Shown here: piece after piece, positions 1 to 64,000 of the stretch | Layout: each line of letters starts with the position of its first letter | Numbering within the stretch: the stretch's first letter is position 1 | NCBI RefSeq assembly: GCF_022664535.1 | Contig: NZ_JAKUJY010000005.1 | Coordinates: 62,001-126,000, forward strand | Source: Sphingobium trunci | Lineage (GTDB): Bacteria > Pseudomonadota > Alphaproteobacteria > Sphingomonadales > Sphingomonadaceae | Direction: 5' to 3' | DNA length: 64,000 nt | Notes under the pieces: generated by a model | Databases searched by the model: none | What the model saw: the letters and a program-made list of their open reading frames with translations, nothing else | Told to the model about the DNA's origin: nothing | Position numbers and translations under genes: made by a program

Positions 1-92
1 CTACAGCGCACCGGCCCGGCTATGCCGATACCGGCTCTTTGACAGGCGAAACCCAAATAGGAAATCGCGGAAAACGGCCCTTTCCAGTGCCT

Positions 93-115
93 CTATCGTG
101 TCACCTATGTCACCC
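93..115 (+). repeat. 23-nt dispersed repeat, copy 1
   Basis: A 23-nt string built around a direct repeat TGTCACC-TA-TGTCACC. The same 23 nt occur in reverse complement at 10895-10917. Here it lies just past the 3' end of the TIGR02186 gene. A perfect 23-nt match is far beyond chance in 64 kb. Its role is unknown; it may be a small intergenic repeat family. Confidence 0.7.
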
Positions 116-123
116 AAACGGCT

Positions 124-888
124 TCAGATCCGCCGCGCGATCGCTCCGGCAGCCCAGCCCATGCCGACCGCCAGCAGGATCGCGGCCAAGCCATAGAGGA
201 AGGGCCATTGCAGGGCGGCGACGGCCATGAAGCGTTCGAAGCCGGACTTGCGGATGGTGATGTCGCGCACCGCCGCCGCCACCACGCGGCCGTCCTGCAC
301 CAGGAAGGTCTCCGCCGTATAATCGCCCACGATCACCCGCGCCGACAGCGGCAGCCGCGCCCGGTAAAGCACGCCGTCAGTGATCTCCACCGTGCCCTGC
401 TGCTCGACATAGAGCCCGGCGCGTTCCCGCAAGTCGATCAGCCCTTTCTGGAACCGGTCCAGTTCCGCGCTGTCGTTGAGCGAGGAGGGGGAGAGTTGGA
501 GCTTGTCCACGCCCATTTCATAGATGGCCGCCGTCCGCTCATCGACCACCTTGTCGATCGGCCGGGAGGAGGCGATGGCATAGAAGCTGGGCGCCGACCG
601 GAAGCGCGCGCTGTCGGCATTGACCCATATGCCCGCCACCTTCTGCTTTTCGCGCATGGTGATCGACTGGTCGGGGCCCTTCAGCACGACCATGATGTCG
701 GCCGGTTTCTTCGGCCGCCGCCCGTCGGGATAGACGATCGCGCCGAACAGCAGCAGGTCCGCGCCGGTGAAGCTGTACTGGATCTCGACGTCGCGCTGCG
801 ACACGTCGGGCACCAGCATCGGCTCGTCCGCCCCGATCAGCATGGGCGCCAGCAGCATCAGGGCAGGAAGGAGGGCGAGGCGCTTCAC
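124..888 (-). CDS. TIGR02186 family membrane-anchored protein
   Basis: 254-residue protein with an N-terminal signal peptide (hydrophobic to about residue 20, ending near IGADEP) and one C-terminal membrane helix (about residues 228-250) followed by a short basic tail. The body is predicted extracytoplasmic. It resembles the TIGR02186 family, which commonly sits beside TauE/SafE exporters in alphaproteobacteria and has no settled function. I chose the GTG start at 888 because it overlaps the stop of the upstream exporter by 4 nt (GTGA), which is typical of translational coupling. The pair therefore looks like one operon and possibly one transport unit for a sulfur-containing or organic anion. 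The family assignment is from memory of the sequence pattern. Confidence 0.75.
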   Translation of the reverse strand: MKRLALLPALMLLAPMLIGADEPMLVPDVSQRDVEIQYSFTGADLLLFGAIVYPDGRRPKKPADIMVVLKGPDQSITMREKQKVAGIWVNADSARFRSAPSFYAIASSRPIDKVVDERTAAIYEMGVDKLQLSPSSLNDSAELDRFQKGLIDLRERAGLYVEQQGTVEITDGVLYRARLPLSARVIVGDYTAETFLVQDGRVVAAAVRDITIRKSGFERFMAVAALQWPFLYGLAAILLAVGMGWAAGAIARRI

Positions 889-1799
889 CGGACCTCGACC
901 GTGTAGATTTCGTCGGGCCGGAACCCCAGGCCCAGCGCCATGCGCGCCGCCACCAGCAGCACGATCGCGGCCAGCAGGATGCGCAGATATTCCGGCCGGA
1001 TGGTCATCGAGATCCGCGTCCCCACCTGCGCACCGGTGACGCTGCCGATCAGCAGCAGCATCGCCAGCACCAGATCGACCGCATGGGTGGTCATGGCGTG
1101 CATCATCGTCGTCGCCATGGTCACGAACAGGATCTGGAACAGCGACGTGCCGACCACCGACTGGGTCGTCATGCCGAGCAGATAAAGCATCGCCGGGACC
1201 AGGATGAATCCGCCGCCCACGCCCAGCAGCATGGTCAGGATGCCCGTCGCCATGCCCAGCAGCAGGGGCGCCAGCGGCGAGATATACAGCCCGGACCGAT
1301 AGAAGCGCCAGCGCATCGGCAGCGCGGCGACCAGCGGATGATGCCGCCGCTTGCGCGCCTGGATGCGCTTGCCGGTCCTGAGCGCGATCAGGGCCTGGAT
1401 CGATTCCTTTGCCATCAGCGACCCGATCCCGCCCAGCATCAGCACATAGAGGATGCCGATCACCGTATCGATCTGGCCGATGCTTTGCAGCAGCCGGAAA
1501 ATCAGCACGCCCAGCCCCGCGCCGATCACGCCGCCCGCGATCAGCACGCCGCCCATGCGGAAATCGACCGTGCCGCGCGACATGTGCGTCACCACGCCCG
1601 ACACACTCGCGCCCGTCACCTGGCTGGCCGCCGAAGCGGCCGCGACCGTCGGCGGAATGCCGTAGAAAATCAGCAGCGGCGTTGTCAGAAACCCGCCGCC
1701 CACCCCGAACATGCCCGACAGCAGGCCCACCACGCCGCCCAGGGCAATGATGACCAGCGCATTCACCGACAGGTTGGCGATGGGCAGATAGAGATCCAT
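885..1799 (-). CDS. Sulfite exporter TauE/SafE family permease
   Basis: 304-residue integral membrane protein with about eight hydrophobic segments. It shows the internal duplication of the TauE/SafE family: a GVGGGF motif near residues 32-37 followed by a helix, and a second GVGGGF motif near residue 190. Family members move sulfite, sulfonates or other small organic anions across the inner membrane; the substrate here cannot be read from sequence. A basic cytoplasmic loop (KRIQARKRRHH) separates the two halves. The next gene overlaps its stop codon, so the two are probably co-transcribed. No strong Shine-Dalgarno precedes the ATG, but the start fits the first membrane helix well. Confidence 0.88.
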   Translation of the reverse strand: MDLYLPIANLSVNALVIIALGGVVGLLSGMFGVGGGFLTTPLLIFYGIPPTVAAASAASQVTGASVSGVVTHMSRGTVDFRMGGVLIAGGVIGAGLGVLIFRLLQSIGQIDTVIGILYVLMLGGIGSLMAKESIQALIALRTGKRIQARKRRHHPLVAALPMRWRFYRSGLYISPLAPLLLGMATGILTMLLGVGGGFILVPAMLYLLGMTTQSVVGTSLFQILFVTMATTMMHAMTTHAVDLVLAMLLLIGSVTGAQVGTRISMTIRPEYLRILLAAIVLLVAARMALGLGFRPDEIYTVEVR

Positions 1800-1848
1800 G
1801 CGGTTCTTGGGTTAAGCCCAATGCGCAAAGAGATAAAGGCGCTCTCCC

Positions 1849-2913
1849 TTAAAAATACGCGCCCAGGGTTACGGCAAGGCCGGAGGAAGGCGAGGCGGCA
1901 CCGGCAACGCGTTCGCGCCATTCCACCGCCAATCGGCTGGCGACCGGCGCGGTGGGAAGCCGGATTTGCAGTTCCGGCCCGATATCCAGCCGGCTGACCC
2001 GGGGCTGGGCGCCGCCCGAGAGGCTGGCGCCGAGCCGTACCGGCGCACTTCCGACCGGAGACAGCAGCGATATCTTGCCGTCGACGAAAAGGTCGCGCGA
2101 CCGGAAACCGACCATCCCGCTCTGCGCATAGGCTTCAATCTCCAGCGCGGGGGCGACGTTCGTGGGGCCGAAGCCGCCCACCGCCATCAGCGCATTGGCG
2201 TTGCGGCCCCCCTGGCCGAGCGCGATCCGACGTTCGGCGGCCAGGCTCACGGGAAAGCTGCGCGCCGGTTGCCAGGAAAGGCCGATGGCTGCCTCTGGCG
2301 ATACCGGCTGGTTCAGCGCGGCGCTGGCGCGGGCATAGACGGTGGACCGGCTGCGCGCTCGCGGCGTCAGGTCGAAGTCGACCCGCAACCCGGCCTGGGA
2401 GCCCCCCAACCGGCCTCCTGCAATGGCATCGGCCTGCGTCGCGCTGCCGTCGCGCCAGAGCAGCCACGCACTGCCATGCCAGCGCCGGGCAGCTTCTGGA
2501 GAGGACAAAGCGAGAGGCAGGGCCGGTGGTGGGCTCGGAAGGGAGGGCTGGGCAGCCTGTTCAGCCGGAGCCTCGACGGCTTGAGCAAAAGGCGAAGAAG
2601 GCGGCGCGTGGCTCGTGGAGGTTTCAGCAGGGAGCGGTGGGCGCAGCACCGATGGCCGCGATCTCCTGCGTTCCGGCAGGCGCGCGAATGCCGCCGGCGG
2701 GAATGACATGATTTCACGAAACTCCGCATTGTCCGGAAAGGAGGTTTCCGCCATCGGCGCACTTGGCCGGTCATGGGCATAGGTCGGCTGTTTGGCTTCA
2801 TCTGCAGCCTCTACCCCCCCATGGTCCATGTAGATAAAGCGGACGGCGACCCAGCCCGCCATGACCAGCGCGAAAAAGCGGATCGGCCTTCCGCTCGCTG
2901 CTGCCGCCGTCAT
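1849..2913 (-). CDS. NfrA-C-like outer-membrane barrel protein with inner-membrane anchor
   Basis: 354 residues. A single hydrophobic helix (about residues 11-27) is followed by a long Pro/Ala/Ser-rich stretch (about 60-165) and a C-terminal domain of about 190 residues made of alternating short beta strands, ending in a terminal aromatic (GAYF), as in outer-membrane barrels. The C-terminal domain carries a GGRLGGSQAGLR segment that I associate with the C-terminal domain of NfrA-type proteins (phage N4 receptor, exopolysaccharide export). The ATG at 2913 overlaps the stop of the upstream glycosyltransferase (ATGA), so the two are coupled. Classical NfrA has a large TPR region; here a Pro-rich linker replaces it. 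Whether the protein spans both membranes or is anchored in one is unknown. Confidence 0.6.
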   Translation of the reverse strand: MTAAAASGRPIRFFALVMAGWVAVRFIYMDHGGVEAADEAKQPTYAHDRPSAPMAETSFPDNAEFREIMSFPPAAFARLPERRRSRPSVLRPPLPAETSTSHAPPSSPFAQAVEAPAEQAAQPSLPSPPPALPLALSSPEAARRWHGSAWLLWRDGSATQADAIAGGRLGGSQAGLRVDFDLTPRARSRSTVYARASAALNQPVSPEAAIGLSWQPARSFPVSLAAERRIALGQGGRNANALMAVGGFGPTNVAPALEIEAYAQSGMVGFRSRDLFVDGKISLLSPVGSAPVRLGASLSGGAQPRVSRLDIGPELQIRLPTAPVASRLAVEWRERVAGAASPSSGLAVTLGAYF

Positions 2914-4307
2914 GCGGTTTGCTCCAGCTGCGGGAAGCGATGCTGCGTTTTGTCCCATGTCAACGGCTTGCCGGTCAGCGACCTGAGATACAGAAACATC
3001 GCCCTGCGGGCGGCCATCATGGCAATGAAATTGCCGATGATCGTTCGGGGTATGGAGGTCAGGCCATGCGCCCAGCCATAGCTGTGCCCCACGAAAACCG
3101 CGCGCATCGCCATTCGCCAGATCATGAAGCCGAAATTCAGCCACAGGAGTGGCTCGATCGTTGGAGAAGGTCGAATGCGGTGCGAAAGTCCGAAGACGCC
3201 GGATATCAACAACACGCCCCACAGCAGCAACGTCAGATAGGCCGTGAACAGGACCAATGCGGCCATCGCAGCGCGGCGGTCGCGAACCCGCATCCACCAT
3301 TCGGCGGGACCGCCCTGCCAGCCCATCCGGTCCCATCCGGCCAGCGAAATGCCGACCATCCAGCGCGCCTTTTGCCTCACCGCGGCATCCAGACTGTCCG
3401 GGAAATATTCGCGGGTCGCGACGAGTCCGCCGTCTCCATCGCGCATCCGGACGAATATACCGCGTCCACCCATGTTCCGGATGCGAAGCCCCACTTCATA
3501 ATCCTCGGTCAGCGATCCGGGGTCGAAGGGGCCGCCATTTCTGTCGTCGACCAGACGCTCCAATATTTGCCGTTCGAACGCACAGGCGACGCCGGCCGAC
3601 GGCATGGAAGCGCCCATGGCTTCCCGCACGGTAAGCGCCTTTCCGTGACTTTCGGAAAATTCATCACAATAATGATCGGCAATGGCTCTGGACCACCAAT
3701 GGCCTTGGCCTGGCAGCGGCAGCACCGGCAACTGGACGAGTTGAAAACGGTCCATCATGACGTCGAAGAGGCGGATTTCATCGCGATGCACCACATCTTC
3801 GGCGTCGTGAAGAAGAATGGCCTTGTGGCTTGTCCCGGTTCGCGCTTCCTCCCTCAGCATGGCGCGCCATATGACGTTCAGGCAATCCGCTTTGGTGGTC
3901 GGCCCTTCCTGCTCGTTGACGCACAGGATCAGCCTTTCGTCACCGGCGGCCAGGAGAGCAACGGCATCCAGCGTCGCCTGGTCATTGGGATAAAGGCCAA
4001 CAAAAATCCGGTAATCGCCATGCTCCCATTGCGCCAGCGCGTTGCGAAGCATCGGCCCGATCACTTCGGCTTCGCGCCATGCAGGAATGAAGATGGCGAT
4101 CCGCCCCGGCCGGACGGAGGCAGGCAAGCTATCTGTCGTCATCCGCGGAAAGCGGGAGTAAATGGCAAGGCGCCGCCACCAACGCCGGCACAAGAACACC
4201 ATGTCCAAAAGGAGATCGTCCATACCGCCGATCGCCAGGCCAACCACAGCGAAAAGCAAAAGCTCGTGCTGAACTCTTGCCGTTGCGGCAATCAAAATTT
4301 CCCCCAT
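2910..4307 (-). CDS. NfrB-like membrane glycosyltransferase family 2
   Basis: 465 residues. An N-terminal helix with a GGMDDLLLD segment and a following RRWWRR resembles the N-terminus of NfrB-type transferases. The cytoplasmic catalytic core has family-2 hallmarks: an Asp-rich site in LLHDAEDVVH, the acceptor-site TED in SLTEDYEVGLR, and a QxxRW-like RQKARWMVG. Three or more C-terminal helices follow (about 320-430). It should polymerise or transfer a sugar at the inner membrane for an exopolysaccharide. E. coli NfrB is longer because of a C-terminal c-di-GMP-binding MshEN domain; that domain is absent here. The start is supported by a GGAGG about 10 nt upstream. It is co-transcribed with the barrel protein. 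Confidence 0.78.
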   Translation of the reverse strand: MGEILIAATARVQHELLLFAVVGLAIGGMDDLLLDMVFLCRRWWRRLAIYSRFPRMTTDSLPASVRPGRIAIFIPAWREAEVIGPMLRNALAQWEHGDYRIFVGLYPNDQATLDAVALLAAGDERLILCVNEQEGPTTKADCLNVIWRAMLREEARTGTSHKAILLHDAEDVVHRDEIRLFDVMMDRFQLVQLPVLPLPGQGHWWSRAIADHYCDEFSESHGKALTVREAMGASMPSAGVACAFERQILERLVDDRNGGPFDPGSLTEDYEVGLRIRNMGGRGIFVRMRDGDGGLVATREYFPDSLDAAVRQKARWMVGISLAGWDRMGWQGGPAEWWMRVRDRRAAMAALVLFTAYLTLLLWGVLLISGVFGLSHRIRPSPTIEPLLWLNFGFMIWRMAMRAVFVGHSYGWAHGLTSIPRTIIGNFIAMMAARRAMFLYLRSLTGKPLTWDKTQHRFPQLEQTA

Positions 4308-4372
4308 TATTCAACGTCCTCCGTCCCCGAAGACTCACATGGCAGGAAAAAGGCGCCGTTTCAAATATCTTG

Positions 4373-4388
4373 ATAATGGCATCATTAT
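4373..4388. promoter_or_regulatory. Inverted repeat between divergent nfrB-like gene and nhaA
   Basis: ATAATG-GCAT-CATTAT, perfect 6-bp arms with a 4-bp spacer, in an AT-rich stretch of the 149-bp divergent intergenic region. Its position suits an operator for either gene. No family-specific consensus is recognised. Confidence 0.35.
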
Positions 4389-4456
4389 TTGGCCGCCCAT
4401 TGGACCATGGAAGAAATTTTCCTAGGGAATGTCCGGTATTTAAGGAGCAGTCGATC

Positions 4457-5650
4457 ATGTTCACCCGCCCGCCATCGGCGCTGCGCGATTTCCTGACCGG
4501 CGAAGCAGGTGGCGGGGTCCTGTTGATGGCTGCTGCTGCGGCCGCCATGGTGCTGGCCAATATGCCGGGCGATGTCGGGCATCTGTACCATGCGCTGGTT
4601 CATGCGGAAATCGGCCCCGAACTGACACCCAAGCTGGGGCCGATGACCGTCCATCTATGGATCAATGACGGGTTGATGGCGATTTTCTTCCTGCTGGTCG
4701 GGTTGGAGATCAAGCGTGAGCTTGCGGACGGCGAGCTTTCGAGCTGGCGCCGGCGCCGCCTTCCTTTCATCGCGGCGGCGGCGGGGATGATTGTACCGGC
4801 CGGCGTCTATCTTGCCGTTACGGCGGCCAAGCCGGGACTTTCCGGCGGCTGGGCCGTTCCGGCCGCGACCGATATCGCCTTCGCCATCGGTGTGATGGCA
4901 CTTCTGGGCAGCCGGGTTCCTGCGTCGCTCAAGCTCATGCTGACGGCCATTGCGATCGTGGACGACATGGGTGCGGTGGCCATCATAGCCATGGCCTATA
5001 CCCAAGGCATCAACATGGCGGCGCTAGTTGCAGCGCTCGCGATCCTTCTGCTGATGATCGGTCTCAACCGATATGGCGTCAGGCTGCTGTGGCCTTATCT
5101 GCTGGGTTTTTTTGCCTTATGGTATTTCGTCCTGCTTTCCGGCGTTCATGCGACCGTGGCAGGTGTGCTGACGGCCATGACCGTTCCGATCAAGGAACGT
5201 GCTGAGTCCCTCGAAGAGGTTGGTCCGTTGCATCGGCTGGAACAGGCCGTGCATCCGTGGAGCGCCTATCTGATTGTTCCGCTGTTCGGTTTTGTGAATG
5301 CGGGGGTTCTGCTCAATGCGGAAGCGCTTGGAAATCTTCTGACGCCTCTCCCCCTGGGTGTGGCGGCCGGGCTCTTTTTCGGAAAGCAGGTGGGTATTTT
5401 CAGCGGAATCTGGCTGGCTGTCCGCTCGGGTTTCGCCGAACGTCCGTCAGGGGCGAGCTGGACGCAAATATATGGAACCGCGCTGCTTTGCGGCATCGGT
5501 TTCACGATGAGTCTTTTCATCGGAGCACTTGCCTTTCCCCATTCTTCCGCGCTGGTCGAGCAGGCGAAGATCGGCATAATCGCCGGTTCGCTGCTTTCAG
5601 CGATCGCGGGCTACGGCCTGTTGCGGATTGCAGGGCGCAGGACTGTGTGA
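4457..5650 (+). CDS. nhaA: Na+/H+ antiporter NhaA
   Basis: 397 residues, close to the usual 388. NhaA exchanges protons for sodium across the inner membrane and supports pH and sodium homeostasis. About 12 hydrophobic segments are present. The transport-site aspartates are visible in the ATDIAFAIG segment and in the paired Asp of AIVDDMGAVA. The ATG at 4457 is chosen over in-frame upstream codons because AAGGAG lies 10 nt before it and the protein then begins MFTRPPSALRDFL, the usual NhaA N-terminus. Transcribed away from the NfrB-like gene. Confidence 0.96.
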   Translation: MFTRPPSALRDFLTGEAGGGVLLMAAAAAAMVLANMPGDVGHLYHALVHAEIGPELTPKLGPMTVHLWINDGLMAIFFLLVGLEIKRELADGELSSWRRRRLPFIAAAAGMIVPAGVYLAVTAAKPGLSGGWAVPAATDIAFAIGVMALLGSRVPASLKLMLTAIAIVDDMGAVAIIAMAYTQGINMAALVAALAILLLMIGLNRYGVRLLWPYLLGFFALWYFVLLSGVHATVAGVLTAMTVPIKERAESLEEVGPLHRLEQAVHPWSAYLIVPLFGFVNAGVLLNAEALGNLLTPLPLGVAAGLFFGKQVGIFSGIWLAVRSGFAERPSGASWTQIYGTALLCGIGFTMSLFIGALAFPHSSALVEQAKIGIIAGSLLSAIAGYGLLRIAGRRTV

Positions 5651-5801
5651 GTTCATTATCCGACAGGCCGACCCCCTGCTGCGCCGGGCCGAATCGCCTG
5701 GCTGGCGGGGCAATGCTATTCTGAATGTAGCCAGCAAGAGCGACTCGCACGATGTGCGAACCCACCAATCTCTTTCAGCGAGCAGGTTAGGAGGGCCGGA
5801 T

Positions 5802-5981
5802 ATGATCGGGGAGATGGATGTCAACTATCTGCTGCATCGACAGCAAGTGGCGTTGATCCGCGCACAGATGAGCCGGTCACGCAAAGGGCGTGAAGCTTAT
5901 GAAGGTCTGGCGCGCGGCTATACGGATCAGATTGACGCGTATCGCCGCGAAAATGAAAGGCTGGTCAATCTGGCCCATTAG
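5802..5981 (+). CDS. Small conserved protein of unknown function
   Basis: 59-residue basic, mostly helical protein beginning MIGEMDVNYLLHRQQVALIRA. I know similar short proteins from sphingomonads without a function. An AGGAGGG stands 6-13 nt before the ATG at 5802, which decides this start over the longer in-frame reading from 5628. No signal peptide or membrane segment. Confidence 0.6.
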   Translation: MIGEMDVNYLLHRQQVALIRAQMSRSRKGREAYEGLARGYTDQIDAYRRENERLVNLAH

Positions 5982-5997
5982 CAAGGACTGATGGCGT

Positions 5998-6396
<399 letters not shown>

Positions 6397-6463
6397 CGAT
6401 ATCGTCTCCAGCGTCCGCTGCGCATTTAGCTTGCGTTCAGCCTATGACTGCCATGAAGGTTCG

Positions 6464-6796
6464 ATGACCACCATCCCTCTTCGCGTGCTCGCCGTTGGAT
6501 TGAGCGCCTCCCTTCTCCTGTCGGCCTGTGCGACCGTTTCACCCGAATCGCGTTTGCGGGCCGGGCTGATGGATGCGGGAATTTCGCCCCGCATGTCGGC
6601 CTGCATGGCCGAAAAGATGGTCGATCGGCTTAGTCTGGCGCAACTGCATAGACTCCAGTCGCTTGTCTCGCTCCGCAAGTCTCACATGGGCGACATGACC
6701 GTCGACCGTTTCCTTTACAAGGTGCGCGCACTGGACGATCCGGAGATATTCACCGTCACCAGCAAAGCTGCCATCATCTGCGCCATCGACCGCTGA
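6464..6796 (+). CDS. Small lipoprotein of unknown function
   Basis: 110 residues. The N-terminus [12 protein letters not shown] followed by LLLSAC-ATV is a good lipoprotein signal with Cys at the lipobox, so the mature protein should be membrane-anchored on the periplasmic side. The rest is a small helical domain with three further Cys residues and a conserved-looking [16 protein letters not shown] segment. GAAGGT precedes the ATG at 6464, which is preferred to the upstream TTG at 6431. I have seen similar lipoproteins in sphingomonads but know no function. Confidence 0.65.
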
Positions 6797-6861
6797 TTTT
6801 GCAATAAGATGGGAATGGACTTCGTGCGAGTTTTGCAATTTTGCAAAGTCGTTTTGCGAAA
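6797..6861 (+). promoter_or_regulatory. TTTTGC(A/G)A box cluster upstream of sucC
   Basis: Four TTTTGC(A/G)A half-sites lie 75-140 nt before sucC: 6797-6804, 6831-6838, 6839-6847 and 6852-6861. The last two form TTTGCAAA-N5-TTTGCGAA. This closely resembles the TTTGCAAA-N4-TTTGCAAA boxes bound by short-chain fatty-acyl-CoA regulators (ScfR family: PccR, RamB). Binding by such a regulator is inference. Confidence 0.5.
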
Positions 6862-6935
6862 TTCGCTGGTGTTGCCGCTTCGCCTGTGCTTATCCGCTGA
6901 ACATCAAGTTTCAGCGGAAAGGACGGGCGAGCCCC

Positions 6936-8135
<1,200 letters not shown>

Positions 8136-8203
8136 CGCAGCTTTTCGCCTGAACAAGACACCAGGGGTGCGGGTGGTCCGGGAACGGGCTGCCCGCGCCC
8201 CGC

Positions 8204-8230
8204 GTCCGCATTGGCTTTCGCGTTGCGGAC
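8204..8230 (+). other. Hairpin in the sucC-etfB intergenic region
   Basis: GTCCGCA (8204-8210) pairs with TGCGGAC (8224-8230) across a 13-nt loop, 28 nt before etfB. There is no T-run, so it is not a typical terminator. It could be an RNA-stability or processing element between sucC and etfBA. Confidence 0.3.
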
Positions 8231-8258
8231 CTGGCGTGAATAAACGGAGGATGTGCAG

Positions 8259-9008
8259 ATGAAGATCCTTGTGCCCGTGAAGCGGGTGATTGACTATAAT
8301 GTGAAGCCGCGGGTGAAGGCGGATGGGACGGGCGTCGATCTGGCGAACGTCAAGATGAGCATGAACCCGTTCGATGAGATCGCGGTCGAGGAAGCCATCC
8401 GCCTCAAGGAAAAGGGCGTGGCGACCGAGGTCGTGGCGGTGTCGATCGGCGTCGCCAAGGCGCAGGAAACGCTTCGCACCGCGCTCGCCATGGGCGCGGA
8501 CCGGGCGATCCTGATCCAGACCGACGATGAAGTGGAGCCGCTCGGCGTCGCCAAGCTGCTCGCCAAGGTGCAGGAAGAGGAAGGCGCTGGCCTCATCATC
8601 CTGGGCAAGCAGGCGATCGACGACGACAGCAACCAGACCGGCCAGATGCTTGCCGCGCTGCTGGGCCTGCCGCAGGGCACCTTCGCCAGCAAGGTCGAGG
8701 TCGAGGGCGACAAGGTCAGCGTGACCCGCGAAGTCGATGGCGGTCTGGAAACGGTGAAGCTCAATGTTCCCGCGATCGTCACCACCGACCTTCGCCTCAA
8801 CGAACCGCGCTATGCCTCGCTGCCGAACATTATGAAGGCGAAGAGCAAGCCGCTCGCGACCAAGGCGCCCGCCGATTATGGCGTGGACATAGCGCCGCGC
8901 CTCACGACCCTGAAGGTCACCGAACCCGCCAAGCGTTCGGCTGGCGTCAAGGTTGCCGATGTCGATGAACTGGTTGCCAAGCTCAAGGCCATGGGAGTTG
9001 CCGCATGA
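8259..9008 (+). CDS. etfB: Electron transfer flavoprotein subunit beta
   Basis: 249 residues, the usual size. EtfB binds AMP and, with EtfA, carries electrons from acyl-CoA and other dehydrogenases to ETF-ubiquinone oxidoreductase. The N-terminus [16 protein letters not shown] and the [15 protein letters not shown] and [22 protein letters not shown] segments are characteristic. The ATG at 8259 is chosen because GGAGG (8246-8250) stands 8 nt before it; the GTG at 8253 would be only 2 nt from the same site. The stop overlaps etfA by 4 nt (ATGA). Confidence 0.96.
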
Positions 9009-9934
9009 AGACGCTTGTCTGGGTTGAACATGAGGGCGGCGCCGTCAAGGACGCGACCCTTTCCGCCGTCACCGCCGCTGGCAAGCTGGGCGAGGTGCAT
9101 CTGCTGGTCGCCGGTTCCGGCGTCGGCGGCGTGGCCGAGGAAGCCGCGAAGATCGCGGGCGTGGGCAAGGTCCATGTCGCCGATGACGCCGCTTTCGGCC
9201 ATGCGCTGCCTGAGAATATCGCGCCGCTGATCGTCGAGCTGATGGGCAGCCATGACGCGTTCGTCTCGCCCGCCACCAGCAACGGCAAGAATATCGCGCC
9301 GCGCGTTGCCGCCCTGCTCGACGTGATGCAGATCAGCGACATCCTGTCGGTCGAGAGCGCGGATACCTTCACCCGTCCGATCTATGCCGGCAACGCGATC
9401 GCGACGGTGCAGAGCAAGGACGCCAAGAAGGTCATCACCGTTCGCGGTACCGCCTTCGAAAAGGCGGCCAAGGAAGGTGGTTCGGGTACGGTGGAGGCTG
9501 TTGCCTCGACCGGCGACAAGGGCATCTCCTCCTTCGTCGGCGCCGAGATCGCCAAGCTGGAGCGTCCGGAGCTGACCTCGGCCAAGATCATCGTGTCGGG
9601 CGGCCGCGCACTCAAGGACGGGCCGACCTTCGAGGAGGTCATCTTCCCGCTGGCGGACAAGCTGGGCGCTGCGGTCGGCGCGAGCCGCGCTGCGGTCGAC
9701 GCGGGCTATGTTCCCAACGACTATCAGGTCGGCCAGACCGGCAAGATCGTGGCGCCGGAAGTCTATATCGCGGTCGGCATTTCCGGCGCGATCCAGCATC
9801 TGGCGGGGATGAAGGACAGCAAGACCATCGTCGCCATCAACAAGGACGAGGATGCCCCGATCTTCCAGGTCGCGGACATCGGCCTGGTCGGCGATCTGTT
9901 CAAGGTCGTGCCGGAGCTCGTCGGAAAGCTTTGA
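9005..9934 (+). CDS. etfA: Electron transfer flavoprotein subunit alpha
   Basis: 309 residues. EtfA carries the FAD-binding C-terminal domain. Visible landmarks are [16 protein letters not shown], the [23 protein letters not shown] stretch, [12 protein letters not shown] and the NKDEDAPIF segment that contacts FAD. It starts inside the etfB stop codon, so the two subunits are translationally coupled in a stoichiometric pair. A strong intrinsic terminator follows 28 nt after the stop. Confidence 0.97.
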
Positions 9935-9962
9935 TCCGGTTGCCCGTGTGGGCTTGGAGGGA

Positions 9963-9992
9963 GGGCGCGGACTTCATGTCCGCGCCCTTTTT
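9963..9992 (+). terminator. Intrinsic terminator of etfBA
   Basis: Perfect 10-bp stem GGGCGCGGAC / GTCCGCGCCC with loop TTCAT, followed by five T. It lies between etfA and the convergent lipoprotein gene. Confidence 0.93.
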
Positions 9993-9994
9993 CG

Positions 9995-10333
9995 TCACTC
10001 GCAGCGTATGTTGCTCTTGTCGATGGCGCGGCCCGCGAGGGCGCCGCCTGCGCCGCCCAGGATGGTGCCGAGCGTCTTCGAGCCGCCGGGAGCTATGATA
10101 TTGCCGAGCACGCCCCCCGCGATGGCGCCGACGATCGTGCCGGTGGTGCCGTCGTCGCGCTTGCAATAATAGCGGCCGTCACTGTCGCGATAGATATAGT
10201 CATTTTCGCCGATGGGACGGCCGGAATAGCCGGGGCCGGGCCGCGACGGGCGGTCATAGCCGCCATAGCCGTCGGACATGCAGGCCGTCAGCGGCATGGC
10301 GAGCAATGCAGCCGCCAAAAGAGGGGTGCGCAT
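9995..10333 (-). CDS. Glycine-zipper outer-membrane lipoprotein
   Basis: 112 residues. The signal [18 protein letters not shown] ends in a lipobox Cys. A Tyr/Gly-rich segment follows, then a glycine-zipper 2TM domain ([41 protein letters not shown]) like the 17-kDa antigen/SlyB-type envelope lipoproteins. Likely an envelope-integrity protein in the outer membrane; the precise role is unknown. AAGGAG 8-13 nt upstream supports the ATG at 10333 rather than the longer reading from 10405. Confidence 0.8.
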
Positions 10334-10544
10334 GGTATCACTCTCCTTATTATCGGCCCCCTGCGTGGGAATAACCCTTTCGGGGGACGGAAGTTGCGCG
10401 GACATTAGTCTGCCCGCCGCGGCATCCTAAAGGGGGAAAGGCGCCGGGCGGGCAGTGGAAGCCAGCGGCGAGAGGGAAGCCGCCGCTGGAAAGGATGGGA
10501 CAGGCGAGCGCGAAGTGCGCCCGGCTGTCCGGATGGCGGGAGGA

Positions 10545-10763
10545 TCAGGAGACCAGGGGCGCGGACGGGCTATTGGCCGTGGTCGCCGAAACCGCCGCCG
10601 GGCTGGCCGTGGAGGCGCCCTCATTCCTGCGGTCTTCCAGATCGGACTTGGCCTGGTTGTAGCGGGCGACGAGATCGTCCTTGAATTCGGTCAGCTTGCC
10701 TTCGTCATAGAGCTTCTTGCCGACATAACCGGCGATCGCGCCGAAAATCAGGGTGCGGATCAT
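10545..10763 (-). CDS. Small membrane-associated protein of unknown function
   Basis: 72 residues: a short hydrophobic N-terminus (MIRTLIFGAIAGYVGKKLYDEG) then an amphipathic helix and a Ser/Thr/Ala-rich tail. The pattern recalls short YtxH-like stress proteins, but the match is only in style. AAGGAG lies about 10 nt before the ATG. I recognise the type from sphingomonads without a known function. Confidence 0.6.
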   Translation of the reverse strand: MIRTLIFGAIAGYVGKKLYDEGKLTEFKDDLVARYNQAKSDLEDRRNEGASTASPAAVSATTANSPSAPLVS

Positions 10764-10894
10764 GGGGTTTGGCTCCTTGTTCCGGGATGTTCGTGATGGA
10801 CTTTCGGGGGGGATAACTGGCGACGGGCGGGCAAGGTTCCGGGCACCTTGGAGGTAAGCGACGAGGCGAGGGGCGGGGGCGATGTAAGGGACCA

Positions 10895-10917
10895 GGGTGA
10901 CATAGGTGACACGATAG
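10895..10917 (-). repeat. 23-nt dispersed repeat, copy 2
   Basis: Perfect reverse-complement copy of positions 93-115, centred on TGTCACC-TA-TGTCACC. Here it sits just past the 3' end of the frameshifted HTH gene on the same strand, and upstream of the small gene at 10545. Confidence 0.7.
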
Positions 10918-10937
10918 CGGTGGTTCGCGACGCAAGT

Positions 10938-11674
10938 TCAGCGGGGGTGGGGCGGGCGGCCGACAGGGTGCGGGTTTGGCGTGGTGCGGCCGGAACGGGC
11001 GCGGTTTTCGGCGCGCATCCGTGCGGCATGATGGGAGCGGACCTCGTAGAAGCCGCGCAGATGGGCGTCGGTTTCCGCCTGCTGCGTGGCGAGGCGGTCG
11101 CGGCCCTCCCGCGTTTCGTTCAGCCGGTCGGTCTGCTGCTGCGCCTCCTGATGGTCGAGGGGGCCTTTTTCCACATAGTCGAGCAGCGCTTCCCAACTGT
11201 CGAGCAGGCATTCGCGGCGCAGCGGATGGCGGCCGATGCGGGCGGGATTGGCCAGCAGGAACATGGTGAGCCGCTCGTCGAAGCGGGTGCGGGTGCCGAC
11301 CTGCTCCCCCTTGAAGAAGACCGGTTCCTCCGTGCCGTTGAGGGCGCGGTCCAGCGCGGCGTGGGCAAGCTGTTGCAGGCCGAATTCCAGCGCGGCTTCC
11401 CAGGCCATGTCGAAGGCCTCGCCGGAAAGGCGGGCGCGCAGCGATAGGCCGACTGGCGGGACATGCCGACGCTGGCGGCGGCGTTCTTGACGGAGCCGCT
11501 TTCGGCCAGCGCATCGAGGAAGCGGGTCATTTTCGGCCGCGTCCAGATATTATGGCGGCGGCCGACGGCCTCGACCTCCTGCGGGGTCAGTTGCTCGACG
11601 GGCTTGGGCAGGCCGAGCGGAAAGCCGTCCTCGGCGCGGTTGTCGGGATGCTCGACATAGGGTTCGTCTGTCAT
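10938..11674 (-). pseudogene. Frameshifted HTH-domain protein of a sphingomonad family
   Basis: Two overlapping minus-strand frames together make one protein. From 11674 the first frame encodes an N-terminal part with a helix-turn-helix-like segment (FLDALAESGSVKNAAASVG followed by MSRQSAY). The second frame continues with FDMAWEAALEFGLQQLAHAALDRALNG and runs to 10938. The reading shifts near 11440: the DNA reads TATCGC-TGCGCGCC, where one extra C (TATCGCCTGCGCGCC) would restore Tyr-Arg-Leu-Arg-Ala-Arg and a continuous protein of about 245 residues. I recognise the joined sequence as a common sphingomonad DNA-binding-like family of unknown role. Either the gene is broken by a 1-bp deletion or a base was lost in sequencing. 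Confidence 0.75.
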
Positions 11675-11727
11675 GGCCGTCCTCCTCCATGGTCCCGCGA
11701 TGCGCGGGAGAGGACAGGACAGATATG

Positions 11728-11958
11728 CTATTGCGGGGTCTGTAGGACAGCGGGATTTTTCATGCCCGCGCCGGGGTCCGCTCCGGCGGCGGCGGCTTCG
11801 CGGCGGGCGCGGCTGCGGTCGGCCAGTTCCTGCCGCGCGGCCATGGCGAGGAAGGCGGCTTCCGAGCGGAGGCAGCGGTCGCGGACATTGTCGAGGGTCG
11901 AGGCGTCCGCTTCGCTGCGGGCCTGGGCGGCGAGGGCGCGATAATCGGGATGGTTCAT
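11728..11958 (-). CDS. Small conserved protein of unknown function
   Basis: 76 residues, largely helical and Ala/Arg-rich, with a repeated-looking LAAQARSEADAST ... LRSEAAFLAMAARQELADRS pattern suggestive of a short coiled coil. AGGAG lies 7-11 nt before the ATG at 11958. No signal peptide. It sits beside the frameshifted HTH gene. No function recognised. Confidence 0.5.
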   Translation of the reverse strand: MNHPDYRALAAQARSEADASTLDNVRDRCLRSEAAFLAMAARQELADRSRARREAAAAGADPGAGMKNPAVLQTPQ

Positions 11959-12027
11959 GGGATGCTCCTGCGCGGGGAGGGGCGGGCGCCAGGGGGTGGC
12001 GCCCGGCCGGAGCCTGTTCGCGCCGCC

Positions 12028-12240
12028 TTATTCGGCGTGCTGGAGGTTCACCGCCGCCGTCTTGCCGCGGCGGTCCTGCTCCAGATCATAGGAGACGCGG
12101 TCCTTTTCGCGCAGCGTGGCGAAGCCGGCGCGCTCCACGGCGGTGATGTGGACGAAGGCGTCCGGGCTGCCGTCATCGGGAGCGATGAAGCCATAGCCCT
12201 TGTCGGCGTTGAAGAATTTGACGGTTCCGACGATGCTCAT
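12028..12240 (-). CDS. Cold-shock domain protein
   Basis: 70 residues, the standard CSP size. The RNP motifs are clear: KGYGFIAPD (RNP1) and DAFVHI (RNP2), with an N-terminal GTVKFFNADKGYG. It should bind single-stranded RNA/DNA and act as an RNA chaperone or antiterminator. The ATG at 12240 is preferred because AAGGAA lies about 10 nt upstream and the protein then starts MSIVGTVKFF; the longer reading from 12261 adds a non-family extension. A 168-nt non-coding stretch follows upstream, which could hold a long 5' leader as in other csp genes. Confidence 0.93.
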   Translation of the reverse strand: MSIVGTVKFFNADKGYGFIAPDDGSPDAFVHITAVERAGFATLREKDRVSYDLEQDRRGKTAAVNLQHAE

Positions 12241-12409
12241 TGGGTATTTTCCTTCTTTCACGCGGCGCGTCCAGCGTGGACGGTCCGGTTGCTAGAGGGG
12301 CAGGGAAAGAAGGAGTTGGGTGCCGCAAAGCGCCGAAGACCGTCGATTTGCGACTGTAGCAAGGGGGATATGGGGGTTGGGACGGGAAATTGCAAGGCGG
12401 TGGGACGGT

Positions 12410-12604
12410 TCACCAGTTGCCGCCAGCATCCTTGATGGCCTTGAGGAGGGCCTTCTTGCTGGGCGTGCGGCGGGTGCCGCTGTTGCGGGGCAGGTCGGCG
12501 TCGGTGATGCCGAGTTCGGCGCGGCGGCGCGCGAGATCGGCCGCAAAGCTCTTGAAGGCGATGCGGCGGCCGGGCCAGTTTTCAGTTTTGTCAGTTGCGT
12601 ACAT
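12410..12604 (-). CDS. Small basic protein of unknown function
   Basis: 64 residues from the ATG at 12604 (a TTG at 12625 would add 7). Basic and helical, with FAADLARRRAELGITDADLPRNSGTRRTPSKKALLKAIK. This resembles a short conserved sphingomonad protein but no function is known. No obvious Shine-Dalgarno for either start. It marks the edge of the native GC-rich sequence; immediately beyond it the base composition turns AT-rich. Confidence 0.5.
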   Translation of the reverse strand: MYATDKTENWPGRRIAFKSFAADLARRRAELGITDADLPRNSGTRRTPSKKALLKAIKDAGGNW

Positions 12605-12688
12605 CTTGTGCTTATAGCCAATCAAATGAAATAATACGCATTTGTTGTCAATTAATCATTGCTTTTGCGTCCCTAACGAGCTTTCCTA

Positions 12689-13726
12689 ATGAGAAGGGAG
12701 GGCATCAAATTGCCGATTGAAAGGGCTTACGCTTATCTTATTCATCCGGGTAAGGGTGTTTCAGACATGGCAGCCATCTCTGGCAGAGAATTGGCCATTA
12801 GTGATGGTAGCTTATTTGAGATGCTCAATGAGATATTTCAAGGCGACCCTCGTCCCCAAGATTTCGATATCACGTTCAATCCGGATGTGGAGGGTTCGCA
12901 GACGAATAAATGTCGTGATCTTCTGATCGGCTTTCAAGAAAGTCCTACATTGGAACGCGGAGCATTACTTGCTGATCGTCTCCAGAAGGTGACCGATAAC
13001 AGAAGTGGAATTGGCTTGCTCTTTCTTCTTCACGGCAAGCAGGGCTTAAAAGAAAGAGTTGTCGTATCGCGGTTCCCAACGGATCAAGCGATCCTTGCAG
13101 AAGTTGATTCTGATGGCCTGGCGGTCGAATTTCTAGAGCAAGTTTTTATTAAGCGGCTCTCTGCTTACAAGGCGCTGATGTTAGAGCATGGCAGTCCGCG
13201 CGACGGCTTTTGGAGTGGGGTCGCCACGGATCGGCAGGCAGGGCGTTCTGGCGAGCATATTTCAGAATATTGGTTGCGGGATTTCTTAAATGCCGATTTC
13301 ACTGAAACTCCTGCCGCTGGGACAAAGCGTTTAGCTGCTGCTTTGAAAAAGGCAATCAAGATCAATCCTAACCTCGATGTGAAAGGTCAAATAGCTTCTG
13401 CCAGTTCGCTTGCACCCACTGCCTTCGACGGAAAAACAATCAGCATAGATGATTTTTGTAACCACTTTGGCTTTAATCAAAGTGCGAAGGATACGATTAA
13501 AAGTCAGTTATCTAAACCGGGACTATTCTTGAAGAAATTCAAATTTGATCCAGCTGAGTTTAAAAAAATTGCGCCATACAGAACGGTGGAGTTGAATACC
13601 GGTGCTATATTGACTGCACCAAATGACGAGTTCGAAGAGGTTTTTACAGCCGTCTCGTCGGCTGATGGGCAAGTGGAATATACGACGCGGGGCCGCGTAA
13701 ATGACCAGCGGCTAGCAAAGAAATGA
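12689..13726 (+). CDS. Unknown protein, possibly NdpA-like, in an AT-rich two-gene module
   Basis: 345-residue soluble protein with no signal peptide or membrane helix. The N-terminal half (GRELAISDGSLFEMLNEIF, a predicted beta/alpha core ending near residue 155) is followed by a helical middle region (YWLRDFLNADF near 195-205) and a C-terminal segment ending in LTAPNDEFEEVF. The overall order weakly recalls 37-kDa nucleoid-associated (NdpA/YejK-like) proteins seen in accessory regions; I cannot confirm that. The gene is clearly more AT-rich than its neighbours. Its stop overlaps the ATG of the RelA/SpoT-domain gene by 4 nt, implying co-translation. The ATG at 12689 has AAGGGAGG nearby but inside the reading frame; the ATG at 12767 (MAAISGRELAIS) is an alternative start. 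Confidence 0.6.
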   Translation: MRREGIKLPIERAYAYLIHPGKGVSDMAAISGRELAISDGSLFEMLNEIFQGDPRPQDFDITFNPDVEGSQTNKCRDLLIGFQESPTLERGALLADRLQKVTDNRSGIGLLFLLHGKQGLKERVVVSRFPTDQAILAEVDSDGLAVEFLEQVFIKRLSAYKALMLEHGSPRDGFWSGVATDRQAGRSGEHISEYWLRDFLNADFTETPAAGTKRLAAALKKAIKINPNLDVKGQIASASSLAPTAFDGKTISIDDFCNHFGFNQSAKDTIKSQLSKPGLFLKKFKFDPAEFKKIAPYRTVELNTGAILTAPNDEFEEVFTAVSSADGQVEYTTRGRVNDQRLAKK

Positions 13727-14352
13727 CAATAAGCAATGATGTCCGGCCGTCATACGAGGCACGTTATCCAACGCTCGAGTTGGTTGCTCAAGGTCTTGAA
13801 AATCACTTGCGAGATATGTTGAGTGAATTGCCTAGAATTGATGCAATAAATTCACGTGCGAAATCGATTGATAGATTTGTTTTAAAGTCTAAAAAAATAA
13901 ATGATGATGGTAGTTTAAAATACAAAAACCCTCTTTTCCAAATTCAGGATCAAATAGGAGCAAGAATAAACGTATTTTATCTTTCTGACGTCGATGTGGT
14001 GAAAAATCACGTATCTAAGTATATGAAATATATTGAGATACAGGACAAATTTCCAGAAAGTGATTCAGAATTTGGTTATTTCGGATTGCATTTCATTTTT
14101 AAAATTCCAGAAGATGCAATCCCAGATAGTGTAGAGGTGGATTCTGTACCGGAATTTTTTGAACTTCAAATTAAAACACTTTTCCAGCACGCTTGGTCTG
14201 AAGCTCATCACGATCTCGGATATAAATCCGTTCGACCTCTTACCTCGGATGAGAAAAGACGAGTGGCATTCACCGCTGCCCAAGCTTGGGGAGCGGATAA
14301 GATTTTTGAAGAACTAGCGAAGGATTTATGTTCTAACGACAATAGTCCTTAA
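13723..14352 (+). CDS. RelA/SpoT-domain protein, putative small alarmone synthetase
   Basis: 209 residues, synthetase domain only. Synthetase landmarks are present: R45-x-K47-S48 (ATP site), D76 in QDQIGARI (metal ligand position), the G-loop Tyr Y119 in FGYFGLH, E147-Q149-K151-T152 in FELQIKT (catalytic Glu), then HAW-SEAHHDLGYK. There is no HD hydrolase, TGS or ACT domain. Such proteins pyrophosphorylate GDP/GTP, or, in toxSAS/CapRel families, ATP or tRNA 3' ends. Strongly AT-rich with A/T-ending codons (Lys AAA, Ile ATT/ATA), unlike every flanking gene, so recently acquired. It is coupled by ATGA overlap to the preceding gene, and its stop is one base from the convergent uvrA stop. Confidence 0.8.
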   Translation: MTISNDVRPSYEARYPTLELVAQGLENHLRDMLSELPRIDAINSRAKSIDRFVLKSKKINDDGSLKYKNPLFQIQDQIGARINVFYLSDVDVVKNHVSKYMKYIEIQDKFPESDSEFGYFGLHFIFKIPEDAIPDSVEVDSVPEFFELQIKTLFQHAWSEAHHDLGYKSVRPLTSDEKRRVAFTAAQAWGADKIFEELAKDLCSNDNSP

Positions 14353-14353
14353 T

Positions 14354-17269
<2,916 letters not shown>

Positions 17270-17517
17270 GAGGGCGTGTTGTTCCAGATTTGTTCTTCGA
17301 GGGCAAGGCCCGGCCCGGCGCCATGGGCGCGCTGTTGGCGAGGGGCTTCCCGCGTGAGCCACAATTTGGCAATGAAAAGCCGAAAGGCAACGCCGCTCCC
17401 CCGAAAAAAATGCCGCGATGCTCCTCCGGCCGCGCTCCGGTCGTTTCGGTTCCGGCAATTTCCGGCGGGGGCGGAAGGAACTTTACCGCCGGTCCATTGC
17501 GTGCCTATTGCGGTTCC

Positions 17518-18288
17518 ATGACGAAGATAATGGATGAGGGCCGTCCGGCTGCCACGGTGGTCATCATACGCGACCGGATCGGCGCGTCGCCCGAAATGCT
17601 GATGATGGAACGGGCGTCGACCATGGCGTTCGCGGCCGGTGCGCTGGTCTTTCCGGGCGGTGCCGTGGATGCGGGCGACCATGCGCTGGCAGCGTCGATC
17701 GGCGGGGAGCTGCCGCAGGACGAGGCCGCCGCCCGCATCGCCGCGATTCGCGAGACGCTGGAGGAAAGCGGGCTGGCGATCGCCTTCACCCGGACGGTCG
17801 AAGCGGATCGCCTTGCCGCCATGCGGCAGGCGCTGGCGGCGGGCGCCGGGCTGGGGGATATTCTGAAAGTCCATGGGCTGGAGATCGCGCTGGACGCGCT
17901 GGTGCCTTTCGCCCGCTGGCATCCGCCGGGGTTCGAGCAGGCAAGGCGGGTGTTCGACACCCGCTTCTACCTCGTCCGCGCGCCGGAGGGGCAGAGCGCG
18001 AGCGTGGATGCGACCGAGAATGTCCGCCTGTTCTGGAGCGCGGCGGCCGACACCCTCGCCTTGTGCGACCGGGGCGAGGGAGAGGTGATTTTCCCGACCC
18101 GGCGCAATCTGGAGCGGCTGGCGCAATTTGCCAGCTTCGACGATCTTGCCGCCCATGCCCGGTCCATTCCCGTCGAAAAGGTGACGCCCTGGGCCGAGGA
18201 AAGGGAAGGCGAGCCGCATCTCTGCATCCCGACGCATCTCGGCTATCCGGTGACCTCCGAACCGATGCGCGGCGTTCGGCGCGCCTGA
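17518..18288 (+). CDS. NUDIX hydrolase (NUDT19-like)
   Basis: 256 residues. A Nudix fold is indicated by FPGGAVDAGDHALAA and, after an insertion, the box core RETLEESGLAI near residues 77-87. The insertion inside the box and the protein length fit the NUDT19/NUDT7-like group, whose members cleave CoA derivatives or other nucleoside-diphosphate-linked substrates; the substrate here is not known. The ATG at 17518 matches the usual start of the family (charged residues then AATVVIIRD); the ATG at 17530 is also possible and neither has a clear Shine-Dalgarno. The 248 nt between uvrA and this gene hold the divergent promoters but no clear motif. Confidence 0.82.
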   Translation: MTKIMDEGRPAATVVIIRDRIGASPEMLMMERASTMAFAAGALVFPGGAVDAGDHALAASIGGELPQDEAAARIAAIRETLEESGLAIAFTRTVEADRLAAMRQALAAGAGLGDILKVHGLEIALDALVPFARWHPPGFEQARRVFDTRFYLVRAPEGQSASVDATENVRLFWSAAADTLALCDRGEGEVIFPTRRNLERLAQFASFDDLAAHARSIPVEKVTPWAEEREGEPHLCIPTHLGYPVTSEPMRGVRRA

Positions 18289-18338
18289 CGATAGGGCTGG
18301 CTCCATCGCGCCGACGGGCGTAAGACTGCCGAGCTGGG

Positions 18339-18373
18339 GCATGATCCCCTGAAGGTGAATCGGATCATGGTCC
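18339..18373. repeat. Degenerate GATC-type palindromic intergenic repeat
   Basis: GGCATGATCC at 18337-18346 faces GGATCATGGTCC at 18362-18373, an imperfect hairpin with the same GCATGATCC core as the perfect repeat at 54714-54755. Looks like a decayed copy of a dispersed palindromic repeat. Confidence 0.5.
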
Positions 18374-18454
18374 GTTGGTCTTTGGTTTTCCGCATTTTAC
18401 GAGGCGACAGGCGATGCCAGCTGCTTTGAAAATGCTACAGCCATGGAGGCGCAT

Positions 18455-18727
18455 ATGCCGCAGTTCGTGATCGAACGTGAAATGCCCGGCGTCGGGAAAC
18501 TGTCCGGCGAGGAACTGAAGGGCGCGTCGCAGGGATCCTGCAATGTCCTTCGCCAGCTTGGCCCGGATATCCAGTGGGTGCACAGCTATGTGACGGACGA
18601 CAAGATCTACTGCGTCTATCGCGCGCCCAGCGAGGATCTGATCCGCCAACATGCCGAGATCGCCGGTTTCCCGGCGAACAGCATCTCTCAGGTCCGGGCG
18701 ACGATCGACCCGACGACCGCCGACTGA
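18455..18727 (+). CDS. DUF4242 (SCO4226-like) small protein
   Basis: 90-residue cytoplasmic protein starting MPQFVIEREMPGVGKLS, with an internal VHSYVTDDKIYCVYRAPSED segment typical of DUF4242, a ferredoxin-like small fold. One characterised actinobacterial member binds nickel; the role here is unknown. GGAGG (18445-18449) lies 5 nt before the ATG and settles the start over 18443. It stands alone, convergent with trpE. Confidence 0.82.
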   Translation: MPQFVIEREMPGVGKLSGEELKGASQGSCNVLRQLGPDIQWVHSYVTDDKIYCVYRAPSEDLIRQHAEIAGFPANSISQVRATIDPTTAD

Positions 18728-18737
18728 GTGATTGCGG

Positions 18738-18817
18738 GTGAAACGGAACGTTTCACGGCGCGGAAATCACGGCGGAACGGAAATGCAGACCGCGATTTCG
18801 ATTCAATCAGAATCGAA
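18738..18817. terminator. Two hairpins between DUF4242 gene and trpE
   Basis: GTGAAACG-GAA-CGTTTCAC (18738-18756) and TTCGATTC-AATCA-GAATCGAA (18797-18817), both perfect 8-bp stems between convergent genes. Neither has a strong T-run, so they may act as weak terminators or mRNA 3'-end protectors. Confidence 0.5.
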
Positions 18818-18830
18818 CAGGATCTGAACC

Positions 18831-20351
18831 CTACTGGCCGAACCCCGATTCGCGGGCCAGCGTGACGGCTTCGCGGGCGGCCGCCAGCAGCGCGCCGCTC
18901 TTCGCCTCGCATTCGCGCTGCTCATATTCCGGCGTCGAATCGGCGACGATGCCCGCGCCCGCCTGCACATGCATCACCCCGTCCTTGAGCACGGCGGTGC
19001 GCAGCACGATGCAGCTGTCCATATTGCCGTCCGGCCCGAAATAGCCGACCCCGCCAGCATAGGCGCCGCGCGTCTCCGGTTCCAGCTCGGCGATGATCTC
19101 GCAGGCGCGGACCTTGGGCGCGCCCGACACCGTGCCCGCCGGGAAGCCCGCGAACAGGGCGTCCAGCGCGTCCTTTTCGGGCGCCAGCCGCCCCACCACG
19201 TTGGACACGATGTGCATGACATGGCTGTAGAATTCGACCGTATAGCTGTCCGTGACGGTCACCGTGCCCGCCGCCGCCACCCGGCCGACATCGTTGCGGC
19301 CCAGGTCCAGCAGCATCAGATGTTCCGCCCGTTCCTTGGGATCGGCCAGCAGACTCTCCCGGTTGGCGGCGTCCTCGACCGCGTTCCTGCCGCGCGGGCG
19401 GGTGCCCGCGATCGGGCGGATGGTGACATCGCCGTCGCGCGCGCGGACCAGGATTTCGGGGCTGGACCCGATCAGCGCGAAGCCGGGCAGGTCGAGATAG
19501 TAGAGGAAGGGCGACGGATTGATCCGCCGCAACGCCCGGTACAGGGCGATCGGCGGCAGGGTGAAGGGGCTGGTGAAGCGCTGCGCCAGCACCACCTGAA
19601 AAATGTCGCCCGCGACGATATAATCCTTCGCCCTGTCGACCATCGCGGCATAGCGGCCCGGCTCCAGCACCGGCGTCACCTGGACATCGGCGATCTCAGC
19701 AGGGGAGGGTGCGGCGGGCAGGGGCGCGGCAAGACGCGCGGCGACCGCGTCGATCCGCTCCAGCGCCTGCCCGATGGCGCGGTCGGTGTCGCCATGGCTA
19801 CCCTTCCACACCGGCGCGACCAGATAGAGCGCATCGGCCAGCCGGTCGAACACGAGGATGACGGTCGGCCGCACGAACAGCATGTCGGGCAAGGCGATCG
19901 GGTTTTCGGCGGGGCGCGGCAGCTTTTCGACCAGTCCCACCGTCTCATAGCCGAAATAGCCGACCAGGCAGGCGAGGGCAGCGGGTAGTGCCGGGTCGAG
20001 TTCCGCCCTGCATTCGGCCACCAGCGCCCGCAATGCGTCCAGCGCGCCCTGGCTTTCCGGTTCGAACGCATCGCGGTCGGTTGCCCATTGCCGGTTGATT
20101 TCGGCCTTCTGCCCCTGCGCCCGGAACACCAGGTCGGGGGCAAGCCCGATCAGGCTGTAGCGCCCCCGCACCGCCCCGCCTTCGACGGACTCGAGCAGGA
20201 AATCGCCCCGGTCCGGTTCGAACAGCTTGAGCGCGGCGGAGATCGGCGTGTCGGTGTCGGCGATCTGGCGCCGCCACACCAGCGCGGACTGTCCCGCCGC
20301 CAGCGCCTGACGCGCGCTTTCGATGCCGTCCGATGCGCCGCCCAAGGCCAT
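18831..20351 (-). CDS. trpE: Anthranilate synthase component I
   Basis: 506 residues. TrpE converts chorismate and ammonia (from TrpG) to anthranilate, the first step of tryptophan synthesis. The tryptophan-binding signature LLES-x10-S is intact near residue 47, so feedback inhibition is expected. The chorismate-binding domain shows IRPIAGTRPRGR, DLGRNDVGRV, VMHIVSNVVGRL, FPAGTVSGAPKVRA and QAGAGIVADSTPEYE. Start: the ATG at 20351 lies directly after the ppiD stop; the ATG at 20366, inside ppiD, would add five residues. ppiD and trpE are therefore probably one transcript. trpG is not adjacent. Confidence 0.95.
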   Translation of the reverse strand: MALGGASDGIESARQALAAGQSALVWRRQIADTDTPISAALKLFEPDRGDFLLESVEGGAVRGRYSLIGLAPDLVFRAQGQKAEINRQWATDRDAFEPESQGALDALRALVAECRAELDPALPAALACLVGYFGYETVGLVEKLPRPAENPIALPDMLFVRPTVILVFDRLADALYLVAPVWKGSHGDTDRAIGQALERIDAVAARLAAPLPAAPSPAEIADVQVTPVLEPGRYAAMVDRAKDYIVAGDIFQVVLAQRFTSPFTLPPIALYRALRRINPSPFLYYLDLPGFALIGSSPEILVRARDGDVTIRPIAGTRPRGRNAVEDAANRESLLADPKERAEHLMLLDLGRNDVGRVAAAGTVTVTDSYTVEFYSHVMHIVSNVVGRLAPEKDALDALFAGFPAGTVSGAPKVRACEIIAELEPETRGAYAGGVGYFGPDGNMDSCIVLRTAVLKDGVMHVQAGAGIVADSTPEYEQRECEAKSGALLAAAREAVTLARESGFGQ

Positions 20352-20352
20352 C

Positions 20353-22302
20353 TTACTGCCCGCCATTATTGGCGCTGGCGAGCGCCCGCTGGACAGCGGC
20401 GACGGCGTTGGCATTGCGCTTGACGCCGAGTTGCTTTTCGACCGCGCGCTCGAACTGCTGGCCATATTCCTGGCCCGCCACGTCGCTCAATTGATCGCGG
20501 ACCTGATTGAGCAGCGCCTTGTCATTGCCCGCGTCACCATGTTTGATGCCGTCCAGTTGCACGATGAAATAGCCGCGATCCTCGCCCACGGGCAGGGTCT
20601 TGACGCTGCCCGGCGCCATCGCGAACAGCATGGCGACCTGCGCCGGAGGCCGCTGGCCGTCGCGCATGATGTCGGCGCGGCGGCCACCCACCGTCTGCGG
20701 CGCGGGGAGGGGAATGCCGGCCCCCTTGACGGCATCGGCCAGCTTCATGCCCTTGGCGACCTTCGCCCGGATCTGCTCGGCCAGCGCCTTCGCCTTCTCA
20801 TTGCCCTGGGCGAGCTTGTACTGCATCACCACCAGCGCCTTGATCTTGGCAAGCGGCGGGGGCGCGGCGGCCTGAACGTCGCCCGGCGCGGCCAGCGCAT
20901 AGCGCTTGTCGGCGGTGATCGGGATCAGCTGCGCGTCATCGTCCTGGTTCATGCCGAAGACCGGCGCCAGCAGCGGCTTCACATCGGCCGGCGGTTCATA
21001 GGCGGCATTTTCGACCTGCTTGCCGGACGACAGCAGGAAGGGCGTGGTTTCCAGCTTCAGCCCATTATCCTTCACCACTTCCTCGAAGCTGCCGCCATTG
21101 GCGATCTGGTCCTCGATCTTGCCGGTAAAGTCATTCAGCAGCCGCTTTTCCTTCTGTGCGCGCAGGGTGGCGACGATCTCGTCCCGCACGGCGGAAAGCG
21201 GACGGGCGGGGGTGGTCTTCACGGCGGTCACGCGCAGCAGCACCCAGCCCAGCGATCCGCGCATCGGCCCGACCAGATCGCCCTGTTTCGCGGCGAAGCC
21301 CGCATCGGCGACGGCGGCGGAGCTGGCGGCGGCCAGCGCTTCGCGGCTTTCGTCGGCCAGCGTCGAGATCGACAGGCCCGCGCCCTGCGCGGCGGCGGCG
21401 AGCGACTTGCCGCCCCTGACCTGACCGGCGATCGCCTTGGCGGCGGCTTCGGTCGGCAGGATCAGCTGTTCGAAGCTGCGGTTTTCCCTGGCGGCATAGG
21501 CGGCCTTGTTCTGATTGTAGGCGGCGGTGATTTCCGCGTCGGTCGGCTGCGCCGCCTGGGCGAAGCGTTCGGTATCGATCACCGCATAGCGGATGCGGCG
21601 CTGCTCCGGAATGGTGTAGCGGGCGGCGTTCGCCTTGTAGAAATCGCTGAGCTGCGCGTCGGTCGGATCCTTGATGTCCGTGAACGCGCTGGCCGGGACC
21701 GCCGCGATGGTGCCCTGGCGCGCCTCCAGCAGCAGCGAGGCATAGGGCAGGACCACGCTGTCGGGCAGCTTCACGCCCAGGGCGATGGGGGCCAGCATCT
21801 GCCGTTCCAATATCTCGCGGCTGATATCGTCGCGCAGCGCCTGTTCGGTGATCCGCTCGCGCAGCAGCAACTGGCGGAAATTTTCCTGGCTGAAATTGCC
21901 GGCCGCATCCTGGAAGGCGGGGATCTGCGCGATCTGCGCATCGACCAGCCGCTTGGAGATATGCACCTTCTGATCGTTGGCATATTCCTTCAGCGTCAGC
22001 GAGGCGACGAGCTGGTCATAGACCTGCGCCGCGCCGCCCTGCGCCAGGAAATCGCCGATCTGGAGGCCAGGATTGGATCGGCGCGCATTTTCGAACACGC
22101 GCTGCACGCGATCCTGCAATTCCGTCACCGTCAGCCGCGATCCGCCCGCCTTCGCGGCGGTTTCGCCGGACCCCAACGACGCCCCGAACTTGCCGCTGGT
22201 GATGTCCCCCATGATGAAGGCGGCCGCGACGATCCCAAGGAAGAGCAGGGCCGCGAAGGCGCCGAATTTGGAGCGGATGAAACGGCGGAAGACTGAAAGC
22301 AT
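20353..22302 (-). CDS. ppiD: PpiD-like periplasmic peptidyl-prolyl isomerase/chaperone
   Basis: 649 residues. One N-terminal membrane helix (about 12-32; FGAFAALLFLGIVAAAFIM) anchors a large periplasmic region with a SurA-N-like chaperone segment, a parvulin domain (RSFEQLILPTEAAAKAIA to about residue 350) and a C-terminal parvulin-like repeat. PpiD assists folding of proteins leaving the SecYEG translocon. The start MLSVFRRFIRSKFG is typical, although no Shine-Dalgarno is seen. Divergent from tpiA across about 210 nt. Confidence 0.9.
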   Translation of the reverse strand: MLSVFRRFIRSKFGAFAALLFLGIVAAAFIMGDITSGKFGASLGSGETAAKAGGSRLTVTELQDRVQRVFENARRSNPGLQIGDFLAQGGAAQVYDQLVASLTLKEYANDQKVHISKRLVDAQIAQIPAFQDAAGNFSQENFRQLLLRERITEQALRDDISREILERQMLAPIALGVKLPDSVVLPYASLLLEARQGTIAAVPASAFTDIKDPTDAQLSDFYKANAARYTIPEQRRIRYAVIDTERFAQAAQPTDAEITAAYNQNKAAYAARENRSFEQLILPTEAAAKAIAGQVRGGKSLAAAAQGAGLSISTLADESREALAAASSAAVADAGFAAKQGDLVGPMRGSLGWVLLRVTAVKTTPARPLSAVRDEIVATLRAQKEKRLLNDFTGKIEDQIANGGSFEEVVKDNGLKLETTPFLLSSGKQVENAAYEPPADVKPLLAPVFGMNQDDDAQLIPITADKRYALAAPGDVQAAAPPPLAKIKALVVMQYKLAQGNEKAKALAEQIRAKVAKGMKLADAVKGAGIPLPAPQTVGGRRADIMRDGQRPPAQVAMLFAMAPGSVKTLPVGEDRGYFIVQLDGIKHGDAGNDKALLNQVRDQLSDVAGQEYGQQFERAVEKQLGVKRNANAVAAVQRALASANNGGQ

Positions 22303-22515
22303 GGAGGAAAGTCCGTTAAAGCGGCTTTGATGGCGGCCCGCTTTAAGGGCGGATCGTCGCGCGGGCAAGGGGCGCGACGGGCGCAAGGCTGGACAAATGC
22401 CCGTGCGCCGTTCATCGGCTCGACCAACCCGGCGGTGCAACCCTGGAGAGCGGCTTTGTGGCCGTGGGCGGCGCCGAAGGGTCACGTGCAGCAATAATCA
22501 TAAGGGGAACAGTCG

Positions 22516-23256
22516 ATGAGCAGGCGAAAGCTGGTTGTCGGTAACTGGAAGATGAACGGCCTTCGCGCCCAGTTGGGCGAGGTTGAGGCCATTGGCGGCC
22601 TGGCCCGCGAGCATGGCTCGGTCGAGGTCGGGCTGTGCCTGCCAGCGACGCTGATCGCGGCGGCGGATGCCGTGAAGGGCGGCGCCTTCGTGGGCGCGCA
22701 GGATTGCCATATGCGGGCCAGCGGCGCGCACACCGGCTGCCTGTCCGCGCCGATGCTGGCGGAGGCCGGGGCGAGCTGGACCATCGTCGGCCATAGCGAG
22801 CGGCGGCAGGACCAGGGCGAGACCGATGCCGACGTGGCGGCGAAGGCGCTGGCGGCGAAGGCGGCGGGGCTGAAGGTCATCCTGTGCGTGGGCGAGAGCC
22901 TGGAAGTGCGGGATGCGGGCGATGCCGAGGCGGTGGTGTCGGCGCAGCTCCTTGCCTCTCTGCCGGAAGGGGCGGCTGCGGACTGGCTCTCCATCGCCTA
23001 TGAACCGATCTGGGCGATCGGGACCGGGCGAATCCCCACCATGGAGGCGGTCGCGGAGATGCATGCCGCCTTGCGCGCCGCGCTGGCGCGCCGGATCGGC
23101 GGGGAGGCTGACGCCGTGCGAATCCTCTATGGCGGCTCGATGAACGGCGACAATGCGGCGGAGCTGCTGGCGCTGGCCGATGTCGATGGCGGCCTGATCG
23201 GCGGCGCAAGCCTGACGGCGGAAAAATTCGCGCCCGTCATCGCGGCGGCGGCCTGA
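22516..23256 (+). CDS. tpiA: Triosephosphate isomerase
   Basis: 246 residues. Interconverts dihydroxyacetone phosphate and glyceraldehyde 3-phosphate. The substrate Lys is in VGNWKMNG (Lys12), the catalytic His in VGHSERR, the catalytic Glu in AYEPIWAIGTG, and the phosphate-gripping loop in ILYGGSMNGDN and GGLIGGASL. AAGGGG lies 9-14 nt before the ATG. It is followed closely by secG, a common pairing. Confidence 0.97.
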   Translation: MSRRKLVVGNWKMNGLRAQLGEVEAIGGLAREHGSVEVGLCLPATLIAAADAVKGGAFVGAQDCHMRASGAHTGCLSAPMLAEAGASWTIVGHSERRQDQGETDADVAAKALAAKAAGLKVILCVGESLEVRDAGDAEAVVSAQLLASLPEGAAADWLSIAYEPIWAIGTGRIPTMEAVAEMHAALRAALARRIGGEADAVRILYGGSMNGDNAAELLALADVDGGLIGGASLTAEKFAPVIAAAA

Positions 23257-23380
23257 CGCCCGCCGTTCGCTTCGATCGAAGTCGGGACGGGTTCGGATAA
23301 TGAAGGCGCTCCCGGTTGCTCCGGGGCGCCTTCGTCGCTATGTGCGCCGCAACGCACCCATTACCGGACAAAGTTCGCCC

Positions 23381-23770
23381 ATGTTCACCTTCATCCTCGT
23401 CGTGCAGGCCATTGTCGCCGCTCTGCTGGTCACCGTCATCCTGATGCAGAAGTCGGAAGGCGGCGGTCTGGGCGTCGGCGGCAGCCCGGCGGGCTTCATG
23501 TCGGCGCGCGGCGCGGCGGATTTCCTGACCCGGTCGACCACGATCCTGGCCACCATCTTCGTGTCGCTGTCGATCGTTCTGGCGGTCATCGCCTCCATCC
23601 AGCATCGTCCGAGCGATATCGATACGTCGCTGGTGAAGCAGGCGCCGGCAACCCCTTCGACGGCTCCGGCCCCCGCAACCGGCAATGATCCGCTGGCCGG
23701 CGCGGCGGGTGCGGCGGGCGGCAACGCCCAGGGCACTGCCGCCAACGGTGCGGTTCCGCTCGCAAACTGA
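23381..23770 (+). CDS. secG: Preprotein translocase subunit SecG
   Basis: 129 residues. Two membrane helices (about 1-20 and 52-72) flank a Gly-rich loop (GGGLGVGGSPAGFMSARGAADFLTR), the SecG signature. SecG stimulates SecYE-mediated export. The Ala/Pro/Gly-rich C-terminal tail (about 85-129) is longer than in E. coli and common in sphingomonads. The ATG at 23381 is chosen because it begins the first helix (MFTFILVVQAIVAA). Confidence 0.93.
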   Translation: MFTFILVVQAIVAALLVTVILMQKSEGGGLGVGGSPAGFMSARGAADFLTRSTTILATIFVSLSIVLAVIASIQHRPSDIDTSLVKQAPATPSTAPAPATGNDPLAGAAGAAGGNAQGTAANGAVPLAN

Positions 23771-23860
23771 ACGACTTAACCGTCATTCCCATCTTTTTTG
23801 CATGCGTGCGGATTCGCGCGCTTGCTTAACTCGCTTGTAAAAGGTTAAGCCTCTCCTCCC

Positions 23861-25495
23861 ATGGCGCGGTATATTTTCATCACCGGCGGCGTGGTCTCCT
23901 CGCTTGGCAAGGGCCTGATGGCCGCTTCGCTTGCAGCTCTGTTGCAGGCGCGAGGTTTCCGTGTGCGCATTCGGAAATTCGATCCCTATCTCAACGTCGA
24001 TCCGGGCACGATGAGCCCGTATCAGCATGGCGAGGTCTATGTGACCGACGACGGGGCGGAAACCGACCTCGACCTCGGCCATTATGAGCGCTTTACGGGC
24101 GTTTCGGCGCGGCAGTCGGACAATGTGACGCAGGGCCGGGTCTATCAGACCATCATCCAGCGCGAGCGGCGCGGCGACTATCTGGGCGCGACGGTGCAGG
24201 TCATCCCGCACGTCACCGACGAGATCAAGGCCTTCGCGCTGGCGGATTCGGACGATCTGGATTTCGTGCTGTGCGAGATCGGCGGCACGGTGGGCGACAT
24301 CGAATCGCTGCCCTTCATGGAGGCGATCCGCCAGCTGCACAACGATCTGGGGCGCGGCCAGTCGATCTTCGTCCATGTGACGCTGGTGCCCTATATCGCG
24401 GCGGCGGGCGAACTGAAGACCAAGCCGACCCAGCATAGCGTGCGCGAGCTGACCTCGCTCGGCATCCAGCCCGACATCCTGCTGTGCCGCTGCGAGCATC
24501 CGCTGCCCGAAAGCGAGCGCCGCAAGATCGCGCTGTTCTGCAACGTCCGCCCCGAAGCGGTGATCCCCGCGCTCGACGCCAGCAGCATCTATGCCGTGCC
24601 GACGCAATATCATGCCGAAGGGCTGGACGACGAAGTGCTGCGCGCCTTCGGTATCACCGGTGCGCCGGAACCCAGGCTCGACCGCTGGCACGACATCATG
24701 GACCGCCAGCAAAATCCGGAAGGCGAGGTCACGATCGGCGTGGTCGGCAAATATGTCGGCCTGCTCGACGCCTATAAATCGCTCTACGAAGCCCTGCACC
24801 ATGGCGGTTTCGCCAACCGGGTGAAGGTCAACATCAGGTGGATCGACGCCGAACTGTTCGAGGAAGAGGGGGCGGACATCGCCGCCCGCCTGGAGCCGAT
24901 GCACGGTATCCTCGTCCCCGGTGGCTTCGGCGTGCGCGGGTCGGAGGGCAAGATCGCCTCGGTCAAGTTCGCCCGCGAGCGCAACGTTCCCTTCTTCGGC
25001 ATCTGCCTTGGCATGCAGATGGCCTGCATCGAGGGGGCGCGGAACACGGCGGGCATCGAAAATGCCTCCACCACCGAATTCGGCGAAACCAGCGAGCCGG
25101 TCGTCGGCCTCATCACCGAATGGATGAGCAAGGAAGGGCTGCAGAAGCGCACCGCCGAAACCGATCTGGGCGGCACCATGCGGCTGGGCGCCTATCCCGC
25201 CAAGCTGACGGGCAACAGCGTGGTGTCGGGCATTTACGGCGCGACCGAGATCAGCGAACGCCACCGCCACCGTTACGAAGTCAATGCCGGCTATCGCGAG
25301 CCGCTGGAAAAGGGCGGGCTGATCTTCTCGGGCATGTCGCCGGACGGCGCCCTGCCGGAGATCGTCGAGCGGCCCGACCACCCCTGGTTCGTCGGCGTGC
25401 AGTTCCACCCGGAACTCAAGTCCAAGCCCTTCGACCCGCATCCGCTCTTCGCCAGCTTCATCGAAGCGGCGGTCAAGCAGAGCCGTCTGGTATAA
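23861..25495 (+). CDS. pyrG: CTP synthase
   Basis: 544 residues, full length. Amidates UTP to CTP with glutamine and ATP. The synthase domain begins [18 protein letters not shown] with the P-loop-like [10 protein letters not shown]. The C-terminal class-I glutamine amidotransferase has its nucleophile Cys in [10 protein letters not shown] and the His-Glu pair in [18 protein letters not shown]. The upstream 90 nt are AT-richer and may hold the promoter. A clean intrinsic terminator follows. Confidence 0.98.
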
Positions 25496-25500
25496 GGAAA

Positions 25501-25523
25501 CGGGGCCATCAGGCCCCGTTTTT
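25501..25523 (+). terminator. Intrinsic terminator of pyrG
   Basis: Perfect 7-bp stem CGGGGCC / GGCCCCG, loop ATCA, then five T; A-rich flank (GGAAA) makes it extendable. Six nucleotides after the pyrG stop. Confidence 0.93.
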
Positions 25524-25684
25524 CCCGGTCCGCCGGGGCTTCGATATTCCGCGACGAATGTTGTTGCAGCGCGGGCGCATCGCGCCTATATCGCGCTTGC
25601 TTCCTTACATCGTCAAACATGTCGGGGTCGCGGGCGGAAGGCCTGCGGCGACGGGAAGCCGCATATTTTGATTTTGGAGACTCC

Positions 25685-26209
25685 ATGGCGGACATCGCCG
25701 AACTGACAGCCCTGATCGAACCGGAGGTGAAGGCCCTCGGCTTCGACCTCGTGCGCGTCAAGCTGTTCGGTTCGGGTGACGAATATACGCTTCAGATCAT
25801 GGCCGAGCGGCCGGAGACGAAGCAACTCGTCATCGAGGATTGCGCCACCATCTCCCGCCGCCTCTCGGACCTGCTCGACGAAACCGATCCGATCGAGGAA
25901 GCCTATCGGCTGGAGGTCAGCTCGCCCGGCATCGACCGGCCGCTGACCCGCCTCACCGACTTCCTCGAATGGGCCGGGCATGAGGCGAAGATTTCCGCCA
26001 CCGAAAGCGTCTCGGGCCGCAAGAGTTTCCGGGGCGTGCTGAAGGGCGTCGAGGGCGGGAATATCCTGTTCGCCGACGCCAAGGCCGGTGACGTGGCCAT
26101 TCCCTTCGCGTTGGTGGGGGATGCCAAGCTGATACTGACCGACGCGCTGATTGCTGCTACTATGCCGCTCTCCTCCGATGGGGCGGACGAGTTCGAAACC
26201 GAGGAATAA
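25685..26209 (+). CDS. rimP: Ribosome maturation factor RimP
   Basis: 174 residues. RimP assists assembly of the 30S subunit. The YRLEVSSPGIDRPL segment is the family signature, following an N-terminal IEPEVKALGFDLVRVK. The ATG at 25685 is preferred because GGAGA lies 4-8 nt before it and homologues start MADI.. ; a longer reading from 25619 is not family-like. First gene of the rimP-nusA-ylxR-infB-rbfA cluster. Confidence 0.94.
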   Translation: MADIAELTALIEPEVKALGFDLVRVKLFGSGDEYTLQIMAERPETKQLVIEDCATISRRLSDLLDETDPIEEAYRLEVSSPGIDRPLTRLTDFLEWAGHEAKISATESVSGRKSFRGVLKGVEGGNILFADAKAGDVAIPFALVGDAKLILTDALIAATMPLSSDGADEFETEE

Positions 26210-26221
26210 GGGTTTACGACC

Positions 26222-27793
26222 ATGGCCAACGCCATTTCCGCCAACAAGGCCGAACTGCTCGCCATTGCGAACAGTGTCGCCAGCGAGAAGATGATCGACA
26301 AGGCGATCGTCATCGAGGCGATGGAAGATGCGATCCAGCGCGCCGCCCGCGCGCGCTATGGCGCGGAGAACGACATTCGCGCCAAGCTGGACCCCGATAC
26401 CGGCGACCTGCGCCTGTGGCGCGTCGTCGAGGTGGTCGAGGTGGTCGACGACTATTTCAAGCAGGTCGATCTGCGCCAGGCGCAGAAGCTGAAGAAGGAC
26501 GCCGTGATCGGCGACTTCATCGTCGACCCGCTGCCCCCGATCGACCTGGGCCGCATCGACGCCCAGTCGGCCAAGCAGGTGATCTTCCAGAAGGTCCGCG
26601 ACGCCGAGCGCGAGCGCCAGCATGAGGAATTCAAGGACCGCGTGGGTGAGATCATCACCGGCGTCGTCAAGTCGGTCGAATTCGGCCATGTCGTGGTCAA
26701 CCTGGGCCGCGCCGAGGGCGTGATCCGCCGTGACCAGCAGATCCCGCGCGAAGTCGTCCGCGTCGGCGACCGCATCCGCTCGGTGATCCTGAACGTGCGC
26801 CGCGAAAATCGCGGGCCGCAGATTTTCCTCAGCCGTGCGCATCCCGAATTCATGAAGAAGCTGTTCGCGCAGGAAGTGCCCGAAATCTATGACGGCGTGA
26901 TCGAGATCAAGGCCGCCGCCCGCGATCCGGGTTCGCGCGCCAAGATCGGCGTCATCAGCCGCGATTCGAGCATCGATCCGGTCGGCGCCTGCGTCGGCAT
27001 GAAGGGCAGCCGCGTGCAGGCCGTCGTGCAGGAAATGCAGGGCGAGAAGATCGACATCATTCCCTGGTCGGAAGATACCGCGACCTTCGTCGTCAACGCG
27101 CTGCAGCCCGCGCAGGTCGCCCGCGTCGTCATCGACGAGGAGGAGGAGCGGATCGAAGTCGTCGTTCCCGACGACCAGCTCTCGCTCGCCATCGGCCGCC
27201 GCGGCCAGAATGTCCGCCTCGCCAGCCAGCTCACCGGCAAGGCGATCGACATCATGACCGAGGCGGACGCGAGCGAGAAGCGGCAGAAGGAATTCGTCGC
27301 CCGGTCCGAAATGTTCCAGAACGAGCTGGACGTGGACGAGACCCTCTCGCAGCTGCTGGTGGCCGAAGGCTTTGGCGAGCTGGAGGAAGTGGCCTATGTC
27401 GGCATCGACGAACTGGCCGCGATCGAGGGCTTCGACGAGGAACTGGCGCAGGAGCTGCAGAGCCGTGCGCAGGAAGCACTGGACCGCCGCGAGGCCGCTG
27501 CCCGCGAGGAGCGTCAGGCGCTGGGCGTCGAGGACGCGCTGGCCGACATGCCGCACGTCACCGAAGCCATGCTGGTGACGCTGGGCAAGGCCGGCATCAA
27601 GACGCTGGACGATCTGGCCGACCTCGCCACCGACGAGCTGATCGCGAAGAAGCGCGTCGACCAGCGCCGCCGCCGCAACGAACAGTCCGAGGACAAGGGC
27701 GGCATCCTTGCCGAATATGGCCTCAGCGAAGAGCAGGGCAATGAGATCATCATGGCCGCGCGCGCGCACTGGTTCGAAGGCGAGGAAGCGTAA
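26222..27793 (+). CDS. nusA: Transcription termination/antitermination factor NusA
   Basis: 523 residues. NusA binds RNA polymerase and nascent RNA to control pausing, termination and antitermination. Order of domains: NusA-N (1-125; [16 protein letters not shown]), S1 (about 135-200; [22 protein letters not shown]), tandem KH domains (about 230-345; [17 protein letters not shown] and [18 protein letters not shown]), then acidic C-terminal helix-hairpin-helix repeats (about 370-500). Twelve nt after rimP. Downstream is an unexpected tautomerase gene instead of ylxR. Confidence 0.97.
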
Positions 27794-27799
27794 CAACAG

Positions 27800-28036
27800 A
27801 TGCCTTTCGTCGACATCCGTCTGGCTGGAAACGCCACCCGTGAGCAGAAGGCGGCCATCGTCGCCGACGTCACCCGGTCGCTCGTCGAGCGGCTGGGGAA
27901 GCCGGCTTCTGCCGTGCAGGTGGTGATTTCCGAGATTTCGACGGAAAATTACGGGTCGGCCGGTCAGCTCATCGCTGACCGCGACGCGCCCAGGCCGGTA
28001 GGGGAGGACGCCCATGCTGCGGTCACTTCCCGATGA
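27800..28036 (+). CDS. 4-oxalocrotonate tautomerase family protein
   Basis: 78 residues. Begins MPFVDIRLAG, placing Pro as residue 1 after Met removal, the catalytic base of the 4-OT/MIF superfamily; the VVISEISTENYGSAG segment is also family-like. Members isomerise unsaturated keto acids, but many have unknown substrates. It starts 6 nt after the nusA stop and is followed 63 nt later by ylxR, so it is embedded in a translation operon with which it has no obvious link. Confidence 0.85.
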   Translation: MPFVDIRLAGNATREQKAAIVADVTRSLVERLGKPASAVQVVISEISTENYGSAGQLIADRDAPRPVGEDAHAAVTSR

Positions 28037-28099
28037 GAGGCTGACGCTCCGCCACGGCGTTGACGAGGTCATGGCCGCTTCCGCACGGGAGGCGCGCCC

Positions 28100-28756
28100 A
28101 TGACCGAGCGCAAATGCATCCTGTCGGGCGACCGCGCCGACCCGGACATGCTGGTCCGCCTTGCCTGCGGCCCGAGCGGCGAAATCCTGCCCGACATCCG
28201 CGCCAAGGCACCCGGCCGGGGCGCCTGGATCGGCGTGTCCCGCGCCGAACTGGAACAGGCGCTCGCCAAGGGCAGGCTCAAGGGCGCGCTCGCCCGCGCG
28301 TTCAAGACAGGCGATCTGCACATTCCCGACACGCTGCCCGCGCTCATCGAGGACGGATTGCGCAGGGCGCTGCTCGACCGTCTGGGGCTGGAGGCGAGGG
28401 CGTCGATGGTCCTCACCGGATCGGAAAAGATCGATGTCGCCTGCCGCAAGGGGCAGGTGGAACTGCTGCTCCACGCCGCCGATGCCGCTGCCGACGGCAA
28501 CCGCAAGCTCGATCAGGCCTGGCGCGTCGGGCGGGAAGCGGAAGGCACGGATTTGGCGGGCATCGTCTTGCCTGTGGACCGACACGCCCTATCTATGGCA
28601 ATGGGGCGAGATAATGTCGTCCATATCGCAGTGACCGACTCGCGTGCGGCGTCGCGTCTGCGTGCGGCCATAGGCCGCTTGGAAAGCTATCTGGGTTGCG
28701 CTAACGGAGCGCCGGTGCATGGGGAGCAGGACTCCGCAGGGGCGCTGGGGGCTTGA
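28100..28756 (+). CDS. YlxR (DUF448) RNA-binding protein with L7Ae-like domain
   Basis: 218 residues. The N-terminal YlxR domain shows RKCILSGDRADPDMLVRLACG and PGRGAWIGVSRAELEQAL; a second domain (about 85-185) resembles an L7Ae-like RNA-binding fold, the usual alphaproteobacterial fusion. It probably acts in transcription/translation control with NusA and IF2. GGGAGG lies about 12 nt before the ATG. A 29-codon frame (28014-28103) overlaps its start but is not convincing as a gene. Confidence 0.9.
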   Translation: MTERKCILSGDRADPDMLVRLACGPSGEILPDIRAKAPGRGAWIGVSRAELEQALAKGRLKGALARAFKTGDLHIPDTLPALIEDGLRRALLDRLGLEARASMVLTGSEKIDVACRKGQVELLLHAADAAADGNRKLDQAWRVGREAEGTDLAGIVLPVDRHALSMAMGRDNVVHIAVTDSRAASRLRAAIGRLESYLGCANGAPVHGEQDSAGALGA

Positions 28757-28826
28757 GGTAGCATTGGAATGAAGGCGCCGACGGGCCTTGCCGGTCGGGT
28801 TGATGTGAAGGGTATAGTTCAGTCGT

Positions 28827-31433
28827 ATGAGTGACAGCAAGGAAGACAAGCCGGTTCTGGGCCGCAAGCCGCTGGGGATCAAGCGCACGGTCGAGTCCGG
28901 TCAGGTGCAGCAGCAGTTCAGCCATGGCCGCAAGAATACGGTCGTGGTCGAGGTGAAGCGGCGCCGCATCCTGGGCAAGCCGGGCGAGGCCGGTCACGCT
29001 GCGCCTGAACCGCAGGCCGATCCCACGCCCGCGCCCGCTCCGGCCCCTGCGCCGCAACAGCCCCAGGCCCGCGCGCCGCAGCCCGCGCCCGCACGCCCGG
29101 CGCCGCCGCAGAGCCTGATGTCGCGTCAGGAATTGCAGGCGAAGCTGCTGCGCGAGGCCGAGGAAGCCCGCATGAACGCGCTCGAGGAAGCGCGCCGCCG
29201 CGAAGATGCGCAGCGCATCGCCGCGACCGAGGAAGAAAAGCGCCGCGCCGAGGATAATCGTGTCGCCGCCGAAGCCGCCGAGGCCGAAGCCGCGCGTCAG
29301 GCCGAGGAAAGCGCGAAGGCCGCGGAGACCGCCGCGCAGGCGCCTGCCGCTGCGCCGGTCGAGGAAGCGGCGCCCGCCGCCACCGTTTCGGAGGAAGCGC
29401 CTGCCGCCGGCGAGCAGAAGCCTGCTGCGACGAACGGTGCTTCGGCCGTGCCGCCGCCGCGCCGCTTTACCCCGGTTGCGCCGGTCAAGCGCCCCGAACC
29501 CGCCAAGCCCGACCGCGCCAAGCGCGGCGACGACAATCGCCGCCAGGCGGGCAAGCTCACCGTCACCCGCGCACTGGCGGACGACGACAGCGCCCGCGCC
29601 CGCAGCCTGGCCGCGCTGAAGCGCGCCCGCGAAAAGGAACGCCGCGCCCATTATTCGGGCGGTGCCCAGCCGCGGGAAAAGCAGGTCCGCGACGTGGTCG
29701 TGCCGGAAAGCATCACCGTTCAGGAACTCGCCAACCGCATGGCCGAAAAGGGCGCGGATCTGGTGAAGGCCCTGTTCAAGATGGGTACCGCCGTCACGCT
29801 GAACCAGCCGATCGATCAGGATACGGCGGAACTGCTGGTCGAGGAATTCGGCCATCGCATCCAGCGCGTGTCGGATGCCGACGTCGAAATCGGCATGGAA
29901 GGCGAGGTCGACGCACCCGAGACGCTCAAGCCGCGCGCTCCGGTCGTGACCATCATGGGCCATGTCGACCATGGCAAGACCTCGCTGCTCGACGCGCTGC
30001 GCGGGACCGACGTGGTCGCCGGCGAAAGCGGCGGCATCACCCAGCATATCGGCGCCTACCAGGTGACGACCAAGGGCGGGGACGTCATCACCTTCCTCGA
30101 TACGCCGGGCCATGAGGCCTTTTCCGAGATGCGTGCGCGCGGCGCCAACGTCACCGACATCGTCATCCTCGTGGTGGCGGCCGATGACGGGCTGATGCCC
30201 CAGACCATCGAGGCCATCAATCACACCAAGGCGGCCGGCGTCCCGATGATCGTCGCGATCAACAAGGTCGACAAGCCCGAAGCCAATCCGCAGAAGGTGC
30301 GCGAGCGCCTGCTCGAACATGAGATCGTGGTCGAGGATATGGGCGGCGACGTGCAGGACGTGCAGGTGTCGGCGCTCAAGAAGACCGGGCTGGACGAGCT
30401 GATCGAGAAGATCCTGCTCCAGGCCGAGGTCATGGAACTGACGGCCAACCCGGATCGTGCGGCCGAAGGCAATGTGATCGAGGCGCAGCTCGACAAGGGC
30501 CGCGGCGCGGTCGCGACCGTGCTGGTCCGCAAGGGCACGCTCAAGATCGGCGACACTTTCGTCATCGGTTCGGAAAGCGGCAAGGTTCGCGCGCTCATCA
30601 ACGACAAGGGCCAGAATGTGAAGGCCGCCGGTCCCTCGACCCCGGTCGAGATACTGGGCCTGTCGGGCGTGCCGATGGCGGGCGACCAGCTCACCGTCGT
30701 GGAGAATGAGGCCCGCGCCCGCGAAGTCGCCGCCTATCGTCAGGAACAGGCGACCAAGAAGCGCACGACCGCCGCCCCGACCAGCTTCGAGCATATGTTC
30801 TCGGCACTCAACACCAAGGTCATCGAATATCCGGTGGTGGTGAAGGGCGACGTGCAGGGTTCGGTGGAAGCGATCGTGTCGTCCTTGAACCGCATCTCGA
30901 CCGACGAGATCAAGGTGCGCATCCTGCATTCGGGCGTCGGCGCGATCACCGAAAGCGACGTCACGCTGGCTGCCGCCAGCCGCGCGCCGCTGATCGGCTT
31001 CAACGTGCGTCCCAATGCCAAGGCGCGTCAACTGGCGGAGCGCGAGAAGATCTCGCTGCGCTATTATGACGTGATCTACGACCTGCTGGAGGAAGTGCGC
31101 GGCGAAATGGCGGGCCAGCTGGCGCCCGAGCGCATCGAAACCATCGTCGGCCGCGCCGAGGTGCTTCAGGTGTTCCCGGCGGGCAAGAAGGACAAGGCAG
31201 CCGGTCTGCTCGTCCTCGACGGCATCATCCGCAAGGGTCTGGCCGCGCGCCTTACCCGCGACGATGTCATCGTGTCGCGCACCCACATCGCCTCGCTGCG
31301 CCGCTTCAAGGACGATGTGTCCGAAGTTCGTGCGGGCATGGAGTGCGGCGCGGTCCTGCAGGATACGAACGACATCAAGGTCGGCGATACGCTCGAACTG
31401 TTCGAGGTCGAGGAACGCGCAAGGACGCTGTAG
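28827..31433 (+). CDS. infB: Translation initiation factor IF-2
   Basis: 868 residues. IF2 is the GTPase that delivers initiator tRNA to the 30S subunit. The N-terminus carries the IF2-associated helix ([29 protein letters not shown]) and a long Ala/Pro/Glu-rich, coiled-coil-like stretch (about 60-270). The G domain starts near residue 375: GHVDHGKT (G1), DTPGHEAF (G3), NKVDKPEA (G4). Domains II-IV follow, ending in [17 protein letters not shown]. Co-transcribed with rbfA. Confidence 0.98.
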
Positions 31434-31444
31434 GGATATGAAAC

Positions 31445-31468
31445 CCTCCCTCCCAAGGGAGGGGGGAG
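31445..31468 (+). promoter_or_regulatory. Hairpin covering the rbfA Shine-Dalgarno
   Basis: A C/T-rich arm (31445-31453) can pair with the G-rich arm (31458-31466), about 9 bp around a CAAG loop. The G-rich arm overlaps the GGGGGGAG ribosome-binding site of rbfA (ATG at 31478). This may tune rbfA translation; no T-run follows. Confidence 0.45.
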
Positions 31469-31477
31469 TTTTGGGTT

Positions 31478-31876
31478 ATGGCTCAACAGAATGAAGGCCC
31501 GTCCGTCCGTCTGCTGCGCGTGGGCGAACAGGTGCGGCATGTCCTGTCCGACATCCTCCAGCGCGGCGATGTGCATGACGATGTGCTGACCAGCCATGTC
31601 GTCAGCATCACCGAAGTGCGCATGTCCCCGGACCTGCGCCACGCGACGGTATTCGTGAAGTCGCTGCTGGGGCAGGATGAGGAAGCGGTGCTGAAGGCGC
31701 TGCGCACCAACACCGCTTATCTCCAGCGCGAGGTCGCGACCCGCGTGCGCCTCAAATATGCCTCGAAGCTCAAATTCCTTGCCGATGAAAGCTTCGATGA
31801 AGGCAGCCATATCGACCGGCTGCTGCGCGATCCCAAGGTCGCACGCGATCTGGAAAAGCCCGAAGGCGACGAATAA
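31478..31876 (+). CDS. rbfA: 30S ribosome-binding factor RbfA
   Basis: 132 residues. RbfA binds the 30S subunit during 16S rRNA maturation and cold adaptation. The KH-like fold is recognised by [36 protein letters not shown] and [25 protein letters not shown]. It is translated from a G-rich ribosome-binding site that may be masked by a hairpin. Last classical gene of the infB group before a three-gene insertion ahead of truB. Confidence 0.95.
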
Positions 31877-31956
31877 AGCTGTTCCTCCCGTCGACGGGAC
31901 GGCGCGGCGGCGCTAACAGCGTCTATCCCGCGAACGGTTTGAAGGGGGCAAGGCGC

Positions 31957-32853
31957 ATGAAGAAGATCGGCATTCTGGCGGGCGCATTGCTGGCGCTGGC
32001 CGCCCCCGCAGCGGCGAGGGAAAACCCGATCCATCCCGCCGTCATCGCCGATCCGGCGCCCGATGCCAGCTATCCTGCGGGCATGAGCGCCTTCGTGATC
32101 CCCTCCGAGGACGGCGCGCTGAACGCGGTTCTCTACACCGCTGCCGGAGCGGGCCTGCATCCCACGCTGCTGCTGTTGCACGGCTTCCCCGGCAATGAGC
32201 AGAATCTGGACCTGGCGCAAGCCGCCCGCCGCGCCGGATGGAATGTGCTGACCCTCCATTATCGCGGCTCCTGGGGCAGTCCCGGCACCTTCTCCTTCAC
32301 CCACGCCTCGGAAGATGCGTGGAACGCGCTGCAATATCTCCAGCAATCGGGGACGGTCGCCAGATATCGCATCGATACCAGCGCGATCGTTGTTGCGGGG
32401 CACAGCATGGGCGGTTTCATGGCCGCCGATGTCGCCGCCGCAGAACCCCATGTGGCGGGTTTGTTCCTGATCGACCCCTGGGACCCGGCGCAGACCGTCG
32501 CCGCGCTGTCGACTCCGGAAGGCGAAGCCGCATGGAAGGCCGAAGTCGCAAGCGACCTGCCGCCGCTCAAGGGTGCGACCTATGACAGTCTGACCGGTGA
32601 AATCCGGGGCAATGGCGAGAAATTCGACCTTGGCCGCCAGCTGGTCGGCTATGGCCGCCGCCCGCTCACCATCATCGGCGCGGAGCGCGGGATCGGCGCC
32701 ATGGCGCGCAAGGTGACGGCCGACGCCCAGTCGGCCAATCCCGATACGCGGTTGATGGTCTGGCCGACCGACCACAGTTTTTCCGACAAGCGGATCGCCC
32801 TGGCCGATGCGCTGGTGCGTTTCCTCAAGCAAGTCGCCCCCATGGCGCGCTGA
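31957..32853 (+). CDS. Secreted alpha/beta hydrolase
   Basis: 298 residues. A signal peptide (MKKIGILAGALLALAAPAAA) predicts periplasmic location. The alpha/beta hydrolase fold shows the oxyanion-region HGFPGNEQN, the nucleophile elbow GHSMGG (Ser), and a late TDHSFSD His. Substrate unknown; the family includes esterases and dienelactone-like hydrolases. The ATG at 31957 follows a purine-rich GGGGGCAAGG. tdk begins 3 nt after its stop, so they are co-transcribed. Confidence 0.85.
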   Translation: MKKIGILAGALLALAAPAAARENPIHPAVIADPAPDASYPAGMSAFVIPSEDGALNAVLYTAAGAGLHPTLLLLHGFPGNEQNLDLAQAARRAGWNVLTLHYRGSWGSPGTFSFTHASEDAWNALQYLQQSGTVARYRIDTSAIVVAGHSMGGFMAADVAAAEPHVAGLFLIDPWDPAQTVAALSTPEGEAAWKAEVASDLPPLKGATYDSLTGEIRGNGEKFDLGRQLVGYGRRPLTIIGAERGIGAMARKVTADAQSANPDTRLMVWPTDHSFSDKRIALADALVRFLKQVAPMAR

Positions 32854-32856
32854 CGG

Positions 32857-33435
32857 ATGGCGAAGCTCTATTTCTATTATAGCTCGATGAATGCGGGGAA
32901 ATCGACCACCCTGCTGCAATCGAGCTTCAACTATCGCGAGCGGGGCATGGAAACCATGCTGTGGACCGCGGCGATCGACGACCGCTACGGGCAGGGGCGC
33001 ATCGTTTCCCGCATCGGGCTGGAGGCGCAGGCGCATCTGTTCGATGGCGGAACAGATCTTTTCGCGGCCATTGCAACCCAGCATGGCCGGACTCCGCTTT
33101 CCTGCGTACTGGTGGACGAGGCGCAGTTCCTGAACGCGGTGCAGGTCTGGCAACTGGCGGCGGTCTGCGACCGATTGAGCATTCCCGTTCTCTGCTACGG
33201 CATCCGCACCGATTTTCAGGGCGAACTGTTCGAGGGCAGCGCCTCGCTGCTGGGCCTTGCCGACACGCTGACCGAGATCAAGACGATCTGCGACTGTGGG
33301 CGCAAGGCGATCATGAACCTGCGTGTGGACGCTCAGGGCCGCCCCATCCGCGAAGGCGAGCAGACCGAGATCGGCGGCAACGACCGTTATGTCGCCCTTT
33401 GCCGCCGCCATTTCGTCGAGCGGCGGTCCGCCTGA
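32857..33435 (+). CDS. tdk: Thymidine kinase
   Basis: 192 residues. Phosphorylates thymidine to dTMP in the salvage pathway. The P-loop is SSMNAGKST (residues 9-17), the Walker-B-like VLVDEAQFL gives the catalytic region, and zinc ligands sit in CDCGRKA and CRRH. It follows the hydrolase by 3 nt. A salvage enzyme inside the translation cluster is a local peculiarity. Confidence 0.95.
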
Positions 33436-33556
33436 GCCGGGCAGATTTGTCTTAAACTGTCGCGTCCGCCTCCCAATCGGGCGGTTCATTCCCTATCTTG
33501 GCGTCAAAGGAGTGGAGCAGCCGGGGGTTCTGCTCATTTGAAGCTGGAGAAGTATC

Positions 33557-33919
33557 ATGAAGACCATGATCGCCCTGCTGGCCGCGCCGCTGCTGATCGC
33601 GGGCGGCGCCCTGTCCGCCGCGCCGGTGCAGCCCAAGGCCGAAGCCTCGATCCCTTTCATCAACCATGGCGGGGTCTGGAACTGGCAGGCCGACGGCTCG
33701 CGCGGCCTTTATGTGCAGGACCAGCATCGCCACTGGTATTATGCGACGCTGATGGGCAACTGCTATGACCTGCCCTTCGCCAATGCGGTGGGCTTCGAGA
33801 CGCGCGGCATCGATACGCTCGACAGGTTCGGGACGGTGATCGTGCGGGGCCAGCGCTGCCCGATCGTCAGCTTCGTCCAGAGCGACGGCCCGCCCGTCAA
33901 GGCCGGGAAGAAAGGCTGA
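33557..33919 (+). CDS. DUF6491 family secreted protein
   Basis: 120 residues with a signal peptide (MKTMIALLAAPLLIAGGALSA). Two Cys (in GNCYDLPF and GQRCPIVSF) may form a disulfide in the periplasm; the spacing and the TVIVRGQRCPI segment fit DUF6491, a small family frequent in sphingomonads and xanthomonads. Function unknown. A reasonable Shine-Dalgarno (CTGGAGAAG) precedes the ATG by 7 nt. Confidence 0.75.
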   Translation: MKTMIALLAAPLLIAGGALSAAPVQPKAEASIPFINHGGVWNWQADGSRGLYVQDQHRHWYYATLMGNCYDLPFANAVGFETRGIDTLDRFGTVIVRGQRCPIVSFVQSDGPPVKAGKKG

Positions 33920-33952
33920 CAAGGGGCGGCCTCTTCGAGGCCCTGATTGACC

Positions 33953-33998
33953 GCATCGCTTTTTGCGCAAAACCGGTTCCCACTTTTGCGCGCGATGC
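33953..33998. repeat. Dispersed palindromic repeat upstream of truB
   Basis: Outer arms GCATCGC (33953-33959) and GCGATGC (33992-33998) enclose TTTTGCGCAAAA and CACTTTTGCGC. I recognise the AAAACCGGTTCCCACTTTT core as a repeat widespread in alphaproteobacteria. It lies 16 nt before truB, so it is part of its leader. Confidence 0.6.
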
Positions 33999-34013
33999 TC
34001 TAAGGCCGCGGCC

Positions 34014-34907
34014 ATGCATGGCTGGATCATTCTCGACAAACCCCTTGGCCTTGGCTCGACGCAGGCGGTGAGCGCGGTAAAGCGCGCCCTTCGTCAGAGT
34101 GGAGCGGGAAAGTGGAAGGTCGGCCATGGGGGCACGCTCGATCCGCTGGCGACCGGGGTACTGCCGATCGCCGTCGGGGAGGCGACCAAGCTGGCCGGGC
34201 GGATGCTCGACAGCGACAAGATCTATGATTTCACCTGCCGGTTCGGCGTACAGACCGATACGCTGGACCTGGAGGGCAAGGAGGTTGTGTCCAGCGACCA
34301 TCGCCCGACACTGGCCGACGTGAAGGCCGTGCTGCCGCGCTTCACCGGGCCGGTCGCGCAGGCTCCGCCCGCTTATTCCGCCATATTGATCGATGGCCAG
34401 CGCGCCTATGACCTGGCCCGCGCCGGGCAGGATGTGGCGATGAAGACGCGCGCCGTCACCATCCATGCGCTCTCCATCCAGGGGCAGGAGCCGGAAGGGG
34501 AGGGGCTGGCCTCCGTCACCCTCACCGCCCATGTCTCCAAGGGCACCTATATCCGCAGCCTTGCGCGCGACCTGGCGCTGGCGGTCGGCACGGTCGGCCA
34601 TGTCACCATGCTCCGCCGCATCAAGGCTGGACCCTTCACGCTGGACTCGGCGATTTCGCTGGACAAATTGGACGAAGCTGCTAGGGGCGGCGGCTTCGGC
34701 GGTCTTATGCTGCCGTTGACGGCGGGGCTGGACGACATCCCGGCTCTGCCCGTCTCTCCCGACGATGCGCTGGCTCTCCGACAAGGGAAGGTGCTCGTGG
34801 GGAAACCGCATACCGGTCTCCTGCTGGCGATGGAAGGCGAAACGCCGGTCGCGCTGGTGGAGGCCAGTGGCCCTGAATTCAGGGTGGTGCGCGGCTTCAA
34901 TCTCTAG
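34014..34907 (+). CDS. truB: tRNA pseudouridine(55) synthase TruB
   Basis: 297 residues. Converts U55 of tRNA to pseudouridine. The catalytic Asp is in [15 protein letters not shown]; other landmarks are [14 protein letters not shown] at the start and [13 protein letters not shown]. The ATG at 34014 begins with the usual [10 protein letters not shown]; the longer reading from 33963 runs through the palindromic repeat and is rejected. rpsO follows 19 nt later. Confidence 0.96.
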
Positions 34908-34926
34908 ATGTTACGAAAGGAAGCCG

Positions 34927-35196
34927 ATGTCGATTACTGCAGAGCGCAAGGAAGCGCTGATCAAGGAACATGCCCGCGCCGAGGGCGATACCGGTTCGCC
35001 GGAAGTCCAGGTTGCGATCCTCTCGGAGCGTATCGCCAACCTGACCGAGCATTTCAAGGGTCACCACAAGGATAACCACAGCCGTCGCGGCCTGCTGATG
35101 CTGGTCAACAAGCGCCGTTCGCTGCTGGACTATCTCAAGAAGAAGGATGCGGGTCGCTACACCGACCTCATCACCAAGCTGGGCCTGCGCAAGTAA
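34927..35196 (+). CDS. rpsO: 30S ribosomal protein S15
   Basis: 89 residues, the standard length. S15 binds 16S rRNA in the platform of the 30S subunit. The sequence from MSITAERK to GLRK is canonical, with [17 protein letters not shown] and [24 protein letters not shown] lies before the ATG. In the conserved truB-rpsO-pnp order. Confidence 0.98.
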
Positions 35197-35213
35197 GCCT
35201 GCTATAGAAGGGA

Positions 35214-35235
35214 CGGCCCCCAAGCGGGGCCGTTT
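35214..35235 (+). terminator. Intrinsic terminator after rpsO
   Basis: Stem CGGCCCC / GGGGCCG with loop CAAGC and a short TTT, 17 nt past the rpsO stop. The short T-run suggests partial read-through to pnp. Confidence 0.8.
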
Positions 35236-35373
35236 CCGATTCCGGAAGAGGCGCAATTCGGCGACCTGTTCCGTCCAAGGGGCCAGACGATGCTCCGAAA
35301 CCGCCGCGCGCCGGATAGCGCGCAACACAGGCCCCGCCCGGCAATAGGGCCGCGCGGGCGAAGGAAAAAACCA

Positions 35374-37698
35374 ATGTTCGATGTAAAGAAGGTATCAATC
35401 GAGCTGGGCGGCAAGACCCTAACGCTCGAAACCGGCCGCATTGCGCGTCAGGCCGACGCTGCCGTGCTGGCGACCTATGGCGAGACCGTGGTGCTGTGCG
35501 CCGTGACCGCCGCCAAGTCGGTGAAGGAAGGGCAGGACTTCTTCCCGCTGACCGTCCACTATCAGGAAAAATATTCCGCTGCCGGCCGCATCCCCGGCGG
35601 CTTCTTCAAGCGTGAGCGCGGCGCCACGGAAAAGGAAACGCTGGTTTCCCGCCTGATCGACCGCCCGGTCCGCCCGCTCTTCCCCGAAGGTTTCTATAAT
35701 GAAATCAACGTCATCGCTCAGGTTCTGAGCTTCGATGGCGAAAGCGAGCCCGATATCGTGGCGATGATCGCCGCCTCGGCCGCGCTGACCCTGTCGGGCG
35801 TGCCTTTCCTCGGTCCGATCGGCGCTGCCCGCGTCGGTTACAAGGATGGCGAATATCAGCTGAACCCGTCGCTGGACGAAGTGAAGACCGGCGAACTCGA
35901 CCTCGTCGTCGCCGCCACCCACAATGCGGTGATGATGGTCGAATCCGAAGCCAGGGAGCTTTCGGAAGACGTGATGCTCGGCGCCGTCCTGTTCGCGCAT
36001 GACGCGTCGAAGAAGGTCGTAGAAGCGATCATCGAGCTGGCCGAGAAGGCTGCGAAGGATCCGTGGGATGTCGCCAAGGGCGACGATCTGGACGACCTCA
36101 AGAAGAAGCTCAAGAAGCTGATCGGCAAGGACATCACGGCCGCCTACAAGCTGACCGACAAGTCGGCCCGCTCCAATGCGCTCAATGAAGCCCGCGCCAA
36201 GGCGAAGGCTTTCTTCACCGAGGAAGGCCTGGACGCCCAGACCGTCATGGCCGGCATCAAGCTGACCAAGAAGCTGGAAGCGGAAATCGTCCGCGGCGCC
36301 ATCCTGAAGGACGGCAAGCGCATCGACGGCCGCACCACCACCCAGATCCGCCCGATCGAGGCGATGGTCGGCTTCCTGCCGCGCACCCATGGTTCGGCCC
36401 TGTTCACCCGTGGCGAAACGCAGTCCATCTGCACCACGACGCTGGGCACCAAGGACGCCGAGCAGATGATCGACGGCCTGACCGGCGTTCATTATGAAAG
36501 CTTCATGCTGCACTATAACTTCCCGCCCTATTCGGTGGGTGAAGTCGGCCGCTTCGGCGCGCCGGGCCGTCGCGAAGTCGGCCATGGCAAGCTGGCATGG
36601 CGCGCCCTGCACCCGGTCCTGCCGAGCAAGGAAGAATTCCCCTACACCATCCGCGTCCTCAGCGACATCACCGAGTCCAACGGCTCGTCCTCGATGGCGA
36701 CGGTCTGCGGCGGTTCGCTCTCGATGATGGACGCGGGCGTTCCGCTGAAGCGCCCGGTGTCGGGCATCGCCATGGGCCTGATCCTGGAAGGCAAGAATTT
36801 CGCGGTCCTGAGCGACATTCTGGGCGACGAGGATCATCTGGGCGACATGGACTTCAAGGTGGCGGGCACCGAAGCGGGCATCACCACCATGCAGATGGAC
36901 ATCAAGGTTGCCGGCATCACGCAGGAAATCTTCGAAGTCGCGCTGCGTCAGGCGAAGGAGGGCCGCGCCCATATTCTGGGTGAGATGAGCAAGGCGCTGT
37001 CCTCGACCCGCACCGAGCTGTCGGCCCATGCCCCGCGCATCGAGACGATCCAGATCGACAAGTCGAAGATCCGCGACGTTATCGGCACCGGCGGCAAGGT
37101 CATCCGCGAGATCGTCGCGGAAACCGGCGCCAAGGTCGACATCGACGACGAAGGGATCATCAAGATCAGCTCGTCCGACCTCGGCCAGATCGAGGCCGCC
37201 AAGAAGTGGATTCTCGGCATCGTCGAGGAAGCGGAAGTCGGCAAGATCTACACCGGCAAGGTCGTCAACATCGTCGATTTCGGTGCGTTCGTGAACTTCA
37301 TGGGCGGCAAGGACGGCCTCGTCCACGTCTCCGAAATGAAGAATGAACGCGTCGAAAAGCCGACCGACGTCGTGTCGGAAGGCCAGGAAGTGAAGGTCAA
37401 GGTGCTGGAGATCGATCCGCGCGGCAAGGTTCGCCTGTCGATGCGCGTCGTCGACCAGGAAACCGGCGAGGAACTGGAAGATACCCGTCCCCCGCGCGAA
37501 CCCCGTGGTGATCGCGGCGAAGGTCGTGGGGATCGGGGCGACCGTGGCCGCGGCCCGCGCCGTGACGGCGGCGATCGTGGCGGTCGCGGTGGTGATCGCG
37601 GTGATCGTGGTCCCCGTCGCGACCGTGGCCCGCGCGGCGACAAGGGCAATGACGATGGCGGCAATGCCGGCCTGCCCGACTTCCTGACCCAGGACTGA
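35374..37698 (+). CDS. pnp: Polyribonucleotide nucleotidyltransferase
   Basis: 774 residues. PNPase degrades RNA 3'-5' with phosphate and is a degradosome component. Two RNase PH domains (about 10-230 and 310-545; the second with [21 protein letters not shown]), a KH domain (about 553-615; [15 protein letters not shown]) and an S1 domain (about 620-690; [26 protein letters not shown]). A C-terminal tail (about 710-765) is dense in Arg-Gly and GDRG repeats, an RNA-binding-like extension absent from E. coli PNPase. The ATG at 35374 is preceded by AAGGAAAA; upstream 84 nt in frame are not coding. Confidence 0.97.
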
Positions 37699-37728
37699 TC
37701 GCGCGGCACATCGCCGAACAGGAAAAGG

Positions 37729-37758
37729 GGCGCCCGGCCGGTCCGGGCGCCTTTTTTT
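37729..37758 (+). terminator. Intrinsic terminator of pnp
   Basis: Perfect 9-bp stem GGCGCCCGG / CCGGGCGCC, loop CCGGT, followed by seven T. Confidence 0.95.
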
Positions 37759-37837
37759 GTGGACCGGGACTTTCCTGATCTGAATCAATTGGCGCGGACG
37801 AAAGTTATGTTACTGTAACAAAAGGTTTGGGGGGCAG

Positions 37838-38857
37838 ATGCAGCGCAGCAACGAAAAATTCGTCGAGCGTCTGCCGCTGGTGCTGCGCCGGTCCCGCTAT
37901 ACCTATCTGCTGACCACCATCTTCTGCCTGATTGCGCTGGGGCTTCGCAGCCTGGCGGAAATCGTGATGCCGGTCGGCTATCCCTTCGTGTCCTTCTTTC
38001 CCGCCGTCATTCTCTCCTCCTTCCTCTTCGGCGTGCGGCCGGGCATTTATGCGGCCCTGCTCTGTGGTGTCCTGTCCTGGTATTTCTTCATGCCGCCGCG
38101 CATGGGCTTTGCCATCAATCCCGGCGTGATCGCGGCTTTGGGCTTCTATGGCATCGTCGTCGCGGTCGACATCGCCCTCATCCATTTCCTGCAGCGGGCG
38201 AATTTCAACCTCGCGATCGAACGGGAAAGAAGCCGCACGCTGGCGGAAAACCGCGAATTGCTGTTCCACGAACTGCAACATCGCGTGTCCAACAATCTTC
38301 AGGTGGTGGCGGCGATGCTCTCGCTCCAGCGCCGACATGTCGATCATGACCTGGCCCGCCGCGCGTTGGACGACGCCTCCGCCCGGCTGGCGCTGGTGGG
38401 GCGCATCAGCCGCGCCCTCTACAATCCTTCCGGGGAGGGGCAGAATATCGGCGCGTTCCTCGCTACGCTCACCGCCGACATCATGGAAGCGGCCGGGCGC
38501 GAGGATATCGTGCTGACCGTCGATGCGCCCGCGGGGCTCAGCCTCGAATCCGATATCGTCGTCCCCATGGCGCTGATCGTGACGGAGGCGGTCAGCAACG
38601 CCATCGAACATGGCCTGCCGCACCGGGGCGGTCATATCCACGTCGCGCTCGAGGCGGCGGGCGAAGGGCTGACGCTCCGCATCACGGACGATGGCAAGGG
38701 CATAGCGCCCGATTTCGAACCCTGCGGCGGCCAGAGCCTGGGCCTGCGCATCTCGAACGCGCTGGCCAACCAGATCAACGGCCGCTTCACCTTGCAACCC
38801 GCGGCGCAGGGTGGCGCGATCGCCCGGCTCGACCTGCCTCGCACGCGCCATGCATGA
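37838..38857 (+). CDS. Membrane sensor histidine kinase, DUF4118 plus HisKA_2/HWE type
   Basis: 339 residues. Four closely spaced membrane helices (about 20-120) match the DUF4118 sensor module first seen in KdpD. The kinase core has HELQHRVSNNLQVVAAMLSLQRR (phospho-accepting His) and an HATPase with SNAIEHG (N box) and ITDDGKGIAPDF (G1), typical of HisKA_2/HWE kinases. Kinases of this type often feed PhyR-like or single-domain regulators in alphaproteobacteria. No response regulator is adjacent; the partner may be the phyR system 22 kb away, but that is only a possibility. Confidence 0.9.
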   Translation: MQRSNEKFVERLPLVLRRSRYTYLLTTIFCLIALGLRSLAEIVMPVGYPFVSFFPAVILSSFLFGVRPGIYAALLCGVLSWYFFMPPRMGFAINPGVIAALGFYGIVVAVDIALIHFLQRANFNLAIERERSRTLAENRELLFHELQHRVSNNLQVVAAMLSLQRRHVDHDLARRALDDASARLALVGRISRALYNPSGEGQNIGAFLATLTADIMEAAGREDIVLTVDAPAGLSLESDIVVPMALIVTEAVSNAIEHGLPHRGGHIHVALEAAGEGLTLRITDDGKGIAPDFEPCGGQSLGLRISNALANQINGRFTLQPAAQGGAIARLDLPRTRHA

Positions 38858-38929
38858 GTTTACGCGCCAGATACGCATCCGACATTCTGGCGCTTGGCGA
38901 GGCGCATTGGCTCGGCTATGACCCGGGCC

Positions 38930-39715
38930 ATGCTGACGAAAACCATGACGCGCATCGGCGCGGCCACCGCACCGCTTCTGCTCGCCGCCCTGCTTGCCGG
39001 TTGCGCAACATCGAAGAACAAGTCCGACACCCAATATGTCGCCCGCGACGTGTCCACGCTCTACAATGCGGGCAAATACCGGCTGGATCGCGGCCAGTAC
39101 AAGCTCGCCGCCGCCCTGTTCGACGAGGTGGAGCGCCAGCATCCCTATTCGCCCTGGGCGCGCCGGGCGCAGCTCATGTCCGCCTTCAGCTATTATATGA
39201 ACAAGGATTATCCGGAATCGATCAGCGCGGCGCAGCGCTTCCTGTCGATCCACACGGGTAACAAGGACGCGCCCTACGCCTATTATCTGATCGCGCTCTG
39301 CTATTATGAGCAGATTGCCGACGTCACCCGCGACCAGAAGATCACGCAGCAGTCGCTGGACGCGCTGGGCGAACTGATCCGCCGCTATCCCGATACGCGC
39401 TACGCCGCCGACGCGCGGCTGAAGCTCGACCTCGTCAACGATCACCTGGCGGGCAAGGAGATGGAGATCGGCCGCTTCTACCAGCGCCGTGGCCAGTGGC
39501 TGGCCGCCACGCTGCGCTTCCGCACGGTGATCGACAAATATCAGACGACCACCCATACGCCCGAAGCGCTGGAACGTCTGGTCGAATCCTATCTTTCGCT
39601 CGGCATCCCCGCCGAAGCGCAGAAGGCCGCCGCCGTGCTGGGCAAGAATTATCCCGGCTCCAAATGGTATGAGCGCAGCTACAAGCTGATGCGGGAACAT
39701 CCGAACAAGGTTTAA
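38930..39715 (+). CDS. bamD: Outer membrane assembly lipoprotein BamD
   Basis: About 261 residues from the ATG at 38930. A lipoprotein signal ends at LLAGC, then TPR-like repeats: YNAGKYRLDRGQYKLAAALFDEVERQHPYSPWARRAQLMSAFSYYMNKDYPESISAAQRFL and similar. BamD is the essential TPR lipoprotein of the Bam complex that inserts outer-membrane proteins. Start uncertain: ATGs at 38918, 38930 and 38945 all give a workable signal peptide and none has a clear Shine-Dalgarno. Confidence 0.93.
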   Translation: MLTKTMTRIGAATAPLLLAALLAGCATSKNKSDTQYVARDVSTLYNAGKYRLDRGQYKLAAALFDEVERQHPYSPWARRAQLMSAFSYYMNKDYPESISAAQRFLSIHTGNKDAPYAYYLIALCYYEQIADVTRDQKITQQSLDALGELIRRYPDTRYAADARLKLDLVNDHLAGKEMEIGRFYQRRGQWLAATLRFRTVIDKYQTTTHTPEALERLVESYLSLGIPAEAQKAAAVLGKNYPGSKWYERSYKLMREHPNKV

Positions 39716-39826
39716 GCTGAACTTATCCCCCTCCGCAGGCGGTAGGGGTCAGGGGTGGGCCGTGAGCGAAGCGAACATTCCTACCTTGCCTGGACCGGCG
39801 CCGCTGGCGCGGCATGTTCACACCCG

Positions 39827-39852
39827 GCCCCTCCTGCCTGCGGGAGGGGGGA
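39827..39852 (+). promoter_or_regulatory. Hairpin covering the recN Shine-Dalgarno
   Basis: CCCCTCC (39827-39833) can pair with GGAGGGG (39843-39849). The right arm runs into GGAGGGGGGAG, the ribosome-binding site 10 nt before the TTG start of recN. It mirrors the hairpin before rbfA. Confidence 0.4.
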
Positions 39853-39862
39853 GCAGCGCGTC

Positions 39863-41527
39863 TTGCTGACCAATCTCTCCATCCGCAATGTCGTGCTGAT
39901 CGAGGCACTGGACCTGGATTTCGGGCCGGGCCTGGGCGTGCTGACCGGGGAGACGGGCGCGGGCAAGTCGATCCTGCTCGATTCGCTGGGGCTGGCGCTG
40001 GGCGCCCGCGCCGACAGCGGCCTTGTCCGCAACGGGGAGGCGCAGGCCAGCGTCACCGCGACCTTCGACACGCCCGATGCCGACCATCGCGCCCATGATC
40101 TGCTGGCCGGCAATGGCATCGATCTGGAGCCGGGCGAGCCGCTCATCATCCGCCGCACCGTGAAGGCGGACGGCGGCAGCCGCGCCTTCATCAACGATCA
40201 GGCCTGTTCGGCGGCCCTGCTGCGCGACCTTGGCAGTGCGCTGGTCGAAATCCACGGCCAGCATGACGATCGCGGCCTGCTGAACCCGCGCGGCCACCGG
40301 GCCTTGCTCGACGCCTATGGCCGATGCGACACGGGCGCGGTCAGCGGCGCCTATCACGCCTGGCGCGCCGCCGCCGACCGCCTGACGGAAAGCCGTGAAG
40401 CCGTCCAAAGTGCCGCCCGCGACCGCGATTATCTGACCCATGCGGTGGACGAACTCACCCGCTTCGCGCCCGAAGCCGGGGAGGAGGAGGTTTTGGCCGG
40501 GGAGCGCGCGACCATGCAGAAGGGCGCGCGCCTTGCCGACGATCTCGTCGCCGTCACCGAATGTTTCACCGGCTCCGATGGCGGCCTTGCCCAGTTGCGC
40601 CAGGCCGCCCGTCGCCTTGACCGCATCGCCGGCGAATATGAGCCGCTGGCCGAAGTCCTGGCCGCGCTCGACCGCGCCGTCATCGAAGCCAGCGAGGCCG
40701 AGGATCGGCTGAACGAAGCGGCGGAAGCCCTCAGTTTCGACCCCGCCCGTCTGGATGCGATCGAAACCCGCCTGTTCGACCTGCGCGGATTGGCGCGCAA
40801 GCATCAGGTCGCACCGGACGAGCTGGCCGCCCTGCGCGACGAGATGGCCGCTAAACTGGCCGCGATCGAAGGGGGAGAGGAACATCTCGCCGCCCTCGAG
40901 GCCGAGGTGAAGGCGAAGGCCGCCATCTATCGTCAGGCCGCCCAGGCCCTGTCCGGCGAACGCCAGACGGCGGCGGGCAAGCTGGACGCCGCCGTTGCCG
41001 CCGAACTCGCGCCGCTGAAGCTCGACGCCGCCCGTTTCCGCACGGTGGTCGCGCCGCAGGAGGAGGGGCAATGGGGCGTGCATGGCATGGACCGGGTGGA
41101 GTTCGAAATCTCCACCAATCCCGGCGCGCCCTTCGCTCCGCTGGTCAAGATCGCGAGCGGGGGCGAACTTTCCCGCTTCATCCTGGCGCTCAAGGTCGCG
41201 CTGGCCGAGCAGGGCGGCGCGGACACGCTGATCTTCGACGAGATCGACCGCGGGGTAGGGGGCGCCGTCGCCTCCGCCATTGGCGATCGTCTGGCGCGCC
41301 TGTCGCGCACCAACCAGATCCTCGTCGTCACCCACAGTCCGCAGGTGGCGGCGCGGGGGGCGGGCCATATGCTGATCGCGAAATCGAGCGACGGCACGGT
41401 GACGCGAACCGGCGTCCACAGGTTGAGCGACGGCGAACGGCGCGAGGAAATCGCGCGGATGCTCTCCGGCACGGAAATCACCGCCGAGGCCCGCGCCCAG
41501 GCGGAAAGATTGCTGGAGAAATCATAG
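39863..41527 (+). CDS. recN: DNA repair protein RecN
   Basis: 554 residues, the usual size. RecN is an SMC-like ATPase acting in double-strand break repair. Walker A GETGAGKS (residues 28-35), an ABC signature region KIASGGELSRFILALK near 430, and Walker B LIFDEIDRGVGG, with coiled-coil arms (about 150-370) between. I chose the TTG at 39863 because the strong purine-rich site precedes it and it directly opens LLTNLSIRNVVLIE; no ATG/GTG start fits. Confidence 0.95.
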   Translation: MLTNLSIRNVVLIEALDLDFGPGLGVLTGETGAGKSILLDSLGLALGARADSGLVRNGEAQASVTATFDTPDADHRAHDLLAGNGIDLEPGEPLIIRRTVKADGGSRAFINDQACSAALLRDLGSALVEIHGQHDDRGLLNPRGHRALLDAYGRCDTGAVSGAYHAWRAAADRLTESREAVQSAARDRDYLTHAVDELTRFAPEAGEEEVLAGERATMQKGARLADDLVAVTECFTGSDGGLAQLRQAARRLDRIAGEYEPLAEVLAALDRAVIEASEAEDRLNEAAEALSFDPARLDAIETRLFDLRGLARKHQVAPDELAALRDEMAAKLAAIEGGEEHLAALEAEVKAKAAIYRQAAQALSGERQTAAGKLDAAVAAELAPLKLDAARFRTVVAPQEEGQWGVHGMDRVEFEISTNPGAPFAPLVKIASGGELSRFILALKVALAEQGGADTLIFDEIDRGVGGAVASAIGDRLARLSRTNQILVVTHSPQVAARGAGHMLIAKSSDGTVTRTGVHRLSDGERREEIARMLSGTEITAEARAQAERLLEKS

Positions 41528-41538
41528 GAGATCGGTTC

Positions 41539-41994
41539 ATGACGGGCCATGAACAGTCCATCCCGTCGAAAGATGGAGAGGGGGACCAGCCGCAGGCTGG
41601 TGGAAGGGAAAATGCGCGAGGCCTCCCCTCTCGCAGAGACATGCTCAGGCTCACTACCGCAGGCTTCGCCGTCAGCGTCGTCCCCGCCTTGGCGCAGGAA
41701 GCCCAGCCCAAATTCGGCCTGATCGGCCAGATGCTCGCCCAACCCGGCAAGCGCGACGAACTGCTCGGCTATCTCAGCCAAGCGACCGGCGCCATGCCGG
41801 GCTGCCTCTCCTATGTCATCGCGCTCGACGCGGCGAACCCGGACGCGCTCTGGATCACCGAAGTCTGGGACAGCTGCGAAAGCCACGCGGCCTCGCTCAG
41901 GCTCCCCGCCGTCCGCGCCGCCATCGCCAAGGCCCGCCCGATCATTGCGGGCTTCCCCCAGCATTTCGAAACCGTGCCCGTGGCCGGAGTCTGA
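41539..41994 (+). CDS. Putative quinol monooxygenase (ABM domain) with Tat-like signal
   Basis: 151 residues. The N-terminus contains a twin-arginine-like SRRDMLRLTTAGFAVSVVPALA, suggesting export by Tat. The rest is a ferredoxin-like ABM domain (LIGQMLAQPGKRDELLGYLSQATGAMPGCLSY ... LWITEVWDS), the family of small cofactor-free monooxygenases such as YgiN. The ATG follows TAGGAGA 11-17 nt upstream. Substrate not known. It lies 11 nt after recN. Confidence 0.75.
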   Translation: MTGHEQSIPSKDGEGDQPQAGGRENARGLPSRRDMLRLTTAGFAVSVVPALAQEAQPKFGLIGQMLAQPGKRDELLGYLSQATGAMPGCLSYVIALDAANPDALWITEVWDSCESHAASLRLPAVRAAIAKARPIIAGFPQHFETVPVAGV

Positions 41995-41996
41995 AC

Positions 41997-44334
<2,338 letters not shown>

Positions 44335-44355
44335 GGCGCCCGCCGCCCGACGGCA

Positions 44356-45222
44356 TCAGGCGGCGCCTTCCAGCTTGTCCTGCGTCCGCGTCAGGAAGTC
44401 GCTGGCGTCATGGCGCTCATGCAGTTGCTCTTCCAGCGGCCCGCTCGCCTTGTTGACGATCCGTCCGCGCTTCACCGCCGGTCGCGCGTCGATCCGTTCC
44501 GCCCAGCGCAGCACATGGCTGTAGCTCTGCGCGTCCAGAAACTCCGCCGCGCCATAGGCCCGGTTCAGCACGACCCCACCATACCAGGGCCAGATCGCCA
44601 TGTCGGCGATCGTATATTCGTCGCCCGCCATATAGTCATTGTCCGCCAGATGGTGGTCCAGCACGTCGAGTTGCCGCTTCACCTCCATGGTGTAGCGGTT
44701 GATCGCATATTCGAACTTCTCGGGCGCATAGGCGAAGAAATGCCCGAACCCGCCGCCCAGCAGCGGCGCGCTGCCCATCTGCCAGAACAGCCAATTGAGC
44801 GTTTCGGTGCGCTTGGCCGGATCGGTGGGCAGGAAGGCGCCGAACTTCTCGGCCAGGTAGACCAGGATCGAACCGGATTCGAACACCCGGCGCGGCGGCG
44901 ATACGCCATGGTCCATCAGCGCGGGAATCTTGCTGTTCGGATTGACCGACACGAATCCGCTGCCGAACTGGTCGCCATCGCCGATACGGATCAGCCAGGC
45001 ATCATATTCGGCGTCTTTGCCCGCCTCCAGCAATTCCTCCAGCAGGATCGTCACCTTCTGCCCATTGGGCGTGGCGAGCGAATAGAGTTGCAGCGGATGC
45101 TTGCCGACGGGCAGATCCCTGTCATGGGTCGGTCCGGCGATCGGCCGGTTGATATTGGCGAAGGCGCCGCCATTCTCCTTGTCCCAGGTCCAGACGCGGG
45201 GCGGGGTATAGCTGTCGGTCAT
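44356..45222 (-). CDS. yghU: YghU-type glutathione S-transferase
   Basis: 288 residues, the YghU length. The N-terminal thioredoxin-fold part begins PLQLYSLATPNGQKVTILLEELLEAG and carries the TPNG motif of the Nu-class; the ESGSILVYLAEKFG segment binds the glutathione gamma-glutamyl moiety. These enzymes bind two glutathiones and reduce disulfides and peroxides. The ATG at 45222 is preferred (MTDSYTPPRVW); the preceding in-frame sequence to 45414 is non-coding. Convergent with ligA. Confidence 0.93.
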   Translation of the reverse strand: MTDSYTPPRVWTWDKENGGAFANINRPIAGPTHDRDLPVGKHPLQLYSLATPNGQKVTILLEELLEAGKDAEYDAWLIRIGDGDQFGSGFVSVNPNSKIPALMDHGVSPPRRVFESGSILVYLAEKFGAFLPTDPAKRTETLNWLFWQMGSAPLLGGGFGHFFAYAPEKFEYAINRYTMEVKRQLDVLDHHLADNDYMAGDEYTIADMAIWPWYGGVVLNRAYGAAEFLDAQSYSHVLRWAERIDARPAVKRGRIVNKASGPLEEQLHERHDASDFLTRTQDKLEGAA

Positions 45223-45342
45223 GCGTTGCGATCCCTTTCGAGGACTTTGAATGAACGGCGGCGGGTGGCAGCGGCGCCCACCGGTCAGCGCTAGGTAGGG
45301 ATCATCATCGCCCGGAAAAACCCGCCCCCCTGAAAGCCGCAT

Positions 45343-45371
45343 AAAAAAGGGCGGCCCAAGGGAGGCCGCCC
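45343..45371 (-). terminator. Intrinsic terminator of the TonB receptor gene
   Basis: On the minus strand a perfect 8-bp stem GGGCGGCC / GGCCGCCC with a 7-nt loop is followed by six T, 24 nt past the receptor stop. Confidence 0.93.
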
Positions 45372-45394
45372 TTTCTCCCCCCATTGGCGGAGGA

Positions 45395-48391
45395 TCAGAA
45401 TTTGAAGCTCGCACCCGCCTTGAAGGTGCGCCCGATCAGTCCGGCATAATGCCAGGTGGTCAGGAAGTTGGGCGAGCTTGCGTAGGATTGCGGCGCGATC
45501 GGCGCGCGGGCGCCGAACACATTGCCGACATTGGCGAAGATCTTGAAATTGTCGTTGACCTCCAGCGCCGCGTTCATGTCCACGGTGATGAACCGCTTGA
45601 TGGTGCAGAACTTGTTGCCATTGGCGGGCGTCTTGTAGAGCCCGTTGGCGCAGGAGAGGTCGTAGACGCCATTGACAGGCGAGACCTGGTCAGCGCTGAC
45701 GCCCTTGATCTTGCCGACATAATAGGCGGTCGTGCTGAAGGAGAACTTGCCGATCTCCAGCGTGTTCTGCCAGTTGCCGCGCCAGTCCGGCGTGCCGTTG
45801 CCCGACGACAGGTCGTAGGGGCCAAGCGTACCGGCATATTTCTGGACACCCGAGGAGGTGTGCAGGTCATATTGAATGACATGGGTCGCTTCGATACGGC
45901 TGGTCAGCTTCACATTGTCGCTGATCGGGATGATCGTCGTGGCCGACGCGTCGATGCCGGAGGTGATCGCATAGTTGGCGTTCACGAACGGCGCGTTCAG
46001 GATCAGCAGGCGGGGCAGGGCGTTGGGGAAGAGCGGATCGACCGCGTCCACCGTGTTGACCGAATAGCCCGGAGCCGCCGCCATGACGGCAGCTTCGGCC
46101 TGCGCCAGGTTCGATGCGCCGTAATAGGCTGCGATCGCCTTGCTCGAATCCGGCCCGGCGACGATCAGGTCCGACTTCTTCACATTATAATAGTCGACCG
46201 TCAGGCTGAGCCAGCGCACTGGCTCGAAGATCGCGCCCAGGGTGAAGCTGCGCGACTTTTCCGGCTTCAGGTCCGGATTGCCGACATAGCCACGGCCCAG
46301 CGAATAGGCGAGATTATAGGCATTGCCGTTCGCATTGCAGGCCGTCGCAGTGCCGGTGCCACCATGCGCCAGGATGAAATTGCAGGGCGGGGTGGTGGTG
46401 ACGAAGCCCGCATATTGACTGCGCGCCCCCGATTCGGCGAAGGTCGGCGCACGGAAGCCCTGGGAATAGGTGCCGCGAAGCGCGATCTGCTTGATCGGTG
46501 CGAACTTGACGCCGACCTTCGGGGAGAAGTGACTGAAGCCCTCCGAATAATGGTCGTACCGGCCGGATGCGTTGACTTCCAATATGTCGAGCACGGGTGC
46601 CTGGATTTCGAAATAGGCGGCCGACACGGTATGCTTGCCGAACGCCGAGGAGGTGGTCAGCGTCCAGGTGTCCAGCGCTGCGTTCTGGTTGTTGTTCTCC
46701 AACTGCTCATGCCGCACCTGGCCGCCCACGGCGACCATCAGCGGACCGCCGGGAAGATCGGCCAGCCGCTTCGTGACCGAGGCGTCGATCGAGTACATTT
46801 CCGAGAAGGATTTGGTCGTCTTGTCCGGCGCGATGAAGTCGCGGACGGCCTGGCTGTTCGACTGCGGATTGACGAAGTTGTAGGCGCCCGTGTTGATCGC
46901 GTTCAGCGTGTTGGCGATGTTCAGATAGCCGTGCTGGACGATCTCCAGATTGTCGCGGGCGTAGACGCCGTCGACCTTCCAGTTCCAGTCGTTGCCGAAC
47001 GATCCGTTCAGGCCGCTGGCAAAGCGCCAGACTTCATTGGTACGCTCGCTGCCTGCCGCGATGTCGCCGAACAGATAGTAGATGCGGGCGGCGCCATTGT
47101 TCGGATCGTTGGCGAAGGCTGCCGCATAGGGATTGTTCGGGTTCAGGCGGCGATCCGCCGCCGTCGCGCAGTTGACCCCTGTCGAACAGATATAGACCGG
47201 CAGCACGATGCCCGGATTGCTCGATGCCAGCGATGGCGCGGCGCCATAGGGCTGGGTGTTGCGCAGTGCGCGGGGCTGGTTCTTGATGCTGACATAGCTG
47301 TTCGAATAGCTGCCCGTCAGATAGCCTTCGATATTGTCCGACAGGCGCAGGCTGACGCGGCCGTTGATCGACCATTTGCGCTGCAGTGGGGCAAGCTGGT
47401 TATATTCGTCTTCCAGATTATGCTTGCAGCCCACGCCATTCACAGTGGAACTGGTCTGCGTATAGGTGCCGCCCGCGCAATCGGCCAGATTCAGCGTCTG
47501 GAACTGGGTGGACAGCGCCGTGGGCGATCCGGCCAGCGGATTGTTGAGGTCGGTCTGACGCACCCGCACGACCACCGCGTTGGGCGTGGCCGTCGTCAGT
47601 GAATGGTCGGCCGCATTATTGTCATTGCCGCCGATCGAGGTCAGGTCGCGATTATTATAGGGAAAGCCGCGGCTGTGGTTGGTGACCCGGCCGTCGCGCT
47701 GATATTCGCCGTTGATATAGACGTTGAAGCCCGATTCCTGATAGTCGCCATAGCCAGCGGTGAGTGACAGGCGCTGGTGGCCCGCATCCCCGGCAGAGGC
47801 CGCGCCGGCTTCTGCGGAACCCGCAATGCCGGTGAACTGCTTCTTCAGGATCAGGTTGACCACGCCGCCGATCGCATCCGCACCGTAGGTCGAGGACGCG
47901 CCGTCCTTCAACACCTCGATCCGCTCGACCAGGCTGAACGGGATCGAATTCAGGTCTACATAGCTGTTATGGCCATCGTCGCTGATCGGGAAATTGGTGG
48001 AACGCAGGCCGTCGACCAGCACCAGGGTGGACGATACGCCAAGGCCGCGAAGCGAGACCGCCGCACCGCCCGCGGAAAAGCCGCTCTGGAAACCGACGCC
48101 GATCGAACCCGCGCCGTCGGCCGAAACGGAACGGATCGCGTCGGCCGCGGTGGTGATCCCTGCGCGTTCCAGCGCCTGTGCCGTCAGGACGGTGACAGGC
48201 GATGGTGTTTCGGTGTCGGTGCGCCGGAACAGCGATCCCGTGACCACGATGGTTTCGCTTTCATCGCTACCTGTCGATGCCTGCGGCTGCGTCTGCGCCA
48301 TGGCCGGGGCGACTGTCATGCCGCCCAGCGCTGCGAGCGCAAGAGTAGAAAGGGCCGCGCCATTGCGCAGCCTAACGAACATGTTCGTCAT
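45395..48391 (-). CDS. TonB-dependent outer-membrane receptor
   Basis: 998 residues. Signal peptide to about residue 32 (ends AMAQ), TonB-box-like ETIVVTGS (about 46-53), plug domain (about 60-190: SPVTVLTAQALERAG, ADAIGGVVNLILKK) and a 22-strand barrel ending in an aromatic (GASFKF). It should take up a large ligand energised by TonB-ExbBD; substrate unknown. Strong, well-formed genes of this type are abundant in sphingomonads, where they import glycans, siderophores and aromatics. No transporter or regulator gene is adjacent to hint at the ligand. GGGGAAA precedes the ATG. Confidence 0.95.
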   Translation of the reverse strand: MTNMFVRLRNGAALSTLALAALGGMTVAPAMAQTQPQASTGSDESETIVVTGSLFRRTDTETPSPVTVLTAQALERAGITTAADAIRSVSADGAGSIGVGFQSGFSAGGAAVSLRGLGVSSTLVLVDGLRSTNFPISDDGHNSYVDLNSIPFSLVERIEVLKDGASSTYGADAIGGVVNLILKKQFTGIAGSAEAGAASAGDAGHQRLSLTAGYGDYQESGFNVYINGEYQRDGRVTNHSRGFPYNNRDLTSIGGNDNNAADHSLTTATPNAVVVRVRQTDLNNPLAGSPTALSTQFQTLNLADCAGGTYTQTSSTVNGVGCKHNLEDEYNQLAPLQRKWSINGRVSLRLSDNIEGYLTGSYSNSYVSIKNQPRALRNTQPYGAAPSLASSNPGIVLPVYICSTGVNCATAADRRLNPNNPYAAAFANDPNNGAARIYYLFGDIAAGSERTNEVWRFASGLNGSFGNDWNWKVDGVYARDNLEIVQHGYLNIANTLNAINTGAYNFVNPQSNSQAVRDFIAPDKTTKSFSEMYSIDASVTKRLADLPGGPLMVAVGGQVRHEQLENNNQNAALDTWTLTTSSAFGKHTVSAAYFEIQAPVLDILEVNASGRYDHYSEGFSHFSPKVGVKFAPIKQIALRGTYSQGFRAPTFAESGARSQYAGFVTTTPPCNFILAHGGTGTATACNANGNAYNLAYSLGRGYVGNPDLKPEKSRSFTLGAIFEPVRWLSLTVDYYNVKKSDLIVAGPDSSKAIAAYYGASNLAQAEAAVMAAAPGYSVNTVDAVDPLFPNALPRLLILNAPFVNANYAITSGIDASATTIIPISDNVKLTSRIEATHVIQYDLHTSSGVQKYAGTLGPYDLSSGNGTPDWRGNWQNTLEIGKFSFSTTAYYVGKIKGVSADQVSPVNGVYDLSCANGLYKTPANGNKFCTIKRFITVDMNAALEVNDNFKIFANVGNVFGARAPIAPQSYASSPNFLTTWHYAGLIGRTFKAGASFKF

Positions 48392-48665
48392 GGACTGAAA
48401 TTTCCCCTGTTTGTGCGCGCTCCCCGCCTATGGCGTAAGCATCGCGCGATCCTCTGTCGGTTTCCCTTTCGAGAAAGCCGGACTTTGCCTGAGGTGCCGC
48501 TTACTTTTACGGTCGTAAAGCAATTTTGCGAACCACTGTTGGACGTTTGTAAGATTTTCTTCCGTTGATGTAATATTGCAACAGTGAGCTTCCCGGGGTT
48601 GACCAAAGCGTAAGCGTGGCTGCTCCGCATGGCATCACGACGCGAAAAAATCCGCTCATCGCATC

Positions 48666-48694
48666 TTGACCCCCAGCTTCGCCGATCCATATGA
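48666..48694 (+). promoter_or_regulatory. groESL promoter
   Basis: TTGACC (48666-48671) and ATATGA (48689-48694) with 17 nt between them, a plausible housekeeping -35/-10 pair. The expected start lies at the CIRCE left arm, so HrcA bound there would block initiation. Confidence 0.6.
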
Positions 48695-48701
48695 AACGGC
48701 G

Positions 48702-48728
48702 CTGGCACTCCCTGATAGAGAGTGCTAA
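48702..48728 (+). promoter_or_regulatory. CIRCE element (HrcA operator) of groESL
   Basis: CTGGCACTC-N9-GAGTGCTAA, matching the CIRCE consensus TTAGCACTC-N9-GAGTGCTAA except at two positions in the left arm. It lies 95 nt before groES. HrcA repression of groESL in unstressed cells is expected. Confidence 0.93.
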
Positions 48729-48822
48729 CAAGCACGGGTTCATTCGGGAGAGGGAGCTGGATTCGCTTCAGGGCGGGGCCATCCCATCCCATTCAACGTC
48801 GTAAAAGGGAAAGGCACACAAC

Positions 48823-49110
48823 ATGGCATTTCGTCCGTTGCATGACCGCGTTCTCGTTCGCCGCGTAGAGGCGGAAGAGAAGACTGCCGGCGGCATCATC
48901 ATCCCCGACACCGCCAAGGAAAAGCCGCAGGAAGGCGAGATCGTCGCCGTCGGCACCGGCATCAAGGCCGAAGACGGCAAGGTGACCCCGCTGGACGTCA
49001 AGGCGGGTGACCGCGTCCTGTTCGGCAAGTGGTCCGGCACCGAAGTCAAGGTCGACGGTGAAGACCTGCTGATCATGAAGGAATCGGACATTCTGGGTGT
49101 TGTCGCCTAA
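48823..49110 (+). CDS. groES: Co-chaperonin GroES
   Basis: 95 residues, canonical. Caps the GroEL cavity. The mobile loop [21 protein letters not shown] (about 18-38) is intact. AAGGGAAAGG precedes the ATG by about 10 nt. Under a CIRCE operator; groEL follows after 76 nt. Confidence 0.98.
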
Positions 49111-49138
49111 AGGCGACGGGCTGGGCGTTGTCGCCTGA

Positions 49139-50830
<1,692 letters not shown>

Positions 50831-50840
50831 AGCGATGGAT

Positions 50841-50944
50841 GCGGGTGGGTTCAGGCCCACCCGCCATTTCATCGCGGCAGAAGGGCATTCCTGCTCCTGT
50901 CCGAAAATGGCGAAAGGCCGGTGGAGCAATCCACCGGCCTTTTT
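50841..50944 (+). terminator. groEL terminators
   Basis: First, a 9-bp stem GCGGGTGGG / CCCACCCGC (50841-50864) without a T-run. Then a very strong hairpin: AAAGGCCGGTGGA (50913-50925), loop GCAA, TCCACCGGCCTTT (50930-50942) running into further T. The second is the intrinsic terminator. Confidence 0.93.
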
Positions 50945-51063
50945 CCTTGCGCGGAATGGAAGGCGGAGCTTCCAACCCTTTCCATCGGGAATAGCGTGAA
51001 CCGCGCGTTTCCTCCCCCGGGAGAGGATAGGTTCGCCACTGGCCATAGCCGCCATCCGTTTCA

Positions 51064-51092
51064 TTGACGCTCCACCATCAAGGGGCGTAAAT
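51064..51092 (+). promoter_or_regulatory. Promoter of the secreted protein gene at 51120
   Basis: TTGACG (51064-51069), 17-nt spacer, GTAAAT (51087-51092), ending 27 nt before the ATG. Fits a housekeeping sigma-70 promoter. The rest of the 289 nt after groEL holds only the terminators. Confidence 0.5.
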
Positions 51093-51119
51093 TGGCCGCT
51101 GACACCCTGCCGAAAGACC

Positions 51120-51707
51120 ATGTCCATGACGATCACGGCTTTGCGCAAGCGCTGGACAAGGGCACTGGCGATGACCGCCATGGCTTTGCCGTTCATGAAC
51201 CCCGCCCCGGCGTCGGCGCAATCGGTGATCCTGCCCGAAGGCATGGCGATCCCTCTGGAAACCCGCCAGGACATCTCCTCCAAATCGGCGCATAAGGGCG
51301 ACAGGGTCGAACTGGCCGTGGCCAGGCCCGTCACCATCGGCGGCATCACCGTCATAGCGGCCGGAACCCCGGTAACGGGCGAAGTCACCCGCGCGAGCGG
51401 CAATGGCCTGCTGGGCCGGTCCGGCAAGCTGGATATCCAGGTCACCAGCCTTCGGACGGGCCAACTCACCATTCCCCTGCGCGGCGAGCGCGATGCGAAA
51501 GGCAGGTCGGGCACGCTGGGGGCCGTCGGCGCGGGTATCGTCTTCCTGCCCCTGGCGATCCTGGTCCGCGGCAGGAGCGCCAGGGTGCCAGCGGGCACGA
51601 CATTCGAAGTCTATGTCGCCAAGGAGATGGTGGTCGCTTCCGGCGCGCCTGCCCAGCCGGACAGCGCAATCAGGTCCATCGACCCCAACGCAGCCCTCGC
51701 TCGCTAA
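51120..51707 (+). CDS. Secreted protein of unknown function
   Basis: 195 residues. A long signal peptide (basic RKRWTRALAM then hydrophobic, cleavage near ASAQ, residue 34) predicts periplasmic or outer-membrane location. The mature part contains beta-rich segments (GMAIPLETRQDISSKSAHKGDRVELAV, TGEVTRASGNGLLGRSGKLDI) and a GRSARVPAGTTFEVYV motif that I associate with a recurring alphaproteobacterial domain of unknown role. The ATG at 51126 is an alternative start. Confidence 0.65.
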   Translation: MSMTITALRKRWTRALAMTAMALPFMNPAPASAQSVILPEGMAIPLETRQDISSKSAHKGDRVELAVARPVTIGGITVIAAGTPVTGEVTRASGNGLLGRSGKLDIQVTSLRTGQLTIPLRGERDAKGRSGTLGAVGAGIVFLPLAILVRGRSARVPAGTTFEVYVAKEMVVASGAPAQPDSAIRSIDPNAALAR

Positions 51708-51723
51708 ATCCTTCCGGCGGAGG

Positions 51724-52404
51724 TCATGCGGCGGCGACCACCAGCATGTGCATTCTCGCGCGGACGCGAAACCCCAGCGTCTGGTACAGGGCGACCGTCG
51801 CGTCATGCGCTGCATAGGCATGGAGGAAGGGCGTTTCCCCCCGCTCCAGCATGGCTTGCGCGACGATCCGCATCAGTCCCTTGGCATAGCCCTTGCCCCG
51901 GTGCTCCGGATGGGTGCAGACCCCGCTCACCTCGGCAAAGCCGGGCATCCGCATCCGCTCTCCTGCCATGGCGATCAGCTTGCCCCGGTCGCGGATCCCG
52001 ATGAACCGCCCCAGCCGATGGGTGAGGGGCAGGAACGGTCCCGGCTTGGTCATCAGTGCCAGCGCCCGCATCTCGGCGGCATCGTCTTCGGTCAGGAGCA
52101 ATGGTTCGATCGAGGAGGCTTCTCCCATGATCGCCTCCGCCACCATCTGCACCAGCATGGCTTCCCGCACCGTCCGGGTGCCGGGCGGCGCGACGACCGG
52201 GGCTGGCTCGACAATCCATGCCTCGCCACTTTCCGGTACCAATGCCGCCAGCGCGGCCTGCGATTCAGCCCTTTCGTCGGCGGCTGCGGCGAAAGGGCCG
52301 TAACGCGGATCGATCCGCAGCGCGCGGGCATCCCCCTGCGCCAGGGAGGACCAGCCGCTGTTCAACGCGTTCCAGACCGGACGATGAAGGGGGTGGGATG
52401 TCAT
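51724..52404 (-). CDS. GNAT family N-acetyltransferase
   Basis: 226 residues. The C-terminal GNAT domain (about 85-220) has the acetyl-CoA loop VCTHPEHRGKGYAKGL and a late ALYQTLGFRVRARM segment. Close to the FR47-like subgroup. The acyl acceptor is unknown. The N-terminal 80 residues are less conserved-looking. Convergent with the secreted protein gene, 16 nt apart. Confidence 0.87.
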   Translation of the reverse strand: MTSHPLHRPVWNALNSGWSSLAQGDARALRIDPRYGPFAAAADERAESQAALAALVPESGEAWIVEPAPVVAPPGTRTVREAMLVQMVAEAIMGEASSIEPLLLTEDDAAEMRALALMTKPGPFLPLTHRLGRFIGIRDRGKLIAMAGERMRMPGFAEVSGVCTHPEHRGKGYAKGLMRIVAQAMLERGETPFLHAYAAHDATVALYQTLGFRVRARMHMLVVAAA

Positions 52405-52574
52405 GACCGATGCTTTTTCCCGCGACCGGCAGGGAAATCAAGGCTTCCCGGCCTCGCCGGGGCGCCCAACCCCGTGAAAGTGACCGAATCCGTAACGACC
52501 CCCTCATTCCGGACGTCTTTACCAAGGGGTGATTTACCAAATGGAAATCATGTTTCGCCAATGGTGGTGGAGAC

Positions 52575-54566
52575 GTGTCACGCCATAGCCAAAACTTGAT
52601 CGCCACCTTGCGCGCGCGCTTTGCGCCAGACACTCAGCAAAGTGCTGAAGTGCAAGCGAATCTTGTCAAAGCGCTCTACGCTTCCCCAGCGTCGTTGATG
52701 AGCGGGGCGATTGCGGGCGGGGGCGCAAGCCTGGTGGTTGCCTATGTCGCGCAAATGACGGCAGTCACAATCGTTTCCTGTCTGATCTGTCTGGTCGGGA
52801 TCAGCCGGTCTGTCGCCTCCCTCTATTTTCACCGTGAACTGGCCCATCAGGACCGTCCGGCCAAGCCGATATGGGGCTTTGCCTACGAACTGGGGGCCTG
52901 GGGCTATGCTGCCCTATTGGGTATATTGGCCTTTGTTACTCTCACGATTACCGATGTGTTGACGCTCCACGTGCTCAGCGTCGGCATCGTCGCGGCCTAT
53001 GCGGGCGGTATTTCGGGACGCAATGCGGGGCGTGTCCATGTGGCAGTCGGGCAAACCTGCTTCTCGCTTCTGCCAACGTCCTTCGGTCTGCTCCTGGTCG
53101 GCGGGCTGGCTTATACGACGCTGGGGATCATGTGTTTCCTGATGATTTTCGCCATGGCGGATATCACGCGGACGACCCATAGGATCGTCCTCGACGCCTT
53201 TCAGGGTAAGTATGAGAAATCGCAGCTTGCAGCGAAGTTTGAACGGCTAGCGCGGTTCGACAGCCTGACGGGCGTGGAAAACCGTATGGCCATGCAGATG
53301 CGATTGCGGGAATGGTTCGACAATCGATCGTCAGACGATGATCTGCTGGCCGTCCTGTGGATGGACCTTGATCGTTTCAAGGAAATCAACGATTCTCTAG
53401 GTCACATCGTGGGCGACCAGCTGCTTTGCATGGTGGCTGACAGATTGTCTCGCGCGCTGGATCGTCGTGGCTATATCGCCCGTTTTGGCGGCGACGAATT
53501 CATCCTGATCTGTCCCGGCGCGGACCGGGTTGTGGCGGAGGAAATCGCCCTCGACGTCCTGGCAGAATTCGTGCCGGATTTTCAGGTCGACAACTTCCAC
53601 CTCAACGTCACCGCCTCCATGGGCATTGCCCTTGCGCCGAGCGATGGCAGGGACAGCAATGAACTGCTGCAACATGCGGACATGGCGCTTTACCGTGCCA
53701 AGCATGAGGGCCGCAACCGACATGCGCTGTTCCACTGGGAGATGAAGGAGCGGCAGAACCGCACTTATGAGCTGGAAATGGCGTTGCGCACCGCCTTGGT
53801 CAATGGTGAGATCAAGCTGCACTACCAGCCGATCTTCGACACAAACAGCGGTCGTATAGCCATTTGCGAGGCGTTGATGCGCTGGGAGCATCCGGTTCTG
53901 GGGCGCATTTCGCCCGCAGAATTCATTCCCGTCGCCGAAAGCTGCTCAATGATAGAGCCGCTTACGCTGTGGGCGCTTGACCGTGCATGCCGGGACGCCA
54001 TGAGCTGGGATGAGAATATCCGGGTAGCCGTCAATATCTCTCCAACTCTCATCCGGGGCGACAGCCTGCCTCGGGGGGTGATGGCCGCGCTTCTGGCTTC
54101 GGGTCTGAAGCCGCGCCGCCTTGAGTTGGAGGTGACCGAGTCCATCTTTTTGGAAGATGATGGCCGCACGCACATGATCCTGAACGAATTGCGCCGCATC
54201 GGCCTTCGCCTGGCGCTGGACGATTTTGGCACCGGCTATTCTTCGCTGGGATATCTGCGGACGCATATTTTTGACACGATCAAGGTCGATCAGAGCTTCA
54301 TGCGCGGCGTTGGTGAAAATGCGCGTGACCGCGCCATAGCCCAGTCGGTTGCCTATCTGGCTCGTTCGCTTGACGTCGAGACGGTGGCGGAAGGCATCGA
54401 GACGGAAGATCAACTGCGCTATGCTTGTGAAACGGGCTTTACCAATGTGCAGGGCTTCATTCTCTGTCGCCCCATCGAGATCGGCGAATTGTTGACGATG
54501 ATGCGAGAAAGGCCGGCGGGGGCAACCAACATCGCTCCAGTGGTGGGTGATCGCCGCCGGGCCTGA
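52575..54566 (+). CDS. Membrane GGDEF-EAL c-di-GMP enzyme
   Basis: 663 residues, GTG start with GGAG just upstream. Five or six membrane helices (about 40-200) form an N-terminal sensor of MASE-like type. GGDEF domain about 220-385 with an intact RFGGDEF active site; EAL domain about 400-650 with EALMRW, EVTES, DDFGTGYSS and KVDQSF, so all usual phosphodiesterase residues are present. It could make or degrade c-di-GMP, or switch. It converges with an RpfF-like gene, an association reminiscent of the RpfF/RpfR pair of Burkholderia, though this protein lacks the RpfR PAS layout. Confidence 0.95.
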   Translation: MSRHSQNLIATLRARFAPDTQQSAEVQANLVKALYASPASLMSGAIAGGGASLVVAYVAQMTAVTIVSCLICLVGISRSVASLYFHRELAHQDRPAKPIWGFAYELGAWGYAALLGILAFVTLTITDVLTLHVLSVGIVAAYAGGISGRNAGRVHVAVGQTCFSLLPTSFGLLLVGGLAYTTLGIMCFLMIFAMADITRTTHRIVLDAFQGKYEKSQLAAKFERLARFDSLTGVENRMAMQMRLREWFDNRSSDDDLLAVLWMDLDRFKEINDSLGHIVGDQLLCMVADRLSRALDRRGYIARFGGDEFILICPGADRVVAEEIALDVLAEFVPDFQVDNFHLNVTASMGIALAPSDGRDSNELLQHADMALYRAKHEGRNRHALFHWEMKERQNRTYELEMALRTALVNGEIKLHYQPIFDTNSGRIAICEALMRWEHPVLGRISPAEFIPVAESCSMIEPLTLWALDRACRDAMSWDENIRVAVNISPTLIRGDSLPRGVMAALLASGLKPRRLELEVTESIFLEDDGRTHMILNELRRIGLRLALDDFGTGYSSLGYLRTHIFDTIKVDQSFMRGVGENARDRAIAQSVAYLARSLDVETVAEGIETEDQLRYACETGFTNVQGFILCRPIEIGELLTMMRERPAGATNIAPVVGDRRRA

Positions 54567-54713
54567 AAACCACTATCAGGTGACCATGGGCCGTCACGCT
54601 CATACCATCAGCTTAGAATCGGCACTCTCAGCCCGCTGAGAACCGGTTTCTGCTTAAGGTGATGTGAAAAAACTTGGAGCGCACGACCTGCGTCTGAGTT
54701 CACGCAGCGCTCC

Positions 54714-54755
54714 CTAGAGCATGATCCGATTCAGCTTGGTCGGATCATGCTCTAG
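54714..54755. repeat. Perfect 16-bp palindromic repeat between convergent genes
   Basis: CTAGAGCATGATCCGA (54714-54729) pairs perfectly with its complement at 54740-54755 around a 10-nt loop. The stop codon of the minus-strand RpfF-like gene (54752-54754) lies inside the right arm. The GCATGATCC core recurs at 18339. It probably protects or ends both transcripts and belongs to a dispersed repeat family. Confidence 0.85.
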
Positions 54756-55711
54756 CGCTTGAGGCGCGTCTGTGCCGATGCCAGACGGCGCATCATCCGC
54801 AGATCCTTGAGGCTGATCTGGAGGGCCGAACCCGCCCAGGTTTCGACAATGTCCTTCAGCTCGACATAATCGAGCGGGTCGACTCTGCGCCCGGCCTCGA
54901 ATACTCCGACGTGTCCGGCATGGTGCGCCTGATTGGCGGCAACATAATCGCGGACAGCAGCCTCTCCCTCGCCATCTTCCACCAAAGTGTGAACGATGCC
55001 CATGTCATACATTTCCTCGGCCGTGTAGATCTTGCCGGACAGGATCATCCTTTCGGCCATCAGCCTGCCCAGCTTGCGCGCCAGAATGGAGTAGGCGCCC
55101 ATTCCAGGAAACAGCCCGAACAATATTTCCGGCAGGCCGAAGCGGGCGCTGCGTTCGGCGATGACGACATCGAAGCAAAGCAGCGCTTCAAACCCGCCGC
55201 CCAGTGCATCGCCCTGCGCCAGCGCGATGGAAACGACCGGCATGTCGCCATTGCGCCAGGTTCTATGCACGACATCCACACAGGCATGGCCATATTGCAC
55301 CAGCGCAGGAAGATCACGCTTCTCAATGCAGGCGGCAAACAGCTCCAGATCGCCACCAAGATTGAAAACGCCGGGAAAGCGCGAACCGGCAACGAGATAT
55401 TTGATCGGCAGCGCGCCCGCATCGAACAGCCGTTTCGATTCCGAATACCACGCGCGAACGTCGCGCAGCAGTTGCATGCTGAAATTCGGTCGATTCGTAG
55501 GCGTCATGAACGCCCACAGGGTGGATGCCGGCCCGTCCCAACGGACGTCGATCTGGCCAAGGTCGAAGAGGGTGGACTGGCCGATGTCAGGACTGGAGGC
55601 GGCACTTTCCGTAGCGGAAATGATGGCCGCGTGCTCAGCGGGCGCGAAATCAGCCGACGGCATATCGTTCGCATGTTCGCTTGCCGAATTAAATCGCCCG
55701 GAATCAATCAT
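54752..55711 (-). CDS. RpfF-like crotonase, putative DSF-family signal synthase
   Basis: 319 residues from the ATG at 55711. A crotonase fold whose pattern matches RpfF: FNLGGDLELF, then SIALAQGDALGGGFEALLCFDVVIAE and GLPEILFGLFPGMGAYSI. The two glutamates that RpfF uses as thioesterase/dehydratase (E141 and E161 in Xanthomonas) are both present, in GGGFEA and GLPEIL, with the same spacing. The C-terminal LRMMRRLASAQ also fits. DSF synthases make cis-2-unsaturated fatty acids for cell-cell signalling. Start: TTG at 55768 adds 19 residues; the ATG is more likely. It converges with a GGDEF-EAL gene. Confidence 0.75.
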   Translation of the reverse strand: MIDSGRFNSASEHANDMPSADFAPAEHAAIISATESAASSPDIGQSTLFDLGQIDVRWDGPASTLWAFMTPTNRPNFSMQLLRDVRAWYSESKRLFDAGALPIKYLVAGSRFPGVFNLGGDLELFAACIEKRDLPALVQYGHACVDVVHRTWRNGDMPVVSIALAQGDALGGGFEALLCFDVVIAERSARFGLPEILFGLFPGMGAYSILARKLGRLMAERMILSGKIYTAEEMYDMGIVHTLVEDGEGEAAVRDYVAANQAHHAGHVGVFEAGRRVDPLDYVELKDIVETWAGSALQISLKDLRMMRRLASAQTRLKR

Positions 55712-55792
55712 CTGTGTCCCCAAATTGTCGATTGCAGCGACGAGAACAATCTTGCGGGGAATATGCAACTATCTGTGGAGGAGAGCATCAGG

Positions 55793-55931
55793 GTTAACCA
55801 TTTTTATTCCCCACTGTTGCGAGAAAGTCTCCGTAAATGGCGCATTTAGATGGTTAACGTTGTATTGATGTCACAGAATGATCCCTTGGCGGTTAACTAA
55901 AATCGCCTCAGGCCTTTGTTAACCTTTATTA
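55793..55931. promoter_or_regulatory. Cluster of CtrA-like half-sites
   Basis: TTAACCAT at 55793-55800 (+) and the same octamer at 55849-55856 (-), plus GTTAAC at 55891-55896 and TTAACC-TTTA-TTAA at 55918-55931. TTAACCAT is the known CtrA secondary motif and TTAA-N6/7-TTAA resembles the full site. The region is AT-rich and lies between the divergent RpfF-like gene and the 59-residue ORF. Confidence 0.55.
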
Positions 55932-55945
55932 ATTACCATGGGCGC

Positions 55946-56125
55946 ATGAGCACGCCCCGAACCGAAACGCAGATCGTGACCTTGCTGCTGCACGACACAC
56001 AAGGTGAATCTTGGCGATTGAGCCTGTCTGCTAATTGCCTTTGTTTCATCGGTCATTATCGCCGGATCGAAGGATTCGATATCGATGCCATCGTGGCGTT
56101 CGACGGGCTGGACAAGGAGGGATAA
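55946..56125 (+). CDS. Possible small protein of unknown function
   Basis: 59 residues, starting MSTPRTETQIVTLLLHDTQGESWRLSLSANCLCFIGHYRRIEG. Beta-rich with two nearby Cys; no membrane helix. No good Shine-Dalgarno, so it may be spurious, but it follows the CtrA-like sites directly and ends well before tgt. Confidence 0.4.
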   Translation: MSTPRTETQIVTLLLHDTQGESWRLSLSANCLCFIGHYRRIEGFDIDAIVAFDGLDKEG

Positions 56126-56238
56126 TCCCTCTGCACCAACTCCCGGTTCCTCTGCCGCGCTCTTCGTACGGCCTGCGCTTCCGCGATTTTGCTGCACTAC
56201 CCTCGGCTACCGGCCTTCCACTGTTCCATCCGGCCTGA

Positions 56239-57390
<1,152 letters not shown>

Positions 57391-57393
57391 CGT

Positions 57394-59007
57394 TCAGGGC
57401 AGAACCGTGATCGCGATGATGTAATCGCCCGTTTCCGGATCATGGTCCAACGGCGCCCGCAACTGGCGGGACAGGCCGGTCAGGACCCGCCCATAGCGTT
57501 CCTCCAGCCTTTCGGTCATGTCCGGCGATCCGCGCAGCGCGGGCGAGACGATGTGCAGGATCGCCCGGTCCCGCCGTCCCGCTTCAAGCTGGACCGAGAT
57601 GCGCATCGCCGTCCGGGGGTCGGAAAGCATCGCCAGCTCGACCAGTTCGGTCAGCAGAAAGGCGATCGGCACGGCGACATCCTGGCTGATATGCAGATTG
57701 TCGCTCTCGATCTGGATGCCGAAGCGCCGCGCTTCGGCGGGCGCCGTGCCGCGCAGGCTGGCCGACAATTCGCTGATCAGCGATCGCACGCCGACCCCGT
57801 GATTTTCCTCCAGCTCCGCATAATGGTTGCGGTGCACGACCGAAAGCGCGTCGACCCGCCGCTGGATGGTCGCATAGGCCTCGACCGCTTCGGCATCATG
57901 CGCCGATCGCGCATGCAGATTGATGAGGCTGGCGATGATCTGGAGGTTGTTCTTGACCCGGTGATGGACCTCGCGAGTCAGCTTCCGCTGGGTTTCCAGA
58001 CCCTCCGCCATCTCCGCCTCATGGGTGGCGACGTCCTCGCTGATCTCGCGGAATGTCTCGCCCAGCGCGACGATTTCCTGGGCAGGCGTCCGGATGCGGC
58101 GCATGGGCTCCAGCACTTCGCCCGGCTGATAGGCGGCCACGGTACGGCGCAGCAGCACCAGCGGCCTGATCAGCAGCCGGTTGACGACGAACCAGCCGAT
58201 CGCCGCCGCCGCGAACCACATGACCAGCGGCAGGAACAGCGACAGCAACCGCGCCAGCGTCACGGGCGGATCGCGCATCGTCATGGTCAGGATGATGTCG
58301 GGCGGCTCCAGCCGGGCGGAAAGCGCGGTGCTGCGGCCGCTCGAAATCCGGGCGGCGGGGGTGATGAGCAGGCTGTTTCCGCCCTGATGCAGGGTGATCT
58401 GCCGGTTCTGCAGCGCGCCTGCGGGGCTGGCCGTCTCCGCCAGATAGGCCCGCGAATAATAGGCCAGGGCAACGACGGCGCCATTTCCGCTGCGGGCGCG
58501 CGCGACCAGATATTGCGAGCGGGGCAGGAGCTGGACGCCGTCCCCCGCAAATCGCTGCGCCCGCGGCAAGCCCTGCGGTTCGGGCGCGGATGATCCGCAC
58601 AGGCGCCGCCCGCGACGGTCGTAGATATAATAAAGCCCGCCGCCGCGTTCATGCGGGCTGAGAAAGGCCGAGAGTCGCTGGCACATGCCGCCGTCCGGCG
58701 GATCAGTGGCCAGGCTGTTGGCGGCCAGCATCAGGGCGGTCCTGTCCGACGCCAGATCGGCCGACAGCTTGCGGGCGCTTTGGGTGACCGCGACCCTCAG
58801 CAGCGCTTCCTTCTCCAGATCGGTCGTGCGGATGGCCTGCAGGGAAGCAACGAGCGCGATCAGGCCCAGCGGCAGCAGCGCCAGCGTCAGGATCAGGAAC
58901 ATCTTGACACCGGTGGATTGGGAAACGGCGTTCAATTTTTGCATGAAGGGGAAAGCCGCCAAGGCAGGGTTCTGTTCGGTGGACCGCGATTCCGGCCTAG
59001 CGACCAT
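57394..59007 (-). CDS. Sensor kinase of the general stress response (HisKA_2 type)
   Basis: 537 residues. Two membrane helices (about 36-58 and 252-275) flank a periplasmic sensor region with a single-Cys pair (GGMCQRL, RRLCGSS). A HAMP-like linker leads to a HisKA_2 domain (REVHHRVKNNLQIIASLINLHAR; His phosphoacceptor near residue 366) and a degenerate-looking HATPase (VPIAFLLTELVELAMLSDPR lacks a clear N-box Asn). It sits directly downstream of nepR and next to phyR, so it is probably a PhyR-input kinase like PhyK/PakF. The weak N-box may reduce its kinase activity. Confidence 0.85.
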   Translation of the reverse strand: MVARPESRSTEQNPALAAFPFMQKLNAVSQSTGVKMFLILTLALLPLGLIALVASLQAIRTTDLEKEALLRVAVTQSARKLSADLASDRTALMLAANSLATDPPDGGMCQRLSAFLSPHERGGGLYYIYDRRGRRLCGSSAPEPQGLPRAQRFAGDGVQLLPRSQYLVARARSGNGAVVALAYYSRAYLAETASPAGALQNRQITLHQGGNSLLITPAARISSGRSTALSARLEPPDIILTMTMRDPPVTLARLLSLFLPLVMWFAAAAIGWFVVNRLLIRPLVLLRRTVAAYQPGEVLEPMRRIRTPAQEIVALGETFREISEDVATHEAEMAEGLETQRKLTREVHHRVKNNLQIIASLINLHARSAHDAEAVEAYATIQRRVDALSVVHRNHYAELEENHGVGVRSLISELSASLRGTAPAEARRFGIQIESDNLHISQDVAVPIAFLLTELVELAMLSDPRTAMRISVQLEAGRRDRAILHIVSPALRGSPDMTERLEERYGRVLTGLSRQLRAPLDHDPETGDYIIAITVLP

Positions 59008-59146
59008 TTACCCGACGCTGCAAATGAATTTCGATATAGTGCGTGAAGGATTGCACCTGGCTGACCGGACCGGTGCGCTTTCCGGGACGAAGAGTCATGT
59101 CCTTACATCCCACCCCTTTGCCATGTCTGCCCCCGCGGCAGGCGCG

Positions 59147-59395
59147 TCAGTCCAGCTTGCTGAGCAGGTCGAGCATTTCGGGGGGGATATCCTCATCCAC
59201 GGCGCGCTGGTAGACGGAACGCAGCGCATTGGCGACCTGGCCCTCGTCCTTGGCGGACGCGCGCTTCTTGCGGGCGGAACTCGCCTTCACGCCCGAACCC
59301 GGAGTGCTGGCGCCGACATCTTTCCTGTCCCCTCCCGTCACATCCCGTTCCGTCGTTGAAGAAACCAAAACACGCCCCTCTGCAGCCATCACCAT
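59147..59395 (-). CDS. nepR: Anti-sigma factor NepR
   Basis: 82 residues. A variable basic N-terminus precedes the NepR core NALRSVYQRAVDEDIPPEMLDLLSKLD, which binds EcfG and, when PhyR is phosphorylated, PhyR's sigma-like domain. Its stop is 139 nt from the kinase start, on the same strand. The exact start is uncertain (ATG codons at 59395 and 59389). A GGAAC-N16-TGTT site lies about 109 nt upstream on its strand, so the operon may be EcfG-driven. Confidence 0.9.
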   Translation of the reverse strand: MVMAAEGRVLVSSTTERDVTGGDRKDVGASTPGSGVKASSARKKRASAKDEGQVANALRSVYQRAVDEDIPPEMLDLLSKLD

Positions 59396-59706
59396 CTACG
59401 CCAGCCTGTCCTTCTTGCGGCTTTACCGGATGACGTCAATTCGACGTCATGGGAAGAAGAACATAAAAATCCAAAGATTCTCGAAAAAACCGAACGGCAG
59501 TGAAACAAATTCTCCGCTTGATGGTTCCCTCGCATGAAGCATTTTTTGCCCATGCGGCGGGGACAGGGCCGTCCGTTCATCCTCCAGGAAGGACGCAGGG
59601 CGAAAAGGGGAGGGGGGCTTGCCACATCGGCATCGTCCATCCATCCTTGCCGGCCGGCGAATGTTTCGGAACAAGGTGCCCCAACGGGCTGGGAGAATTT
59701 TTACAG
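59396..59706. other. Divergent nepR/phyR control region (311 bp)
   Basis: No gene seen. It holds TGACGTC-N5-GACGTCA (59431-59449), a perfect inverted repeat 36 nt upstream of nepR, an AT-rich stretch, and the EcfG-like promoter of nepR. An in-frame upstream extension of phyR to 59500 was rejected. Confidence 0.6.
59504..59528 (-). promoter_or_regulatory. EcfG-type promoter for nepR
   Basis: On the minus strand GGAAC (59528-59524), 16-nt spacer, TGTT (59507-59504). Matches the EcfG consensus GGAAC-N16/17-CGTT except for one base. Autoregulation of nepR by EcfG is common in related bacteria. Confidence 0.5.
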
Positions 59707-60501
59707 ATGTCGCTTGGTCAGCAACTGCACCCCCACCTTCCTTTCCTGCGTCGTTATGCCCGCGCGCTGACGGGCAGCCAGGCGCATGGCGACGCCTATG
59801 TCCGCGCGACCCTGGAGGCCATCGTTGCCGCTCCTCAGGAATTTCCCGCGACGGTCGATCCGCGACTGGGCCTCTACAAGACCTTTCACGCGATCTGGTC
59901 GTCCTCGCATCTGGAGGATGTGCCGGTGCTGTCGGGCGCCGACGGTCAGGAGGCCATTGCCCAGGCCCGGCTTGCCCGGCTGACGCCATTGCCGCGCCAG
60001 GCCCTGCTGCTGACCGCGCTGGAGGGTTTCACGGTCGACGATGTCGGCTATCTCATCGGTCTCGACAGCGACGATGTCGAAGCACTGGTCAAGGAAGCCC
60101 TGGCCGAGATCGAGGCCCAGACCCGCGCCAAGGTGCTGATCATCGAGGATGAGCCGATCATCGCGATGGATATCGAGACCATCGTCCGCGACCTGGGGCA
60201 TGAGGTCACCGCCATCGCGGTCACCCGCGAGGACGCGGTGCGGGAGGCGATGGCGGAACGTCCGGGCCTGGTGCTCGCCGATATCCAGCTGGCCGACGAT
60301 TCGAGCGGCATCGATGCCGTGAAGGATATTCTGGCCGAATTCTCGGTACCGGTGATCTTCATCACCGCCTTCCCCGAACGCCTGCTGACCGGCGAGCGTC
60401 CGGAACCGACCTTCCTCATCACCAAGCCGTTCCAGCGCTCCACCGTGAAGGCGGCCATTTCCCAGGCCCTGTTCTTCGACGAAGCCACCGCGCCTGCATG
60501 A
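59707..60501 (+). CDS. phyR: General stress response regulator PhyR
   Basis: 264 residues. N-terminal sigma-factor-like domain (1-130: LPFLRRYARALTGSQAHGDAYVRATLEAI, with region-4-like LTPLPRQALLLTALEGFTVDDVGYLIGLD) and a C-terminal receiver (138-258: VLIIEDEPIIAMDIE; phospho-acceptor D192 in LADIQLAD; TAFPERLL; ITKPF). Phosphorylated PhyR sequesters NepR and frees EcfG. The ATG at 59707 gives MSLGQQLHPHLPFLRR, the usual family start. Confidence 0.96.
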   Translation: MSLGQQLHPHLPFLRRYARALTGSQAHGDAYVRATLEAIVAAPQEFPATVDPRLGLYKTFHAIWSSSHLEDVPVLSGADGQEAIAQARLARLTPLPRQALLLTALEGFTVDDVGYLIGLDSDDVEALVKEALAEIEAQTRAKVLIIEDEPIIAMDIETIVRDLGHEVTAIAVTREDAVREAMAERPGLVLADIQLADDSSGIDAVKDILAEFSVPVIFITAFPERLLTGERPEPTFLITKPFQRSTVKAAISQALFFDEATAPA

Positions 60502-60551
60502 GGTTTATCGCCTGATCCAGGTTAGCTTTCGAAAATTACGGCGAAAAATGG

Positions 60552-60576
60552 GGAACCCCCCATCGCGACTCGCGTT
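60552..60576 (+). promoter_or_regulatory. EcfG promoter upstream of a small membrane peptide and ecfG
   Basis: GGAAC (60552-60556), exactly 16 nt, CGTT (60573-60576): a perfect match to the EcfG consensus. It drives the 44-residue ORF at 60606 and can read through to the sigma factor gene, giving positive autoregulation. Confidence 0.8.
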
Positions 60577-60605
60577 ATTCATGCGTAACGATCGGGAGAA
60601 GGGTC

Positions 60606-60740
60606 ATGGCGGAGCAGGAGCAGCATGTCGCGGCCGAGGAGGCCAGGGCAGGCTCTACGCCGCACGTCGTGCGCTACGTCCTGGGGATTTCGCTGACCCT
60701 CGCCATCATCGTCATGATCGTGATATTGTGGAGCAGTTGA
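60606..60740 (+). CDS. 44-residue single-helix membrane peptide under EcfG control
   Basis: Starts MAEQEQHVAAEEARAGSTP, then a single membrane helix RYVLGISLTLAIIVMIVILW and ends SS. GGAGAAGG lies 4-11 nt before the ATG. The length, one helix and acidic cytoplasmic N-terminus fit a small stress membrane peptide. Too short for most gene callers. Confidence 0.7.
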   Translation: MAEQEQHVAAEEARAGSTPHVVRYVLGISLTLAIIVMIVILWSS

Positions 60741-60857
60741 AAACGGCCCTGGCGATTGGCGCCTTCACGAGAATATGGTTAGGATGCGGACGCACTTATG
60801 GCTTTGACGACTTCGGTTCATGCAGCGAGGACGACAGCCGATGAGGGGGTTGTTGCC

Positions 60858-61505
60858 ATGAGCGATGGCGTGAGCCAGGATGTGGAACGCGAGACCCTGT
60901 CCGACGCGGATTTCAAGCGGGAACTGGCGGCGGTCATTCCCCATCTGCGCGCCTTCGGCCGGTCCCTGTCGGGCAACCGCGACGTCGCCGACGATCTGGT
61001 GCAGGAAACGCTGCTCAAGGCCTGGGCCGCGCGCAGCCGCTTCCAGGCGGGCACCAACATGCGGGCCTGGACGTTCATCATCCTGCGCAACCATTATCTG
61101 TCGCAGATGCGGCGCTCCCGTTTCCGGGGCGATTGGGACGATCTGGCGGCCGACCGGCTGCTGGCGGCGCCCGCTGGGCAGGACAAGCATGTCGAACTGT
61201 CGGACATGCAGCGCGCCCTGCTCCAGCTTCCCCAACCGCAGCGCGAGGCGCTGATCCTCGTCGGCGCGGGCGGATTCGCCTATGAAGAGGCGGCGGAGAT
61301 TTGCGGTGTCGCGGTCGGCACGATCAAGAGCCGGGTGGCGCGCGGCCGCGCCGCGCTGGAGCAGATACTGGAAAATGGCGAACTGCCCTCGCGCCGCAGC
61401 CAGGAAAGCAGCGATGCGGCGGTTCTCGATGAAATCATGGATGATGTCGATCGTTTGAGCCGTGGCCGCGAGGCAAGGGAAGATAACGGGTCCGACCTGG
61501 AATAA
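60858..61505 (+). CDS. ecfG: ECF sigma factor EcfG
   Basis: 215 residues from the ATG at 60858. Region 2 (about 25-90: HLRAFGRSLSGNRDVADDLVQETLLKAW, then MRAWTFIILRNHYL) and region 4 (about 115-170: LPQPQREALILVGAGGFAYEEAAEICGVAVGTIKSRVARGR) with the C-terminal acidic tail. It is the sigma factor released by the PhyR-NepR switch. A GAGGGGG site decides the start; the ATG at 60798 adds 20 residues and has none. Confidence 0.94.
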   Translation: MSDGVSQDVERETLSDADFKRELAAVIPHLRAFGRSLSGNRDVADDLVQETLLKAWAARSRFQAGTNMRAWTFIILRNHYLSQMRRSRFRGDWDDLAADRLLAAPAGQDKHVELSDMQRALLQLPQPQREALILVGAGGFAYEEAAEICGVAVGTIKSRVARGRAALEQILENGELPSRRSQESSDAAVLDEIMDDVDRLSRGREAREDNGSDLE

Positions 61506-61556
61506 TCTATGTTAATATCCGGCTCCATTCCTCTTGTCAGGATCGGGAGAAGGAGA

Positions 61557-61838
61557 ATGGCGGAGGACAGGAACAAATCCCCCGTTCCCGTTCGGGAAAT
61601 GCCGGAACCGGACCCCACCATGGCCCGGCCACGCGGGAGCTTGATCATTTTCGCACTCGTGGCGATCGCCCTTATCCTTGCGATCGGTTTTTTCTATCTG
61701 ACCAAGGAAGGCAATGGCGACCAGGCGGACCGGCTGATCGAGGCCGCCAATTCCGCGGCCAATTCCTCCGACAGCGCTGCCCATGTGGTGGGCGATGCTG
61801 CGAAAAATGCAGCGAATGCCCTTTATAACAAGCATTGA
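61557..61838 (+). CDS. Small single-helix membrane protein
   Basis: 93 residues. An acidic/Pro-rich cytoplasmic N-terminus (about 1-25), one membrane helix (about 28-48, SLIIFALVAIALILAIGFFYL), then an Ala/Ser/Asn-rich helical periplasmic tail. GGGAGAAGGAG lies just before the ATG at 61557, which is preferred to the upstream reading from 61509. It follows ecfG by 51 nt and resembles small stress-regulon proteins, but no function is known. Confidence 0.65.
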   Translation: MAEDRNKSPVPVREMPEPDPTMARPRGSLIIFALVAIALILAIGFFYLTKEGNGDQADRLIEAANSAANSSDSAAHVVGDAAKNAANALYNKH

Positions 61839-61917
61839 AGGGCCGTTTGCAGGGCTTGTCCCCTGTTCAGAAATTCTTTGCGATTGTCGTGCATTGTGCC
61901 GGCCGATGTCGGATTTT

Positions 61918-61934
61918 CTTACAGCGACTGTAAG
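61918..61934. promoter_or_regulatory. Perfect palindrome before the XrtA sugar transferase
   Basis: CTTACAG-CGA-CTGTAAG, 7-bp arms, 47 nt before the ATG at 61981. Well placed for an operator of the exopolysaccharide cluster. No sigma-54 -24/-12 pair was recognised here. Confidence 0.45.
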
Positions 61935-61980
61935 CTGATCCGATCCTTGCCCGCGGGGCATGGCGGGATGAGCGCGACGA

Positions 61981-63369
61981 ATGGTCAGATTGTTCAAACA
62001 TTATGTACCGCATGCGGTGCTGCTGCTCGGCCTGCTGGATTTCCTGCTGCTGCTGGGCGCGGCGGAGGGCGGCTGGATTCTGCGCGCGCATCAGATCGGC
62101 ATGGATGTCGACCAGGTCATGAACCGGCTTGGCCCGCTGCTCAGTTTCGGCATCGCGATCCAGACCGCCATGATTGCCGTGGGCGTTTACGGTACCGAAG
62201 CGCTGCAGTCGATCCGCTATGCGCTGGCGCGCCTGCTGGTGGCGATTTCGCTGGGCGTCCTGTTCCTGTCGGTCATGCATTTCGCCTTGCCGGACCTGAC
62301 GCTCTGGCGCTCCAACTCGCTGTACGCCATGGGGCTTGCCATCGCCCTGCTGCTCACGATCCGCCTGCTGCTGGGTTCTATGCTGGGCGGCGAAGTCTTC
62401 AAGCGGCGGCTGGTGGTGCTGGGCGCGGGCAACCGGGCCAACCGCATCCGTGAGATAGAGGCGCGCAAGGGGTCCGGCTTTCTCGTGGTCGGCTATATCG
62501 CCATGAACGACGGCGCGCAGGTCATTCCAGAAGCCATCAATCGCAGCGCCATCTACAATCTCGCCGATTTCGTGGTGCGGCTGGGCGCGAGCGAGGTGGT
62601 GCTGGCGCTGGAGGAGCGGCGCAACGCACTGCCCCTGTCGGACCTGCTGCGCATCAAGACGACAGGCGTCCATGTGAACGAAATCTCGACCTTCCTGGAG
62701 CGTGAGACGGGCCGGGTCGACCTCGACAGCGTCAATCCGAGCTGGCTCATCTTTTCCGACGGCTTTTCCGCCGGCCGCCGCCTTTCCACCATCGCCAAGC
62801 GGCTGTTCGACATCATCGCCAGCTCGATCCTGCTGCTGCTGACCGGCCCGGTCATCCTGCTCGCCGCGCTGCTGGTGAAGCTCGACAGCAAGGGCCCGGC
62901 TTTCTACCGCCAGCAGCGCGTCGGCCTGTTCGGCGAGGAATTCTGGATCGTGAAGCTGCGCACCATGCGGCAGGATGCCGAAGTCGCGGGGCAGGCGGTC
63001 TGGGCGGAAAAGGACGATCCGCGCATCACGCGCCTGGGCTATTGGCTGCGCAAGCTGCGCGTCGACGAACTGCCCCAGACCTGGACGGTGCTGAAGGGGG
63101 AGATGAGCTTCGTCGGCCCGCGCCCCGAACGCCGCCAGTTCGTCGAGGATCTGGAACAGCATCTGCGCTATTATGCCGAACGCCATATGGTGAAGCCCGG
63201 CATCACCGGCTGGGCGCAGATCAACTATCCCTATGGCGCGTCGATCGAGGATGCCCGGCACAAGCTGGAATATGACCTCTATTATGCGAAGAATTACACG
63301 CCCTTCCTGGATCTGCTGATCCTCCTCCAGACGCTTCGGGTCATTCTCTGGCCCGAAGGCGCGCGTTGA
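61981..63369 (+). CDS. XrtA/PEP-CTERM-associated sugar transferase (TIGR03013-like)
   Basis: 462 residues. Four N-terminal membrane helices (about 10-145), a Rossmann-like central domain (RRLVVLGAGNRANRIRE), a further helix (about 285-305; FDIIASSILLLLTGPVILLAALLVK) and the bacterial sugar-transferase domain: RVGLFGEEFWIVKLRTMRQDAE, KLRVDELPQTWTVLKGEMSFVGPRPER. It transfers a sugar-1-phosphate to undecaprenyl phosphate, starting exopolysaccharide repeat units. PrsK follows 10 nt later, as in exosortase XrtA systems. Confidence 0.92.
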   Translation: MVRLFKHYVPHAVLLLGLLDFLLLLGAAEGGWILRAHQIGMDVDQVMNRLGPLLSFGIAIQTAMIAVGVYGTEALQSIRYALARLLVAISLGVLFLSVMHFALPDLTLWRSNSLYAMGLAIALLLTIRLLLGSMLGGEVFKRRLVVLGAGNRANRIREIEARKGSGFLVVGYIAMNDGAQVIPEAINRSAIYNLADFVVRLGASEVVLALEERRNALPLSDLLRIKTTGVHVNEISTFLERETGRVDLDSVNPSWLIFSDGFSAGRRLSTIAKRLFDIIASSILLLLTGPVILLAALLVKLDSKGPAFYRQQRVGLFGEEFWIVKLRTMRQDAEVAGQAVWAEKDDPRITRLGYWLRKLRVDELPQTWTVLKGEMSFVGPRPERRQFVEDLEQHLRYYAERHMVKPGITGWAQINYPYGASIEDARHKLEYDLYYAKNYTPFLDLLILLQTLRVILWPEGAR

Positions 63370-63379
63370 GCGGCGGGCG

Positions 63380-64000
63380 ATGAACGCAGCGCTGCAATTT
63401 GTCGGCGATTGGGGCCATGCGCTGGCGGCGATCCTGTTCGCGGCGCTTGGCATCTTCATCCTGCGCCGCCGGGATGAGGCGCCGGAACAGCGCCTGCTCG
63501 CCGCCGCTCTGCTGCTGACCTCCTGCTGGTCGCTCTACGTGTCCTTCGGCGGCGTCGGACAGTCGCTGACCGGCATTGGCGAGAATATCCGCAACGCCGC
63601 CTGGCTGCTGCTGCTGTTCGTCATGCTGCGGCGGGGGCCGGGCGCCCGAGCGGGATCGATGGTCGCGATCGGCTCGGTCTATGCCGCGGTTGCGGGGCTG
63701 ATCCTGCTCCAGACCTTCACCGACCTCATCTGGCGGCAGTTGCCGGTCATGAGCGAGATGCACCGCTCGCTGGTCCATGTCTCGCTGATCCTGCACATGA
63801 TGACCGCGATCGGCGGGCTGATGCTGGTCCATCATCTCTATATCGGCTGGCCGGCGCGGGAACGGGGCAAGGTGGCGCTGCTGCTGGGCGCGCTGGCGGC
63901 GATGTGGACCTATGATCTCAACCTCTATGCGATCGGCTATTTCGCCCTCGATCGCGCTCACATACTCTATGCCCTGCGCGGGCCGATGATCGCGCTGCTG
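63380..64000 (+). CDS. prsK: PEP-CTERM system histidine kinase PrsK (5' part, cut by window)
   Basis: First 207 codons only; the gene runs off the end of the window. Begins MNAALQFVGDWGHALAAILFAALGIF and shows at least six closely spaced membrane helices (LLAAALLLTSCWSLYVSFGG, NAAWLLLLFVMLRRG, MVAIGSVYAAVAGLILLQTF, LVHVSLILHMMTAIGGLML, VALLLGALAAMWTYDLNLYAI), the N-terminal membrane sensor of PrsK. PrsK with PrsR controls sigma-54 promoters of XrtA exopolysaccharide/PEP-CTERM genes. The kinase domain is outside the window. Confidence 0.85.
   Translation, partial: MNAALQFVGDWGHALAAILFAALGIFILRRRDEAPEQRLLAAALLLTSCWSLYVSFGGVGQSLTGIGENIRNAAWLLLLFVMLRRGPGARAGSMVAIGSVYAAVAGLILLQTFTDLIWRQLPVMSEMHRSLVHVSLILHMMTAIGGLMLVHHLYIGWPARERGKVALLLGALAAMWTYDLNLYAIGYFALDRAHILYALRGPMIALL

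Follow-up and report, generated by a model that had tools for sequence, protein, structure and literature searches.

What is the function of two AT-rich genes that end one base from uvrA in Sphingobium trunci? They lie in the window analysed here, a stretch of 64,000 nucleotides within a 4.67-Mb genome, and the window copy is on a 246-kb contig. The first-pass annotation had read the two genes as a candidate toxin-antitoxin or phage-defence module of the toxSAS/CapRel type. That reading was upheld for a conserved mobile module with an NdpA/YejK-like first gene in a defence-type slot, but not for the toxSAS/CapRel branch. The account that we favour, with slightly better than even confidence, is a defence-type module of two genes that moves horizontally; in it, a partner that binds DNA would gate an alarmone-type synthetase.

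Layout, conservation and mobility of the pair

The locus contains the following features.

12292..12621, minus strand: small ORF at the other edge of the slot, matched in several congeners, coding status uncertain
12689..13726, plus strand: gene 1, NA37/YejK-like protein, ORF of 345 aa from ATG 12689
12710, plus strand: alternative, likelier TTG start of gene 1, giving 338 aa (sequence, homologue starts)
12696..12712, plus strand: GGAGG-type ribosome-binding site with TTG 12710, read from the sequence
13723..13726, plus strand: 4-nt ATGA stop/start overlap of gene 1 and gene 2 (ORF coordinates)
13723..14352, plus strand: gene 2, monofunctional RelA/SpoT-type synthetase (SAS), short form, 209 aa (ORF, Pfam, model, tree)
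14354..17458, minus strand: uvrA, convergent, the fixed edge of the slot (ORF list, congener comparison)

The two overlapping reading frames of 345 and 209 residues were confirmed as first described. Gene 1 has a GC content of 46.9%, gene 2 of 37.5% and the two together of 43.4%, against a mean of 64.3% (sd 3.0, minimum 56.4%) in 293 overlapping pair-length stretches of the rest of the window. TTG 12710, located 8 nt after GGAGG and in register with the starts of plasmid homologues, is probably the true start of gene 1. The ATGA overlap would couple the translation of the two genes. The uvrA stop is the complement of 14354-14356, and the single base between it and the end of gene 2 agrees with the earlier description; the real uvrA start is probably further inside than the first TTG from which the listed ORF begins. 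No promoter, terminator or operator-like repeat above chance was found at the pair.

A neighbourhood search across unrelated genomes, proposed as a check in the first-pass annotation, found the pair conserved. A gene 1 relative on the same strand and directly upstream of gene 2 (gap of -200 to 400 nt) was present at 76 of 79 genome loci, a proportion that holds for near relatives because the scan was seeded from an alignment of paired enzymes alone and kept the best 80 of 144 relatives. The same arrangement was observed at 32 of 35 viral-contig loci from IMG/VR. These counts include near-duplicates (e.g. L063/L064, L014/L016, L025/L026), and among the 108 gene 1 copies in the counts there are partial and broken ones and others truncated at a contig end (e.g. 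L070, L074, L078, L105, L114, L128). The 4-nt overlap itself recurs in 58 of the 76 paired genome loci and 19 of the 32 paired viral-contig loci. Gene 1 is absent from six of the 114 gene-2 loci: L113 retains a C-terminal piece of it, L013 and L015 are single-gene enzymes from another branch, and L010, L118 and L124 are short-form synthetases without a recognisable gene 1 upstream, whose partner may have been lost or replaced.

A search starting from gene 1, run on a phylum set of 397 genomes and an order set of 396, detected it in 16 genomes including this one, with gene 2 adjoining in 15 (14 of 15 without this genome); the profile used, A3, was itself built from paired genes. In one of the paired genomes (G583) gene 1 is split over two contigs, and in G385 a weak match to gene 1 stands with no gene 2 beside it. 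The pair is patchy, being present in 11 of the 396 genomes of the order and 6 of the 397 of the phylum. By record titles and tree labels, paired loci occur in nine phyla (Pseudomonadota, Thermodesulfobacteriota, Acidobacteriota, Gemmatimonadota, Planctomycetota, Chloroflexota, Vulcanimicrobiota (Eremiobacterota), Bacteroidota and Spirochaetota), with a remnant in KSB1; since many of these loci are metagenome bins, individual phylum assignments may be wrong. The closest named relatives are from Sphingomonas and Sphingorhabdus.

Gene 1 was absent from all of the 60 other congeners searched at E 0.001, three of which are genomes 60-81% complete. In the synthetase tree (SYNTH), the sphingomonad copies L092, L102 and L109 are placed inside mostly rhizobial branches. 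The plasmids that carry the Rhizobium and Agrobacterium copies were typed as conjugative, and a gene for DarT, a TIR-domain protein or AbiJ-NTD4 lies no more than about 4 kb from the pair. Judged from these sequences, the pair is horizontally mobile. A plain toxin-antitoxin system that stabilises mobile DNA, with gene 1 as antitoxin, gene 2 as toxin and no phage role, would agree with the gene order, the overlap and the copies on conjugative plasmids. In contrast, the window copy sits between etf genes and uvrA on its 246-kb contig, and gene 1 is an NA37 fold of about 340 residues with no Pfam antitoxin domain in it or in its relatives. We consider this explanation unlikely.

Two further observations concern the plasmid copies. 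On three rhizobial plasmids a 160-aa hypothetical gene lies just past the pair on the minus strand (L003, 7707-8189; L004, 7708-8190; L005, 7706-8188); its length and position are equal on all three and the outer neighbours differ. It is a possible third component there. On Rhizobium leguminosarum Vaf10 plasmid unnamed3 (L007), gene 1 reaches the end of the record and gene 2 lies about 1 kb into its start; the pair thus crosses the origin of a circular record, and a gap between the genes is apparent.

The synthetase and its NA37-type partner

Gene 2 matches Pfam RelA_SpoT (4.5e-10, residues 45-169). This is its sole Pfam match up to E 1, so it has no hydrolase domain. Among 95 aligned relatives, K47, K55, D76, R81, Y119, E147 and H163 are invariant and R45 is kept in at least 90%, which bears out the earlier statement that R45/K47, D76, Y119 and E147 are retained without a hydrolase. 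L002, a long-form relative outside the 95-sequence set, aligns without K47. The invariance of the catalytic residues suggests that catalytic activity has been maintained.

The AF2 model of gene 2 (pLDDT 92.6) contains the whole-length SAS fold, with Z 17.2-19.3 over 177-189 residues against RelQ/RelP structures. The best match was RelQ 5dec (Z 19.3, rmsd 2.3, 184 residues aligned), followed by SAS2/RelP 6fgk (Z 17.9, rmsd 2.3, 177 aligned). The toxSAS structures scored lower: CapRel 7ztb Z 12.3 (rmsd 3.4, 174 aligned), Tas1 6ox6 Z 11.0 (rmsd 3.8, 162 aligned) and FaRel2 8pu3 Z 7.5 (rmsd 4.2, 148 aligned). Profile scores gave the same ranking (RelQ 4e-19, RelP 5e-16, CapRel 2e-7). RelQ and RelP make free nucleotides. 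Since they are the closest structures, a free nucleotide is by analogy the likelier product of gene 2 than a modified tRNA.

An accessory stringent-response role would make gene 2 a RelQ-like basal source of (p)ppGpp that works with a nucleoid protein and is tuned to growth rather than defence. The nearest solved structures and best profile matches are in line with this role, and elsewhere in the host a single RelA/SpoT match was found, in a long Rel-like open frame. The patchy distribution, foreign base composition, horizontal transfer and position in a defence slot argue against it, and we regard it as very unlikely. In the phage collection, gene 2 matched four distant records, and the two inspected carry single-gene enzymes.

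The synthetases occur in a short form of about 200-235 aa, to which the window's enzyme belongs, and a long form, about 320-345 aa in length, whose members have a C-terminal extension in common. This extension forms one similarity cluster of 39 rows, duplicates included; single-gene enzymes carry other tails. In the 130-row SYNTH tree, one branch (support 100/95) has 78 short-form rows on one side and another (support 100/99) has 36 long-form rows on one side. Twelve single-gene enzymes, CapRel, the host Rel and two RelQ fragments fall outside both clades. Sixteen loci were omitted by name as duplicates, fragments or broken copies. Each NA37-linked clade is apart from CapRel SJ46, the single toxSAS reference, and membership in the toxSAS/CapRel group, as first proposed, finds no support in the structural ranking or, with this one reference, in the tree; CapRel SJ46 has a very long branch, and because of such branches the deep placement of CapRel, Rel and L143 is unsure. 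A grouping with RelQ, named earlier as a point against the toxin reading, came out mixed: gene 2 is near RelQ in structure but is not nested with the two RelQ fragments in the tree, where RelQ/RelP are represented by these fragments alone.

In six long-form loci the pair has a SLATT/DUF4231 gene as a neighbour. Three were recognised by annotation (L048, L050, L051), and a model built from these found the others (L028, L032, L047). SLATT proteins are predicted membrane effectors of nucleotide-based conflict systems. A signalling role would have gene 2 make a nucleotide messenger that is read by a partner effector, either gene 1 on DNA in the short form or the two-helix SLATT membrane protein in some long forms. 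The adjoining SLATT genes are consistent with this role, and so is the free-nucleotide chemistry of RelQ/RelP. However, no SLATT gene was found in short-form loci among L001-L131, and its position varies (upstream, downstream or convergent), hence it is not a core component. The 1.5-kb flanks of the two locus copies of the window pair (L001/L045) gave no SLATT match either. We regard the signalling role as the main alternative, at a rather low probability.

For gene 1, the match of the window protein to Pfam NA37 (E 0.1, 12.4 bits) is under the gathering score of 24.6 bits. NA37 was matched by 23 of 83 family members up to E 0.01, with a best value of 1.9e-18. For the AF2 model (pLDDT 90.7), Foldseek against the PDB gave a single match at E <=0.001, E. 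coli YejK 9be2 (1.5e-6). Comparison with this structure gave a VIA Z of 13.1 over 294 residues with an rmsd of 10.2, at 10-12% identity; the next row was at Z 5.8. The rmsd suggests that the modelled gene 1 and YejK share domains that are placed differently relative to each other. In two plasmid records, diverged gene 1 relatives are annotated as nucleoid-associated, with RelA/SpoT proteins next to them. The family chain and the predicted fold identify gene 1 as a YejK/NA37-type nucleoid-associated protein, in line with the NdpA-like appearance first noted, and it probably binds DNA.

The identity rests on fold and family chain because profile comparison is weak: against solved structures the gene 1 profile found YejK at E 0.11, the single sequence found nothing meaningful, and alignment to E. 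coli YejK alone had an hhalign probability of 5.6%. Gene 1 also matched a PHROG of unknown function (3e-4). No known antitoxin or immunity type was found in gene 1 (Pfam, NCBIfam, PADLOC) or in its 83 relatives (Pfam); these scans returned NA37 and three single stray matches. With gene 1 as tblastn query at E 0.01, no match was found in the phage collection. NA37 was matched in 73 of 299 genomes of a phylum sample, and this genome gave no match at E 1e-6; weak NA37 genes also occur in gammaproteobacterial-type genomes.

A PADLOC DndF match (0.011) was attributed to chance. Kiwa KwaB (Z 4.0-4.3) and RdgC (Z about 4) scored level with unrelated MHC-type proteins against the gene 1 model, so no link to either is claimed.

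The slot at the 3' end of uvrA

Of 31 genomes of the genus, 30 have a close uvrA, counting this one. In 25 of the 29 other congeners the comparison covered up to 15 kb past uvrA, and it was confined to this genus. The bases directly past the uvrA stop (60 bases, compared by eye) differ in most congeners and agree in G019 and G006. No pair-like DNA was found by blastn at the uvrA end of congeners beyond a 41-bp match of G030 inside gene 2. The window's neighbour etfA is present in the stretch in 17 of the 25 congeners, and the distance from uvrA to the first conserved flank ranges from 0.5 to 5.4 kb (499 bp in G024). The comparison supports the earlier view that the pair was inserted into a conserved neighbourhood.

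The cargo of this slot includes AAA_15 and DUF4435 genes that match PADLOC AriA/AriB of PARIS (G023, G003), AriB being DUF4435-like. It also includes an HSDR_N nuclease (G012), a single-gene RelA/SpoT enzyme (G008), a CapRel-like gene in two ORFs, compared as two pieces (G030), a SEFIR/TIR gene (G006), a reverse transcriptase (G022) and the PADLOC candidate PDC-M53A (G016). A gene in G019 is probably a dCMP deaminase, by motif and set-level match. Defence-type cargo is thus present in at least 8 of the 25 congeners, nine with G019, and 17 of 25 have no firm defence assignment. Non-defence-like cargo comprises F420 cofactor genes, a sulfatase, LysR, DnaJ and a transposase. The best PADLOC values were 1.3e-121 for AriAB, 2.2e-61 for dCTPase, 3.5e-54 for PDC-M53A and 4.2e-53 for PDC-S33; those for AriAB, dCTPase and PDC-S33 are set-level values not tied to named members. 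As a control, 51 window proteins of one genome matched 16 PADLOC families at 1e-5, with a best value of 1.2e-25, nowhere near those of the cargo. The scanned set consisted of 79 greedy ORFs, which may include non-genes, and 25 of these were also scanned individually, most against one library. Judged from these sequence comparisons, the 3' end of uvrA is a variable-cargo slot in this genus that carries defence-type genes, and it is a place to seek further ones. The slot lies at 12300-14352 in the window and in loci L179-L203 of the congeners.

Right after uvrA, two congeners carry genes of 370 aa (L195, 251-1360) and 426 aa (L184, 228-1505) with no Pfam match at E 0.01 or PADLOC match at E 1e-5; they are candidate unknown defence genes.

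At L053, L054, L055 and L210 a related pair lies no more than about 100 nt from the end of uvrA, and at L058, L115 and L060 no more than about 2 kb. This proximity reflects either an old insertion that persists in some lineages or repeated use of the slot.

Proposed function and relation to known systems

The pair joins a DNA-clamp-like protein to an alarmone synthetase, recurs in several phyla and sits in a slot that often carries virus-defence genes in relatives; it therefore probably represents a kind of bacterial immunity that has yet to be characterised. A switchable effector fits best with a conserved DNA-clamp fold, an intact synthetase and a defence slot. In the favoured defence module, gene 1, with its YejK/NA37 fold and probable DNA binding, would be the sensor or regulator, and gene 2, a small alarmone synthetase, would be the effector that transfers pyrophosphate from ATP onto a nucleotide, most likely a guanine or adenine nucleotide and less likely tRNA. 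Translational coupling would ensure that the enzyme is made together with its partner. On DNA, gene 1 would most likely hold the enzyme off, or recruit it. Phage infection, through foreign, replicating or topologically altered DNA or through displacement of gene 1, would switch synthesis on, growth would be arrested and the infection aborted. Against a defence module, the modelled synthetase is structurally closer to RelQ/RelP than to toxSAS, and part of the slot cargo is not defence-like.

A bolder and rather improbable proposal is a widespread, as yet unnamed immunity whose YejK-type DNA clamp would survey DNA and control a small alarmone synthetase that makes an immune second messenger, acting directly in the short form and gating a SLATT membrane effector in the three-gene long form. 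If so, alarmones would join CBASS and other nucleotide-signalling immunity. The link to a nucleoid-protein fold, conserved in nine phyla, suggests that what is sensed is DNA itself, and the pair is a simple system for asking whether the state of DNA triggers alarmone synthesis.

Among known systems, toxSAS (FaRel2/ATfaRel2, FaRel, Tas1/Tis1, CapRel) likewise combine a monofunctional RelA/SpoT synthetase with a regulator, either adjacent or fused. In the available part of one report, CapRel is activated by a phage protein and toxSAS are neutralised by pZFD and Tis1 folds (PMC11782079). In contrast, the partner here has a YejK/NA37 fold, unlike pZFD, Tis1, Panacea and hydrolase partners. The model of gene 2 is nearer to RelQ/RelP than to CapRel, Tas1 or FaRel2, and the NA37-linked enzymes form separate clades. 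As far as the accessible literature goes, toxic alarmone synthetases are held by small dedicated antitoxin folds, unlike the nucleoid-protein fold here.

RelQ/RelP (SAS1/SAS2) resemble gene 2 in length and whole-domain fold. To our knowledge they stand alone, without an NA37 partner, and we know of no case in which they act as toxins. In the tree, supported branches of their own hold the NA37-linked enzymes, with the two RelQ fragments outside.

In PADLOC, no model specific to gene 1 or gene 2 was found, so earlier defence-island surveys may have missed the pair. The RelA/SpoT-type profile PDC-S33 was matched by 94 of 95 gene 2 relatives (best 4.5e-14), and by the window's gene 2 partially and weakly (residues 68-161, 5.7e-7). 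PDC-S33 is not a model of the NA37 pair. It is also matched by a single-gene synthetase at L185, from a congener (4.2e-15). Titles and abstract starts of open-licence papers contained no report of an NA37 and RelA/SpoT operon or of a uvrA defence slot.

DefensePredictor lists a YejK nucleoid-associated domain as one of the domains newly validated against phage in E. coli; the part of that report available to us does not state a partner or give a mechanism (PMC13092281). The pair is therefore not a new category of defence, as far as this part of the report goes. Long-form NA37 and RelA/SpoT operons occur in E. coli, where 4 of 5426 genomes match one long-form DNA query and three of the matching genomes were inspected. 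From what is available of the report, the DefensePredictor system may be the long form of the pair, and in that case the function would be supported and the novelty reduced. NdpA/YejK genes of Pseudomonas phages are also reported, with no synthetase mentioned in the accessible text (PMC10305613). Gene 1 shares the full-length fold of YejK/NdpA (NA37), but at an identity as low as that given above, and the NA37 fold here is tied to a synthetase, which gives YejK-type domains a partner and a testable role.
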